Below are positions 1 to 48,660 of a stretch of DNA of 48,660 nucleotides, piece after piece; the first letter of the stretch is position 1; every line of letters starts with the position of its first letter. Source of the DNA: Actinomycetota bacterium (GTDB lineage: Bacteria; Actinomycetota; Acidimicrobiia; Acidimicrobiales; VFJN01); NCBI GenBank assembly GCA_009886035.1, contig VFJN01000136.1, positions 1 to 48,660 on the forward strand, in the 5' to 3' direction. Position numbers and translations under genes: made by a program. Below the pieces are notes generated by a model. The model did not search any database. It had not been told where the DNA came from and worked only from the letters and a program-made list of their open reading frames with translations.

Positions 1-17
1 CCACCCCCGAGGGCTAA

Positions 18-272
18 GGCCGTCCCGTCGCGGCGGCGCCAGGGGCACCGGTAGCGGTGCGGCAAGAGGTGGGTAACCACGACCGCTCGCCGGAGGCAGT
101 GGGCCGGATTCGAGCGGTGGTGATCGACACCGGTGCCCGGGACCAGAGGGAGGCCACCATCGATGCGCTTACCGGCCGGGCGATCGCCGCCCGGGAGGCC
201 GCTCCGATCGATCCCCAGGCCCGAACGGCCCTCACGGAACTCGCCGAGTTCGTGGCTTGGCGCGACACCTGA
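18..272 (+). pseudogene. C-terminal fragment of a polyprenyl (GGPP/FPP-type) synthetase
   Basis: The reading frame ending at TGA 270-272 translates to a stretch that looks like the last helices of trans-prenyltransferases: a VVIDTGAR segment, an alanine-rich helix, then a terminal LAEFVAWRD, which resembles the usual LAxFVxxRD ending of GGPP/FPP synthases. The catalytic DDxxD regions would lie upstream of the window. In the same frame a TAA occurs at 15-17, just where the family's short EGK-like segment would be, so the frame is open only from 18. A GTG at 57 could start a 71-residue remnant. Either the gene is broken or there is a sequence error at the edge. It converges on the next gene with a 23-nt gap. 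The family call rests on the C-terminal pattern only. Confidence 0.45.
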
Positions 273-295
273 GCGCGGCGGGGCGGCCCGCAGGG

Positions 296-955
296 TCAGG
301 GGCGCGCGAATAACGCCAGCGCGTCGGGGAGGGTCCCCTCGATCACTCCGGGTTCTTGCACCACCGCTTCCAGCCACGGCGGCCGGTTGACCCCCACTAC
401 CGCCAGGGCCGTGTCGAGGCCGCTTCGGGTGCTGGCCTGGCGAGCGAAGGTGGCCGCGTAATCCGGTGGGCGCACATCTCGGGTGAGTTCATAAAGGGCC
501 CAGGGATCGGGCGTACCGCCCGGCGGGGGGGCACCCACTGCGGTGGGCACCGCGGGGGAGGCAGGACTCGGTCCGCCCCCGGCGAGGCCCGGGCCATCAG
601 CGAGGATGGCCCCGCGCACCTCTTCGGCCCGACCGCCCGCCGCCAACAGGCCCACATAGGCCCCGAGGCCGCGGCCGTAGAGGGTGACCGCACCCAGATG
701 GGCGATGGCGACGTCGACGTCGCCCATGAGGGCCTCGCAGAAGTAGCCGGCCCCGATGGCCACGTCGGAATCGCCGTGGCCGGTCAAATCCAGGGCCCAC
801 ACCGCCCCCGGCCAGGCCGCCAGATGCGCCGGCACCGCAGTCGGTGACCGTTCGGCTAGTCCGTGGAGAAGCAGGAGAGGCCGACCGGCCGCCGGGCGCA
901 GTTCGTGCAGGGCCAGTTCGACCCGGTTATGACGGAGACGCACCGAAGCGTTCAT
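296..955 (-). CDS. Alpha/beta-hydrolase-fold protein lacking the nucleophile serine
   Basis: This 219-residue protein has the alpha/beta-hydrolase layout: an oxyanion-loop strand LLLLHGL near residues 27-33, a DLTGHGDSD strand-turn near 56-64, and a nucleophile elbow at 93-98. The elbow reads YGRGLG, so the position normally held by Ser (residue 96) is Gly. There is no histidine anywhere downstream of the elbow, so the usual Ser-Asp-His triad is absent. It is also short for the family, which usually has 260-300 residues. I chose the ATG at 955 because it overlaps the stop of the upstream hydrolase gene as ATGA, which implies translational coupling; the longer frame upstream is only the antisense of that gene. 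It is probably a pseudo-enzyme or a partner subunit of its neighbour. Confidence 0.72.
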   Translation of the reverse strand: MNASVRLRHNRVELALHELRPAAGRPLLLLHGLAERSPTAVPAHLAAWPGAVWALDLTGHGDSDVAIGAGYFCEALMGDVDVAIAHLGAVTLYGRGLGAYVGLLAAGGRAEEVRGAILADGPGLAGGGPSPASPAVPTAVGAPPPGGTPDPWALYELTRDVRPPDYAATFARQASTRSGLDTALAVVGVNRPPWLEAVVQEPGVIEGTLPDALALFARP

Positions 956-1860
956 GCGAGAACCTCCAGCACCAGGTCGGCTACCTGGCGCGGCTTTTCG
1001 ATGTGCAGAAAGTGACCAGCGCCCTCCAACATCACCAAGCGTCCACCGGGGGGGAGGTGCGAGACCACGTCGGCGGCGGTGGTACCCCATCCCATCGGGT
1101 CGACTTCGGTGCCCAGCACGGCGAGCACCGGCACCCCGATGTCGGGGAGACGCATCATGGACCACTCGGGCCGCCAGGGTCCGAACCCACCCAACCGCAG
1201 CGTCGGATCGATCTTCCAGCGCCAGCCGTCGGCCTGCTCCCGAGCCCCGATGGTGACGAGGTAGCGCAGCCAATCCGCATCGAGGCGAGGGTTCATGCGA
1301 CCCCGTCGTTCCGCCAGTTCGGCAATGGTTCCCGGCTTACGTTGGGCATCCGCCAATGACCGGCGATGGTCGAGCCAGGCCGTGAGTTCGTCGGCCATGA
1401 GTTTGGTGCGCTGGTGGTCGGACACATCAGGAAAACTGCGGCGCGACGGTAGGCCGTCGAGGTTGATGAGGTGGCTCACCCGGTGGGGAAGGGCATCGGC
1501 CAACTGCAGCATCAGGCTGCCCCCTTTGGAGTGCCCGATCACCGGCATAGGGGCGAAGGAAACGGAGTCGAACACGGCGGCGGCGTCGCGCAGATCTGCC
1601 TCCCAGTTGTAGAGGGCGGCGTACTGCGAGTCGCCGTGACCCCGATGATCCCAGGAAATCGCCCGAAACCCGGCGTCGGCCAGCAGGGGGGCGAACACCG
1701 AAAAGGTTCCCGCAAAGTCGAAGCCGCCGTGGGCGAGGAGAATCGGCGGGGCGGCCTCATCGCCCCATTCATGCACGGCGATGGCCAGGCCGTGGCTGTC
1801 CACCGTGGTTTGCCTATCGGGCCGCCGGGCCCCCGGGAACGTGATGGCGCTGTCGCTCAT
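952..1860 (-). CDS. Alpha/beta hydrolase
   Basis: A 302-residue alpha/beta hydrolase with an intact catalytic set: oxyanion segment LLAHGG (41-46), the WDHRGHGDS turn (70-78), nucleophile elbow GHSKGG with Ser111, a probable acid in GTEVDP (250-255), and the C-terminal His283 in GAGHFLHIEKP. Such proteins hydrolyse esters, lactones, epoxides or C-C bonds; the substrate cannot be read from the sequence. The start is the ATG at 1860, preceded by a GGGAGAA ribosome-binding site. It is the first gene of a two-gene unit whose second member overlaps by 4 nt. A 16-bp palindrome lies 29 nt upstream and may control the pair. Confidence 0.85.
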   Translation of the reverse strand: MSDSAITFPGARRPDRQTTVDSHGLAIAVHEWGDEAAPPILLAHGGFDFAGTFSVFAPLLADAGFRAISWDHRGHGDSQYAALYNWEADLRDAAAVFDSVSFAPMPVIGHSKGGSLMLQLADALPHRVSHLINLDGLPSRRSFPDVSDHQRTKLMADELTAWLDHRRSLADAQRKPGTIAELAERRGRMNPRLDADWLRYLVTIGAREQADGWRWKIDPTLRLGGFGPWRPEWSMMRLPDIGVPVLAVLGTEVDPMGWGTTAADVVSHLPPGGRLVMLEGAGHFLHIEKPRQVADLVLEVLA

Positions 1861-1888
1861 TGGGTTTCTCCCTCGACCATTCCCAACC

Positions 1889-1904
1889 TTGACCGGCCGG
1901 TCAA
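1889..1904. promoter_or_regulatory. 16-bp perfect palindrome, TetR-like operator
   Basis: The sequence TTGACCGGCCGGTCAA is its own reverse complement. On the minus strand its first six bases TTGACC also make a good -35 element. It lies 29 nt upstream of the hydrolase start at 1860 and about 90 nt upstream of the flippase start at 1995, so a bound repressor could affect both divergent units. Palindromes of this length with TTGAC/GTCAA ends are typical of TetR-family operators. No TetR gene is adjacent; the only one in the window is at 35380-35988. Confidence 0.55.
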
Positions 1905-1994
1905 CATCGGCGCAAGCCAACGCCTCGACGGTGGAGCGAGGGGCGCCGGTTGCCTCCCCCGAGCCATCGTGAACGGCCGGTAGCCTCCCGGTCG

Positions 1995-3323
1995 ATGTTG
2001 CGTCAGCTCCGGGTCCTGGGTTCAGGGCATCGTCACCTACTCACCGGCTCTCTCGCGCTCGTCATCACCGCCGGGGTAACGGCAGCATCGGGAGCCGCCT
2101 ACTGGCTCATCGCGGCGCGTGCCGACGAACAATCGGATGTGGGTTACGCCACCGCCCTGTACACCTCGATTCTCTTCGTGGCCTTCGTCGCCGGCTTGGG
2201 CCAGCCGGTGGCGGTAGCCCGCTACGCCGCCGGGCGCGGTCGAGACGACCACGTGCTGTTTGCCTGGGGGGCGCTGGCCACCACGGTGGCTTCGGCATTG
2301 ATCGGGGTGGCCTACATCACCTTGCTGAACCCGGCGGCGGTACAGGAACTACGCCAATGGGACGGACTGGCGGGGCCGGCGATATTCACCGTGTTGTGCG
2401 TGGGCACGGCACTGTCTCTTCTCGTCGACGTGCGCCTCATGACCCAACGCCGCTGGGGTCTCGTGCTGGCCCGGGCCATCGTGGTGGCGGTGGTGCGGTT
2501 TCCCCTGCTGCTCATTCCGCTGATCCACGATCGAGCGGTCTGGCTCCTGGTGGCCGCCGCCCTCCCCACCGCCCTGTCTGGCTTCATCGGCATCGCCCTG
2601 TTGCCCAAGATCACTGGCGACAGCCACCACTGGGGCCCGCGTCCGGGCACGACGAGAGCCATGGTGCACTTCTCGGCGGTGAACTGGGCGTCCACCATCA
2701 CCTACCAGGCCCCCACCTTTGTGATGCCGGTCATCGTGCTGATCGACGTGACTGCCGACCTCAATGCCAGTTTTTACGTGGCCTGGGGGGTGGCATCCCT
2801 CGCCTGCTACGTCCCCACCGCCATCGGGCAGGCTCTCCTGGCCGAAGGCGGCCGGGACGGCAGCCACGTCCGCGGGCAGGTGCGTCTAGCCGTGGTCATC
2901 GCCACCGGGCTCATGGTGCTGGCGACCATGGCGGCCATTGCGGGCCGCAACCTCATCACCGCGCTCTACGGGGACGACTACGCCGCCGCCGCCGCGGTGT
3001 TGCCCCGCCTGGTGGCGGCGGCGATCCCGTGGGCGATCACCTCCGTCTACCTCACCGAGGCACGGGTGCAGCATCGCCATCGGGTCACCGTGGCTATCAC
3101 CGGCACCCTGTCCCTGGCGATCCTCGTACCGGCTCTCATCTTGGTGCCCAAATACGGCATCGAAGGGGCGGCCACGGCATTCCTGGCCGGGAATCTGCTG
3201 GCGGCGGTAGTGGCGATCGTGTTCCACCTCATCGGCCGCGGTGCGTCCGACACCGCAGTGGCCGCCCCCGCCCCCGGCGCGATCGATCCCGACGACACCA
3301 TTGCCCTGCTGCCCCTTCGCTAG
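1995..3323 (+). CDS. Polysaccharide-flippase-like (MOP superfamily) membrane protein
   Basis: A 442-residue integral membrane protein with about 12-14 hydrophobic segments, beginning near residue 17 and continuing almost to the end, with short charged loops. The organisation, an aromatic-poor polytopic protein with a YGxDY-like motif (YGDDYAAAA) before the eleventh or twelfth helix, resembles Wzx/RfbX O-antigen and lipid-linked-oligosaccharide flippases. These move lipid-carried glycans across the cytoplasmic membrane. The ATG at 1995 is used rather than the TTG at 1950 because a TAGCCT -10-like box ends 8 nt before it, suggesting a leaderless message. No glycosyltransferase genes lie nearby, so its substrate is unknown; a MATE-type exporter is the alternative. 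Confidence 0.68.
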   Translation: MLRQLRVLGSGHRHLLTGSLALVITAGVTAASGAAYWLIAARADEQSDVGYATALYTSILFVAFVAGLGQPVAVARYAAGRGRDDHVLFAWGALATTVASALIGVAYITLLNPAAVQELRQWDGLAGPAIFTVLCVGTALSLLVDVRLMTQRRWGLVLARAIVVAVVRFPLLLIPLIHDRAVWLLVAAALPTALSGFIGIALLPKITGDSHHWGPRPGTTRAMVHFSAVNWASTITYQAPTFVMPVIVLIDVTADLNASFYVAWGVASLACYVPTAIGQALLAEGGRDGSHVRGQVRLAVVIATGLMVLATMAAIAGRNLITALYGDDYAAAAAVLPRLVAAAIPWAITSVYLTEARVQHRHRVTVAITGTLSLAILVPALILVPKYGIEGAATAFLAGNLLAAVVAIVFHLIGRGASDTAVAAPAPGAIDPDDTIALLPLR

Positions 3324-3356
3324 CGCGCTGCCCTAACGTGAGGCGTCCGCTCACCC

Positions 3357-4874
3357 ATGACCAACCTCCCGCTGCCCCCTCCGCCCCCTCCGCTCCCGCC
3401 GCTCCCGCCGCCCCTCGGCAACAACAGGGTGCCCCGAGCGCGCTGGTGGGTCCTGGCGGCCACCATCGCCGCCGTCGCCCTTGGCGGGGTGATGGTGATC
3501 ACCAACCTGACGGAACCGGGGGCGGACCACCCCACGGAGTGGGACCCGCGAGTGGCATCCATCGCCGAGTTCGTAGAGGGGGAGCGCGACTTGATGTTCG
3601 ATCATGCCGTGCAGGTGGACTTCCTCACGGCGAAGGAATACACCGAACGCTCTACCGCCCGCGACGGCGACGACAACCAGAACGCACTCGATCGGTACGC
3701 CGCCGAACTGCGGGCGCTGGGATTGGCCTCCGGGGCTGTGGATCTCGTGACCGCCTTTGACCAGATGGCCGACGGTGGCTCGTTGGCGTTCTACGACCCC
3801 CGCACCAAACGGATCAGCGTTCGAGGCACGGCGATGACTGAGGGCCTCCGCGTCACCCTCGCCCACGAACTGACCCACGCACTCCAAGACCAGCACTTCG
3901 ACCTCGATCAGGTAGCCGACCCCGACGGTGACTCCAGTGCGGCCACCGTGTTCCGGGCCCTGGTGGAGGGCGACGCCTTGCGGGTGGAGAGCGCATACCG
4001 CTCCACCCAGCTCACCCCTGATGAACTCGCGGCCTACGAGGAGGAATACGCAGGGGAGCTCAGCACCAGTGACACGGCCACCGCCGACGTGCCCCCCTTC
4101 CTGCGGGCCGCGACGGCGGTCCCGTACGCGCTCGGTCAACCCTTTGTGGCGATGCTGTTCAACCAGGGCGGGAACACGGCCGTCGATAGCGCCTTGAACG
4201 AACCTCCCCGCACCGAGGAAGCCATCTTCGACCCCTCCAGCTACCTCAACGGCGAGGGCCGCCAGCGCCTCGACCTCGGATTCGATGAGGACCTCGAACT
4301 CTTCGACACCGATCCCTTCGGTGCAACCAGCTGGTACTTCATCCTGGCCGAGCGCATTGACCCCAAGGTGGCCTTCGAAGCCGCGCTCGGGTGGAATGGC
4401 GACGACTTCGCCGCCTTCGAACGAGACGGCATCACCTGTGTACGCCTCGGCTTCATCGGTGATCAGCGGCGCGACGAGAGAGAGATGGCCGCCGCCATCG
4501 ACGAGTGGGTTGAGGCGATGCCCGGCGGTGAGGCCCGCCGCCAGACCATTGACGGTCACCCGGGGATCGAGGCCTGCGATCCTGGCCAAGACCTGGACAT
4601 GGCGCTCACCGGCCGGTCCGCCACTTCGATCTACCTCCCCAGTCTCTGGGGCTTCCTCGTGGCTGATGCCGCCGCCGCTCTCGATGCGGACGGCACCCGC
4701 TGCTACGCCCGAGAGGTGGTTGACCACGTGACCTACGAGCAGATCACCGATCCCGAGGGCAACACCCTGAACGGCGACGCGTTCCAGGATGTGCTGCGGG
4801 ATGCCTTCACGGCCTGCGAATCCGGTCAGGCATCTTCCTCGTCGGCGCTCCAGTCGCGGTCGCCGCTGAGATAG
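3357..4874 (+). CDS. Membrane-anchored HExxH protein with proline-rich N-terminus
   Basis: A 505-residue protein. Residues 4-20 are almost all Pro and Leu; one transmembrane segment spans about 30-50 (a positive-inside RVPRAR precedes it), leaving an extracytoplasmic domain. This domain carries HELTH at 170-174 followed by ALQDQHFD, the zinc-metalloprotease HExxH signature. An ALVEGDA motif about 30 residues on could supply a Glu as third zinc ligand, as in gluzincins. The C-terminal half has no motif I recognise, but four cysteines suggest disulfides outside the membrane. The gene starts 33 nt after the flippase stop, so the two may share a transcript. Its 3' end overlaps the convergent VUT gene by 49 nt. 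Peptidase activity is inferred from the motif only. Confidence 0.75.
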   Translation: MTNLPLPPPPPPLPPLPPPLGNNRVPRARWWVLAATIAAVALGGVMVITNLTEPGADHPTEWDPRVASIAEFVEGERDLMFDHAVQVDFLTAKEYTERSTARDGDDNQNALDRYAAELRALGLASGAVDLVTAFDQMADGGSLAFYDPRTKRISVRGTAMTEGLRVTLAHELTHALQDQHFDLDQVADPDGDSSAATVFRALVEGDALRVESAYRSTQLTPDELAAYEEEYAGELSTSDTATADVPPFLRAATAVPYALGQPFVAMLFNQGGNTAVDSALNEPPRTEEAIFDPSSYLNGEGRQRLDLGFDEDLELFDTDPFGATSWYFILAERIDPKVAFEAALGWNGDDFAAFERDGITCVRLGFIGDQRRDEREMAAAIDEWVEAMPGGEARRQTIDGHPGIEACDPGQDLDMALTGRSATSIYLPSLWGFLVADAAAALDADGTRCYAREVVDHVTYEQITDPEGNTLNGDAFQDVLRDAFTACESGQASSSSALQSRSPLR

Positions 4875-5521
4875 ATCAGCGGCACGCTGGCCGCACTCAC
4901 GGCCACCTTGACCCCCAGGTTCACGAGAAAGATGTCCCACACGACCGCCCACGGCAACGTGAGGGCGTTGTGGCGCAGGCCGGGGATCGCCCCGAAGGCC
5001 AGGACACAGAACAGGGCGTTGTCAACGGGCAGGCTGATGCCGTTACTAACTGCGACACGGGCCCACTGATGCCCGGCGGTGACCCTGGTGACAAACCAGT
5101 GATACACCTCGGTATCGGTCAGTTCACTGATCACCTGGGCCACGATGGAAGCGGCGGTGATGCGCCAGGCCGGGGAAAGGACCGCGGAGAACTCGGCCCC
5201 TAACGGGTAGCTCATGTCGGTGGGGGCCCGGGCGGCGAACTGGAGATACAGCGCCATGAACACGTTCACCCCGGCGGCGGTGAATACGAGCGTGCGGGCT
5301 GCTCGTTTACCGAGTGCCTTATGGATCAGGTCTCGCAACGTGAAGGTGATCGGATACACGAACGTGCCCATATCCACGGCCCGGCCAAACACGAAGCCGA
5401 TCTTGAGGCTGGCAACGTTGGCGATCACCGAGGCGCCTACATAAGCCCCGGAGGCCGCCAGGCCTACTCGCGCGAGCGGAGACGGCGCGGGAGAACGGAC
5501 AGGGACAGTAACGGTCGCCAC
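4826..5521 (-). CDS. VUT family protein (YhhQ-like, putative queuosine-precursor transporter)
   Basis: 231 residues with about six hydrophobic helices. The N-terminal half shows the VUT (DUF165) pattern: a small-residue helix ending VASLKI, then a FVYPITFTLRDLIHKALGKRAAR block, comparable to the FP-TY---D---E--G signature of YhhQ. E. coli YhhQ imports the queuosine precursors preQ0/preQ1. No queuosine gene is visible in this window, so the substrate is a family-level inference. The GTG start at 5521 has a GGAGG site 5-8 nt upstream. The last 49 nt overlap the HExxH gene on the other strand. A small hairpin at 5543-5563 lies in its leader. Confidence 0.72.
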   Translation of the reverse strand: MATVTVPVRSPAPSPLARVGLAASGAYVGASVIANVASLKIGFVFGRAVDMGTFVYPITFTLRDLIHKALGKRAARTLVFTAAGVNVFMALYLQFAARAPTDMSYPLGAEFSAVLSPAWRITAASIVAQVISELTDTEVYHWFVTRVTAGHQWARVAVSNGISLPVDNALFCVLAFGAIPGLRHNALTLPWAVVWDIFLVNLGVKVAVSAASVPLIYLSGDRDWSADEEDA

Positions 5522-5542
5522 GAGGGCCTCCGGTTTTGGTCA

Positions 5543-5563
5543 GGCGGGTATTCCGGTACCGCC
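5543..5563 (-). promoter_or_regulatory. Small hairpin in the leader of the VUT gene
   Basis: GGCGGGTA and TACCGCC pair around a six-base loop with one bulged base, 22-42 nt upstream of the GTG at 5521. The transcript then reads ACCAAAACCGGAGG into the ribosome-binding site. It could modulate initiation. It does not match a preQ1 riboswitch by eye, and a chance hairpin is quite possible. Confidence 0.25.
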
Positions 5564-5648
5564 GAGGAATAAGGAACAGATCATCGCGCGTCCGATGGGC
5601 TAGACAGGCACCCGAGGCACCCCTCCGGGCCACCACGGGAGCAAACAG

Positions 5649-6374
5649 ATGGATGCACTTACCGCCGCGACCGCGACCGCCGCCGCCGTTACCCAGCTCG
5701 GCAGCCACTTCATGGTGGCGGGTGCCACCTACCAACGCGGTGCTGCCCTGGGGTTCGGGGGACTCGATTTTTATGTAACCGGGCGTGGCGGCGTGCTCGG
5801 CGACGTGGATTCCGATGTCGTGTGTGCCGCCTTCTTGTTCTTCGAGCCCACCGGCCTGCGCGCCATGTGGGATCAGGGTCGGGCCGTCATGCCCCCCGCC
5901 CAAGCCGCCGGCGAGTTCGCCACTTGTTGTCATCACTGGGCCGAGGAGCACGTGCCCGATGGCCTCGACGTTGCTCGTCTCGGCGACCTGGCCGGGAAGG
6001 TCATAACCGAGGCACGGCCGGCCGGGGCCGCGCTGTTTGCGGGCTGGCGGGCCCTGGCGGTACCGGCGGATCCCAAGGCTCGGGCCGTCCACCAGATGAA
6101 TGCATTGCGAGAACTGCGCGGGGGTTTGCACAACGCCACGGTGATCGCGGCCGGACTCAGCCCGCTGCAGGCCCTGTCGCTGAAGAGCCCGGGTATGGCT
6201 CCCCTGTTTGGCTGGACCGAACTCGCCGAGGTGGACGGCCTGGCGGCGACCTGGGACCGCGCCGAAGCCAACACCAACCGAGCCATCGCCCACGCCTATG
6301 AGGGGTTGGACGAGACGGAGCGTACGGAGTTCGCCGAGCTCGCCGGCGCTCTGCAGACCGCGACGGCGGGCTGA
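5649..6374 (+). CDS. SCO6745-like protein
   Basis: 241 residues, all-helical and alanine-rich. It resembles the actinobacterial SCO6745 family: an N-terminal AGATYQRGAALGF stretch, a GRGGVLGDVDSDVVCAAFLFFEP segment equivalent to the family's R-PLG-V-----V-A-FY-F-P block, and a central MNALRELRGGLHNATVIAAGL block equivalent to LREHRGDGH-A-L-A-GL. The molecular function of this family is not established; a winged-helix-like fold has been suggested. The ATG at 5649 is the first after a 127-nt gap from the divergent VUT gene. The VOC gene follows after 4 nt, so they form one operon. Confidence 0.68.
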   Translation: MDALTAATATAAAVTQLGSHFMVAGATYQRGAALGFGGLDFYVTGRGGVLGDVDSDVVCAAFLFFEPTGLRAMWDQGRAVMPPAQAAGEFATCCHHWAEEHVPDGLDVARLGDLAGKVITEARPAGAALFAGWRALAVPADPKARAVHQMNALRELRGGLHNATVIAAGLSPLQALSLKSPGMAPLFGWTELAEVDGLAATWDRAEANTNRAIAHAYEGLDETERTEFAELAGALQTATAG

Positions 6375-6378
6375 AGCG

Positions 6379-6909
6379 GTGGAGGGTTCGTACTCGGCCC
6401 AGGCCACCCCCGTAGATGACGTCGAACGCCATCGCCTAGAACTGGAACGAGACCGAATTCGGGCTGCCTACCTCACCGAGCGCGACGATCGGCCGCCGTC
6501 GAAGGCCCGAGGAGTGCACCACATCGCCCTGATCTGCAGCGATGTGGAGCGCACCACGCGCTTCTACCAAGAGGTGTTGGGGTTCCCGCTCACCAGCATT
6601 TTCGAAAACCGCGACTGGCCCGGCTCCACCCATTTCTTCTTCGACCTCGGCGGGGGTAATGCCCTGGCCTTCTTCGATCTGCCCGGGGTTGACCTCGCGC
6701 CATACCGCGAAGTGCTCGGTGGCCTGCACCACCTGGCCATTTCTATCGAAACAGCGCATTGGCACCAGGCCAAAGACCGCCTCAACGACGCCGGCGTGGC
6801 CTGCGACGAGGTGTACGAGACGAGCCTCTACTTCCACGGACCCGACGGGGAGCGCCTCGAACTCATCGCCGATCCCCTGGGCTGGATGTACGGCGAACGC
6901 GTGGACTAG
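6379..6909 (+). CDS. VOC family (glyoxalase/dioxygenase-fold) protein
   Basis: 176 residues. After a charged N-terminal helix (about 1-45) comes a single glyoxalase/bleomycin-resistance domain with two beta-alpha-beta-beta-beta modules: first module GVHHIALICSDVERTTRFYQ, second GLHHLAISI, ending DGERLELIADP. The histidines of HH and the Glu of LEL occupy the usual metal-ligand positions of type I dioxygenases and glyoxalases. The substrate is not predictable. The GTG at 6379 begins 4 nt after the SCO6745-like stop, and the longer upstream frame is antisense shadow of that gene, so I used the GTG. Confidence 0.78.
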   Translation: MEGSYSAQATPVDDVERHRLELERDRIRAAYLTERDDRPPSKARGVHHIALICSDVERTTRFYQEVLGFPLTSIFENRDWPGSTHFFFDLGGGNALAFFDLPGVDLAPYREVLGGLHHLAISIETAHWHQAKDRLNDAGVACDEVYETSLYFHGPDGERLELIADPLGWMYGERVD

Positions 6910-6922
6910 CCCGCCGGGTGCC

Positions 6923-7723
6923 TCACGGGCTCTTTCGCAACAGAACTTCTTGGGCGACGGTGGCCACGTGAATGCCCTCCCGGCTCAGCACGTGGCCGAT
7001 GCTCAGCCCTCGATTGGCGAGGTAGCCGTGGCTAGCGAAGTCATGGATGTGCCATTCGTCGGCTCGCGACGGGCGATGGAACCAGATCGCGTGGTCGAGA
7101 CTGGCCGACATCCAGCCCAACTCGAACGCATCCCCCGCGCCCGGATCGGGGCGTTCTGGGTGCAAGGCCACCACCGCATCGGTGGGTAAGTCATCCGACA
7201 AGTAGGCCAAAGCACACGCCTGAAGCACCGGGTCATCGCCGATGGTGTCCTGCAATTTGAGCCACGCCACCCCGCGCCCTTCTTCCTCGTTGCGCAACTG
7301 GGCGAAGCGGCGGAGAAACATCGGGCTCCACGAGTACCCCGATAACCCCTCCGGTGGCGGCATTGGGGGCATCTGAGCGATCTGCACATCGTGGCCGGTC
7401 TCCTCCACCTGGAACGACAGCGACATCGTGAGGATCACCCCCATGTCGTCCTGGTGGGCCACCACACTTCGGGTGCAGAACGAACGACCGTCGCGCGAAC
7501 GCGTCACGTCAAACCGGATGGGTGCAGCGGCATCCCCGGAACGGATGAAGTAGGCGTGCAAGGAGTGCACCCGATACGGCTCGGCCACGGTGGCGGCAGC
7601 GGCCCGCAGGCCTTGGGCGATGATCTGGCCACCGTAGAGACCCCCCCACGGATACTGGGGACCGCGGGCCAGGAAAACATCCCCGCCCTGCGGGGTTAGT
7701 TCCATCATCGTCACGAAGTCCAC
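6923..7723 (-). CDS. tesB: Acyl-CoA thioesterase II (TesB family)
   Basis: 266 residues with the double hot-dog architecture of TesB. The first half shows YGGQIIAQGLRAA and VHSLHAYFIRSGD, then DGRSFCTRSVVAHQ; the second half shows LGWMSASLDHAIWFHRP and the ending near WHIHDF-S----NRGL. These match the TesB signatures with the catalytic Asp in the SLDHAIWFH segment. The enzyme hydrolyses acyl-CoA to free acid and CoA in the cytoplasm. The GTG at 7723 keeps the conserved N-terminal DFVTMMEL helix; the ATG at 7708 is an alternative. It is divergent from mmsA with only 22 nt between starts, so the promoters overlap. Confidence 0.85.
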   Translation of the reverse strand: MDFVTMMELTPQGGDVFLARGPQYPWGGLYGGQIIAQGLRAAAATVAEPYRVHSLHAYFIRSGDAAAPIRFDVTRSRDGRSFCTRSVVAHQDDMGVILTMSLSFQVEETGHDVQIAQMPPMPPPEGLSGYSWSPMFLRRFAQLRNEEEGRGVAWLKLQDTIGDDPVLQACALAYLSDDLPTDAVVALHPERPDPGAGDAFELGWMSASLDHAIWFHRPSRADEWHIHDFASHGYLANRGLSIGHVLSREGIHVATVAQEVLLRKSP

Positions 7724-7745
7724 ATCAGATCGTAGGCTGAGCGCT

Positions 7746-9233
7746 GTGAACACCCTCCAACATTTCATTAGCGGCCGATGCCTTCCGGGTACCTCTGGAC
7801 GCACAGCCGCCATCTACGATCCGGCCACTGGCCACCGCACCGCGGAGGTGGATCTCGCCTCGCCCGAGGAGGTAGATGCCGCCGTGGCCATTGCGGTAGT
7901 GGCCCAGCGAGCCTGGCAGGACGTTCCCCTCGCCCGCCGCGCTCAGGTGCTGTTCTCGGTGCGCGAGGCAGTGGTGCGCCGAGGGGATGAGCTGGCGGCT
8001 GTCATCACCGCCCAGCACGGCAAAACCCTGTCGGATGCGGCCGGCGAAGTGCAGCGAGGCCTCGAATGCATCGAGTTTGCCTGCGGCATTCCGGATTTGC
8101 TCAAGGGGGAATTCTCCCCCCAGGTCGCCAGCGGCGTCGATGTGCACTCGTTGCGACAACCGGTGGGCGTGGTGGCCTGTATCACGCCGTTCAACTTTCC
8201 CTGCATGGTGCCGCTGTGGATGCTGCCGAACGCCATCGCGTGCGGAAACGCAGTGATCCTCAAGCCGTCCGAACGCGACCCGGGGGCATCGCTGCTCTTG
8301 GCCGAGATCTTCCTGGAGGCGGGCCTACCCCCCGGGGTGCTCAACGTCGTGCACGGCGACCAGGTAGCCGTCAACCGACTCTTGGTACACCCCGACATCG
8401 CGGCGGTCTCTTTCGTGGGGTCCACCCCGGTGGCGAAGCACATCTACGAAACCGGTACCGCCCACGGCAAGCGGGTCCAGGCTCTCGGAGGAGCCAAGAA
8501 CCACATGGTGGTGCTGCCCGACGCCGACCTCGACCTCGCCGCCGATGCCGCGGTAAGCGCCGCCTACGGCTCCGCCGGCGAGCGGTGCATGGCGGTATCG
8601 GTGGTCGTGGCGGTCGGGGAGGTGGGCGACCCCCTTGTGGAGGCCATTCGGGTGCGGGTGGACAAACTGGTGGTGGGTCCCGGCGCTGACCCCGCCTCGG
8701 AGATGGGACCGCTCATCACAGCCGAGCACCGCGACCGGGTGGCTTCCTATCTGGACAAAGGAGCGGCCGCCGGGGCGATCACCGTGGTCGACGGCCGCAC
8801 CACCACCGTGGCCGGTGATGGCTTCTTTCTCGGTGCCTCGCTGCTCGATCGGGTGACCGCCGACATGGATGTGTACCGGGACGAGATCTTTGGTCCGGTG
8901 CTCTGCGTGGTGCGGGCCTCGACCTATGACGAAGCCCTGGCCCTCATCAACGCCAACCCGTACGGCAACGGGGTGGCGCTCTTCACCCGAGACGGTGGTG
9001 CCGCCCGACACTTCGAACAAGAGGTTCAGGTGGGGATGGTGGGCATCAACGTGCCCATCCCGGTCCCGGTGGCCGCCTTTAGTTTCGGTGGGTGGCGCGA
9101 CTCCCTCTTCGGTGACAGCCACATGTACGGCGCCGAAGGCGTGCGCTTTTACACCCGCAACAAAGTGATCACCACTCGTTGGCCCGACCCCTCCACCAGC
9201 ACCGTCGACCTTGGCTTTCCCCGGCCCGACTGA
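7746..9233 (+). CDS. mmsA: Methylmalonate-semialdehyde dehydrogenase (CoA-acylating)
   Basis: 495 residues, the usual length for MmsA. It converts methylmalonate semialdehyde (and malonate semialdehyde) with CoA and NAD+ to propionyl-CoA or acetyl-CoA and CO2, in valine, thymine, beta-alanine and inositol breakdown. Signatures: TPFNFPCMVPLWMLPNAI (147-164), KPSERDP, and Cys281 in GSAGERCMAVSV. The general-base Glu of ordinary ALDHs is replaced by Asn252 (GGAKNHMVV), as is typical of the CoA-dependent branch. A TAGGCT box ends 7 nt before the GTG start, suggesting a leaderless transcript. The stop codon begins a perfect 12-bp hairpin. Confidence 0.92.
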   Translation: MNTLQHFISGRCLPGTSGRTAAIYDPATGHRTAEVDLASPEEVDAAVAIAVVAQRAWQDVPLARRAQVLFSVREAVVRRGDELAAVITAQHGKTLSDAAGEVQRGLECIEFACGIPDLLKGEFSPQVASGVDVHSLRQPVGVVACITPFNFPCMVPLWMLPNAIACGNAVILKPSERDPGASLLLAEIFLEAGLPPGVLNVVHGDQVAVNRLLVHPDIAAVSFVGSTPVAKHIYETGTAHGKRVQALGGAKNHMVVLPDADLDLAADAAVSAAYGSAGERCMAVSVVVAVGEVGDPLVEAIRVRVDKLVVGPGADPASEMGPLITAEHRDRVASYLDKGAAAGAITVVDGRTTTVAGDGFFLGASLLDRVTADMDVYRDEIFGPVLCVVRASTYDEALALINANPYGNGVALFTRDGGAARHFEQEVQVGMVGINVPIPVPVAAFSFGGWRDSLFGDSHMYGAEGVRFYTRNKVITTRWPDPSTSTVDLGFPRPD

Positions 9234-9259
9234 CCGGCGTCGCCCGCCGACGCCGGTCA
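9231..9259. terminator. Perfect 12-bp hairpin between convergent genes
   Basis: TGACCGGCGTCG, a five-base CCCGC loop, then the exact complement CGACGCCGGTCA. The TGA at its 5' end is the mmsA stop codon. The convergent dehydrogenase gene ends at 9273, 14 nt beyond. There is no T-run on either side, so this is a GC-rich, bidirectional, actinobacterial-type terminator or an RNA end-stabilising stem. Confidence 0.72.
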
Positions 9260-9272
9260 GTCGGCGACCGCG

Positions 9273-10694
9273 TTAGTGCTTGATCATCACGTGCTTGAGT
9301 TCGGTGTAGTGCTCGACCGCGTAGATACTCATGTCCTTTCCGTAGCCGGACTGTTTGAAGCCGCCATGGGGCATCTCACTCATGATGGGGATGTGGTCGT
9401 TCACCCATACGGTGCCGAACCGCAAGCCCGCCGCCATTCGCATCGCTCGCCCGACATCGCTCGTCCACACCGACGCCGCCAGGCCGTAGTCCACCCCGTT
9501 GGCCCAGGCCAGCAGGGTTTCTTCGTCGGGGGCGCGCTGTACGGTGACGACGGGACCGAATACCTCGCGCTGGACAATCTCGCTGTCCTGGGCGGGACCC
9601 ACCACGATGGAAGGGGCGTAGTAGTAGCCCCCACCACTGGGAGCAGTAGCGCTGGTGAGCACTTCGGCTCCGGCTTCGGCGGCCCGCCGCACCATCGCCG
9701 TCACTCTCGCTAATTGCTCAGCTGATACCACCGGACCCACCTCCGTATCGGGCTGGGTGGGATCGCCGAAGGGGATCTCGGTCACCTCGTGGTAGAGAGC
9801 CGCAACGACGGCGTCGTAGACCTTGGGACCGGCGATCACCCGGCAGGCGGCGGTGCAGTCCTGGCCGGAGTTGTAGTAGCCCGCCGCTCGAACGCCGGCG
9901 GCCACCGCCGCCGGGTCGGCGTCGTCGAACACCACCACCGGAGCCTTACCACCCAACTCGAGGTGTACCCGCTTGAGCGTGTTGGCGGATGCTCGGGCAA
10001 CAGCCTGGCCGGCGGCCACCGAGCCGGTGAGAGACACCATCGCCACCTCGGGATGATCCACCAGCGCCACGCCAGCGGTCTCACCCTGGCCGCACACCAC
10101 GTTGAATACACCGGGGGGCAACACATCGGCGGCAAGTTCGGCAAGACGCAATGCCGTGTAGGGCGTGAGTTCCGACGGCTTCAGCACGACGGTGTTCCCG
10201 GCGGCCAGCGCGGGGGCCACCTTCCAGGTGGCCATGTTCAGCGGATAATTCCAGGGGGCGATCGAACCGACTACGCCCAAGGGCTCCCGGCGCAACATCG
10301 AGGTGTAGCCCTCCATGTACTCCCCGGCGGCGCGGCCCTCCAGGAACCGGCCCGCCGACGCGAAGAAGTTCCAGTTGTCGAGGGTGAGATCCATCTCGAA
10401 CTCCATGATCGACACCGGTTTGCCCACGTTCTCAGACTCGATAGCCGAAAGGGTCTCGATGTCGTCGCCGATGCGACGGGCCAACTCATGGAGGGCCTCG
10501 CTGCGCTGGCGCGGCGTCTGAGCCGCCCAGGCCGGAAAGGCACCGGCGGCGGCTTGCACAGCCTCGTCCACATCCGAGGCATCGCTCGCCGGCGCGGTAC
10601 CGATGATCCCACCGGTGGCCGGATTCACGATGTTGTCCGTGGCACCAGAGCGGGATGCCCGCCACTGGTTTCCAATGAAATTCTCGTCACGCAT
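9273..10694 (-). CDS. patD: Gamma-aminobutyraldehyde dehydrogenase
   Basis: 473 residues, an NAD-dependent aldehyde dehydrogenase. It has [22 protein letters not shown] (145-166), the general base Glu246 in HLELGGK, and the nucleophile Cys280 in [10 protein letters not shown]. The C-terminal [16 protein letters not shown] and YTELKHVM are characteristic of 4-aminobutanal dehydrogenase (PatD/YdcW), which oxidises the product of putrescine transamination to GABA. The ATG at 10694 has a GAGGG site upstream. It is divergent from the aminotransferase that would supply its substrate, across a 114-nt AT-rich control region. A betaine-aldehyde dehydrogenase is the main alternative. Confidence 0.85.
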
Positions 10695-10726
10695 CGAGCA
10701 AACCCTCCGTTGCAAGCGTTTCTAGC

Positions 10727-10780
10727 GTCACTATGCCATAATGTGAGCGAGATCATAGAAAAAACTTCATTTTATGACGA
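10727..10780. promoter_or_regulatory. AT-rich divergent control region between patD and the aminotransferase
   Basis: Within GC-rich surroundings this stretch holds runs such as ATAGAAAAAACTTCATTTTA. CTATG (10731-10735) pairs with CATAG (10754-10758), and TCATA (10753-10757) pairs with TATGA (10773-10777). Such imperfect AT-rich dyads are typical of Lrp/AsnC binding regions, and an Lrp-type gene sits at the end of the operon read from here. I infer that it holds both divergent promoters and the operator; no exact -10/-35 pair is certain. Confidence 0.45.
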
Positions 10781-10808
10781 ATACCGTTGAGGGCTTCGGA
10801 GGCCACGC

Positions 10809-12164
10809 ATGACCATGACACGCGACGCAATGGCGGCCGCCGCGGCCGATCACCTTTGGCTCCACTTTTCCCGACTTGAGGGCGAACCGGGCAGCCCCCT
10901 CACGGTGATCGAACGCGGGGAGGGCGCCTACGTATGGGACGAACAGGGAAACCGCTACGTCGATGGCCTCGCCGGACTGTTCGTGGTGCAGGTTGGCCAC
11001 GGTCGGGAGGAGATCGCGGCGGCCGCCGGCGCCCAGGCCGGCAAACTCGGCTACTTCCCCCTCTGGACCTACGCCCACCCCACCGCCATCGAGCTAGCCG
11101 CCCGGCTCGCTGCCTTGGCCCCCGGCGACCTCAACCGCGTCTTCTTCACCACCGGGGGCGGCGAAGCGGTGGAGTCGGCCTGGAAACTCGCTCGCCAGTA
11201 CTTCCTCGCCATCGGGCAAACCGAGCGCGTGAAGGTCATCAGTCGCCAGACGGCCTACCACGGCACCACCCTGGGCGCCTTGGAAATCACCGGCCTGGAA
11301 GGCATCAAAGATCCGTTCCGACCGATGCTGAGCGGGCAGGCCCGTCACGTGCCCAACACCCTCGACGCCGGACGGGCCAACCCGGATGATCCACTCGCAG
11401 GGGCCGATGCCATCGAAGCGATGATCATCGCCGAAGGACCCGAAACGGTGGCGGCGGTCTTCCTGGAACCGGTGCAGAACGCCGGCGGTTGCCTGGTGCC
11501 GCCGGAGGGCTACTTCCAGCGAGTACGAGAGATCTGCAACCGCCACGGCGTGCTCCTCGTGTCCGACGAGGTGATCTGCGCCTTCGGGCGCCTCGGTAGT
11601 TGGTTCGGCGCCAGTCGGCTTGGCTACCAGCCCGACATGATCACCTTCGCCAAGGGCGTGACCTCGGGCTACGCGCCTCTCGGAGGCGTGATGATCTCCG
11701 ACCGCTTGGCCGAGCCGTTCATGGGCGAGGGAGCATCTTTCCTCCATGGCGTCACCTTCGGGGGTCACCCCGTGAGTTGCGCAGTGGCCCTTGCCAACCT
11801 CGACATCATGGAACGCGAAGACCTCCCCGGCCGCGTCCAGGGCCTCGAAACCGAGTTCCGCTCCTCCCTCACCACCCTCACCGACCTGCCCATCGTGCGG
11901 GAGGTCCGGGGCATGGGCTTCTTCTACGGCATCGAACTCACCAAGAACGGCGTCGACTTCTCCGATGCCGAGTGCGAGTGGCTCATCCGCGGGTTCCTGT
12001 CGAAGCGGCTCCTCGAACTCGGCCTCATCTGTCGGGCCGACGACCGCGGTGATCCCGTCATCCAACTTTCGCCATCGCTCGTGGCCGGGGGCGACGAATT
12101 CGACCTCATAACTTCCACCCTGCACCAGGTGCTCCTGGAGGCGTGGAAGGAACTTGACCGATGA
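10809..12164 (+). CDS. Class III aminotransferase, probable putrescine(amine):pyruvate transaminase
   Basis: 451 residues, a PLP enzyme of the omega-amino-acid:pyruvate transaminase type. Seen: LAGLFVVQVGHGREE, the AYHGTTLGA segment, SDEVICAFGRLG with PLP-binding Asp253, and the Schiff-base lysine Lys282 in ITFAKGVTSGYAPLGG. The pattern is close to SpuC-type putrescine/cadaverine transaminases. It would transfer an amino group from putrescine to pyruvate, giving 4-aminobutanal (which cyclises to pyrroline) and L-alanine. Its stop overlaps the alanine dehydrogenase start as ATGA. That coupling, the divergent patD and the adjacent Pot transporter all support an amine substrate. Taurine:pyruvate or beta-alanine:pyruvate activity remains possible. 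Confidence 0.82.
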   Translation: MTMTRDAMAAAAADHLWLHFSRLEGEPGSPLTVIERGEGAYVWDEQGNRYVDGLAGLFVVQVGHGREEIAAAAGAQAGKLGYFPLWTYAHPTAIELAARLAALAPGDLNRVFFTTGGGEAVESAWKLARQYFLAIGQTERVKVISRQTAYHGTTLGALEITGLEGIKDPFRPMLSGQARHVPNTLDAGRANPDDPLAGADAIEAMIIAEGPETVAAVFLEPVQNAGGCLVPPEGYFQRVREICNRHGVLLVSDEVICAFGRLGSWFGASRLGYQPDMITFAKGVTSGYAPLGGVMISDRLAEPFMGEGASFLHGVTFGGHPVSCAVALANLDIMEREDLPGRVQGLETEFRSSLTTLTDLPIVREVRGMGFFYGIELTKNGVDFSDAECEWLIRGFLSKRLLELGLICRADDRGDPVIQLSPSLVAGGDEFDLITSTLHQVLLEAWKELDR

Positions 12165-13282
12165 AGCTATCGGTGGGCGTACCCACGGAGATCAAAGCCG
12201 ATGAGCGACGCGTCGCCCTCACTCCCGACGGCGTGCGCGAAATGGATAGCCACGGTGTTCAGGTCCTCGTGCAGGCCGGGGCCGGGGCGGGCGCCAGCAT
12301 TCCCGACGACGTGTACCGGGCGGCGGGCGCCGAGGTGGTGGCCAACGCCGACGAAGTGTGGGCCCGCGCCGGCATGATCGTGAAGGTAAAGGAACCTCAG
12401 GCCAGTGAGTTCGTGCACCTACGGCCCGACCTGACCCTATTCACCTACCTGCACCTCGCCGCCTATCCGAAGGTGGCCGACGCGCTGTGCTCGGCCGGTA
12501 CCACCGGCATCGCCTACGAGACCGTGATGCGGCCCGACGGCTCGCTTCCGCTCCTCGCGCCCATGAGCGAAGTGGCGGGGCGGCTCGCCGTCCAAGCGGG
12601 GGCCCGCTTCCTCGAAGCCCCCCAGGGCGGACGCGGCGTACTGCTGGGCGGCGCCCCCGGGGTGCAACCGGCGCGCGTCGTGGTGATCGGGGCGGGCAAC
12701 GTCGGTTGGAACTCAGCGTGGATCGCGGCGGGCATGGAAGCCGAAGTGAACCTCCTCGACAAGAACCTCGACCGCCTGCGCTTCGTGGACCAGATCCATA
12801 AGGGGCGCATCACCACACTGGCGTCTAATCGCGGCACCGTGGAGCGATGCATCGCCGAAGCCGACCTCGTGATCGGGGCCGTGCTGGTGGCGGGGGACCG
12901 CGCCCCGATAGTGATCACCGAGTCCATGGTGCGAACGATGAAGCCTGGGGCGGTGATCGTGGATGTGGCCATCGACCAGGGCGGGTGCGTGGAGACTTCG
13001 CGCGAGACCACCCACCACGACCCCACCTATACAGAACACGGTGTGGTGCACTACTGCGTGGGCAACATGCCCGGCGCCGTACCGATCACCTCCACCCACG
13101 CCCTCACCAACGCCACCCTCCCCTACCTCGTGGAGGTGGCTCTCCTGGGCATCACCGAGGCCGGCCGCGCCGACCACACCCTGGCCCACGGTCTCAATAC
13201 CGAAGGCGGTGAGGTAGTCAACGCCGTGGTGGCCGAAGCACTCGGAAGACCAGCCGGCACCCCCAGCCACGGCGTCGTGTGA
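12161..13282 (+). CDS. ald: Alanine dehydrogenase
   Basis: 373 residues, as expected for Ald, which interconverts L-alanine and pyruvate + NH4+ with NAD. The N-terminal GVPTEIKADERRVALTPDGV is the family signature. Lys75 (IVKVKEP) and His98 (YLHLAA) match the catalytic Lys and His. The Rossmann motif VVIGAGNVGWNSAWIA lies near 175-190, and the C-terminal NMPGAVPITSTHALTNATLPY is diagnostic. The start overlaps the aminotransferase stop by 4 nt, so both are made together: alanine formed in transamination is turned back to pyruvate. The final GTG-TGA overlaps the next gene. Confidence 0.95.
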   Translation: MKLSVGVPTEIKADERRVALTPDGVREMDSHGVQVLVQAGAGAGASIPDDVYRAAGAEVVANADEVWARAGMIVKVKEPQASEFVHLRPDLTLFTYLHLAAYPKVADALCSAGTTGIAYETVMRPDGSLPLLAPMSEVAGRLAVQAGARFLEAPQGGRGVLLGGAPGVQPARVVVIGAGNVGWNSAWIAAGMEAEVNLLDKNLDRLRFVDQIHKGRITTLASNRGTVERCIAEADLVIGAVLVAGDRAPIVITESMVRTMKPGAVIVDVAIDQGGCVETSRETTHHDPTYTEHGVVHYCVGNMPGAVPITSTHALTNATLPYLVEVALLGITEAGRADHTLAHGLNTEGGEVVNAVVAEALGRPAGTPSHGVV

Positions 13283-13743
13283 TGCCGGAACCCGCAACGG
13301 AGCTCGACGACACCGACAAGGCGATCATCCGTCTCCTGCAGGTTGATGGACGAGCGCCGTATTCCAAACTCGCTCCGCAGGTGGGCCTCTCCCAGGCGGC
13401 GGTTCGCCAACGCGTACAACGGCTAACCGAACGCGGGGTCATGCAAGTGGTGGCCGTCACCGACCCTGTCACCCTTGGGTTCGACATCCAGGCCATGGTG
13501 GCCATTTCGGTGGTCGGCGATGTACGCCAAGTCGCCAGCGCCCTCGAACACCTGGCCGAAGTGGCCTACGTAGTCATCACGGCGGGACGGTTCGACCTTC
13601 TCATTGAGGTGGTGTGCACCGATCAACAGCACCTGCTCACGTTGGTGAACGACCATGTCCGAGCCATCCCGGGCGTATCCAAAACCGAGGTCTTCACCTA
13701 CATGAGCCTCGTAAAACAGACCTACAGCTGGGGTGTCCGCTAA
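13282..13743 (+). CDS. Lrp/AsnC family transcriptional regulator
   Basis: 153 residues: N-terminal winged helix (LDDTDKAIIRLLQVDGRAPYSKLA, recognition helix near LSQAAVRQRVQRLTERGV) and a C-terminal RAM/ligand domain with the beta-alpha-beta pattern. Lrp regulators often sense amino acids and activate neighbouring catabolic genes. The ATG at 13282 shares its A with the ald stop (TGATG); a GTG at 13279 is possible. As the last gene of the aminotransferase-ald operon it most likely controls that operon and perhaps patD, responding to alanine or to the imported amine (inference). It converges on potC with a 17-nt gap. Confidence 0.9.
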   Translation: MPEPATELDDTDKAIIRLLQVDGRAPYSKLAPQVGLSQAAVRQRVQRLTERGVMQVVAVTDPVTLGFDIQAMVAISVVGDVRQVASALEHLAEVAYVVITAGRFDLLIEVVCTDQQHLLTLVNDHVRAIPGVSKTEVFTYMSLVKQTYSWGVR

Positions 13744-13760
13744 CCGCCGGCCAGGGTTCT

Positions 13761-14579
13761 TCAGTGCCCGTCCGTCCGCCGGCGAAAGACCACCCCGACC
13801 AGCATCAAGGTGATGCTGCCGAGCAGCACGACGGTGGACAATACGTTGATCTGGGGAGAAATTTGGGTACGCGAGGCCCCAAAGATCCGGAGGGGAAACG
13901 TCTCCTCCGAGCCCGAGTTGAAGAACGTGATGATGAAGTCGTCGATGGACAGGGCGAAACTGAGCAGCCCGGCGGCGAGAATCCCGGGGGTGATCAGAGG
14001 CAGGGTCACCCGGCTGAACGTGCGCCACGGACTCGCCCCGAGATCCATGGCGGCATCCTCCAGGTTCCAGTCGAAGCCGCGAATACGGGCCTTGACCGTG
14101 AGCGCCACAAACGACGTGCAGAACAGAACGTGGGCGATCAATATTGTGACGAAACCCCGCTGTACGCCCCGGCTGATGAACAAGGTCGCTAACGATGAGC
14201 CCATCACGATCTCGGGCGTGGTGATGGGCAGCACGAGCAGAAGCCCGATCAGCACTCCGCCTCGGAACCGGTAGCGCACGAGGGCCAGCGCCATCAGGGT
14301 CCCGAGAATGGTGGCCACCACCGCCGAGATAGCGGCCACCTTGAGCGAGAGCACCATGGCGTCGGTGAGGGGACCGGGAGCGAAGGGAGACTTCCAGTTA
14401 TCGAGCGTGAACTCCTGCCAGATGATGTTGAACTTCCCGCGGGGCTTGTTGAACGAATAAACCACGATGACGGCGATGGGCAGGAACAGATACACGAACC
14501 CCGCCGCCGCGAAGGCTGTAAGCCCCCACCGGCCGGCCCGACCGAGGGCGGTCTCAGGGGGTTGGGAGCCGGTACTCAT
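13761..14579 (-). CDS. potC: Spermidine/putrescine-type ABC transporter permease PotC
   Basis: 272 residues, six transmembrane helices, with the binding-protein-dependent permease EAA loop (EDAAMDLGASPWRTFSRVTLPLITPGI) that docks to PotA. The N-terminal LPIAVIVVYSFNKPRG and the SIDDFIITFFNSG stretch are typical of PotC. The ATG at 14579 shares a base with the potB stop (TGATG); a TTG at 14582 is less likely. It is the last gene of potADBC. Confidence 0.92.
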   Translation of the reverse strand: MSTGSQPPETALGRAGRWGLTAFAAAGFVYLFLPIAVIVVYSFNKPRGKFNIIWQEFTLDNWKSPFAPGPLTDAMVLSLKVAAISAVVATILGTLMALALVRYRFRGGVLIGLLLVLPITTPEIVMGSSLATLFISRGVQRGFVTILIAHVLFCTSFVALTVKARIRGFDWNLEDAAMDLGASPWRTFSRVTLPLITPGILAAGLLSFALSIDDFIITFFNSGSEETFPLRIFGASRTQISPQINVLSTVVLLGSITLMLVGVVFRRRTDGH

Positions 14580-15484
14580 CAAATGAGATCGTCGGTGCCG
14601 AGCATCCGGGCGTAGATCAGCGTGCCAATCGTCATGATGATCATCAGCATGAAGCTCAGGGCCGCCGCGGTGGGGAGGTCTCCCTGCACGAGGAAGCGAT
14701 CCTGGATGACCGACCCAATCATGGTGTTACGCGGCCCCCCCAAGAACTTGGCGTTCACGAAATCGCCTGACGCCGGGATGAAAGTGAGCAGGCTGCCCGC
14801 GAACAAACCCGGCAACGACAACGGGAGCACAACCTTTCGGAAGGCCTGCCAGCCATTGTTGTAGAGGTCTTTGGCGGCATCGGCGAGCCCGAGGTCGATC
14901 TTCTCCAGGCTCACATAGATCGGCAGGATCATAAAGGGGAGAAAGTTGTACGTGAGCCCTCCCACCACCGCGGTGTGGGTGGACAACAGCCGCCCATCGC
15001 TCATGATCCCTAGTGACTCGAGCAAGCCGCTGAACTGCAGGTACTCAATCGCCGACACCACCGGCCCCTTATCGGAGAGCACATTCACCCACGCCAGGGT
15101 GCGGATCAAGAAGGACGTGAAGAATGGAATCACCACCAAACCCAGGAGCACGTTGCGGTACCGACCACCACGAAAGGCGATCACGTAGGCGATGGGGTAG
15201 CCAATGAGAATGCAGGCCACCGTGGCGATACCGGCGTAGGCGAAGGACCGGAGGAACTGCTCGGAGTAATCCCCGATGGCGTTGGTGTAGTTGGAGAGTT
15301 CCCAGGTGAGCCGGATGTCGTTGGGGTCGAAACGACTGGCCTTCACCGAGAGGGATGTGCGCCCGAGCGTGACCAGGGGCACCAGAAAAAACAGCAGCAG
15401 CCACAGGATGCCCGGCGACAGGAGGCCGTACGGCACGATGCCGGCCGAGCGCTTGGAACGATCCTCCCCCCCCCGGCTCGTCAC
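14579..15484 (-). CDS. potB: Spermidine/putrescine-type ABC transporter permease PotB
   Basis: 301 residues with six predicted membrane helices. After a charged cytoplasmic N-terminus the first helix contains LLFFLVPLVTLGRTSL. IRTLAWVNVLSDKGPV and the EAA motif around LADAAKDLYNNGWQAFRKVVLPLS are PotB/PotC-type. It forms the heterodimeric channel with PotC and passes the polyamine delivered by PotD. GTG start at 15484, 11 nt downstream of the potD stop; the 3' end is coupled to potC. Confidence 0.92.
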   Translation of the reverse strand: MTSRGGEDRSKRSAGIVPYGLLSPGILWLLLFFLVPLVTLGRTSLSVKASRFDPNDIRLTWELSNYTNAIGDYSEQFLRSFAYAGIATVACILIGYPIAYVIAFRGGRYRNVLLGLVVIPFFTSFLIRTLAWVNVLSDKGPVVSAIEYLQFSGLLESLGIMSDGRLLSTHTAVVGGLTYNFLPFMILPIYVSLEKIDLGLADAAKDLYNNGWQAFRKVVLPLSLPGLFAGSLLTFIPASGDFVNAKFLGGPRNTMIGSVIQDRFLVQGDLPTAAALSFMLMIIMTIGTLIYARMLGTDDLI

Positions 15485-15495
15485 AGATTCGCGAC

Positions 15496-16659
15496 CTACG
15501 CCCCGGTGATTTCCGAGAAACGCTCGTCGAAGGCGGCTTCGGCCTCGGGGTCGAGATTCGCAAAGACACTGAGCCGGTCGAGGGTGGCGGCGTCGGGGAA
15601 CAGGAGCTGGCTCTTCGCCAGGGCCTGCTGCGCCTCGTCCCCGGCGGCCATGACGGCCTGAACCCCCTCCACCGGTGTGTTGTAGCCCACGTAGCTCGTG
15701 ATGCGAGCGGCGTTTTCAGGGTCGTAGAGGTAGTTCATCCATTTGGCGGTGTTGGCCGCATTCGTCGACCCCGAAGGAATGACCATCACGTCGCTCCACT
15801 GCATCCCCCCCTCGTCGGGGATAACAAAGCGAATATCGGGGTTATCAAGCGATAGTTGCAAGACGTCGCCAGACCACCCGATGCAGGCGGCGTAGTTACC
15901 GGTAGCCAAATCGTCCATGTAGTCGTTGCCGGTGAATTGCCGTATCTGTCCGCTGGAGGTGGCGTCCTCGATCATGGAAAAGGCCTCGGTGGCACCCTCA
16001 AAAGTGGCCTTAGTGGGGTCCTGGCCGGTGAGCAGCATCGTAAGGCCAACGGTGTCGCGCATCTCGAGGAGCATCCCCACCCGTCCCTTGAACGCCGGAT
16101 CGAACAGGTCGCCCGTGCTCGTCAACTCCCGGCCCGTCTCGGCAATGTTGTAGGCGATCCCGGTCATACCCGAGGCGTAGGGAAGCGAGAAGCGACCATC
16201 CGGATCCCAGGCCGGCTTGCGCAATTGGGGAACGAGGTTGGCGGCATTCGGGATGTTGTCGAAGGGGACCTCCTGCACCCAGCCCAGGTCGATCAGCCGG
16301 GCGGCCAGCCAAAAGGTGGGCGTGATGATGTCGGGACCGATCGACTTCTTGGCGGCTAGGTCCGCCTGCACCTTGGCGAAATACTCGTTGTTGTCGTTGA
16401 ATCCCTCGGTGTATTTGAAGTCGAGACCGGAGTCTTTTCTGAACAGGTCGAGCGTCTCTTCATCCATGTAGGCGGGCCAGTTGTCGTGCCAGAGCGCGTT
16501 CGACGGGCCACCGGCGCTTTCGTCGTCGCTACCGCAGGCGGCGAGAAGGCCCGGACCGACCACACCGGCAGCGGCCAGCGCGCTCATCCGAGCGATCAAT
16601 GTCCGGCGCGAGAGCAATGGGCCACCCGAAAGGCGGGGAGGTACAGGGTTAGTGGTCAT
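15496..16659 (-). CDS. potD: Polyamine-binding lipoprotein PotD
   Basis: 387 residues, an extracytoplasmic substrate-binding protein. The N-terminus has a twin-arginine-like LLSRRTLIARM followed by a hydrophobic stretch and the lipobox LLAACG (Cys42), so it is probably a Tat-exported lipoprotein. The mature part begins ALWHDNWPAYMDEETLDLF, equivalent to the NWxxYxxxxxLxxF opening of PotD/PotF, and contains GMTGIAYN and ACIGWSGD blocks expected in polyamine binders. Which polyamine it prefers cannot be read here. Its ATG overlaps the potA stop (ATGA). Confidence 0.92.
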   Translation of the reverse strand: MTTNPVPPRLSGGPLLSRRTLIARMSALAAAGVVGPGLLAACGSDDESAGGPSNALWHDNWPAYMDEETLDLFRKDSGLDFKYTEGFNDNNEYFAKVQADLAAKKSIGPDIITPTFWLAARLIDLGWVQEVPFDNIPNAANLVPQLRKPAWDPDGRFSLPYASGMTGIAYNIAETGRELTSTGDLFDPAFKGRVGMLLEMRDTVGLTMLLTGQDPTKATFEGATEAFSMIEDATSSGQIRQFTGNDYMDDLATGNYAACIGWSGDVLQLSLDNPDIRFVIPDEGGMQWSDVMVIPSGSTNAANTAKWMNYLYDPENAARITSYVGYNTPVEGVQAVMAAGDEAQQALAKSQLLFPDAATLDRLSVFANLDPEAEAAFDERFSEITGA

Positions 16660-17834
16660 TCTGGGCCTTCTTTCACGAGACTATTTTCTGAGGTCATACC
16701 GGTGGGAACCAGATAGGAGTCGGCGCGGGGCCAGGCCGCCCAGGCGTTGTCACCGCGGGCCAGACCATTGAGCGAGTGGCCATCGCTGAGGTGGGCCACC
16801 ATAGTGGAACCATCATTTCCGGTGATCCCTACGTGCACGGTGGCTCCGCGGAAAATCACCTCGTGTACCAGCACGGGCACTCCATCGAAACCCTCAGGGG
16901 GTGGGTTCCGCCCCACCTGCACCCGCTCCGGCCGGATCATCACCAACACCTTACTCCCGATACCTATCCCGCCATCGGAGGGAACCGAGAGGGTTCCACC
17001 CGACACCGCCACCGCCGCCAGGCCGGCATCCGCCCGCTCGACCGTTCCCGGCAACAGATTGGCCTCGCCGATGAACCCGGCCACAAACGGCGTCGCCGGC
17101 CGATGGTAGATCTCTGCCGGGGTGCCGATCTGCTCCACCCAACCATCGCTCATCACCGCGATGTGATCGCTCATCGTCAGTGCTTCTTGCTGATCGTGAG
17201 TAACAAAAACAAAGGTGACGCCGGTATCGCGCTGGATGCGCTTCAGTTCGAGTTGCATCGCCTGCCGCAGTTTGAGGTCCAACGCCGCCAGGGGCTCATC
17301 GAGCAAGAGCGCCGACGGCTTGTTCACCAAGGCGCGGGCTAGGGCCACTCGCTGCTGCTGGCCACCAGAGAGTTGGGCGGGACGGCGCGTGGCGAAGTCG
17401 TTCATGCGCACGATTTCCAACATCTCGCCCACTTGCTGTGTTATGTCCCGCTTCGGCACCTTCCGGCTCCGAGGACCAAACGCCACGTTGTCGAACACCG
17501 ACATGTGGGGAAACAGCGCGTACTGCTGAAAGACGGTGTTGACGTTTCGCCGGTAGGCCGGGGTTCGCGAGACGTCCTCTCCATCAAGAAAAATCTTCCC
17601 CGAGGTTGGCGATTCGAATCCGGCAATCATGCGCAGGGTTGTCGTCTTGCCACAGCCAGAAGGGCCGAGCATCGAAAAGAACGACCCGCGCTCGATGCCG
17701 AAACAGGCGTCCTGCACGGCCACGAAATCAGCGAAGCGTTTGGCGACGTGATCAAGGACGATCACATCGGTTGAGGGATCAGCGACCTCGGCCATCCTCA
17801 CCTCGGTTGACCCTGACGGATTTACCTGGCTCAC
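16656..17834 (-). CDS. potA: Polyamine ABC transporter ATP-binding protein PotA
   Basis: 392 residues. Walker [10 protein letters not shown] (57-65), the Q-loop in [16 protein letters not shown] signature [15 protein letters not shown], Walker [13 protein letters not shown]-loop [12 protein letters not shown]-terminal TOBE-like regulatory domain follows from about residue 270. It powers import through PotBC. I used the GTG at 17834 (GGGAG 9 nt upstream); the ATG at 17795, with a GAGG site, would also preserve every motif. First gene of potADBC; only 48 nt separate it from the divergent FAD oxidase, so the two promoters must overlap. Confidence 0.93.
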
Positions 17835-17882
17835 GCCACTACGCTCCCACAGAACCCGAGAAGTTACTTACCATTGGTTGCC

Positions 17883-19163
17883 ATGATCACTCATCTTTCG
17901 CCCGGATATGCGCCGGGCGTGCTCTGGCAGGAAACCGCCACCCCCCACCCGATAGCACCGCAGCCACTGCCGGACGCGGTTGATGTCGTCATCATTGGCG
18001 GCGGCTACTGCGGCCTCTCGGCGGCGACCGAACTGGCTCAGCGGGGCCGATCGGTGGCGATTCTCGATGCCCACGATCTTGGATGGGGTGCGAGCACCCG
18101 GAACGGTGGAATGGTCCTGCCCGACCTCAAGGCCGGGCCGGAGTCGCTCACTAAGCGCTACGGCGAACTCGGGCTTCGCCTCCACGCCGCCGTCGAAGCT
18201 GCCTTCGACCACGTGGAGCACGTGATCGCCGCCGGATCCATCGACTGTGCCTACGAACGCACCGGCCAGCTCTACCTGTCACACGGCCAGCGGGCGCCGG
18301 CCCACCTCGACGCCCTGGCGATCGAGTTGGCCTCAGTTGGATCCGCCGCTCATGTGGTGCGGGGAGATGCGCTGCGCGCCGAGGTGGGCTCCGCCGCGTT
18401 CTCCGCTGGCCTCGTGGTTGAGCGCAGCGGGGGGCTGCACCCCGCCCGGTTCCATGCCGGCCTCACCCGATTAGCGGCGGCGGCGGGGGCCTCGTTGCAC
18501 CCCCACACTCCAGCCACGGCGGTGACCCAGGCCGCTACCCGCTGGCGCGTGTCCACCCCCCGGGGGGATATCGATGCCGAACACGTCTTGCTGGCCACCA
18601 ACGCCTACGCCGACTCCCTCGTACCCGCCCTGCGACGCCGAGTTCTTCCCATGGGGTCGTTCATCATCGCGACCGAGCCACTGGCTCCCGAGGTCGCCCA
18701 GGCCGTTCTCCCCACCGGCCGCATGTGCTTCAACGACCGCCATCTGCTGTGGTACTGGCGCCTCGATGACGCCGGACGGATGGTGTTTGGCGGACGAAAA
18801 CGACTGGGCAGCGTGGGTCTAGAGGAGGCGCGCGACTACCTCTATCAATCGATGCTCGAGATCTACCCGCAACTGGCGGGAACCAAAGTGGAACGCACCT
18901 GGGGGGGCCAGGTGGCCCTCACCCTCGATCGTCTCCCCCACTGCGGGCAGGTCGGAGGTCTTTGGTATGCGACAGGCTGCAACGGCTCGGGCGTGGCGCT
19001 CAACACATGGCTGGGCCATCGTATGGGAGCAGCCATCGACGGCGAGCCCCTCCCAGCCTTTGCCGAGTTGCCGCCCCGACCCATCCCGCTGCACTCGTTG
19101 CGGCGAGTATGGCTACCCGTCGTCTCGGCGTGGTTCCACCATCAAGACAGGAGAGCCTCGTGA
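17883..19163 (+). CDS. FAD-dependent amine oxidoreductase (DAO family, PuuB-like)
   Basis: 426 residues. The dinucleotide-binding fold is at 34-44 (VVIIGGGYCG), followed by SAATELAQRG and the GWGASTRNGGM segment typical of DAO-family oxidases related to gamma-glutamylputrescine oxidase. A late WGGQVALTLDRLPHCG block contacts the isoalloxazine, followed by ATGCNGSGVAL. It should oxidise a secondary or primary amine to an imine, with O2 or another acceptor. Divergence from potA points to a polyamine or derivative as substrate. No glutamyl-polyamine synthetase gene is present, so the substrate need not be gamma-glutamylated. The ATG at 17883 is preferred to the TTG at 17874. Its stop overlaps the next start (GTGA). 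Confidence 0.8.
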   Translation: MITHLSPGYAPGVLWQETATPHPIAPQPLPDAVDVVIIGGGYCGLSAATELAQRGRSVAILDAHDLGWGASTRNGGMVLPDLKAGPESLTKRYGELGLRLHAAVEAAFDHVEHVIAAGSIDCAYERTGQLYLSHGQRAPAHLDALAIELASVGSAAHVVRGDALRAEVGSAAFSAGLVVERSGGLHPARFHAGLTRLAAAAGASLHPHTPATAVTQAATRWRVSTPRGDIDAEHVLLATNAYADSLVPALRRRVLPMGSFIIATEPLAPEVAQAVLPTGRMCFNDRHLLWYWRLDDAGRMVFGGRKRLGSVGLEEARDYLYQSMLEIYPQLAGTKVERTWGGQVALTLDRLPHCGQVGGLWYATGCNGSGVALNTWLGHRMGAAIDGEPLPAFAELPPRPIPLHSLRRVWLPVVSAWFHHQDRRAS

Positions 19164-20377
19164 AAATCCTCGTAGTGGGTAGTGGTGGGGTTGGGTCGGC
19201 GTTCGCCATGATCGCCCGGAGGCGCACCTTCTTCGAGCAGGTGGTGCTCGCAGACCTCGACGAATCCCGCGCCGTCATGGCCGCCGAAGCCACCGGTGAT
19301 CCACGTTTCATCGGCGTGGCTCTTGATGCGTCGAACCGGGATGAGGTAGCCACCTGCGTCCGGGCCCACGGATGCACCCACGTCCTGAACGCGGCCGACC
19401 CTCGGTTCGTGATGCCGATCTTTGGTGGGGCATTCGATGCGGGCGCCACCTACCTCGACATGGCCATGTCGCTGTCGAAACCACACCCGTCCCAGCCCCA
19501 TCAACAGCCCGGGGTGAAGTTAGGAGATGAGCAGTTCGAGCAGGCGCCGGAGTGGGAAGAACGCGGGTTGCTGGCCCTGGTGGGTATGGGGGTGGAGCCG
19601 GGCCTTTCGGATGTGTTCGCCCGTCATGCCGCCGATTCCCTCTTCAGCACCATCAGCGAATGTGGCGTCCGAGACGGCGCCGACCTCGTGGTGGATGGGT
19701 TTGCCTTCGCCCCCACGTTTTCCATCTGGACCACCATCGAAGAATGTCTGAACCCGCCAGTGATCTGGGAAAGGGACCGAGGCTGGTTCACCACCCCACC
19801 CTTCTCCGAGCCCGAGACGTTCGTGTTCCCCGAGGGGATCGGCCCCGTTGAGTGTGTGAACGTGGAACACGAGGAAGTACTCCTCATCCCGCGCTGGGTC
19901 GACTGCGACCGCGTCACGTTCAAGTACGGCCTCGGCGACGAGTTCATCGAGGTGCTTCAGGTGCTCAACAAGATCGGGCTCGACCGTACCCCCACGGTAA
20001 AAGTGCGGGGGATGGATGTGTCTCCGCGCGACGTCGTGGCGGCCTGCCTCCCCGACCCCGCCAGCCTGGGCGACCGCATGCGGGGCCGCACCTGCGCCGG
20101 TACCTGGGTCACCGGCACCGGTCTGGATGGCCGTCCCCGGGAGGTGTACCTCTACCATCTGGCCGACAACGAAGAGACCATGCGACGCGATAATTCCCAA
20201 GCCGTTGTCTGGCAGACCGCCATCAACCCGGTCGTGGCGCTGGAACTGCTCGCCACGCAGGCCTGGTCGGGGACGGGGGTACTCGGACCGGAGGCCTTCC
20301 CGGCGCAGCCATTCCTCGACCTGCTCGTCGACCACGGCTCACCGTGGGGCATGGAAGAACGCACCCCCCCACCCTGA
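19160..20377 (+). CDS. Saccharopine dehydrogenase-like NAD(P)-binding protein
   Basis: 405 residues. The N-terminus VKILVVGSGGVGSAFAMIARRR is a Rossmann GxGGVG motif with an acidic end to strand 2 (LADLDES). Later blocks GVEPGLSDVFARHAAD and the C-terminal TCAGTWVTGTGLDGRPREVYLYH match the saccharopine-dehydrogenase/carboxynorspermidine-synthase superfamily. These enzymes form or break C-N bonds between an amino acid or amine and an oxo-compound by reduction of an imine. Being coupled to an amine oxidase (4-nt overlap, AGGAG site) beside pot genes, it may act on polyamines or lysine derivatives; this is inference. Confidence 0.75.
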   Translation: MKILVVGSGGVGSAFAMIARRRTFFEQVVLADLDESRAVMAAEATGDPRFIGVALDASNRDEVATCVRAHGCTHVLNAADPRFVMPIFGGAFDAGATYLDMAMSLSKPHPSQPHQQPGVKLGDEQFEQAPEWEERGLLALVGMGVEPGLSDVFARHAADSLFSTISECGVRDGADLVVDGFAFAPTFSIWTTIEECLNPPVIWERDRGWFTTPPFSEPETFVFPEGIGPVECVNVEHEEVLLIPRWVDCDRVTFKYGLGDEFIEVLQVLNKIGLDRTPTVKVRGMDVSPRDVVAACLPDPASLGDRMRGRTCAGTWVTGTGLDGRPREVYLYHLADNEETMRRDNSQAVVWQTAINPVVALELLATQAWSGTGVLGPEAFPAQPFLDLLVDHGSPWGMEERTPPP

Positions 20378-20405
20378 TCCCCGCCGGGGTCTCCTCGGTC
20401 GGTCA

Positions 20406-20442
20406 CTCCCCCGCCGGCCGCCCCTGTCGCCCACCGGGGGAG
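20406..20442 (+). terminator. Possible terminator hairpin after the saccharopine-dehydrogenase-like gene
   Basis: CTCCCCC (20406-20412) pairs exactly with GGGGGAG (20436-20442) around a 23-nt GC-rich loop, 28 nt past the stop at 20377. No T-tract follows. It separates this operon from the helicase promoter. Confidence 0.4.
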
Positions 20443-20506
20443 AGCGGGTTGACGTTGGAGACGGTAGCCACCCCATGCCGATAGTGGTGGTGGGGGCGGG
20501 AACCGC

Positions 20507-20512
20507 TATAAT
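20507..20512 (+). promoter_or_regulatory. Consensus -10 box (TATAAT) of the helicase gene
   Basis: A perfect TATAAT in GC-rich DNA, placing the transcription start near 20518-20520 and giving a leader of about 160 nt before the ATG at 20679. No good -35 lies 16-18 nt upstream (GTGGTG at best); a TTGACG at 20449 is too far away. Confidence 0.6.
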
Positions 20513-20519
20513 GATGGGG

Positions 20520-20663
20520 CGCCAGCAGTCGCTGGCGGGCCGTGTCGAGCTGTGGCTTGAGACTGCCACCCCTCAGCAGCGGACGAATCGCTGCACTCGA
20601 CACGAGATCGGCCCCCCGTCGATCTATCCCATCGAGTGTGCGCGCGTCCCTGCCCCCTCGATG
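20520..20663 (+). ncRNA. Highly structured 5' leader of the DEAD-box helicase mRNA
   Basis: Five perfectly paired stems fill this stretch. P1: CGCCAGC/GCTGGCG (20520-20537, AGTC loop). P2: 9-bp CGTGTCGAG (20541-20549) with CTCGACACG (20596-20604), enclosing two hairpins, P2a GTGGC/GCCAC (20552-20569) and P2b GCAGCG/CGCTGC (20576-20594, loop GACGAAT), that is, a three-way junction. P3: AGATCG/CGATCT (20605-20625) with a C-rich loop, directly abutting P2. P4: CATCGAG (20630-20636) with CTCGATG (20657-20663), ending 2 nt before the AGGAGA ribosome-binding site. P1 begins at the predicted transcript start. No U-tract is present, so control of translation or mRNA stability is more likely than attenuation. 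I match it to no named RNA family. Confidence 0.6.
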
Positions 20664-20678
20664 CAGGAGAACCCCCCC

Positions 20679-22241
20679 ATGTCCCCCACCTTTGCCTCAC
20701 TCGGCGTGCCCGCTCGTCTGTGCGAGCGCCTGGACGTCCTCGGTATCGCCGATCCGTTCCCGGTACAGGCCGCCACCCTTCCCGATGCCCTCGCCGGCCG
20801 CGACGTGTGCGGAAAGGCCCCGACCGGCTCCGGCAAGACGATCGCCTTCGGCCTTCCGTTGCTGGCCCGAGTTGAAAAGGCGGCCCCCCGCCGCCCCAAA
20901 GCACTCGTGTTGGTACCCACCCGGGAACTGGCGTCGCAGGTACAAGACCAACTCATGGCCCTGTGCTGGGGCACCAAAACCGAGGTGCTGGCGGTGTACG
21001 GCGGTGCCGGCATGGACCGCCAGATGCGGGCCCTCGCCAAGGGCGTCGAAGTCGTGGTGGCCACCCCCGGTCGCCTCAAAGACCTTCTCGAGCGCGGCTC
21101 GTTGCGCCTCGACGACGTGAGCATCGTGGTGATCGACGAAGCCGACCGCATGGCCGACATGGGGTTCCTCCCTGAAGTCCGTCGCCTCCTCGACCTCACC
21201 AACAAGAAACGTCAGACCATGCTCTTCTCCGCCACCCTCGACGGCGATGTCGACGTGCTCATCCGCAATTACCAAACGAACCCGGTGCATCACGAGGCGG
21301 CATCGCTCGAGGTGCAGGGCGAGGTCACCCATCGCTTCTGGGCCGTGTCCCACGGAGAGCGCATCGAGGTGGCCACCGCCATTGTGCAGCGCTGCTGGCC
21401 GGCCATCGTCTTCAGTCGGACCCGCCACGGTGCCGAGCGTCTGTCGAAACAACTGAACAAGGCCGGCATTCGCTCCGAGGCCATTCACGGTGACCGCAGC
21501 CAGAGCCAGCGCGAGAAGGCCTTGCGAGCGTTCGGCAAGGGCGATGTGCACGTACTGGTGGCCACCGACGTTGCCGCTCGCGGCATCCACGTGGACGGGG
21601 TGGCCTGCGTTTTGCAGTACGACCCGCCCGCCACCGACAAGGACTACGTCCATCGCTCCGGTCGCACCGGCCGGGCCGGCGAGCCGGGAACGGTGATCAC
21701 GCTCGTCTCCCCCGAAAAGGAAAAAGACGTGCGCAAGATGCAGCGGGAACTTCGGCGCCGGGAGCCCATCGAGACGGCGACCGTGGCCACCGCCGCCTCG
21801 ATACTGGCCGCCACTCCGGCCCCGCCGGTGGACCGTGGTGACGGTCTCGACGGCGTGTCCCGCCGCGAACGGGCCCGGGCCGAGGACCGGCCCCGTTCGG
21901 ACCGTTCGGCTCGTCCGGCTCGGCCGCCTCGTTCGGACCGGCCGGCTCGTCCGGAGCGTCCGGACCGTTCGGCTCGTCCGGAGCGTTCGGACCGTTCGGC
22001 TCGTCCAGAGAGTCCGACTCGTCCGGCTCGTCCCAGCAGCTCCACCAACCCCAAGCCCACCCGGGGTAAGGGACACCGCAAGGGCGAAAGCCCCCGGGCG
22101 GTGTCCGAGGGGGATTGGACCCCCCGCCCCAAGCCGGCCAGCACCGGCGGCAAAGCCAAGCCCGGTAGACGACCCACTGGTGCTGGAGCCGCCCGCCCGG
22201 GCCGCCCCGCCAGTGGCAACGCACGCCGACGCAGCAGCTAA
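20679..22241 (+). CDS. DEAD-box ATP-dependent RNA helicase (RhlE-like)
   Basis: 520 residues. Core helicase at about 1-365: FASLGVPARLCERL (Q-motif region), motif I APTGSGKT (47-54), Ia PTRELA, Ib TPGR, II DEAD (153-156), III SAT, IV-V VFSRTR and ATDVAARGIHV, VI HRSGRTGR (325-332). From about 400 to the end is a basic, disordered tail rich in Arg, Ser, Pro, with RSDRSARP/ARPERPDRSARPE-type repeats, likely for RNA binding. It unwinds structured RNA, for example in ribosome assembly, decay or cold adaptation. The ATG at 20679 has AGGAGA 9 nt upstream; an in-frame ATG at 20661 falls inside leader stem P4 and is less likely. The long upstream frame is not coding. Confidence 0.93.
   Translation: MSPTFASLGVPARLCERLDVLGIADPFPVQAATLPDALAGRDVCGKAPTGSGKTIAFGLPLLARVEKAAPRRPKALVLVPTRELASQVQDQLMALCWGTKTEVLAVYGGAGMDRQMRALAKGVEVVVATPGRLKDLLERGSLRLDDVSIVVIDEADRMADMGFLPEVRRLLDLTNKKRQTMLFSATLDGDVDVLIRNYQTNPVHHEAASLEVQGEVTHRFWAVSHGERIEVATAIVQRCWPAIVFSRTRHGAERLSKQLNKAGIRSEAIHGDRSQSQREKALRAFGKGDVHVLVATDVAARGIHVDGVACVLQYDPPATDKDYVHRSGRTGRAGEPGTVITLVSPEKEKDVRKMQRELRRREPIETATVATAASILAATPAPPVDRGDGLDGVSRRERARAEDRPRSDRSARPARPPRSDRPARPERPDRSARPERSDRSARPESPTRPARPSSSTNPKPTRGKGHRKGESPRAVSEGDWTPRPKPASTGGKAKPGRRPTGAGAARPGRPASGNARRRSS
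21888..22036 (+). repeat. Imperfect tandem repeats coding the helicase tail
   Basis: Units of the kind CGTTCGGACCGTTCGGCTCG and CGGCTCGTCCGGAGCGT recur with small changes, coding alternating RSDRSARP and ARPERPDR peptides. The repetition makes this tract prone to length change by slippage. Confidence 0.65.
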
Positions 22242-22285
22242 GCCAAACCTCCCGTAACCCCCCGCGCGTTCTGTCGTTGGGCCGG

Positions 22286-22308
22286 GCCGCCGCCGGGCCC
22301 ACGGCGGC
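22286..22308. terminator. GC hairpin between the helicase and the small basic gene
   Basis: GCCGCCG (22286-22292) pairs with CGGCGGC (22302-22308) around a nine-base loop. It lies between two convergent genes ending at 22241 and 22327 and may terminate both. No T-run. Confidence 0.4.
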
Positions 22309-22326
22309 GACGACGCCGGGCGGGGG

Positions 22327-22515
22327 TTAGCGGTTGCCGCGGCGGCCGGAGCGGGTGGGACCGCCGGGGACGGCTCCCGGACGGCCGGGAGCGGCGGGCA
22401 GCCGGCCGGGGTCGAAGGTGGGGCGGGCCGGTGGTTGGCTGGCAGACTTGGATCCAGCGGGCTGCGTGCCCTTGGGGGTGACACGACCGCCGGAGCGGGA
22501 CGGCTTCTTGGCCAT
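22327..22515 (-). CDS. Small basic, proline/glycine/serine-rich protein of unknown function
   Basis: 62 residues starting MAKKPSRSGGRVTPKG and ending in an Arg-rich SGRRGNR; no hydrophobic core, so probably disordered. Strong support for translation: an AGGAGGT site sits 6-9 nt before the ATG at 22515. The composition resembles the tail of the facing helicase (Arg, Pro, Gly, Ser), which suggests a nucleic-acid-binding accessory role, but this is only inference. I do not recognise the family. The upstream ATG at 22536 would put the ribosome-binding site inside the gene and is rejected. Confidence 0.6.
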   Translation of the reverse strand: MAKKPSRSGGRVTPKGTQPAGSKSASQPPARPTFDPGRLPAAPGRPGAVPGGPTRSGRRGNR

Positions 22516-22606
22516 AGTGAACCTCCTGTTACCCATCCGGATGAACCGGCGAAGCGCCCACGGCGCCCCCGGCGATTGCTATGACCTTAGCCACCGGTCC
22601 ACCGCT

Positions 22607-23416
22607 TCAGGTCCCGGTGAAGTTGGGCTTGCGCTTCTCCATGAACGCCCGGGGTCCCTCCCGAGCGTCCTGACTCGCCATGACCTCCATGCCCAGTTCC
22701 AACTCACGGGCGAAAGCATCGGCCTCGGTGAGTTCGAGGGCGGCGGTCACCGAGGCTTTGATGTTGCGCACCGCCAGTGGGCCATTGGCAGCGACGCGCT
22801 CCGCTACCTCCTGCGCCACCGCCAGCGCCCGGCCACCGGGGGTGAGGTGGCTCGCGAGCCCTACTTCATACGCCCGCGCCCCCGTGATCGGGTTGCCCAC
22901 AATGAGCATGTCCATCGCCACCGTGTACGGAATCTGGCGGGGGAGCCGGATCGTGCTGGCCGACATGGGGAACAGGCCCCGTTGCACCTCCGAAACGGCC
23001 AGTTGCGCGTTCTCCGCTACCACCCGGATGTCGAAGGCCTGGAGGATTTCCATCCCGCCGGCGTAGCAGTAGCCCTCCACCGCCGCGATGATCGGCTTCT
23101 TCACGTAGTGGTCCTTGAGGAAGCCTTTGTAAATAAGGGTGAAGTCCTGACGGATCCGTTCCTCGTACTCGTCCTCGGCCGGCTTGCCCGAGATGAGGGC
23201 GCCCACCAGCCGATCAAGGTCGGCCCCGGCGGAGAAGTTGCCGCCCGCGCCGGTCATCACTCCCACCCGCAGATCGTCATCGGCATCGAGGAGGTCCCAC
23301 GCATCGCCCAGCAAGCAGAGCATCTCCGCATTGAAGGCGTTGCGTTTTTCCGGTCGGTTCAGCGTGATGGTGAGGACATGGTCGTGGCGCTCCACGAGGA
23401 CAGCGGGGTCAGACAT
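22607..23416 (-). CDS. Enoyl-CoA hydratase/isomerase family protein
   Basis: 269 residues of crotonase fold: ITLNRPEKRNAFNAEM at the N-terminus, the oxyanion segment NFSAGADLDRL near 60-70, AAVEGYCYAGGMEILQAFDIRV around 112-133 for the second oxyanion amide, and SEVQRGLFPMSAST, in which the Glu is in the usual catalytic region. Such enzymes hydrate 2-enoyl-CoA in beta-oxidation, though relatives isomerise or decarboxylate. ATG at 23416. It lies 66 nt downstream of the LLM oxidoreductase in the same direction, and the ending AFMEKRKPNFTG is standard for the family. Confidence 0.9.
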   Translation of the reverse strand: MSDPAVLVERHDHVLTITLNRPEKRNAFNAEMLCLLGDAWDLLDADDDLRVGVMTGAGGNFSAGADLDRLVGALISGKPAEDEYEERIRQDFTLIYKGFLKDHYVKKPIIAAVEGYCYAGGMEILQAFDIRVVAENAQLAVSEVQRGLFPMSASTIRLPRQIPYTVAMDMLIVGNPITGARAYEVGLASHLTPGGRALAVAQEVAERVAANGPLAVRNIKASVTAALELTEADAFARELELGMEVMASQDAREGPRAFMEKRKPNFTGT

Positions 23417-23482
23417 AGACCCAGTTTTAGCGGCCAGTGGCCGGCATCACCACCCGCCGCTCCAGCGACCCTGCGGGCCGGA

Positions 23483-24586
23483 TCAGCGAAAGGCCGGGAT
23501 GACGTGCTCGCCCATCATGCGGATCGTCTGCATGACGGCATCGTGGGGAATCTTGTAGGGGTTCACGAGGCACAGAAGTTGGTCGACCCCTGCCGCCTCG
23601 TACCGCTGGCAGGTCTCGATGCACTCGTCGGGTGTACCCAGCACACAGGCGCCGATCCCCTCGAGGTAGTCAAGATCCATTAAGTCGAGGGAACCATCAT
23701 CAGCCACCTGCTTCAGGTCGGCGGCGTACGCGTAGGAACCGAGATCCTGGCCGCGATCGGCCTGCATATCGGCCACCGAGGCGATGAGCCGCGCCCCGGC
23801 CTTCGGGTACCACTCAAAACTCTCGCGGGCCGTGGCCCGGGCTTCGGCAGTGGTGGGGGCGCACACCGCCATCGTGAAGGTGGATGCCTGGTTGTGCACG
23901 TAGGCCCCGAGCGGCGCGGTGCAGGTGGAGATGGCCTGTCGATAGATGTCGATCTTTTCCTTCACCTCTTCCGGGGCGACGCCCACCGCGAAGGAACACA
24001 GGCCCAAGCCGAGGTCGCCCACTTGCCGGTGGCCGTCTTCGGAACTGGTGGCCCCCCAGATCGGCGGGTGGGGCGACTGGATGGGCTTGGGCAACACGCG
24101 GCGGCGCGGCATCGACCAGTGCTTGCCCTCGAACTCGTACTCGTCGTTGGTCCAACAGCCCACGACGTGCCCGATCGCCTCCTGCCACATGGCCCGCGTG
24201 TCGGCGGGATCGATCCCGAAGCCCTCCAGTTCGGCCCGGGTAGACGAGCGGCCCGTCCCCATATCGACGCGGCCATTGGAGATGAGGTCGAGCACCGCCA
24301 CCGACTCCGCCGTACGGATCGGGTGGTTGTACGGCTTCGGCATCAGGCGCACACCGAAGCCCAACCGCATTCGCTCGGTGCGGGCGGCGATGGCCCCGAA
24401 GAGCACCTCCGGATTCGAGCAGTGCGAATACTCCTCCAAGAAGTGGTGCTCCACCGTCCAAAACGCGTCCCAGCCGTATTGTTCCCCGGCCACCGCTTGC
24501 TCGATGGTCTGTTGGTAAGCCAGCCGCTCGGAATCCGGGCCCCACGGGCGAGGAACCGGAATCTCGTAGAACAAGGCGAAACGCAT
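23483..24586 (-). CDS. LLM class flavin-dependent oxidoreductase (luciferase-like)
   Basis: 367 residues, bacterial-luciferase-like TIM barrel: MRFALFYEIPVP, YGWDAFWTVEHHFLEEYSHCSNP (the EHHF motif of the alkanal-monooxygenase branch), RMRLGFGVRLMPKPYNHPIRTAE, and NGRVDMGTGRSSTRAELEGFG. The cofactor is FMN or F420; the EHHF branch generally uses reduced FMN with O2. The substrate is unknown. The ATG at 24586 is preferred because upstream codons lack family similarity and cover the divergent SDR start. Likely co-transcribed with the downstream enoyl-CoA hydratase. Confidence 0.87.
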   Translation of the reverse strand: MRFALFYEIPVPRPWGPDSERLAYQQTIEQAVAGEQYGWDAFWTVEHHFLEEYSHCSNPEVLFGAIAARTERMRLGFGVRLMPKPYNHPIRTAESVAVLDLISNGRVDMGTGRSSTRAELEGFGIDPADTRAMWQEAIGHVVGCWTNDEYEFEGKHWSMPRRRVLPKPIQSPHPPIWGATSSEDGHRQVGDLGLGLCSFAVGVAPEEVKEKIDIYRQAISTCTAPLGAYVHNQASTFTMAVCAPTTAEARATARESFEWYPKAGARLIASVADMQADRGQDLGSYAYAADLKQVADDGSLDLMDLDYLEGIGACVLGTPDECIETCQRYEAAGVDQLLCLVNPYKIPHDAVMQTIRMMGEHVIPAFR

Positions 24587-24620
24587 AGACAGTGTTCTAC
24601 CCGAAAACAAAGGAGTATCT

Positions 24621-25409
24621 ATGGTCTCAGTCAAGGACAAGGTCGTCATGGTGACGGGGGCGACATCGGGAATCGGTTTGGCCACCGCCCAGCGCCTGTT
24701 GGCTGACGGCGCCACCGTGGTAGGCGCCGACCTCGACGGCGGGCCCGGCGACCTCGGCCCCCGCTGGGCGTACATACCCACCGACGTGACCGACGAGGCC
24801 GCCGTCGAGGCCCTCGTGACCGCCGCCGTGGCCCACGGGGGGCGCCTCGACGGGGTGGTGAACGCCGCCGGGGTAGCAGGAGGCGGACCCGCCCATCAGG
24901 TAGACGCCGGGGAGTGGCATCGCGTCATCAGCGTCAATCTCACCGGCACCTTCTTCGTGATGAAACATGCCATCGCCCAACTTCTGAGCCAAGACCCGGT
25001 GCAGGGCGAGCGCGGCTCTCTCGTGACCATTGCCAGCATCGAGGGCCTCGAGGGCACCGCCGGGGGGAGCGCCTACAACGCGGCCAAAGGCGGAGTGGTG
25101 TTGCTCACCAAGAACCTGGCAATCGACTACGGGCCCTCGGGCATCCGGGCCAACACCATTTGCCCTGGCTTCATCCAGACCCCGATGACCCACGACCTGT
25201 TCGACATGCCCGGCATGGAGGATGTGGCCGAGGGCTACCGGATCGAACATGCCCTGCGTCGCTACGGACAGCCGGAGGAGATTGCGGCCGCCGCCGCCTT
25301 CCTGCTGTCGTCAGACGCATCCTTCGTTACGGGTCATGCCCTCGCGGTGGACGGTGGCTACACCGCCGGCCGTGACCACGGAATCACCAAGATGCTCGGC
25401 CTCAGTTAG
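24621..25409 (+). CDS. SDR family oxidoreductase (classical)
   Basis: 262 residues. Cofactor motif TGATSGIG near 13-20, NAAG in VVNAAGVAG, catalytic Ser in IASIEG, and the Tyr-Lys pair in SAYNAAKGG, then PGFIQTPMT and the C-terminal SSDASFVTGHALAVDGGY. An NAD(P)-dependent alcohol/ketone oxidoreductase; the acidic residue after strand 2 (GADLDG) favours NAD(H). Preceded by AAAGGAG 7 nt before the ATG, a strong site. Divergent from the LLM gene with 34 nt between starts, so probably co-regulated. Confidence 0.9.
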   Translation: MVSVKDKVVMVTGATSGIGLATAQRLLADGATVVGADLDGGPGDLGPRWAYIPTDVTDEAAVEALVTAAVAHGGRLDGVVNAAGVAGGGPAHQVDAGEWHRVISVNLTGTFFVMKHAIAQLLSQDPVQGERGSLVTIASIEGLEGTAGGSAYNAAKGGVVLLTKNLAIDYGPSGIRANTICPGFIQTPMTHDLFDMPGMEDVAEGYRIEHALRRYGQPEEIAAAAAFLLSSDASFVTGHALAVDGGYTAGRDHGITKMLGLS

Positions 25410-25425
25410 CCATCCGGGCGACGGC

Positions 25426-25938
25426 TTACCCACCGGCGGGCGGGACCACGGGGGCCAGTCGGCCCGAATGCAGGTCGTACACCAACCCCGCCACCACGGT
25501 TCCGTCGGGGATCAACGGGCTGCCCAGCACGAGGGCTACGTCGTCTTCCAGCACCCGCCGCTGATCAGAAATCGCCAGGGGCTCGAACCCTTCGATGATC
25601 CGACCGGTGGCCTGGGCCACCGCGGCGCGCAATTCCGCATCGCTGGCGGAGGTCATCTTGCAATCGGTGTGCTGCACCACCACGATGCGAACGACCCCGA
25701 GGGATGCCACCGCCAGCGCCAGGCTGCGCAGCATGTCCTCGGTCACTCGGGCACCAGCGTTCCGGAGAATCTTGGCGTCTCCCGGCTCGAGCCCGAACAC
25801 CGCCAATGGGTCGATCCGGGAGTCGATGCAGGTGAGGATGGCGAGGCCCCGACGAGCGGTGCCGGTGCCGGCCACCTCGTGGTCGAGCGCTGCGTAGCGG
25901 GCATTGGCGTCGAATAGGTCGGAGAAGGCGTCGTCCAC
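25426..25938 (-). CDS. Beta-class carbonic anhydrase
   Basis: 170 residues. The zinc ligands are Cys37 in CIDSR (with Asp39 and Arg41 as the catalytic dyad), His90 and Cys93 in HTDCKM, the layout of short Rv1284-type beta carbonic anhydrases. It interconverts CO2 and bicarbonate in the cytoplasm and could supply bicarbonate to carboxylases. GTG start at 25938. It converges on the SDR before it with 16 nt between stops and diverges from the SDR at 25999. Confidence 0.9.
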   Translation of the reverse strand: MDDAFSDLFDANARYAALDHEVAGTGTARRGLAILTCIDSRIDPLAVFGLEPGDAKILRNAGARVTEDMLRSLALAVASLGVVRIVVVQHTDCKMTSASDAELRAAVAQATGRIIEGFEPLAISDQRRVLEDDVALVLGSPLIPDGTVVAGLVYDLHSGRLAPVVPPAGG

Positions 25939-25998
25939 GAGGACCTATCCGATCAGGCAAAGGGGTCCGCTGCCCAATCCGTGCCAACATCGACCCCC

Positions 25999-26937
25999 AT
26001 GACAACCTTCGGCTTCCACTCCACCACCGATGACGTAATCGCCGGCCTTGACCTCACCGACCAGCGGATTCTGGTCACCGGTGCCAGCACCGGACTCGGC
26101 CTCGAGACCACCCGGGTCCTCGCCGCCGCCGGGGCATCGGTGATCATGGCGGTGCGCGACCTCCCCAAGGGTGCCGCCGCCGCCGAGGAAGTGCGCGTCC
26201 ACGTGCCGGCGGCAGACCTCGAGCTCCGCCGGGTGGACCTCGCCGATCTCGCCAGCGTGCGTACCTTCACCGACGACCTACTCCACGACCATGCGAGTAT
26301 CGATGTGCTCATCGCCAACGCCGGCATCATGGCGTGCCCGAAAGCCACCACGGTGGACGGATTCGAGTTGCAGTTCGGCACCAACCACCTCGGCCATTTC
26401 CTGCTCATTACCCGCCTCATGCCCGCCCTGATCGCCGCTGGCGGGGCCCGGGTGGTACTTCTGAGTTCGGCGGGTCACCGCTTCGGCGACATCGACCTCG
26501 ACGATCCCGGCTTCGACCAGGTTCCCTACGACCCCTGGATGGCCTACGGGCGCTCCAAGACCGCCAACTCTTTATGCGCGGTAGGCATCGACGACCGGTT
26601 CCGTTCTCAGGGGGTGCGAGCCTTCGCCGTCCATCCCGGGGGTATCCAAACCGAACTGGGTCGCCACCTCACCAGCGAATCACTGCAGATCCTGATCGAT
26701 CGCCTCGCCGAGGCCACGGTAGAGATGCCGTGGAAAACCATTCCGCAGGGCGCCGCGACCAGCGTGTGGGCCGCCACCTCGCCCGACCTCGACGGTCAGG
26801 GCGGCGTCTACCTGGAGGACTGCCACATCGCCCAAATCACGGAAGACCCCACAGCCCGTGATGGTGTGCGGGGCTACGCGCTCGACCGCCAGTCGGCCGA
26901 TGCCCTGTGGACCTTGTCGGAGAAACTGGTCCAGTGA
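25999..26937 (+). CDS. SDR family oxidoreductase (extended, RDH/WWOX-like)
   Basis: 312 residues. TGASTGLG cofactor motif near 29-36, NADP-type basic residue after strand 2 (VRDLPKG), NAGIMACP, catalytic LSSAGHR and the YGRSKTAN Tyr-Lys pair, then HPGGIQTELGRH. The length and the LRxxDLADLASVRTF segment match retinol-dehydrogenase/protochlorophyllide-reductase-type SDRs common in actinobacteria. Substrate unknown. ATG at 25999 chosen over the GTG at 25981 because family similarity begins at TTFGFHST. The stop overlaps the next gene (GTGA), so the reductase and an LLM flavin enzyme are made together. Confidence 0.88.
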   Translation: MTTFGFHSTTDDVIAGLDLTDQRILVTGASTGLGLETTRVLAAAGASVIMAVRDLPKGAAAAEEVRVHVPAADLELRRVDLADLASVRTFTDDLLHDHASIDVLIANAGIMACPKATTVDGFELQFGTNHLGHFLLITRLMPALIAAGGARVVLLSSAGHRFGDIDLDDPGFDQVPYDPWMAYGRSKTANSLCAVGIDDRFRSQGVRAFAVHPGGIQTELGRHLTSESLQILIDRLAEATVEMPWKTIPQGAATSVWAATSPDLDGQGGVYLEDCHIAQITEDPTARDGVRGYALDRQSADALWTLSEKLVQ

Positions 26938-27794
26938 GGTTCACCTTCGCCGAGGCCATGACCGATCCGAGCTACTACCTCCCGCTCGCCCAGGCCGCCG
27001 ATGCGGCCGGCTTCCATGGCTTTCTGGTGCCCGACAGCATCTGCTACCCGGCTGAGTCCGACGCCGTCTATCCGTATACCGCCGATGGCGATCGGGGCTT
27101 CATCGAGGACAAGCCGTTCCTCGAACCCTTCTCCATCATCCCGGCCATGGGAGCGGTGACCGAACGCATCCGTTTCGTGATCTCGGTGCTCAAACTCACC
27201 GTGCGCCATCCCGTGCTGGTCGCCAAGCAGGCGGCGTCTACCGCCGTGCTCACCAACAACCGGCTGACCCTCGGCATCGGCACCAGCCCGTGGCCGGAGG
27301 ATTATGAGGTGTGCGACGTGCCCTTTGCTCGTCGGGGAAAGCGAGCCGACGAAAGCATCGAGGTGATGCGCGGCCTTCTCACCGGACAGTGGTTTGAGTT
27401 CCACGGCGAGATCTACGACGTGCCGCGCATCAAACAGTGCCCGGTGCCCTCCACCCCGATCCCCATCATCGTGGGGGGCCATTCGGAGCCGGCCTTACGG
27501 CGAGCGGCCCGCAACGACGGATGGATCCACGGGGGTGGGGATCTTGAGGCCTTGCCCGGCCTGATTACCCGTCTCCACGAACTTCGCGCCCAGGAGGGAC
27601 GCCCATCGGACCCCTTTGAGATCCACGTGATCTCGATGGACGCCTACTCGCCCGATGGCATCAGCCGTCTAGAGGAAATGGGGGTCACCGACGTGATCGT
27701 GGGATTCCGGTGGGCCTACGACCGGACCCAGGATGCCGAGCCGCTCCAAACCAAGATCGACAACCTCAATCGGTACGCCGAATCGATGTTCTGA
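26934..27794 (+). CDS. LLM class oxidoreductase, probably F420-dependent
   Basis: 286 residues, luciferase-like barrel: VRFTFAEAMTDPSYYLPLAQAAD, GFLVPDSICYP, RIRFVISVLKLTVRHPVLVAKQAAS, and LGIGTSPWPEDYEVC. The last blocks are those of the F420-binding TIGR03619-like group rather than the luciferase EHHF group. It should transfer hydride between F420H2 and an organic substrate. The GTG start overlaps the SDR stop by 4 nt. Its TGA lies within a hairpin shared with the convergent gene. Confidence 0.85.
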   Translation: MRFTFAEAMTDPSYYLPLAQAADAAGFHGFLVPDSICYPAESDAVYPYTADGDRGFIEDKPFLEPFSIIPAMGAVTERIRFVISVLKLTVRHPVLVAKQAASTAVLTNNRLTLGIGTSPWPEDYEVCDVPFARRGKRADESIEVMRGLLTGQWFEFHGEIYDVPRIKQCPVPSTPIPIIVGGHSEPALRRAARNDGWIHGGGDLEALPGLITRLHELRAQEGRPSDPFEIHVISMDAYSPDGISRLEEMGVTDVIVGFRWAYDRTQDAEPLQTKIDNLNRYAESMF

Positions 27795-27815
27795 TCCGCC
27801 CGGGTACGCGGATCA
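27792..27815. terminator. 8-bp hairpin containing both stop codons of convergent genes
   Basis: TGATCCGC (27792-27799), an eight-base loop, then GCGGATCA (27808-27815). The TGA of the LLM gene is the 5' end of one arm, and the TGA of the minus-strand EthD gene is the same arm read from the other side. It would act as a compact bidirectional terminator. Confidence 0.6.
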
Positions 27816-28541
27816 GGTCTTCACGAAGTGCTCACTCATCGTCACGCTGCGGAGACGATCCAGATCCAGACAAGCCGACACGTTGGCCATCATCTGCGCC
27901 AGGTTGGCCTGCATGACGGCTGGATCGCCGTCGGCGTTGAAGAACAGCATGGGATCCGCCACGTGGGCGGCGGAGGGCCAGCCTTCCTCCACGATCCCGT
28001 CGATCGCCGGGGCATCGGGGGTAACCCCGCGGTGCACCTCGTTGCGGATGTATCGGGTACGGGGCTGAAGCCGACCCGAGGCGGGCGACTGCGTGCCGTG
28101 CCATTTATCGATCCACTCGCCGTAGGCCAACCCCGCCCGGCGGTGCACGAGGGCCACGGTCAACACGCCCGGCGACGGTTCCCCGTCGGGCCAATCGCGC
28201 CGAGCCGCATGGGGAGTGGTGCCGTAGTCGTCGTAGCACGACTCGGTTACAAGATGCCCTGATACCGGCAACCCGATGGTGGCGAGGGCATCGTCGACAC
28301 CGGGCCGTTTGTCGTAACTATCCAGCCAGACGGACACCTGAGCCACCGGGGCCGCCTCACCGACCGGCGGCGGCGCCGGGCAGGGGGCCTCGGCGGCGCG
28401 GCTGTCGTGCACATTCACCGTCACCCCCCGAGCGCCCCGCGTGAGCAGGTACGGCGCCACCTCGCCCAGGAGTTGGCTCCTCACCCGGTCGCCGAGGGCG
28501 GGCTGGAGATCGGCCCAGAGCAGGAAAATGATCTTTTCCAT
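27813..28541 (-). CDS. EthD-like (dimeric alpha/beta barrel) protein
   Basis: 242 residues. Two ferredoxin-like halves; the second shows VALVHRRAGLAYGEWIDKWHGTQSP and RYIRNEVHR, similar to EthD-domain proteins (RKPGMS-EEF-R-W---H--L pattern). EthD proteins accompany P450s and other catabolic enzymes in xenobiotic degradation; their chemistry is poorly defined. ATG at 28541, 7 nt after the hemolysin III stop, so they form one operon. The first half is divergent and I do not assign it. Confidence 0.65.
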   Translation of the reverse strand: MEKIIFLLWADLQPALGDRVRSQLLGEVAPYLLTRGARGVTVNVHDSRAAEAPCPAPPPVGEAAPVAQVSVWLDSYDKRPGVDDALATIGLPVSGHLVTESCYDDYGTTPHAARRDWPDGEPSPGVLTVALVHRRAGLAYGEWIDKWHGTQSPASGRLQPRTRYIRNEVHRGVTPDAPAIDGIVEEGWPSAAHVADPMLFFNADGDPAVMQANLAQMMANVSACLDLDRLRSVTMSEHFVKT

Positions 28542-28548
28542 CGCCCTG

Positions 28549-29223
28549 CTATGCCGATGCCGGGGTGTGGACCACTAACGCGATGGCCACGAAGTGGCAG
28601 ACCACCGCCGCCACCACCAGCACGTGCCAAACCTCGTGATAGCCGAACACCCGCGGGAAGGGATCCGGCCAGCGGGTGAACAGGAACACACTGCCCAGCG
28701 TGAACAGCACTCCTCCCACCGCCAACAGGGTCATTTCGACGACGCTGAGGTGGTTCCACAGCTGCGGGAGCGCCACCACCACCGCCCATCCAAGGCAGAA
28801 ATACAGCACGCCGCGCCACCAGCGGCTGGCCCGTCCCGCCGTGAAGGCCAAAGCGAAGCCAATGGCGGCGCCGGTCCAGGCCAACGCCAGCATCGCCCAT
28901 GCCATCCACCCTCGGAGCACCAGAACACACAGCGGGGTGTAACTCCCGGCGATCATCACAAAAATGGTGCCGTGGTCGAGCTTTTGCATCAACGCTTGCT
29001 TGGCTGAGGTCCAGTTGAGCCGGTGGTAGAGACCACTCACGGCGAACAGGGCGACGAGCCCCAGCCCGTAGACCAGAGAAGCGACGCGGCCCCGGACCCC
29101 CGACGCCAGCGCCACCACCACCACGGCGGCGGGAACGGCCAGGAAGAAACAGACGAGGTGCAGCCAGCCCCGCAGCAACGGCTTCGGGGGCGCACCCGTC
29201 GACTCCGGAGCGGCGGTGATCAC
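28549..29223 (-). CDS. Hemolysin III family (PAQR-like) membrane protein
   Basis: 224 residues, seven hydrophobic segments. Conserved hallmarks: SGLYHRLNW after helix 2, KLDHGTIFVMIAGSYTP in helix 3, and FGYHEVWHVLVV near the C-terminus; the conserved His, Asp and His residues form a membrane-embedded metal site in PAQR/hemolysin III proteins. Despite the name, most are not proven toxins; roles in membrane lipid metabolism are suspected. GTG start at 29223 with GAGGG 1-5 nt upstream. Divergent from the MBL gene. Confidence 0.88.
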   Translation of the reverse strand: MITAAPESTGAPPKPLLRGWLHLVCFFLAVPAAVVVVALASGVRGRVASLVYGLGLVALFAVSGLYHRLNWTSAKQALMQKLDHGTIFVMIAGSYTPLCVLVLRGWMAWAMLALAWTGAAIGFALAFTAGRASRWWRGVLYFCLGWAVVVALPQLWNHLSVVEMTLLAVGGVLFTLGSVFLFTRWPDPFPRVFGYHEVWHVLVVAAVVCHFVAIALVVHTPASA

Positions 29224-29293
29224 GCCCTCAGCCTAGGACTGTGGGTTCCAAATGGGAACGGCGGGCCGGGCGGGTCCGACTACGTTTCGGGAG

Positions 29294-30235
29294 ATGATGC
29301 CCTTCCGGCGCGGCCCCCACGAAATCGCCGAGAACACGTGGGCCTATCTTCAGCCCGATGGGGGCTGGGGATGGTCCAACGCCGGACTGGTGACCGACGG
29401 CACCGCGTCGTTGCTCATCGACACGCTGTTCGACCTGCCCCTCACCGCCACCATGCTGGCCGAGTTGCGGGCGGTGGCCCCCGCGGCGGCCGAGATCGGC
29501 ACCCTCGTCAATACCCACGCCAACGGCGACCACTGCTACGGGAACCAACTGGTAGCCGGAGCCGAGATCGTGGCCTCTCGCGCCAGCGCCCGAGAGATGG
29601 ACGAGGTGCCCTCCAGCCTGCTGGCCGCCCTGCTCCGCGCCGCCCCCGATCTGGGGGCCACGGGCACCTACCTGACGGACATCTTCGCTAGTTTTGTGTT
29701 CGACGGCATCGAGATCACGCCCCCCACCACCACCTTCGACGGATCGCTCACCCTGCGGGTGGGCGATCGCGTGGTGGAGTTATACGAACTCGGCCCCGCC
29801 CACACCCAGGGCGACGTCATCGTGCACATACCGGATCGCCAGGTGGTGTACACCGGGGATCTCGTCTTTCACGGCGGACACCCGATTGCCTGGGCCGGGC
29901 CCATCGCCGGCTGGATGGCCGCCTGCGATCGCATTCTGGCGCTCGACCCAGCCATCGTGGTTCCCGGCCATGGCCCGCTGAGCGACCGCCAATGTGTGGT
30001 GGACCAGCGCGGCTACTTCGAATGGCTGGTGGCCGAAGGCACCCCCCGCCTGCAGGCCGGAATGGCACCTCTCGACGCCGCCTTCGACCTTGCCGGGGGC
30101 CCCTACGCCGGCTGGGGCGAAGGCGAACGGCTGGTGGTGAACCTCATCGCGTTAGCCCGCGACCTGGGCCAAAATCCCCCCGATGATCTGCTCGTCGTGT
30201 TGGGCGCGATGGCCGCCCTGGCGGCCGGGCTGTGA
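29294..30235 (+). CDS. MBL-fold metallo-hydrolase with an HxNxDH variant
   Basis: 313 residues. The metallo-beta-lactamase motif reads THANGDHCYGN, i.e. H-x-N-G-D-H: the second His of HxHxDH is Asn. Remaining ligands are visible in GPAHTQGD, YTGDLVFHGG and VVPGHGPL. Members hydrolyse thioesters, lactones or phosphoesters; this subgroup is not assigned. ATG-ATG at 29294/29297 follows GGGAG closely; an ATG at 29252 would add 14 residues. It lies 33 nt upstream of the acyl-CoA synthetase, so it may act on a CoA thioester in the same pathway (inference). Confidence 0.78.
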   Translation: MMPFRRGPHEIAENTWAYLQPDGGWGWSNAGLVTDGTASLLIDTLFDLPLTATMLAELRAVAPAAAEIGTLVNTHANGDHCYGNQLVAGAEIVASRASAREMDEVPSSLLAALLRAAPDLGATGTYLTDIFASFVFDGIEITPPTTTFDGSLTLRVGDRVVELYELGPAHTQGDVIVHIPDRQVVYTGDLVFHGGHPIAWAGPIAGWMAACDRILALDPAIVVPGHGPLSDRQCVVDQRGYFEWLVAEGTPRLQAGMAPLDAAFDLAGGPYAGWGEGERLVVNLIALARDLGQNPPDDLLVVLGAMAALAAGL

Positions 30236-30268
30236 TCGCCAACGGTTGGCTCTGCTAGCAAGGGAAGC

Positions 30269-31942
30269 GTGCTGAACTACGAGGAAGCCACTGCGGTGGT
30301 CACAGGACAAGGCGAGCGGTTCGAGATTGAGACCATCGACGTAGGCGGGGTGGAGGTGAAGGCGTTCAAACACGCTCCGCCGAGCCTGCGCGAAATTTTC
30401 GCCACCGCCCGCGACCGGGGGGAGGACACCTTCTTGGTCTACGAGGACGAACGATGGAGTTTCCCCGAAGTGATGGTGCACGTGGACGCCATGGCCTCCC
30501 TGCTGGTGGACCGCTACCGCGTCGTACCCGGCGACCGGGTGGCCATCGGGATGCGGAACTATCCCGAATGGGTTATCGCCTTCGCCGCCATCACCTCCAT
30601 CGGTGCCATCTCGGTGTCGCTCAACGCCTGGTGGACCAGCGACGAACTCGACTACGCCCTCCAAGACTGCGGCGCCCGCGTGCTCATCGCCGACATCGAG
30701 CGGGCCCAACGCGCCCACGCCACCACCCGCCGCCTCGGCACGCACCTTGTCGTCGTGCGCGAACTCGGCGCCGTGCCCGAGGGTGCTGACCGCTGGGAGG
30801 ATGTGCGCCAACTCGGTGCCCCCATGCCGGAGGTGGTGATCACCCCCGACCACGACGCCACCATCCTCTACACCTCCGGCACCACCGGACGACCCAAGGG
30901 AGCGGTATCCACCCATCGGGCCGTGGTGCAGGCGCTCATGGGCTTCGGCTGCAAGTCGGTGCTGGATCGCGTCCGCCGCGAGGGAGGACCGGAAGCAGAG
31001 GTTCCGGGCCTGCCCCCCTCCTTCATTCTGATCGTGCCGCTGTTCCACGTGACCGGCTGCGTTCCCGTGTTGCTGTCGTGCTTCTCCGCCGGCCTCAAAC
31101 TCGTGATCATGTATAAGTGGGATGCCGACCGCGCCCTTGAATTGATCGAGCGAGAGCAGATCACCAACTTCGTGGGCGTGCCCACCCAAAGTTGGGACCT
31201 GCTGGAGTCGCCCCGGTTTGCCCAAACAGACACCTCGAGCCTCGTGAGCATCGGGGGCGGTGGCGCCCCCGCCCCGCCGAAACTGGTGAGCCGGGTGGCG
31301 TCGAGTTTTCGCGGCGGCGGCCCCTCGATCGGCTACGGCATGACCGAGACCAACGCCTACGGACCCGGCAACAGCGGACAGGACTACCTCACCCACCCCA
31401 CCAGCACGGGCCGGGCCACCCCCATCATGGACCTGGCCGTTCGCGATCCCGAGGGCCGGGACCTGCCCATCGGTGAGCGGGGTGAGATCTGGTTCAAGGG
31501 ACCTCACCTCATCCGGGGCTATTGGAACAAACCCGAAGCCACCGCCGAGACCATCGTCCAGGGGTGGCTGCGCAGCGGCGACCTCGGTCGCGTGGACGAG
31601 GAAGGGTTCGTCTATGTGGAGGACCGAGCCAAAGACATGGTCCTGCGGGCCGGCGAGAACGTGTTTTGCGCCGAAGTGGAGGCGGCTATCTATGAACACC
31701 CCTCCGTGCATGAAGCCGCCGTGTTCGGCGTGCCCCATGAGCGCCTCGGCGAGGAGGTAGCCGTCGCCATCTACCTCCGGACCGGCGAGACCCTCGGCGT
31801 CGAGGAACTCCAGGACCACGTACGGGAGCGACTGGCCGGCTTCAAGGTGCCCAGCATCGTCACGATCGTGGCGGCCCCGCTCCCCCGCAACGCCGCCGGC
31901 AAGATCCTCAAACGCGAACTCCGAGACCTCGCTACCCCCTAA
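30269..31942 (+). CDS. Acyl-CoA synthetase (AMP-forming)
   Basis: 557 residues, ANL superfamily. ATP-binding ILYTSGTTGRPKGAV (about 200-215), adenylate motif GYGMTETN, hinge and acyl-binding SGDLGRVDEEGFVYVEDRAKDM, and catalytic lysine segment LPRNAAGKILKREL at the C-terminus. It activates a carboxylic acid to acyl-AMP and then acyl-CoA; the chain type is not clear, but the local context is fatty or alicyclic acids. GTG at 30269 with AGGGAA upstream. It is followed by a palindromic terminator and the convergent patatin gene. Confidence 0.92.
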   Translation: MLNYEEATAVVTGQGERFEIETIDVGGVEVKAFKHAPPSLREIFATARDRGEDTFLVYEDERWSFPEVMVHVDAMASLLVDRYRVVPGDRVAIGMRNYPEWVIAFAAITSIGAISVSLNAWWTSDELDYALQDCGARVLIADIERAQRAHATTRRLGTHLVVVRELGAVPEGADRWEDVRQLGAPMPEVVITPDHDATILYTSGTTGRPKGAVSTHRAVVQALMGFGCKSVLDRVRREGGPEAEVPGLPPSFILIVPLFHVTGCVPVLLSCFSAGLKLVIMYKWDADRALELIEREQITNFVGVPTQSWDLLESPRFAQTDTSSLVSIGGGGAPAPPKLVSRVASSFRGGGPSIGYGMTETNAYGPGNSGQDYLTHPTSTGRATPIMDLAVRDPEGRDLPIGERGEIWFKGPHLIRGYWNKPEATAETIVQGWLRSGDLGRVDEEGFVYVEDRAKDMVLRAGENVFCAEVEAAIYEHPSVHEAAVFGVPHERLGEEVAVAIYLRTGETLGVEELQDHVRERLAGFKVPSIVTIVAAPLPRNAAGKILKRELRDLATP

Positions 31943-31948
31943 GCCATT

Positions 31949-31964
31949 CGCCGGGATCCCGGCG
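31949..31964. terminator. Palindromic hairpin between convergent genes
   Basis: CGCCGGGATCCCGGCG is perfectly self-complementary; it lies between the stop at 31942 and the opposing stop at 31973. It probably folds as a six-pair stem with GATC as loop and ends both transcripts. Confidence 0.5.
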
Positions 31965-31972
31965 GGTGAGCA

Positions 31973-32977
31973 TCAGCGGTAGGAGCGCTCCGGGGACGGG
32001 GCAGACGGGCGTAGCGGCGCGGTGCGCTCGATCAGATCGTCGCCCGCCAAGCGGTGGCGGGCGGCAGCATGGGCGGCCGTGGCGATGCCCGAGCGCCGGG
32101 ATGGATCCAGAGAGTTGAGCCCTATCTCCGCCAGCACGGCGGCACCGGGCTGAAACCCCACCACCGGCACACCCCGGCGCCGCAGGCGGCGCGCCTCGGT
32201 ATCGAGCAACGCACTGGCGAAGCCGCGCATAGCCTGATCGGCAGCCCAGCGGGGGCGCCGACCCTGACGGGACATCGGCGAACTCACAATCACCAGATCG
32301 AGCGGCCCGGCCTCGAGGAGGACATCGGCGTTGGTGGGCGAGTGGGCGCCACCGTCGATGTAGGGGTAGCCGTCGATCGTCACCGGGCTGAAAAAGCCAG
32401 GGATGGCGCACGAAGCCGCCACCGCCGCCGACAGGGGCGGGCAGGACCCGTCGCGTCCCAGCACCACGCGACGCCCATCAGCTTGGCGCACGGCGCAGAT
32501 CCACAGCGGCGATTCGGGCCAGGTAGAGGGGTAGAGCCGCCCGATCCCCGCCGAGATCACGTCGGTGCTCACCGACCCTTCGGGGAGCAGCGCCGCCAAC
32601 AGCGACCAGGGTCGCGTGGCCCAGGGCCGACGCAGCACCCGGGCCAGCGTGCCGGCCAACTCCGCCGGGGGTCGGCCCTGGCGCGTGGAGCGCAGCGGGA
32701 GCGGTGATCCTTCCGGACCGATGCGCTGGGCCAATGCCTCGCCGGCGGCGGAGAGCGGTCGGTCCTGGGCCTGGGCGAGCAGGTCCGCCCCGGTGAACCC
32801 GGCCCGCAGTGCCGCCCCCGTGATGGCCCCCACCGAGGTACCGACGATCACCGCCGCCGATCGCGGATCCCATCCGGTGTCCTCTTCCAGAGCCGCCAGC
32901 ACACCGGCATGGAACGCACCCCCGGCCACGCCGCCGGCCCCGAGAACCAGACCGATGCGAGGAGGGACAGCCGCCAT
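31973..32977 (-). CDS. Patatin-like phospholipase
   Basis: 334 residues. Oxyanion glycine-rich GLVLGAGGVAGGAFHAGVL (9-27), nucleophile Ser48 in VGTSVGA, and Asp208 in YIDGGAH: the full Ser-Asp dyad of patatin lipases. It hydrolyses phospholipid or acylglycerol esters, releasing fatty acids that the neighbouring acyl-CoA synthetase could activate. No signal peptide; probably cytoplasmic or membrane-associated. ATG at 32977. Confidence 0.9.
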   Translation of the reverse strand: MAAVPPRIGLVLGAGGVAGGAFHAGVLAALEEDTGWDPRSAAVIVGTSVGAITGAALRAGFTGADLLAQAQDRPLSAAGEALAQRIGPEGSPLPLRSTRQGRPPAELAGTLARVLRRPWATRPWSLLAALLPEGSVSTDVISAGIGRLYPSTWPESPLWICAVRQADGRRVVLGRDGSCPPLSAAVAASCAIPGFFSPVTIDGYPYIDGGAHSPTNADVLLEAGPLDLVIVSSPMSRQGRRPRWAADQAMRGFASALLDTEARRLRRRGVPVVGFQPGAAVLAEIGLNSLDPSRRSGIATAAHAAARHRLAGDDLIERTAPLRPSAPSPERSYR

Positions 32978-33017
32978 GGCTCGACGGTACCCCGCACGGA
33001 GCCGGTTCAGGCCGGAG

Positions 33018-34139
33018 CTATGCCTCCTGGAGCACGTTGAGACCGTCGACGGAGTCGATGTACTCCTCCACGAGCCGTTGGATCACGGCGGCCGTCTTTT
33101 CCACCGAGTTGAGCTGACCCACCACCTGCCCGACCGGGTTGAACTGCACCGCCTGCGCTTTATCGGCGTAGCGGTGGCCCCGAGCCACACAGTTACCCGA
33201 CACCATGTACTGCATCGGCATCGGCAGAGGGTCGGGTGTATCGGGCCGATCCCAGGCTTCGGTCCATTCGCTCTTGAGCATGCGGCACGGCTTACCGGTG
33301 AAGGACGCGCTGCGTACCGTGTCACGCGAGCCGGCGTCGAGTAGTTGCTGCTTCTGAGCGGGGGGCAGGTCGGCCTCTTCCACGGTGAGCCAAAGCGAGC
33401 CAGCCCATACGCCTTGCGCCCCCAGCGCGAGGGCCGCCGCGATCTGGCCTCCGGAACCGATGCCGCCGGCCGCCAACATCGGGGTGGGCGCAATGGCCTT
33501 GGCTACCTGCGGCCACAGCACGATCGATCCCACCTCGCCGGTGTGTCCACCGCCCTCGCCGCCTTGGGCGATCACGATGTCGACGCCCGCGTCTTTGTGC
33601 TTCATGGCCTGATACGGCGACCCACACAGCGCTGCCACCTTGAGACCAGCGGCGTGGATGTGATCGATGACCTCCTGCGGAGGCGTGCCGAGCGCGTTGG
33701 CGATCAAGCGAACCTTCGGGTGGGCCAGCGCCACCTCAATCTGCGGCAGCGCCGATGCCTCGGTCCAGCCGAGCAGACGCATACGCTCGTCCTCCTCGGG
33801 GGGAAGATCGGGCACGCCGGCGTCGGCCAGGATCTGATCGGCGAACTGCACGTGGCTATCGGGCACCATGTCGCGCAGCATCTGACCGAGCTTCTCCGGA
33901 TCGAGTTCGTCCATACCCTCGTACTTCCCGGGGATCACGATGTCGACGCCGTAGGGCTTGTCGCCCACGTGCTCGTCGATCCACTGGAGTTCTATCTCGA
34001 GTTGTTCGGGCGTAAACCCGACGGCGCCGAGCACGCCGAAACCGCCCGCCTTGCTCACCGCCACCACCACGTCACGGCAATGAGTGAACGCAAAGATGGG
34101 GAACTCGATACCGAGGTCTTCACACAATTGGGTATGCAT
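33018..34139 (-). CDS. Nitronate monooxygenase (2-nitropropane dioxygenase-like)
   Basis: 373 residues, FMN-binding TIM barrel. IVIAQGGEGGGHTGEVG with the catalytic His in GGGHTGE, PMLAAGGIGSGGQIAAALALGAQGVWAGSLWL and the N-terminal LGIEFPIFAF are family signatures. It would oxidise alkyl nitronates to carbonyl plus nitrite, but many members have other flavin-dependent roles, including enoyl reduction. ATG at 34139, 2 nt after the P450 stop: the third gene of the TetR-P450-NMO operon. A TTG at 34145 is less likely. Confidence 0.85.
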   Translation of the reverse strand: MHTQLCEDLGIEFPIFAFTHCRDVVVAVSKAGGFGVLGAVGFTPEQLEIELQWIDEHVGDKPYGVDIVIPGKYEGMDELDPEKLGQMLRDMVPDSHVQFADQILADAGVPDLPPEEDERMRLLGWTEASALPQIEVALAHPKVRLIANALGTPPQEVIDHIHAAGLKVAALCGSPYQAMKHKDAGVDIVIAQGGEGGGHTGEVGSIVLWPQVAKAIAPTPMLAAGGIGSGGQIAAALALGAQGVWAGSLWLTVEEADLPPAQKQQLLDAGSRDTVRSASFTGKPCRMLKSEWTEAWDRPDTPDPLPMPMQYMVSGNCVARGHRYADKAQAVQFNPVGQVVGQLNSVEKTAAVIQRLVEEYIDSVDGLNVLQEA

Positions 34140-34141
34140 GG

Positions 34142-35383
34142 TCAATCCTTCCGGGACGGTGCGCTAGGGGTGAAACGAACCGGCATCGTTTTGATGCCGT
34201 TGACGAAATCGGAGTGAAGGCGGTTGGGCTCGCCCACCAGTTCGAGGTCGGGCAGGCGTTCCACGATCTGGCGCATGGTGGCCCGGATCTCGGCCCGGGC
34301 GAGGCTGGCCCCGAGGCAATAGTGCACCCCACCCCCACCGAAGGCCAGGTGATCGTTGGGGGTGCGACCCACATCGAAGGAGTGCGGGTTCACGAACACG
34401 TCCTCGTCCCGATTGGCGGCGGCGTAATACAAAACGACCTTTTCGCCCTGTTTGATGGGCACGCCTCGCACTTCGGTGTCCTCGGTGGCGGTACGACGGA
34501 AATTGTGGATCGAACTTCCCCACCGGAGCATCTCGTCGGTGGCCGTGTCCCACAGTGATGGGTCGTCACGGAGGCGCTGCGCCTGATCTGGGTTGTCGAT
34601 GATGGCCAGCATGGAGTGGTTGATGAGATTGCGGGTGGTCTCGTTCCCCGCCACCACCAGCGTGAGGAAGAACATGTTCAGGTCGAATTCGTCGAGGCGC
34701 TCCCCGTCGACCTCGGCCTGCACGAGCAGCGTCATGATGTCTTCGCGTGGGTTGATTCGACGGTCGGCCGCCACCGCATCGCACAGGGCGTAGATCTCCA
34801 TGGCCGAAGCCTGGGGCCCGCCGGGGATCTCCTGGAAGTCGGGATCATCACGCGAGCCAATGAGTTGGTTGGAGATCTCGAACATGCGAGGCCAGACCTC
34901 CTTCTCCAAACCGATCATCTCGCAGATCATCTGAACGGGGATTTGCGCAGCAATCTCCTCGACAAATTCCACCTCGCCGCGCTCGCACACGTCGTCGATC
35001 ACCGCCACGGCGCGTCGTTCGATCTCCTCCACCAGCGCCGCGATCATGCGAGGCGTGAACCCCTTCGACACGAGCCGCCGGTAACGGTTGTGCCGGGGCG
35101 GGTCCATGTTCAAGATCGTGAGGCGCAGTTGGGCCAATGCCTCCTCATCGGCGGTGGGGATGAACGTGCCCCCCACTTCGGCCGAAAACCGTTGATGGTC
35201 GTGGCTCACCGATCGCACATCGGCGTGCTTGGTGAGCGCCCAGAAGCCGGTGTCGTCGGGTTCAGGGTGCCAGTACACCGGGGCTTCGGCGCGCAGCCGA
35301 TCGAACTGGTCGTGAGGCTCACCCCGGCCCCAGGTGGCGGCGAGAAGGTTGATCCCCTCAATGTTGGGCTGGGTCATGGTCAT
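34142..35383 (-). CDS. Cytochrome P450 (CYP125/CYP142-like group)
   Basis: 413 residues. I-helix VVAGNETTRN, K-helix EMLRW (ExxR region), and the heme-binding FGGGGVHYCLGASLARAE with the thiolate Cys. MDPPRHNRYRRLVSKGFTPRMI is shared with mycobacterial steroid- and fatty-acid-oxidising P450s (CYP124/125/142). It would hydroxylate a lipophilic substrate using electrons from ferredoxin, for which no gene is seen nearby. ATG at 35383 has AGGAG 9 nt upstream and overlaps the tetR stop (ATGA). Confidence 0.9.
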   Translation of the reverse strand: MTMTQPNIEGINLLAATWGRGEPHDQFDRLRAEAPVYWHPEPDDTGFWALTKHADVRSVSHDHQRFSAEVGGTFIPTADEEALAQLRLTILNMDPPRHNRYRRLVSKGFTPRMIAALVEEIERRAVAVIDDVCERGEVEFVEEIAAQIPVQMICEMIGLEKEVWPRMFEISNQLIGSRDDPDFQEIPGGPQASAMEIYALCDAVAADRRINPREDIMTLLVQAEVDGERLDEFDLNMFFLTLVVAGNETTRNLINHSMLAIIDNPDQAQRLRDDPSLWDTATDEMLRWGSSIHNFRRTATEDTEVRGVPIKQGEKVVLYYAAANRDEDVFVNPHSFDVGRTPNDHLAFGGGGVHYCLGASLARAEIRATMRQIVERLPDLELVGEPNRLHSDFVNGIKTMPVRFTPSAPSRKD

Positions 35384-35988
35384 CGGGCGTGCTCCTTTTG
35401 TGGCTGCGGGGCACCGACAGCCCCCCGGAGGGTGGCAACGGCAGTGCAATCATCAATGGCATTCGGATCGAGGCGGCGCATCATCTCAAGACCGAGCAAC
35501 ACGCCGATCACCGCTGGGCCGAGCGGACGAGATGGCGGCGCCATGCCTTCGTCGCGGGCCCACTCGCCGATGGCGCTGTCTATGCCCGCCCAGGCGGCCT
35601 CGTAGCGTTGTCGCAAACGGGCGCGCGCCCCGTCGTGGCGCGCCGCAAACGACCACAGTTCGTGCTCGAGACGGATCCACTGACCCTCCCCGGTGGGTGG
35701 ATGGGCCACGTTGCGCCAGAGCGCCGCCAACCGATCATCGAGCGTGGAGGCCGCCGCCAGTTCGGCGGTGATCACGGCCGCGACGTCGTCGGCCCACCCC
35801 TCGAGCAGCGCGTACAACAGGCCGTCCTTGCCCCCGAAATGGTCGTAGACCGCCCCCGAGGTGCGCTCGGCCCGCTCGGCAATGGCGTCGACCGATGCTC
35901 CCTCGATGCCGCGCTCGGCGAAGAGCTCGGCGGCGGCGTCGAGCAGGCGTTGACGCGTCTCTGCTTTCCGCTCCCCCTGGGTGGCCAC
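35380..35988 (-). CDS. TetR family transcriptional regulator
   Basis: 202 residues. The N-terminal helix-turn-helix is clear: TRQRLLDAAAELFAERGIEGASVDAIAERAERTSGAVYDHFGGKDGLLYALL (about 12-62). The C-terminal ligand domain is variable. GTG start at 35988; an inverted repeat 8-25 nt upstream (35996-36013) is a likely autoregulatory operator. First gene in a coupled run with a P450 and NMO, so it probably represses them and releases on binding their substrate or a related ligand. The ALDH stop is 33 nt upstream, so read-through is possible. Confidence 0.9.
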   Translation of the reverse strand: MATQGERKAETRQRLLDAAAELFAERGIEGASVDAIAERAERTSGAVYDHFGGKDGLLYALLEGWADDVAAVITAELAAASTLDDRLAALWRNVAHPPTGEGQWIRLEHELWSFAARHDGARARLRQRYEAAWAGIDSAIGEWARDEGMAPPSRPLGPAVIGVLLGLEMMRRLDPNAIDDCTAVATLRGAVGAPQPQKEHAR

Positions 35989-35995
35989 CGAAGAA

Positions 35996-36013
35996 ACATA
36001 GCGCCTCCTATGT
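35996..36013. promoter_or_regulatory. Inverted repeat, probable TetR operator
   Basis: ACATAG (35996-36001), six-base spacer CGCCTC, CTATGT (36008-36013). It lies just before the tetR GTG start, where a bound repressor would block tetR-P450-NMO. Its AT-rich arms stand out from the GC-rich flanks, and the arm/spacer pattern is usual for TetR dimers. Confidence 0.6.
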
Positions 36014-36021
36014 AACCTGCG

Positions 36022-37422
36022 CTAGCGGAGGATGCGCCGGGCGATCTTCTCCACCTTGGGCGTGTACGGCGGGTAGAGCAGTTTCAGGTCAGGTTTCGGG
36101 CGCTTTTTCAGCACGCTCTTGCGGTGGCTGAACACGTCGAACCCGGCCCGGCCGTGGTACGACCCCATGCCGCTGTCGCCCACCCCGCCGAAGGGCAGGG
36201 TGGAGGGGAGGAGATGCATGATCGTCTGGTTCACGCACACCCCCCCGCTACTCGTGGCGCCAATGACCTCATCGATCACATCGCCCCGGCCGGCAAACAC
36301 ATAGAGCGCCAGTGGCTTAGGCCGGGCGGTGATGAACGCCGTGGCGGCGCGGGAGTTTGCCACCCCAACCACGGGAAGGATCGGCCCGAAAATCTCCTCC
36401 TGCATCACCGCACTATCCAATGCCGGCTCCACCGTGATGGTGGGAGCCACGTAGCCAGCCCCGGCATCCACCTGACCGCCGGCGGCAATCGTGCCCGCCC
36501 CGGCAGCCAGCAGGCCCTCCAAGCGTCGCAGATGGCGCTCGTTCACGATGCGCCCGAAACTGTCGCTCACCTGCGGATCGGTGCCGTAGAACTCGGTGAT
36601 CTGGGCCGCCAATTTGGCCACCAGCTCGTCTTTCACTTCCTCATCAACCAGCACGTAGTCCGGCGCGATGCAGGTTTGACCGGCGTTGAGAAACTTGCCC
36701 CAGGCGATGCGGCGGGCGGCCACATCGAGGTTGGCACTGGCATGCACGTAGGTGGGCGACTTACCGCCCAGTTCCAACACGGTGGGCGTGAGGTGCCGGG
36801 CCGCCGCCGCCGCCACCACCCGCCCCACCGCCGTCGAGCCCGTAAAAAAGATGTGGTCCCACCGCTCGGCGAGCAGGGCGGTGGTGTCGGCCACCCCTCC
36901 TTCCACCACCACCACCGCCTCCGGATCGACGTAGAGCGGCAAGAGGCGAGCCAAGGCGGCACTGCAGGACGGGGCCAACTCGGAGGGTTTGGCCACCACG
37001 CAGTTGCCCGCCGCCAGCGCGGCGGCCAGCGGCTCGATGAGCAACTGCACCGGGTAGTTCCACGGCGCGATCACCAACACCACCCCCCGCGGCTCCGGCA
37101 CGATCCGGGCCGTCGCGGGAGCAACGGTAAGCGGCACCCGCACCCGGGTGGGTTTCATCCACGAGCCAACGTGCTTGGCGAGATAGCGAAGCTCAATCTT
37201 GGTATGACCGATGTCGGCGCCGTACGACTCCATCCGGGGCCGACCCAGGTCGGTGTGCAGCGCCTCCACCAGTTCCTCGGCCGCTTCCTCCATCATGCGC
37301 CGCAATCCGGCGAGTTGCTCCTGCCGCCAGGCCAGCGGCCGGGTCCGTCCGCTGTCGAAGGTGGCCCGCAGCGATGTGTTCAGCGTGGCGGCCGCGAGAG
37401 GTATGGGAGGCGAGGCGGTCAT
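36022..37422 (-). CDS. Aldehyde dehydrogenase (class 3-like)
   Basis: 466 residues, the shorter class 3/fatty-aldehyde type: starts straight into LNTSLRATFDSGRTRPLAWRQEQL, then IAPWNYPVQLLIEPLAAALAAGN, general base Glu in VLELGGKSP, nucleophile Cys in NAGQTCIAPDYVL, EEIFGPILPV, and PFGGVGDSGMGSYHGRAGFDVFSH. It oxidises hydrophobic aldehydes to acids with NAD(P)+, which fits a P450 or alcohol-dehydrogenase product. ATG at 37422 with GGGAG upstream; in-frame ATGs at 37455 and 37482 are alternatives. Divergent from the Cys-hydrolase gene. Confidence 0.88.
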   Translation of the reverse strand: MTASPPIPLAAATLNTSLRATFDSGRTRPLAWRQEQLAGLRRMMEEAAEELVEALHTDLGRPRMESYGADIGHTKIELRYLAKHVGSWMKPTRVRVPLTVAPATARIVPEPRGVVLVIAPWNYPVQLLIEPLAAALAAGNCVVAKPSELAPSCSAALARLLPLYVDPEAVVVVEGGVADTTALLAERWDHIFFTGSTAVGRVVAAAAARHLTPTVLELGGKSPTYVHASANLDVAARRIAWGKFLNAGQTCIAPDYVLVDEEVKDELVAKLAAQITEFYGTDPQVSDSFGRIVNERHLRRLEGLLAAGAGTIAAGGQVDAGAGYVAPTITVEPALDSAVMQEEIFGPILPVVGVANSRAATAFITARPKPLALYVFAGRGDVIDEVIGATSSGGVCVNQTIMHLLPSTLPFGGVGDSGMGSYHGRAGFDVFSHRKSVLKKRPKPDLKLLYPPYTPKVEKIARRILR

Positions 37423-37523
37423 CGGGGCTCCCAGAGGATCGGCGGAGATGCCCATTCTCGCACGCTCCAGCCGGGGGCGCACCCGTACCCATCATTGCCA
37501 ATCTGGCCTACCTTGGGGCCGCC

Positions 37524-38624
37524 ATGACCACCGTTCAACGCCAATCGGTAGCCCTCACCTCCGCCACCAGCACCCTCGCCGGCCACGGTCCCCATCCCTG
37601 CCAGGGCATCTACTACCGCCCCACCGGCCCGGCACCGCGCGTGGCCTGCATCGCCACCCACTACAACCTCGACTTCTCCGAGCACTACATGGCCGAACGC
37701 CTCGCCGAGCGCGGCATCGGCTTCCTCGGTTGGAACACCCGCTACCGCGGCAACGAGCCGTATTTTTTGCTCGAGCACGCCCTCATCGACATCGGTGCCG
37801 GGGTGCGTTGGCTCCGGGAGGAAGCGGGGATCGACACGGTGGTGATCCTCGGCAACTGCGGCGGCGGATCCCTCATGGCCACCTACCTCTCCCAGACCAT
37901 CAGCCCGTCGATTGAACCCGCCATCGGCCTCCGCCTTCCCGATGCGGTGCTCAACCTCCCCGGAGCCGACCTCTACGTGTCGCTGAATGCCCACCTCGGG
38001 CGAGCCGAGGTGATGTCGACCTGGATGGATCCATCCGTCACCGACGAAACCGACCCGTTGTCGGTCGACCCGTCACTCGACATGTTCCAGCACGACGCGC
38101 CCTACGACGCTGCCTTCCGGTCGCGCTACCGGGGCGCCCAGGAAGCCCGCAACCACCGCATCACCGCCTGGGTGTACACGGAACTTGATCGGCTCGCCGC
38201 GGCCGGCGCCTGGGACCGGACCTTCAACGTGCACCGAGCGTGGGCCGACCTGCGCTTCGCCGACCTCAGCCTCGATCCCTCCGACCGGTTAGCCGGTTGC
38301 TACGCCGGCGACCCTCGCGGCGCCAACTACGGCCCGTTCACGCTCGGGGGCACCAGCACCCTGCGCTCCTGGCTGGCGATGTGGAGCCTCGAAGCCTCGC
38401 AGTGCCAGGCCGCCCCTCACCTCGCTCGGATCACCGTCCCGGCCCTGGTGGTGCAGTCGCTGGCCGATCGCGGGGTGTTCCCCAGCGATGCCCGTTCCAT
38501 CAGCGATGCCCTCGCGTCGGCGGACAAGACCCTGGAATGGGTCCCCGGTGAGCACTACTTCGAGACCGGCGGCCGCGATGAGGTGGCCGACCTTGTGAGC
38601 ATGTGGATCAGCGACCGAAGCTGA
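37524..38624 (+). CDS. Alpha/beta hydrolase with Cys nucleophile
   Basis: 366 residues. The nucleophile elbow is ILGNCGGGS, so Cys replaces Ser as in dienelactone hydrolases; a probable acid in SLADRGVF and His in PGEHYFETGG complete a Cys-Asp-His triad. RVACIATHYNLDFSEHYMAERLAERG is the N-terminal strand/helix. The protein is longer than dienelactone hydrolase (about 240 residues), with a large helical insertion between 150 and 270. It may hydrolyse an activated ester or lactone. A TACCTT box ends 9 nt before the ATG; no ribosome-binding site is seen. Confidence 0.75.
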   Translation: MTTVQRQSVALTSATSTLAGHGPHPCQGIYYRPTGPAPRVACIATHYNLDFSEHYMAERLAERGIGFLGWNTRYRGNEPYFLLEHALIDIGAGVRWLREEAGIDTVVILGNCGGGSLMATYLSQTISPSIEPAIGLRLPDAVLNLPGADLYVSLNAHLGRAEVMSTWMDPSVTDETDPLSVDPSLDMFQHDAPYDAAFRSRYRGAQEARNHRITAWVYTELDRLAAAGAWDRTFNVHRAWADLRFADLSLDPSDRLAGCYAGDPRGANYGPFTLGGTSTLRSWLAMWSLEASQCQAAPHLARITVPALVVQSLADRGVFPSDARSISDALASADKTLEWVPGEHYFETGGRDEVADLVSMWISDRS

Positions 38625-38629
38625 CCGGG

Positions 38630-38649
38630 CGCCGGCGGTGGCCCCGGCG
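38630..38649 (+). terminator. Short GC hairpin after the Cys-hydrolase gene
   Basis: CGCCGG (38630-38635) pairs with CCGGCG (38644-38649) around eight bases, 6 nt beyond the stop at 38624. A weak terminator candidate. Confidence 0.3.
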
Positions 38650-38685
38650 GTCGCCCACCTCGACGCGGCGCGCTAAACCAACGGG

Positions 38686-39447
38686 ATGAGCACGATCGCC
38701 ATCACCGGGTCGGCGGGCGGAATCGGAGGGGCGCTGCGGGCCCGGCTGGAGGCCCAGGGCGACACCGTGATCGGGGTGGACGTGCGCGACGCGGAGGTGA
38801 TCGCCGATCTGGCCTCGGCGGTGGGCCGGGCCGCCATGGTGGCGGCCGTCACCGAGCAGAGCGGCGGGACCCTCGACGGCCTCGTCGCGGCGGCGGGGGT
38901 CACCCACGACGACGGTGCGCTGGTCACCTCTATCAACTACTTCGGCGCCATCGCCACCCTCGAGGGTCTGCGCCCCTTGCTCGTTGCCGGGGGCAGCGCG
39001 GTGGCGGTGAGTTCCAACTCCACCACCACCCAGCCGGGGTTGCGACTCGCCCACGTGGAGGCTTGCCTGGCGGGCGACGAAGACGCCGCCTGCGCCTTGG
39101 CTGGCCCCGGAGTGGGGGCCTACGGCGCCAGCAAACTGGCCCTGGCCCGTTGGGTGCGCCGCCAGGCCACCACCGAAGCGTGGATCGGTGCGGGCATCCG
39201 TCTCAACGCCATCTGCCCCGGGTTCATCGACACCCCGATGACGGCGGGTTCGCGCGAGTTCATCCTGAGCCTCGGCGAGATCTACCCCATCCCGATCGGT
39301 CGGGCGGGTGACGCCAGGGAAGTGGCGGGTCTGCTCATCTACCTGCTGTCATCGGAGGCCTCCTTCTTCTGCGGTTCGGTGATCACCATGGACGGGGGCA
39401 CCGAGGCCGCCCTCCGGGGCGAAGACTGGCCGCACGCTCTGCCCTAG
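38686..39447 (+). CDS. SDR family oxidoreductase (3-alpha-HSD-like)
   Basis: 253 residues. IAITGSAGGIGGALRARLEAQG cofactor motif, acidic VDVRD after strand 2 (NAD-type), AAAGVTHDD, catalytic Ser in VSSNSTTT, Tyr-Lys in YGASKLALARWVRR, PGFIDTPMT. The compressed region between strand 2 and NAAG and the long insertion before the Tyr (VEACLAGDEDAACALAG) are seen in 3-alpha-hydroxysteroid dehydrogenase/carbonyl reductases. It could act on a sterol-like or alicyclic alcohol. ATG at 38686; converges on the second P450. Confidence 0.88.
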   Translation: MSTIAITGSAGGIGGALRARLEAQGDTVIGVDVRDAEVIADLASAVGRAAMVAAVTEQSGGTLDGLVAAAGVTHDDGALVTSINYFGAIATLEGLRPLLVAGGSAVAVSSNSTTTQPGLRLAHVEACLAGDEDAACALAGPGVGAYGASKLALARWVRRQATTEAWIGAGIRLNAICPGFIDTPMTAGSREFILSLGEIYPIPIGRAGDAREVAGLLIYLLSSEASFFCGSVITMDGGTEAALRGEDWPHALP

Positions 39448-39470
39448 GCGGTTCGCCCGGCGACGGGGTC

Positions 39471-40667
39471 CTAAAGCGCGTCGGCCACGAACGGCAGTGT
39501 CTCGTAGCGCCGCACGAAGTGTCCGGCCGCAAACGAACCGGCGGCATAGTCGACCGCGAAACGCGGGCACCGGGCCAGCAGTTCCTCCAAGGCAATACGG
39601 GCCTGCAACCGAGCGGCGGCCGCCCCCAGGCAGTGGTGGGCCCCGTAGCCAAAGGACAACATCGGGCCGATCCGCCGGTCGACGTCGAAGTCTTCGGCGG
39701 TGGGCCCGAACTGGCGGGGATCCCGATTAGCCGAGCCATAGAGGAGCAACACCTTTTTCCCGGCCGGGATCGTCACACCGTGCAGGGTCACCGCCGAGGT
39801 GGTGGTGCGGGCCAGACCTTGCACCGGGGCGGCGAGGCGCAGCATCTCCTCCACGGTTGTATCCAACAGGCTCGGATCGGCCAGCAGACGGGCCCGCTGA
39901 TCCGGCCGGCGCGTGAGGAGTTCGGCGCCGGTGCTCAGCATCCCGGTGGTGGTGTCGTTACCACCGGTCACCATCGTGAAGGCAAAGCCGAGCACCTGCA
40001 TGATCGGAACATCCGTCGCCCCGGTGGCTACGAGCTCGGAGATGGTGTCCTCGCCGGGGTGGGCCCGCTTCTGGCTGATCAGGTCGCTGAAATATTCGAA
40101 CAACTCCCCCACGCTGCCCCCCGCCTGCCGGAGGTCGCCCGTGGCGTTGGCGGCCACGATGCCTTGAGTCCAGGCGTCAAAGCGCCCCCAGTCGGTCTCG
40201 GGTACCCCGAGATAATACGCCACCACAAAACTCGGCATGGGCTTGAACAACTCGGCCACCACATCACCCCCACCGGCGGCACGGAGGCGTTCAAGACGCT
40301 CCACCACAAAGGTCCGTACCGCTGGTTCGATCTCCTGAACATGCCGGGGCGTGAACCCCCGGCCCACCAATCGACGAAAGGCGGTGTGTTCCGGCGGATC
40401 CATCATCACCATCGGGGCGGCGTCGGCGAGGCCCGCTTTGTTGCGCTCGTCGTAGGTGAAGGTGAGCCCCTCGGCCGAGGAGAACGTGCCGGTGTCGCGC
40501 ACGGCGGCGAATACATCGGCAAAGCGCGACAGCACCCAATAGTCGAGTTCCTCCACGTGGTGCACCGGATCGCCATCGCGTAGGCCGGCGTACATCGCCC
40601 ACGGGGACCGCCAGGACTCACCACTGCAGGGGATGAACCGCGGACGGGTCGACGGATCGGAATCCAT
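39471..40667 (-). CDS. Cytochrome P450
   Basis: 398 residues. I-helix TGGNDTTTG (the usual Ala/Gly-Gly-x-Asp/Glu-Thr-Thr), EEMLRL (ExxR), and FGYGAHHCLGAAAARLQ with the heme-ligand Cys. The N-terminal half carries MMDPPEHTAFRRLVGRGFTPRHV. A soluble class I bacterial P450 needing ferredoxin and reductase. Distinct from the P450 at 34142 (different I- and heme-loop residues), so not a recent duplicate. ATG at 40667; no obvious ribosome-binding site. Divergent from the SRPBCC gene. Confidence 0.9.
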   Translation of the reverse strand: MDSDPSTRPRFIPCSGESWRSPWAMYAGLRDGDPVHHVEELDYWVLSRFADVFAAVRDTGTFSSAEGLTFTYDERNKAGLADAAPMVMMDPPEHTAFRRLVGRGFTPRHVQEIEPAVRTFVVERLERLRAAGGGDVVAELFKPMPSFVVAYYLGVPETDWGRFDAWTQGIVAANATGDLRQAGGSVGELFEYFSDLISQKRAHPGEDTISELVATGATDVPIMQVLGFAFTMVTGGNDTTTGMLSTGAELLTRRPDQRARLLADPSLLDTTVEEMLRLAAPVQGLARTTTSAVTLHGVTIPAGKKVLLLYGSANRDPRQFGPTAEDFDVDRRIGPMLSFGYGAHHCLGAAAARLQARIALEELLARCPRFAVDYAAGSFAAGHFVRRYETLPFVADAL

Positions 40668-40750
40668 GGTGGCCGACTGTGGCACAGATCCTCTGCCCAA
40701 GCCCGAGCGGCTATTACCGACCTCTGCCCCCCAGAGGCTAGAACCTCCCC

Positions 40751-41203
40751 ATGCTCACCTCTTCCACGACCACCGTCATCCGCCGCCCGGCCGCCGACGT
40801 GTTCGCAGCGGTGGCCGACATCACCCGTATGGGCGAGTGGAGCCCCGAGTGCACCGCCGGCCGCTGGGTTGCGCCCGCTACGGGCCCAGCCCTCGGTGCC
40901 CAGTTCGAAGGCGACAACATCGCCAAGGTGGGCCCCATCACGCTCAAGAAGTGGACCACCACCGCCGAGGTAACCGAGTGCGTGCCCAACCAGGTGTTCG
41001 AGTTCTTCGCCGAGGGGTACACGACCTGGCGGTACGAGTTCGTGGAACGTGATGGCTCCACCTCGGTGACCGAGTCCTGCAGTTATGCGCCCAGTGAGGG
41101 GTGGAAGAAATTCGCCTACGAGACCGTCCTTCGTCGGCCCCAGATGGTGGCCCGCGGCATGGAGCAGACCCTCGCCCGCCTCAAGACCGCCCTCGAACGC
41201 TAA
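40751..41203 (+). CDS. SRPBCC family protein
   Basis: 150 residues. Begins TTTVIRRPAADVFAAVADITRMGEWSPEC, the START/polyketide-cyclase-like opening, then a beta-sheet-rich middle and a C-terminal long helix MVARGMEQTLARLKTALER. The fold makes a hydrophobic ligand cavity; proteins like this bind lipids or hydrophobic metabolites. The divergent P450 neighbour fits a role with its substrate or product. ATG at 40751. Confidence 0.82.
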   Translation: MLTSSTTTVIRRPAADVFAAVADITRMGEWSPECTAGRWVAPATGPALGAQFEGDNIAKVGPITLKKWTTTAEVTECVPNQVFEFFAEGYTTWRYEFVERDGSTSVTESCSYAPSEGWKKFAYETVLRRPQMVARGMEQTLARLKTALER

Positions 41204-41224
41204 GGAAGGAAACCCGCCGCCGCG

Positions 41225-41692
41225 CTAGTGGGGCGGATCGGGGAAGGCGAAGGACTCGATGCGCGCACCGGTGCGCGCCAACGAGGTGTAACGGCGGTCG
41301 GTGATGCGCCAGTGGCCGTCGTCACGCTCGTACCGATCCCGGTAGAGGCCATAGGCCTGCGTCCACTCCCCGGCATGATCGTGACGCAGCTCGCAGATGT
41401 ACACCCTCCCGGTGGCGGTGGCGTCCCCCGTGAGTTCGACCACCGCGTTGAGAATGGCAAACTCAAAAAAGGCAAACCCCGCCAGGCTCTGCTCGATGAA
41501 GGTCGCAATCGCCGCGGGACCAGTGAGCGTGAAGGCCGGGCGCGTGCGGGTATCGATGTGCACCGACGCGTCGGCATCGAACAGGGCGACCACCTCGTCC
41601 CAGGCCCGCCGGGTAACGGCATCGCCGTAGGCGCTCTGCAACCGACGCACGGCCACCACCGAGCGCGTCCCCGCGTCGTCGAGTTCGCGCAT
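41225..41692 (-). CDS. NTF2/SnoaL-like protein
   Basis: 155 residues with the cone-shaped NTF2-like pattern: N-terminal helix RLQSAYGDAVTRRAWDEVVALFDADASVHI, a FTLTGPAAIATFIEQSLAGF helix, then a curved sheet ending GHWRITDRRYTSLARTGARIE, as in SnoaL/limonene-epoxide-hydrolase/ketosteroid-isomerase relatives. Enzymatic or ligand-binding role unknown. ATG at 41692 shares one base with the stop of the Fae homologue (TGATG), so it is the third gene of the oxygenase-Fae-SnoaL operon. Confidence 0.8.
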   Translation of the reverse strand: MRELDDAGTRSVVAVRRLQSAYGDAVTRRAWDEVVALFDADASVHIDTRTRPAFTLTGPAAIATFIEQSLAGFAFFEFAILNAVVELTGDATATGRVYICELRHDHAGEWTQAYGLYRDRYERDDGHWRITDRRYTSLARTGARIESFAFPDPPH

Positions 41693-42189
41693 CAGGCTGG
41701 ACGGAAGAACGGGTTCCAGGCCACCTCGCGCTGGGCCACCACGTCAGCCACCTTCGGAAGGCCGGCTCGGCCCAGGGCCAGCGCGCCGGCGGTGGCTTCC
41801 CGGTTGTTGGCGAACACCACCTCGGCGTCCCGAGCCAGGGGATCCACCCACACCGCCGCGATGACCACCAGGGAGGGCACCGACCCCTCGGCGATCGTGC
41901 CGGCGACGACCGCATCGGCTACCCCGGCGGCCACCCCGGCCTGCGCCGCCCCCCACGTGAGCCGGGCGTGCTCGTCGCCGTCGATGCGGGCCTTGTTCAC
42001 GAAAAGGGTGAAGGGCACCACCGGCAACCCTGGCCGCAGTACCACCACAAACGGGGCGTGCCCGGCGGTGGGGGTGGCCAGGGCGGTGGCCCAGGCCTGG
42101 CCGACCGGCCCGTCTCGACGACCCAGCACGGTGTTGAGGTGGGCGGCGGCGGCCCCCGAGCCCACGAAACATTCACCGATTTCCATCAT
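41692..42189 (-). CDS. Formaldehyde-activating enzyme (Fae) homologue
   Basis: 165 residues, about the length of Fae (about 170). It follows Fae almost end to end: GECFVGSGAAAAHLNTVLG (Fae: GEALVGDGNEVAHIDLIIG) with the active-site His kept, then AWATALA, LRPGLPVVPFTLFVNKARI (Fae: P-LP-KP-TLM-NKVTI), GAAQAGVAAGVADAVVAGTI (Fae: [20 protein letters not shown]), VVIAAVWVDP, NNREATAGAL, and the end QREVAWNPFF (Fae: QRKSATHPF). Fae condenses formaldehyde with tetrahydromethanopterin in methylotrophs and archaea; no H4MPT gene is visible here. Some Fae-positions differ (the HG of AQHG is AG), so it may bind formaldehyde with another acceptor. The ATG at 42189 overlaps the oxygenase stop. Confidence 0.8.
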   Translation of the reverse strand: MMEIGECFVGSGAAAAHLNTVLGRRDGPVGQAWATALATPTAGHAPFVVVLRPGLPVVPFTLFVNKARIDGDEHARLTWGAAQAGVAAGVADAVVAGTIAEGSVPSLVVIAAVWVDPLARDAEVVFANNREATAGALALGRAGLPKVADVVAQREVAWNPFFRPA

Positions 42190-43019
42190 CCCCGCGCTCC
42201 CTCGGGGTGACGGCGCCCGTAGCGAATCTCTTTCAGCACATCCGAACTCATGGTGCCCTCTTTCGTGTCGTAGCCGAACAAGACAACCAATCGTGCTGTG
42301 GGGCCTTGCACGGGGGTGACCCGGTGCAGCGACCCCCGCCCCTCGAACACCATGAGGGTGCCGGGAGTCATCGGGATGGTGGTGATCAACTCCGGGGCCT
42401 CGCCCGCCAGCACTCGTCCCACCGTGTCGTAGTGCTCATCGGCTTCTTCCCGTACTTCCCCGCGCAGACGAGGCACGTTCTGGAACTCGCCCCCGCCGTC
42501 GCTCGGCTGAAGCGCCAGCGACACGACGAAGTCTGTTTGGTCGAAGTGCCATCCGAGGGTGTCGCCCTCGTGCATCACGGTGAGGTTCATCGCCCCCAAC
42601 GGATCGGCGTAGCGATAGAGGGGGGCGCGTCCGAGCAGCCGAGACACGAAACCCACCAGGGCATCCCACTCGAACAGCGCCCGCAGGCCCGAGGTAGCCG
42701 CCGAGAAGCGGTCGTAGGCCACCGTGTGCACAGACGACCGGGCCCAGGCCCGTCGGGGGTGATCCACTGGCCATGCCTCGGGGTCGGGAACTTCTAGGTA
42801 CGGAGTGGATTGCACATCCTGGCGGTGGGCCCCCGCCGCCAGGATGTCGCTTTCCTGCACCAACGCGGCCAGGACGTCGGCGCGCAGAAAGCCGGGCAAG
42901 ATCGACACCCCGTGCTTCTGCAGTTCGGCGGCATGGTGGACGATCACCGGGGCGCCCGCGCCGGTGGGATCCAGCACTGGATAGCGACCGAGGTCAACGA
43001 GCGCGGCGGGGTCCGGCAC
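42186..43019 (-). CDS. 2-oxoglutarate/Fe(II)-dependent oxygenase
   Basis: 277 residues. The iron triad is His158-x-Asp160 (GWHFDQTDF) and His232 (GSLHRVTP), and Arg243 (TARLVVLFGY) sits where the 2-oxoglutarate carboxylate is bound. NLTVMHEGDTLGWHFDQ and PGTLMVFEGRGSLHRV resemble by memory the BesD/HalD-type amino-acid oxygenase/halogenase group, but Asp160 is present, so hydroxylation or demethylation is expected and not halogenation. The GTG at 43019 is chosen, since similarity begins at PDPAALVDLGRYPV; the ATG at 43127 would add 36 residues of low-similarity sequence. First gene of the three-gene operon with the Fae homologue. Confidence 0.82.
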   Translation of the reverse strand: MPDPAALVDLGRYPVLDPTGAGAPVIVHHAAELQKHGVSILPGFLRADVLAALVQESDILAAGAHRQDVQSTPYLEVPDPEAWPVDHPRRAWARSSVHTVAYDRFSAATSGLRALFEWDALVGFVSRLLGRAPLYRYADPLGAMNLTVMHEGDTLGWHFDQTDFVVSLALQPSDGGGEFQNVPRLRGEVREEADEHYDTVGRVLAGEAPELITTIPMTPGTLMVFEGRGSLHRVTPVQGPTARLVVLFGYDTKEGTMSSDVLKEIRYGRRHPEGARG

Positions 43020-43147
43020 AGGCCGCAGCCTAGGACCCCCTGGCCTGCTCCCACCCTGCGCTATCGCCGGATGCCCATCGAAGGGGAGCCGCCCGAGGAA
43101 CGGGGATAGGACACCAACGCCCTCCATATTTCCGAGAGTTCCGTGGT

Positions 43148-43184
43148 CGATTGCCGATTGCGAGATCTCGACCTCGACCTCGAC
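43148..43184. repeat. Short direct repeats upstream of the oxygenase-Fae operon
   Basis: Two copies of CGATTGC (43148-43161) abut, by one shared base and a GAGATCTC palindrome (43162-43169), three copies of CTCGAC (43167-43184). The block lies 129-165 nt upstream of the oxygenase start, where activator sites are usual, and between two genes read in the same direction. Confidence 0.45.
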
Positions 43185-43207
43185 GACCGGCTGCCTTGCT
43201 GCGTCGA

Positions 43208-43230
43208 CCCCCGCGGCGACCCGCCGGGGG
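43208..43230 (-). terminator. GC hairpin just after the TauE/SafE gene
   Basis: Read on the minus strand, CCCCCGGCG, a GGT loop, then CGCCGCGGGGG pair with one bulged base, 5 nt after the stop at 43236. No U-run. It probably ends the exporter transcript and separates it from the oxygenase operon. Confidence 0.5.
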
Positions 43231-43235
43231 CGCGC

Positions 43236-43982
43236 TCAGACCTGAACGCCCAGGAACCAGAGGGAGAAAGCCACCAGCGCCACGCCAAAGAGTCGGCGGG
43301 CGAGTACCGGGGGAATCCGATCGCTCAACTGGCTGCCCACCAGGGAGCCGGGGAGCATCCCGATCGCAAAGACGAGCGCCACCATCCAGTCGATGTGACC
43401 GAGGTTCCAGTGGACGAGGAGGATCGGGATCGACAGCGCCCCGGCGGCGACGATGCTCGTCCCCGCCGCCCTCGCCGCGGTGAGGCCCAGCAGCACGATG
43501 CACAGGGGCACCATCAAGAATCCGCCGCTATTGGCGAGCAACCCACTGAGGAGGCCGATGGCGAAGGAGGGGACGAGGATGATCAAGGGCTGGGCCCGGC
43601 GGGCCGCGGCGCGATCGGCGTGGCCGCTTGGATCGGGCAACAGCACGCGTGCCCCCACCACCAAGAGCAACACCCCCGACGCGATGAGCAGGGCGGTCCC
43701 ACTCACGTAACGCGAGCCCACCGCCCCCACCACCGCTCCCGGCACCCCTCCGGCGATGACCAGGCCGGTGACCCGCCGGTCGAGGTTGCCGTTGCGGAGT
43801 TGACGGCGGGCCGAGACGATCGAGGAGGGCAGCAGTGCCGGCAACGGTGTGGCAATAGCCAAGATGCCGGGCACCCCCACCAGGGCGAGCATCGGAGTGG
43901 CAAAAGCCGAACCGCCCGCCCCGAAGAGCCCGAACACCCCTCCGGCGGCCACGCCCGCAAGGAGGATCAGGAACTGAGACAC
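43236..43982 (-). CDS. Sulfite exporter TauE/SafE family protein
   Basis: 248 residues with eight or so hydrophobic segments in two similar halves: ILLAGVAAGGVFGLFGAGGSAFATPML and SFAIGLLSGLLANSGGFLMVPLCIVLLGL, the twice-occurring G-x-x-G-L-x-G-x-G-G-G motif of TauE/SafE permeases. These export sulfite, sulfoacetate or other small organic anions. The GTG at 43982 follows GAGGG closely; further upstream the frame runs antisense to the LysR gene. Divergent from LysR, its probable regulator. Confidence 0.85.
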   Translation of the reverse strand: MSQFLILLAGVAAGGVFGLFGAGGSAFATPMLALVGVPGILAIATPLPALLPSSIVSARRQLRNGNLDRRVTGLVIAGGVPGAVVGAVGSRYVSGTALLIASGVLLLVVGARVLLPDPSGHADRAAARRAQPLIILVPSFAIGLLSGLLANSGGFLMVPLCIVLLGLTAARAAGTSIVAAGALSIPILLVHWNLGHIDWMVALVFAIGMLPGSLVGSQLSDRIPPVLARRLFGVALVAFSLWFLGVQV

Positions 43983-44052
43983 CCCTCTATCCAAGGCGAG
44001 GTAGATGTAGAAGTCAAAGACATACTTTAGGTTATTGCTATAAGATATTACT
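43983..44052. promoter_or_regulatory. AT-rich divergent promoter region, TauE/SafE and LysR
   Basis: The only markedly AT-rich stretch on this side of the window (44019-44052, about two-thirds A+T). TTAT-TGCT-ATAA is a small dyad of the LysR T-N-A type. TAAGAT (44041-44046) is a plausible -10 for lysR 6 nt before its ATG, giving a leaderless message; TAAAGT on the minus strand (44024-44029) may serve the exporter. LysR proteins commonly bind such regions to control both genes. Confidence 0.5.
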
Positions 44053-44919
44053 ATGGATCTCCGCCGCCTCCGCTTGTTCCTCGCCGTCGTGGACGAAGGC
44101 AGTTTCACCGCCGCTGCCGACACCGTGGCGGTAGCCCAACCGGCGGTGTCCTTGGCGGTGCGCGAACTCGAAACAGAACTGGGGACACCCCTGTTGGTGC
44201 GCTCCCGGCACGGGACCCGGCTCACCCCGGCGGGAGAGGCGCTCGTGGGCCCCGCCCGGCAAGCCCTGCGCACCATCGACCACGCCACCGCCGCGGTAGC
44301 CGCGGTAACCGGTCTCGTCGCCGGGCGCCTGGATCTCGCCTCCTTACCTACGCTGGCGGCGGATCCCATGGCGGAGCTGGTGGGACGGTTCCGTAGGGCC
44401 CATCCGGCGGTCACAGTCCGGCTCGGGGCACCCCTCACCCTGGCCGAGCTGGCCGAGGATGTGCGGTCGGGGGCGGCCGAACTCGGGATTACCGAAGCCG
44501 GTCCCGCCAACCACTTGCTCGAAGAGATCCCCCTGCAACACCAGGAACTAGTGGCGGTGTCGCCGCCGGGAGGACCGACGAGCGCCCTGCGTCTCCACCG
44601 GCTCGGTGGGGTGCCCTTGGTGCTCAGCCCTACCGGCACGTCGCTGCGCGACACCGTGGAGACAGCCCTAACCATCGCGGGAGTAACCGCCGAGGTGGCC
44701 GTCGAGACGGCCCAGCGCGATGCCCTCATCCCGCTCGTGCTGGCCGGAGCCGGCACCACCTTCCTCCCCGCCACCCTGGCGCGAGCAGCCCGCCAACTAG
44801 GGGCCACCGTGCGGCCCACCGTCCCGCGTTTGCGACGTTCACTCGTGGTGGTCCACCGCACCGGTCCCCTCGGTCCCGCCGCCGAGCGCTTCGTGCCCCT
44901 CACCCTCCTGCCGGGCTGA
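44053..44919 (+). CDS. LysR family transcriptional regulator
   Basis: 288 residues. The N-terminal winged helix-turn-helix is canonical: MDLRRLRLFLAVVDEGSFTAAADTVAVAQPAVSLAVRELETELGTPLLVRSRHGTRLTPAGEAL. The C-terminal periplasmic-binding-like domain (about 90-288) senses a small ligand. Divergent orientation to the TauE/SafE exporter implies it activates or represses that gene in response to the exported anion or a precursor. No ribosome-binding site precedes the ATG; it is probably leaderless. Confidence 0.92.
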   Translation: MDLRRLRLFLAVVDEGSFTAAADTVAVAQPAVSLAVRELETELGTPLLVRSRHGTRLTPAGEALVGPARQALRTIDHATAAVAAVTGLVAGRLDLASLPTLAADPMAELVGRFRRAHPAVTVRLGAPLTLAELAEDVRSGAAELGITEAGPANHLLEEIPLQHQELVAVSPPGGPTSALRLHRLGGVPLVLSPTGTSLRDTVETALTIAGVTAEVAVETAQRDALIPLVLAGAGTTFLPATLARAARQLGATVRPTVPRLRRSLVVVHRTGPLGPAAERFVPLTLLPG

Positions 44920-44931
44920 CCCTGGACCGGC

Positions 44932-45774
44932 TCAGCCGAAGAGCAACAGGCTCGCCGTTTGGCTCCCCGTGGCCAACAACTCGCCCCCGGGAGACCACAC
45001 CCGCAGACCTCCGTGGCCGTAGCCACCGGAGGCGAAGGAAGGAACGAGATCGAGGAGGACCCACTCAGCGGTAGCGGCCCCGGAGAAGCGCATCGTGTTG
45101 TCGATGCTGCTGCCCCCACCGGCCCGTCCAGCGGCGTGGGCAATCGACAACGGCACCATGTCGGCGAGATAGGCCATAACCGCCGGCGTCGCCACCGATC
45201 CGGGTACCCGGGTCCACAACCGAAGATGGGCGTGCGAACCGTCCCCGCGAGGGAGCGGCTCGGCGGAGCGCATCTCGATGTTGCGGAGCACCTTGGCGGC
45301 GATGGGCCGGAGGGCGGGGGGCAGCGGAAGCACGAAGGGCGGGGCCTCTGCCGGGGGGCGGACCGAGGGAAACGGAAGGAAGGCCGACTCCATCCGATCC
45401 TGCTTGTGATAGGCCGTCGCCCCCAGCGCACAAAAGATCTCCCGGCCCTCCACGAGCGCTCGAACCCGAACCTGTGCCGCGCTCTTCCCCTCGGCGAGTA
45501 CCTCGGTGGTGCATTCGAAGCGGTCCCCGATCGAGGTGGCGCCCGAAATGAACTGCACGGTGGTCCACAGCGCCGGACGAGCGGTGCTCACCTCGGCCAG
45601 GGCCACCGCCACGGCGATCGCCGTGCCGCCGAACAGTTTTCCGTCGAAGCGGGCCAGGGGTTGGGTGAGCACGAAACTAGCGCGACCGGGCCCGCCGGGC
45701 TCCAAACCGAGCAAGGCGTGATCAGAACGGCGGTCCTGGCCGTCGATGGTGAGGTCGTGCCACGTCGCAGCCAT
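44932..45774 (-). CDS. Acyl-CoA thioesterase-like protein (double hot-dog)
   Basis: 280 residues. Two hot-dog halves: first FDGKLFGGTAIAVAVALAE and TTVQFISGATSIGDRFECTTEVLAEGKSAAQVRVRALVEGREIFCALGATAYH, second AYLADMVPLSIAHAAG, SIDNTMRFSGAATAEWVLLDLVPSFASGGYGHGGLRVWSPGGELLATGSQTASLL. The layout matches the thioesterase family with TesB-like C-terminal domain; it is more divergent than the TesB at 6923. It should cleave an acyl-CoA. ATG at 45774; 12 nt convergent gap from lysR. Confidence 0.82.
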   Translation of the reverse strand: MAATWHDLTIDGQDRRSDHALLGLEPGGPGRASFVLTQPLARFDGKLFGGTAIAVAVALAEVSTARPALWTTVQFISGATSIGDRFECTTEVLAEGKSAAQVRVRALVEGREIFCALGATAYHKQDRMESAFLPFPSVRPPAEAPPFVLPLPPALRPIAAKVLRNIEMRSAEPLPRGDGSHAHLRLWTRVPGSVATPAVMAYLADMVPLSIAHAAGRAGGGSSIDNTMRFSGAATAEWVLLDLVPSFASGGYGHGGLRVWSPGGELLATGSQTASLLLFG

Positions 45775-45857
45775 GAGCGGGGACGGTAACCAGGGGGCCG
45801 TCGCCAGGTCGCATCGGCCTTCGCCACGGACCGGTGGATAGTGCGTACGGTGCGGGG

Positions 45858-46850
45858 ATGTCGATCGTCATCTCCGCCGCCTTTCCTCCCGGGCTCCACA
45901 CGCCCGACCTCATCGCCCTCGCCGAGAACCTTGGCTATGAGAGGGCATGGGTCTACGACTCCCCGGCGCTCTATCACGACGTGTGGATCACCCTCGCCCG
46001 GGCCGCCGAACGGACTGAGCGCATTGGCCTCGGCCCTGGCGTTTTGGTGCCGAGCCTGCGCCACCCGATGGTGAACGCGGCGGCCATCGCCACCCTGTGC
46101 GACCTCGCCCCCGGACGCGTGGCGGTGGCCATCGGGGCGGGGTTCACCGGGCGGCATGTGCTCGGCCAGAAGCCCATGCGCTGGGCCGACGTGCGGGCCC
46201 ACGTGATTGCCATCAAGGGGTTGCTGCGAGGCGAGGAGGTGGAGTGGGAGGGCCGTCCCATCAGGATGGTTCACCCCTCCGGGTTTGGCGCCCCGCGACC
46301 GATCGAGGTGCCCATCCTCATCGGTGCCGACGGACCGAAAGGCAACGCCGTGGCCGAAGAACTCGGCGATGGCACGATGGCGGCAGGGGCACCCAATGCC
46401 AATGCCACCGGGGAATGGCGAGCATTACTGACGTTCGGAACGGTGCTGGAAGACGGCGAGACCCCCAGGAGCGCTCGCGTGATCGAAGCCGCCGGGCCGG
46501 GGGTGGCGGTGGTGCTGCACGGCATGTACGAGCGAGGCGGGCCAGAGGTGGTCGACCGGTTCCCCGGCGGGGCGGAATGGCGCGCCGGCCTCGAGGAAAT
46601 CGACGCACGCCACCGCCACCTCGCCACCCACGAGGGCCACCTGGTGGAACTCACCGATCGAGACCGCGCCGGGCTTACCGGAGGGCTGAGCGAACTCATC
46701 GGAGCCTTCACCCTCACGGCACCAGCCGCCGAAGTTACCGAGCGCCTGGCCGCCTACGCAGACCAGGGCATCACCGAAGTGGCCTATCAGCCCTGCGGTC
46801 CGGACCCGCAACGCGAGTTGACCGCCTTCGCTACCGCCGCCGGCCTCTAG
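45858..46850 (+). CDS. LLM class flavin-dependent oxidoreductase, probably F420-dependent
   Basis: 330 residues. IALAENLGYERAWVYDSPALYHDVW, RIGLGPGVLVPSLRHPMVNAAAIATL, GRVAVAIGAGFTGRHVLGQKPMRW and VPILIGADGPKG are the F420-binding luciferase-like blocks. The mid-section (about 200-280) is unusual, with a longer acidic and His-rich helix region. Substrate unknown. A TACGGT box ends 6 nt before the ATG at 45858, suggesting a leaderless start; a GTG at 45834 is the alternative. The next gene starts 14 nt after the stop. Confidence 0.86.
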   Translation: MSIVISAAFPPGLHTPDLIALAENLGYERAWVYDSPALYHDVWITLARAAERTERIGLGPGVLVPSLRHPMVNAAAIATLCDLAPGRVAVAIGAGFTGRHVLGQKPMRWADVRAHVIAIKGLLRGEEVEWEGRPIRMVHPSGFGAPRPIEVPILIGADGPKGNAVAEELGDGTMAAGAPNANATGEWRALLTFGTVLEDGETPRSARVIEAAGPGVAVVLHGMYERGGPEVVDRFPGGAEWRAGLEEIDARHRHLATHEGHLVELTDRDRAGLTGGLSELIGAFTLTAPAAEVTERLAAYADQGITEVAYQPCGPDPQRELTAFATAAGL

Positions 46851-46864
46851 GGCATACTGCCCCC

Positions 46865-47302
46865 ATGACCACCCAGGCTGTCACTGAACTCATCGGGGTG
46901 TACCACGCCAACGGTTCGTGGCGGGGCGAGTTGGCCTACGTCGTGAAGAAAGCCGCCGGACGCGGCCACTGTTCGCTCTGCGACATCACCCACGGCCCCC
47001 TGCGAAGGCGGTCCTCGTTCGATGCGGCGTGCACGACACTCGGGGTGAAATTCACCCTGCTGCACCGTGACGAGCGTCCGCCCGATGTGCTGGCCATCAC
47101 CGGCGACACCACCCCCATGGTGCTGGGCCGAACCGCCACGGGTCTGCGCGTGCTGTTGGGGGCGGAGCAACTGAACCAATGCCGCGCCGATCCCGATGCC
47201 CTCGTGGAAGCGCTTCAGCATCGCCTCGCCGCCCTGGGCCTTCGCCTCGCCTCTGAAACGGACCCGCCGCCGGCGGCTCTCGAACCGCTAGATCTCGCCT
47301 AG
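46865..47302 (+). CDS. Conserved hypothetical protein with a CSLCDITHG motif
   Basis: 145 residues. Notable features: VYHANGSWRGELAYVVKKAAGRGHCSLCDITHG (8-40), with a CxxC pair plus flanking His residues that could bind metal or be redox active, and LLHRDERPPDVLAITGDTTPMVLG. I know small proteins with this HCxLCDITHG motif as uncharacterised conserved proteins; no function is established. ATG at 46865, probably co-transcribed with the LLM gene (14-nt gap). The last 15 nt overlap the convergent SDR gene. Confidence 0.7.
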   Translation: MTTQAVTELIGVYHANGSWRGELAYVVKKAAGRGHCSLCDITHGPLRRRSSFDAACTTLGVKFTLLHRDERPPDVLAITGDTTPMVLGRTATGLRVLLGAEQLNQCRADPDALVEALQHRLAALGLRLASETDPPPAALEPLDLA

Positions 47303-48220
47303 ATCCAGCGAGAGTCCGTCGACGCCGTAGACGCCCAGTGGATCGGCCCGCACGGCGGCATCGAGTTTATGGGCATCGTCGCCCACCAAAATGCGCCAGG
47401 TCCCAGCCTTCACCCCGTCCAGGATCACCGTGACTGCCTCCCTGGCGGTCGTCGGTGCGTGGTCTCGGAACATGTCGCCGAAACCCGCCACCATGGAGCG
47501 CAGTGTGTCGTCGTCCATGCCGGCGGTGGACACGCCGCGACGCTCCATGCCCATTTTGATGTCGCCGATGAGGGGCTCACCACCGTCGAAGATGCGCTGA
47601 CTGTTGTTCACGATGTCGGTACCGATGTAGCCAGGCATCACTACCGAAACATGCACGTGGGGTGCGTTCAACCGGAAATCTTCCAGCAGCGCCTCCGAGA
47701 GGCCCTTGACGGCAAACTTGGCCGAGCTGTAGGCGGTGTGGGGAATGCCCGGTCCCAACGAGGCCCAGAAACCATTCACGCTGCTCGTGTTGATCAAATG
47801 ACCCTCGTCCGCCGCGATCAGGAGCGGAACGAACGCCCGGCAGCCGTTGTAGACCCCGCCCCAGCAAATGCCAAAGGTGCGATCCCACTCGGCCCGATCC
47901 CCAGCCACAAAACTCCCGCCACCGCCCACCCCCGCGTTGTTGAACACGAGGTTGACGTGATCGGTGTGGTGCTGTTCCACCACCTCATCCCGGAAGGCGA
48001 ACATCTGCGCTTCGTCGGCCACGTCGCACCGATGCATCGTGAGTCGCGTGCCCGGGGGCGCATCCTTCTCGGCCAGCCGAAGGGTCTCCTCCAGCGTGTC
48101 GAGATGCACGTCGCAGGTGGCAACGTGACAACCCTCGGCGGCCAACTGCCGCACGAGTTCGCGGCCCATCCCGGTGCCACCGCCGGTGACGACGGCCAAC
48201 TTCTTTGCGAACGACTCCAT
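47288..48220 (-). CDS. SDR family NAD(P)-dependent oxidoreductase
   Basis: 310 residues. VVTGGGTGMGRELVRQLAAEG cofactor motif, acidic DVHLDTLEE after strand 2, NNAGVGGGG, catalytic INTSSVNG and the AYSSAKFAVKGLSEAL Tyr-Lys pair. The segment VVMPGYIGTDIVNNSQR and the C-terminal TAREAVTVILDGVKAGTWRILVG are typical of the actinobacterial SDRs found with sterol or fatty-acid genes. ATG at 48220 with AGGAG upstream; 21 nt downstream of the SCP2-like gene, so one operon. Confidence 0.9.
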   Translation of the reverse strand: MESFAKKLAVVTGGGTGMGRELVRQLAAEGCHVATCDVHLDTLEETLRLAEKDAPPGTRLTMHRCDVADEAQMFAFRDEVVEQHHTDHVNLVFNNAGVGGGGSFVAGDRAEWDRTFGICWGGVYNGCRAFVPLLIAADEGHLINTSSVNGFWASLGPGIPHTAYSSAKFAVKGLSEALLEDFRLNAPHVHVSVVMPGYIGTDIVNNSQRIFDGGEPLIGDIKMGMERRGVSTAGMDDDTLRSMVAGFGDMFRDHAPTTAREAVTVILDGVKAGTWRILVGDDAHKLDAAVRADPLGVYGVDGLSLDLGEI

Positions 48221-48241
48221 CCTCGTTGTCTCCTTTTCCGC

Positions 48242-48631
48242 TCAGTCCGGAGCGGTGATCTCCAACAACTTGGCCTGCATGGCCGCGGCGGCGGCCGGAT
48301 CGCCGGCGTTGCTCTGCATGGCCATCAACTTCGTCATATCGCCTTCGACCTTGATCTGGCCCCCCATGAAGGCCTGCATGGCCGCCGTTTGGTTCCCTTC
48401 CACGAACATCTGACGGGCCAGGGTGTAGGCCAGGGTGATCTTGGTGGGCGCCTCGATGAGACCCGCCCCGAAGGATCCGTCGGAAACATGGAGTTCGCGA
48501 TCGCCGGCGGGACCCCCGGTGACCACCATATTGATCTTGGCATCGGCCGGAAACCCGCCCTCGCCATCGCTGTCTTCGGCCAATTTCTGAACTTCGGCGA
48601 GCCACTCATCGGACAGGAACTGGTGGGCCAT
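48242..48631 (-). CDS. SCP2 sterol-carrier-domain protein
   Basis: 129 residues. Contains DAKINMVVTGGPAGDRELHV, TKITLAYTLARQMFVEGNQTAAMQAFMGGQIKVEGDMTKLMAMQ, the SCP2 sheet-helix pattern including the GQIKVEGDMTKLM signature. SCP2 proteins bind sterols or acyl-CoA and shuttle them between enzymes. The ATG at 48631 has GGGAGAA upstream; the longer TTG- or ATG-start at 48649 is disfavoured. First gene of a likely operon with the SDR, which suggests lipid or sterol metabolism. The gene is complete; only 29 nt of sequence follow it. Confidence 0.88.
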   Translation of the reverse strand: MAHQFLSDEWLAEVQKLAEDSDGEGGFPADAKINMVVTGGPAGDRELHVSDGSFGAGLIEAPTKITLAYTLARQMFVEGNQTAAMQAFMGGQIKVEGDMTKLMAMQSNAGDPAAAAAMQAKLLEITAPD

Positions 48632-48660
48632 TAGATTCTCCCGGGTCAAGTGGGGAACGG

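Follow-up and report, generated by a model that had tools for sequence, protein, structure and literature searches.

CrhR of Synechocystis is an RNA helicase that feeds back on its own gene (PMC3485376). The locus described here is likened to crhR in that it encodes a DEAD-box RNA helicase and may depend on this product for its own expression; it differs in that the part of that account drawn on here concerns CrhR-dependent transcript accumulation and protein stability, with no defined leader fold. Ribosomal protein leaders (PMC7247131) and the rne 5' UTR (PMC10989929, abstract) likewise are structured 5' leaders on one RNA-binding or RNA-processing gene, and such autogenous leaders of RNA-binding proteins have lineage-specific structures for orthologous genes, as is the case here. 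Unlike in those systems, the protein is a helicase, and no Rfam leader model matches.

The window, by which we mean the whole 48,660-nucleotide stretch of DNA that was analysed, is contig 33 of a 2.7-Mb draft genome, and the records related to it in public collections are those of uncultured Acidimicrobiales. About 300 non-coding bases precede the following gene.

20679 to 22241, plus strand: DEAD-box RNA helicase gene, 520 aa (Pfam DEAD, 1.6e-48; Helicase_C, 1.1e-28)
20665 to 20669, plus strand: ribosome-binding site AGGAG, read from the sequence, 9 nt before ATG 20679 and conserved in position

The nearest NCBIfam models to the helicase are CshA, RhlE2, DbpA and RhlE, all below cut-off, and no NCBIfam equivalog claims the 520-aa protein. 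Its C-terminal tail (21834-22238 in the window) is a low-complexity, basic repeat rich in R, S, P and D (RPERPDRSARPERSDRSARPE...), which, from its composition, is possibly RNA-binding or condensate-forming. The preceding saccharopine-dehydrogenase-like gene ends at 20377, where a polyamine-like gene cluster (16656-20377) also ends; this cluster consists of a PotA-type ABC ATPase (16656-17834, minus strand), an FAD amino-acid oxidase resembling L-pipecolate oxidase (17874-19163) and a carboxynorspermidine-synthase-like dehydrogenase (19163-20377). An imperfect GC-rich inverted repeat with 15-nt arms (80%) and no T run follows at 20406-20442 and may be an unusual type of terminator.

The leader was compared among five loci in four genomes of the genus, namely the window and three other genomes, one of which (G002) has two copies. 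The initial annotation had described a perfect TATAAT upstream of the leader and a series of stems, P1, P2 enclosing P2a and P2b as a three-way junction, P3 and P4; the hexamer and all helices were found as placed, except that the last stem ends 1 nt and not 2 nt before AGGAGA.

20507 to 20512, plus strand: -10 promoter element TATAAT, read from the sequence; a -10-like hexamer lies at the same place in 5/5 genus loci
20520 to 20537, plus strand: P1 hairpin, 7 bp (20520-20526/20531-20537), paired in 5/5 loci
20541 to 20549, plus strand: P2 5' strand CGTGTCGAG, invariant in the five loci, partner 20596-20604
20552 to 20569, plus strand: P2a hairpin, 5 bp (20552-20556/20565-20569), loop TTGAGACT, within the near-invariant block 20538-20573
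20576 to 20594, plus strand: P2b hairpin, 6-7 bp, with a variable loop, paired in four loci, with one mismatch or bulge in G001
20596 to 20604, plus strand: P2 3' strand CTCGACACG, invariant, closing the three-way junction (P2, 9 bp)
20605 to 20625, plus strand: P3 hairpin, 6-7 bp (20605-20611/20619-20625), adjoining P2, its register lost or shifted in G001
20630 to 20663, plus strand: P4 hairpin, 7 bp (20630-20636/20657-20663), p 0.04 against shuffles in the window

Judging from the spacing to the -10 element, transcription would start at about 20518-20519. The -10 hexamers of the five loci (TATAAT, TATAGT, TATAGT, TACAGT and TAGGGT) lie at a fixed distance from P1, and a search for a -35 element of the leader promoter gave no match. 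The leader (20518-20680) folds at -74.6 kcal/mol, compared with -58.3 +/- 4.0 for shuffled sequences (z -4.1; 1 of 200 shuffles as stable), and its folding z lies between -2.3 and -4.5 across all five genus loci. Neither an intrinsic terminator nor an attenuator was found in the leader.

In the most distant copy, G001, where the helicase is 83% identical and third codon positions are 57% identical, the three-way junction is 90% identical to that of the window, and the block 20538-20573 matches at 35/36 positions (97%, against the 57% of third codon positions); identity falls to 52% in P3 and to 66% over the stretch P3-P4. Both P2 arms are invariant in the five loci despite the diverged P2b loop and P3, and P1 in G001 has one C-G pair replaced on both sides by U-A and one A-U pair turned into G-U. 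P1 and the junction are, on the evidence of their conservation, under selection at the nucleotide level, as expected for an RNA fold. P3, with GU substitutions in G003 and G002, and P4, with one internal mismatch each in G002:C14 and G001, are weaker elements, and P4 is poorly conserved. The covariation hoped for in P2, P2a and P2b was not seen, the change in P1 being the sole two-sided one; these helices barely vary among the five copies known in the searched collections, which are too few to test the P2/P2a pairing. A likeness of the P2b loop to the tRNA T-loop CGAAT, suggested from the window, was rejected, as the loop reads GACGAAT, GCCGAAT, TACGAAT, TGCGTAT and GACGAGAT in the five copies.

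A covariance model of the window class (R3) finds 5/5 helicase copies in the 4 genus genomes, each match lying before the helicase, and gives no match elsewhere in 298 genomes of the order; outside the genus, the pattern TGTGGCTTGAGACTGCCAC with 2 mismatches allowed has just five scattered two-mismatch matches. The window leader is therefore a genus-level element whose fold does not extend beyond the genus. Orthologous leaders lacking conserved pairing, which the initial annotation had held would speak against its proposal, are not what is seen within the genus. Across the genus loci and the 298 genomes the structured, conserved leader is restricted to the helicase gene, which is how an autogenous leader is expected to be distributed. 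Two helicase copies in G002 (C14:28018-29235 and C101:1088-2308; proteins 96% identical), each with its own leader, may reflect a duplication or a mixed assembly.

Leaders of the orthologous helicases are generally structured across the order. In a set of about 110 orthologous helicases, the leaders have a mean z of -1.34 compared with -0.21 for neighbouring genes (Mann-Whitney p 1e-6), and several classes can be told apart among them. Class A (model R1) is built of five helices, in which 11/34 pairs show two-sided changes against 4.5 in shuffles; a blind genome search with it gave matches in 48/397 genomes from 24 genera, and 30/30 fetched matches lie directly before the orthologous helicase. 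Its leader (L045:2347-2503 and loci L136-L165) has a conserved GGGTTCGCAGACGGG...TGGTTC core. Class B is an element of three helices with covariation (3 two-sided pairs against 0.5), found as GCCGCACCGGGTGGAGGCCAGCG...CGCTTCCCCGGTGATCACACGGC upstream of the helicase in L044, L046, L053, L054, L066, L069, L079 and L110. Class C (model R2; L072:2422-2496 and loci L166-L185) comprises a P1-like hairpin, GGGCC and GGCC, and in its blind search 23/30 fetched genome matches precede the helicase, among them every one of the 21 that score above 36 bits. The 3' end of its covarying terminal stem, which occurs as AGUCGG/CCGACU, CAGUUGGC/GCCGACUG, CAGUGGCC/GGCCACUG, UCGAGUU/AACUCGA and GUCGAAUCGG/CCGAUUCGAC, adjoins or overlaps the ribosome-binding site at its GGAG. 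Because bases of this stem are also used in a GGCC:GGCC pairing, a sequestering and a freeing fold would compete, and on its sequence the class C leader looks like a translational switch. Two more groups upstream of the helicase (L047, L051, L055, L059 and L083; L023, L062 and L077) each share sequence within the group and none with the other classes.

In a tree of 105 helicases each leader class sits on one clade (support 100/99 for A, 82/91 for C and 100/100 for the window genus), class B nearly so. Two other genera of the family of the window genus carry class C, and the window genus has its own class. Features common to all classes were also sought. A hairpin adjoining the SD, tried as a general rule for classes A and B, is no more frequent than chance would give in GC-rich sequence. 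A hairpin followed by GGG, proposed as common to all leaders, was discarded: it occurs in 32/96 against 18.6 +/- 3.5 in shuffles, but mainly through class A (21/78 against 14.4 +/- 3.2 without it).

Two of these classes resemble the window leader. In class A, too, a P1 hairpin runs straight into the 5' strand of a multi-branch element that is closed and bears two hairpins; another hairpin and the SD come next, ahead of the same helicase gene. Its sequence and pairs, however, are different, and it was rejected as a homologue, R1 giving no match in the genus loci (E <= 10) or genus genomes. Class C shares a P1-like hairpin followed by GGGCC, alternative pairings and a stem beside the SD, whereas its helicase belongs to another clade and the window genus lies outside the class C clade. 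R2 aligns to P1 and the 36-nt block (20521-20584; 13.7 bits, E 8.6e-4 in 341 nt), and against the genus leaders over 360 kb it reaches E 0.3-1.3, which is not significant genome-wide; by sequence-only profile the match is not above shuffles, of which 12/60 score as high. With a suggestive covariance-model match, a non-significant sequence profile and a helicase tree that places the window genus outside, class C was not accepted as a homologue, and common descent of the two leaders is possible.

The junction does not have the leader to itself. When folding of the growing transcript was predicted, the three-way junction was the MFE of transcripts ending at 20605 to 20632; once 20633-20640 is transcribed, an alternative helix becomes available.

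20593 to 20639, plus strand: competing helix 20593-20600/20632-20639, which excludes P2, P2b and P4 and is the MFE in 4/5 loci

For the full leader, the competing helix belongs to the MFE in those four loci and the described junction fold is the MFE in one; the fold given by the initial annotation thus stands for the growing transcript to about 20632, but it is not the MFE of the full window leader. Against shuffles the competing helix has p of about 0.02-0.04 in four loci and 0.57 in G001, where another competitor (20542-20549/20657-20664) forms fully as well. Folding predictions therefore make it likely that the leader is bistable between the junction and a competing pairing; we grade this no higher because the p values in the four loci are of that size and the helix differs in G001.

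On sequence grounds, 20520-20669 is most likely a structured 5' leader of the helicase mRNA that acts in cis on this one gene, controlling its translation or stability. P1 and the P2/P2a/P2b three-way junction are, from conservation, its selected core. According to the folding predictions, the junction would form first during transcription, and later segments would either invade P2 or make P4 next to the ribosome-binding site, and the balance of the two outcomes may then set ribosome-binding site loading or message stability. Action at translation or mRNA stability is favoured by the lack of any terminator-like site. The helicase would be the likely effector, given that it remodels RNA and that its gene is the one to which several leader classes are attached; by unwinding or binding its own leader it could shift the balance and limit its own synthesis, possibly more so in the cold. 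The control is probably autogenous. The agreement of leader class with helicase clade does not point to autoregulation in particular, since any cis element would be expected to follow its gene in this way. We give the explanation as a whole, a cis leader whose fold balance is shifted by the helicase itself and limits helicase synthesis, about an even chance of being right.

Temperature is the first alternative to this feedback. The leader might refold with temperature and be read by the ribosome or cold-shock proteins, independently of the helicase; RNA helicase genes are often cold-induced, as described for RhlE of Caulobacter (PMC5472812) and crhR (PMC3485376), and two nearly equal folds are predicted. 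The predicted helix probabilities, however, are nearly constant from 10 to 37 C, and no Rfam thermometer or cold-shock leader matches, so that we consider a purely temperature-driven leader unlikely; low-temperature control is plausible in itself, and these probabilities lend it no support. Somewhat less probable again is an element of mRNA stability, in which the 5'-terminal P1 and the junction would protect the message against ribonucleases, or the leader would itself be cut by one. P1 starts 1-2 nt downstream of the inferred 5' end in 5/5 genus loci, and feedback acting through a leader is known from the rne 5' UTR (PMC10989929, abstract), but a simple hairpin would need neither an invariant 36-nt block nor the long-range P2 pairing.

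A riboswitch that binds some small molecule with no relation to the helicase would also suit the junction, with its invariant loop on a hairpin, and what may be an expression platform next to the SD; a metabolite sensor would, however, be expected on other genes too, whereas this leader is on one gene only and the orthologues have leaders of other classes, which makes such a sensor very improbable. We regard as equally doubtful that a transcription factor uses P1 as a palindromic operator, with the remainder incidental: P1 does form a perfect inverted repeat shortly after the -10 element, and its change in G001 preserves the symmetry, yet the strongest conservation is in P2/P2a, and P2 arms 46 nt apart are not operator-like. 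An N-terminal extension or upstream ORF from ATG 20514 (GRVELWLETAT, open in the window, the peptide kept in 4/5 loci) was rejected as scarcely credible, since a stop interrupts the frame in G003, single-base indels shift it in G001, the block shows no synonymous change where third positions average 57% identity, and a proper SD precedes ATG 20679, where the orthologues begin.

The proposal that the leader belongs to no known RNA family agrees with Rfam 15, which gave no match reaching the gathering threshold over the whole window, nor any at E <= 10 in 20380-20720; 20 related loci of classes A, B and C gave none either, and literature searches returned no description of such leaders in actinobacteria. 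What the initial annotation observed is thereby confirmed and extended, and its interpretation is supported in part. Taken alone, the window leader is a small genus-level case of something already known, a cis-acting leader RNA; of more interest is that one helicase gene carries several leader classes not documented before. For the order as a whole, we tentatively propose, as a possibility that we would not yet favour, that bistable leaders of several unrelated or much diverged classes, each with its own helicase clade, let the helicase sense its own RNA-remodelling activity, such that a scarce helicase would leave one kinetically trapped fold and an abundant one would bring about the fold blocking the ribosome-binding site. 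The control of DEAD-box helicase levels in bacteria is poorly known, and at least three leader classes absent from Rfam (A, C and the window class, with B likely a fourth) sit on one helicase gene in many families; they are ready substrates for testing whether a helicase gauges its own activity by how its mRNA folds.
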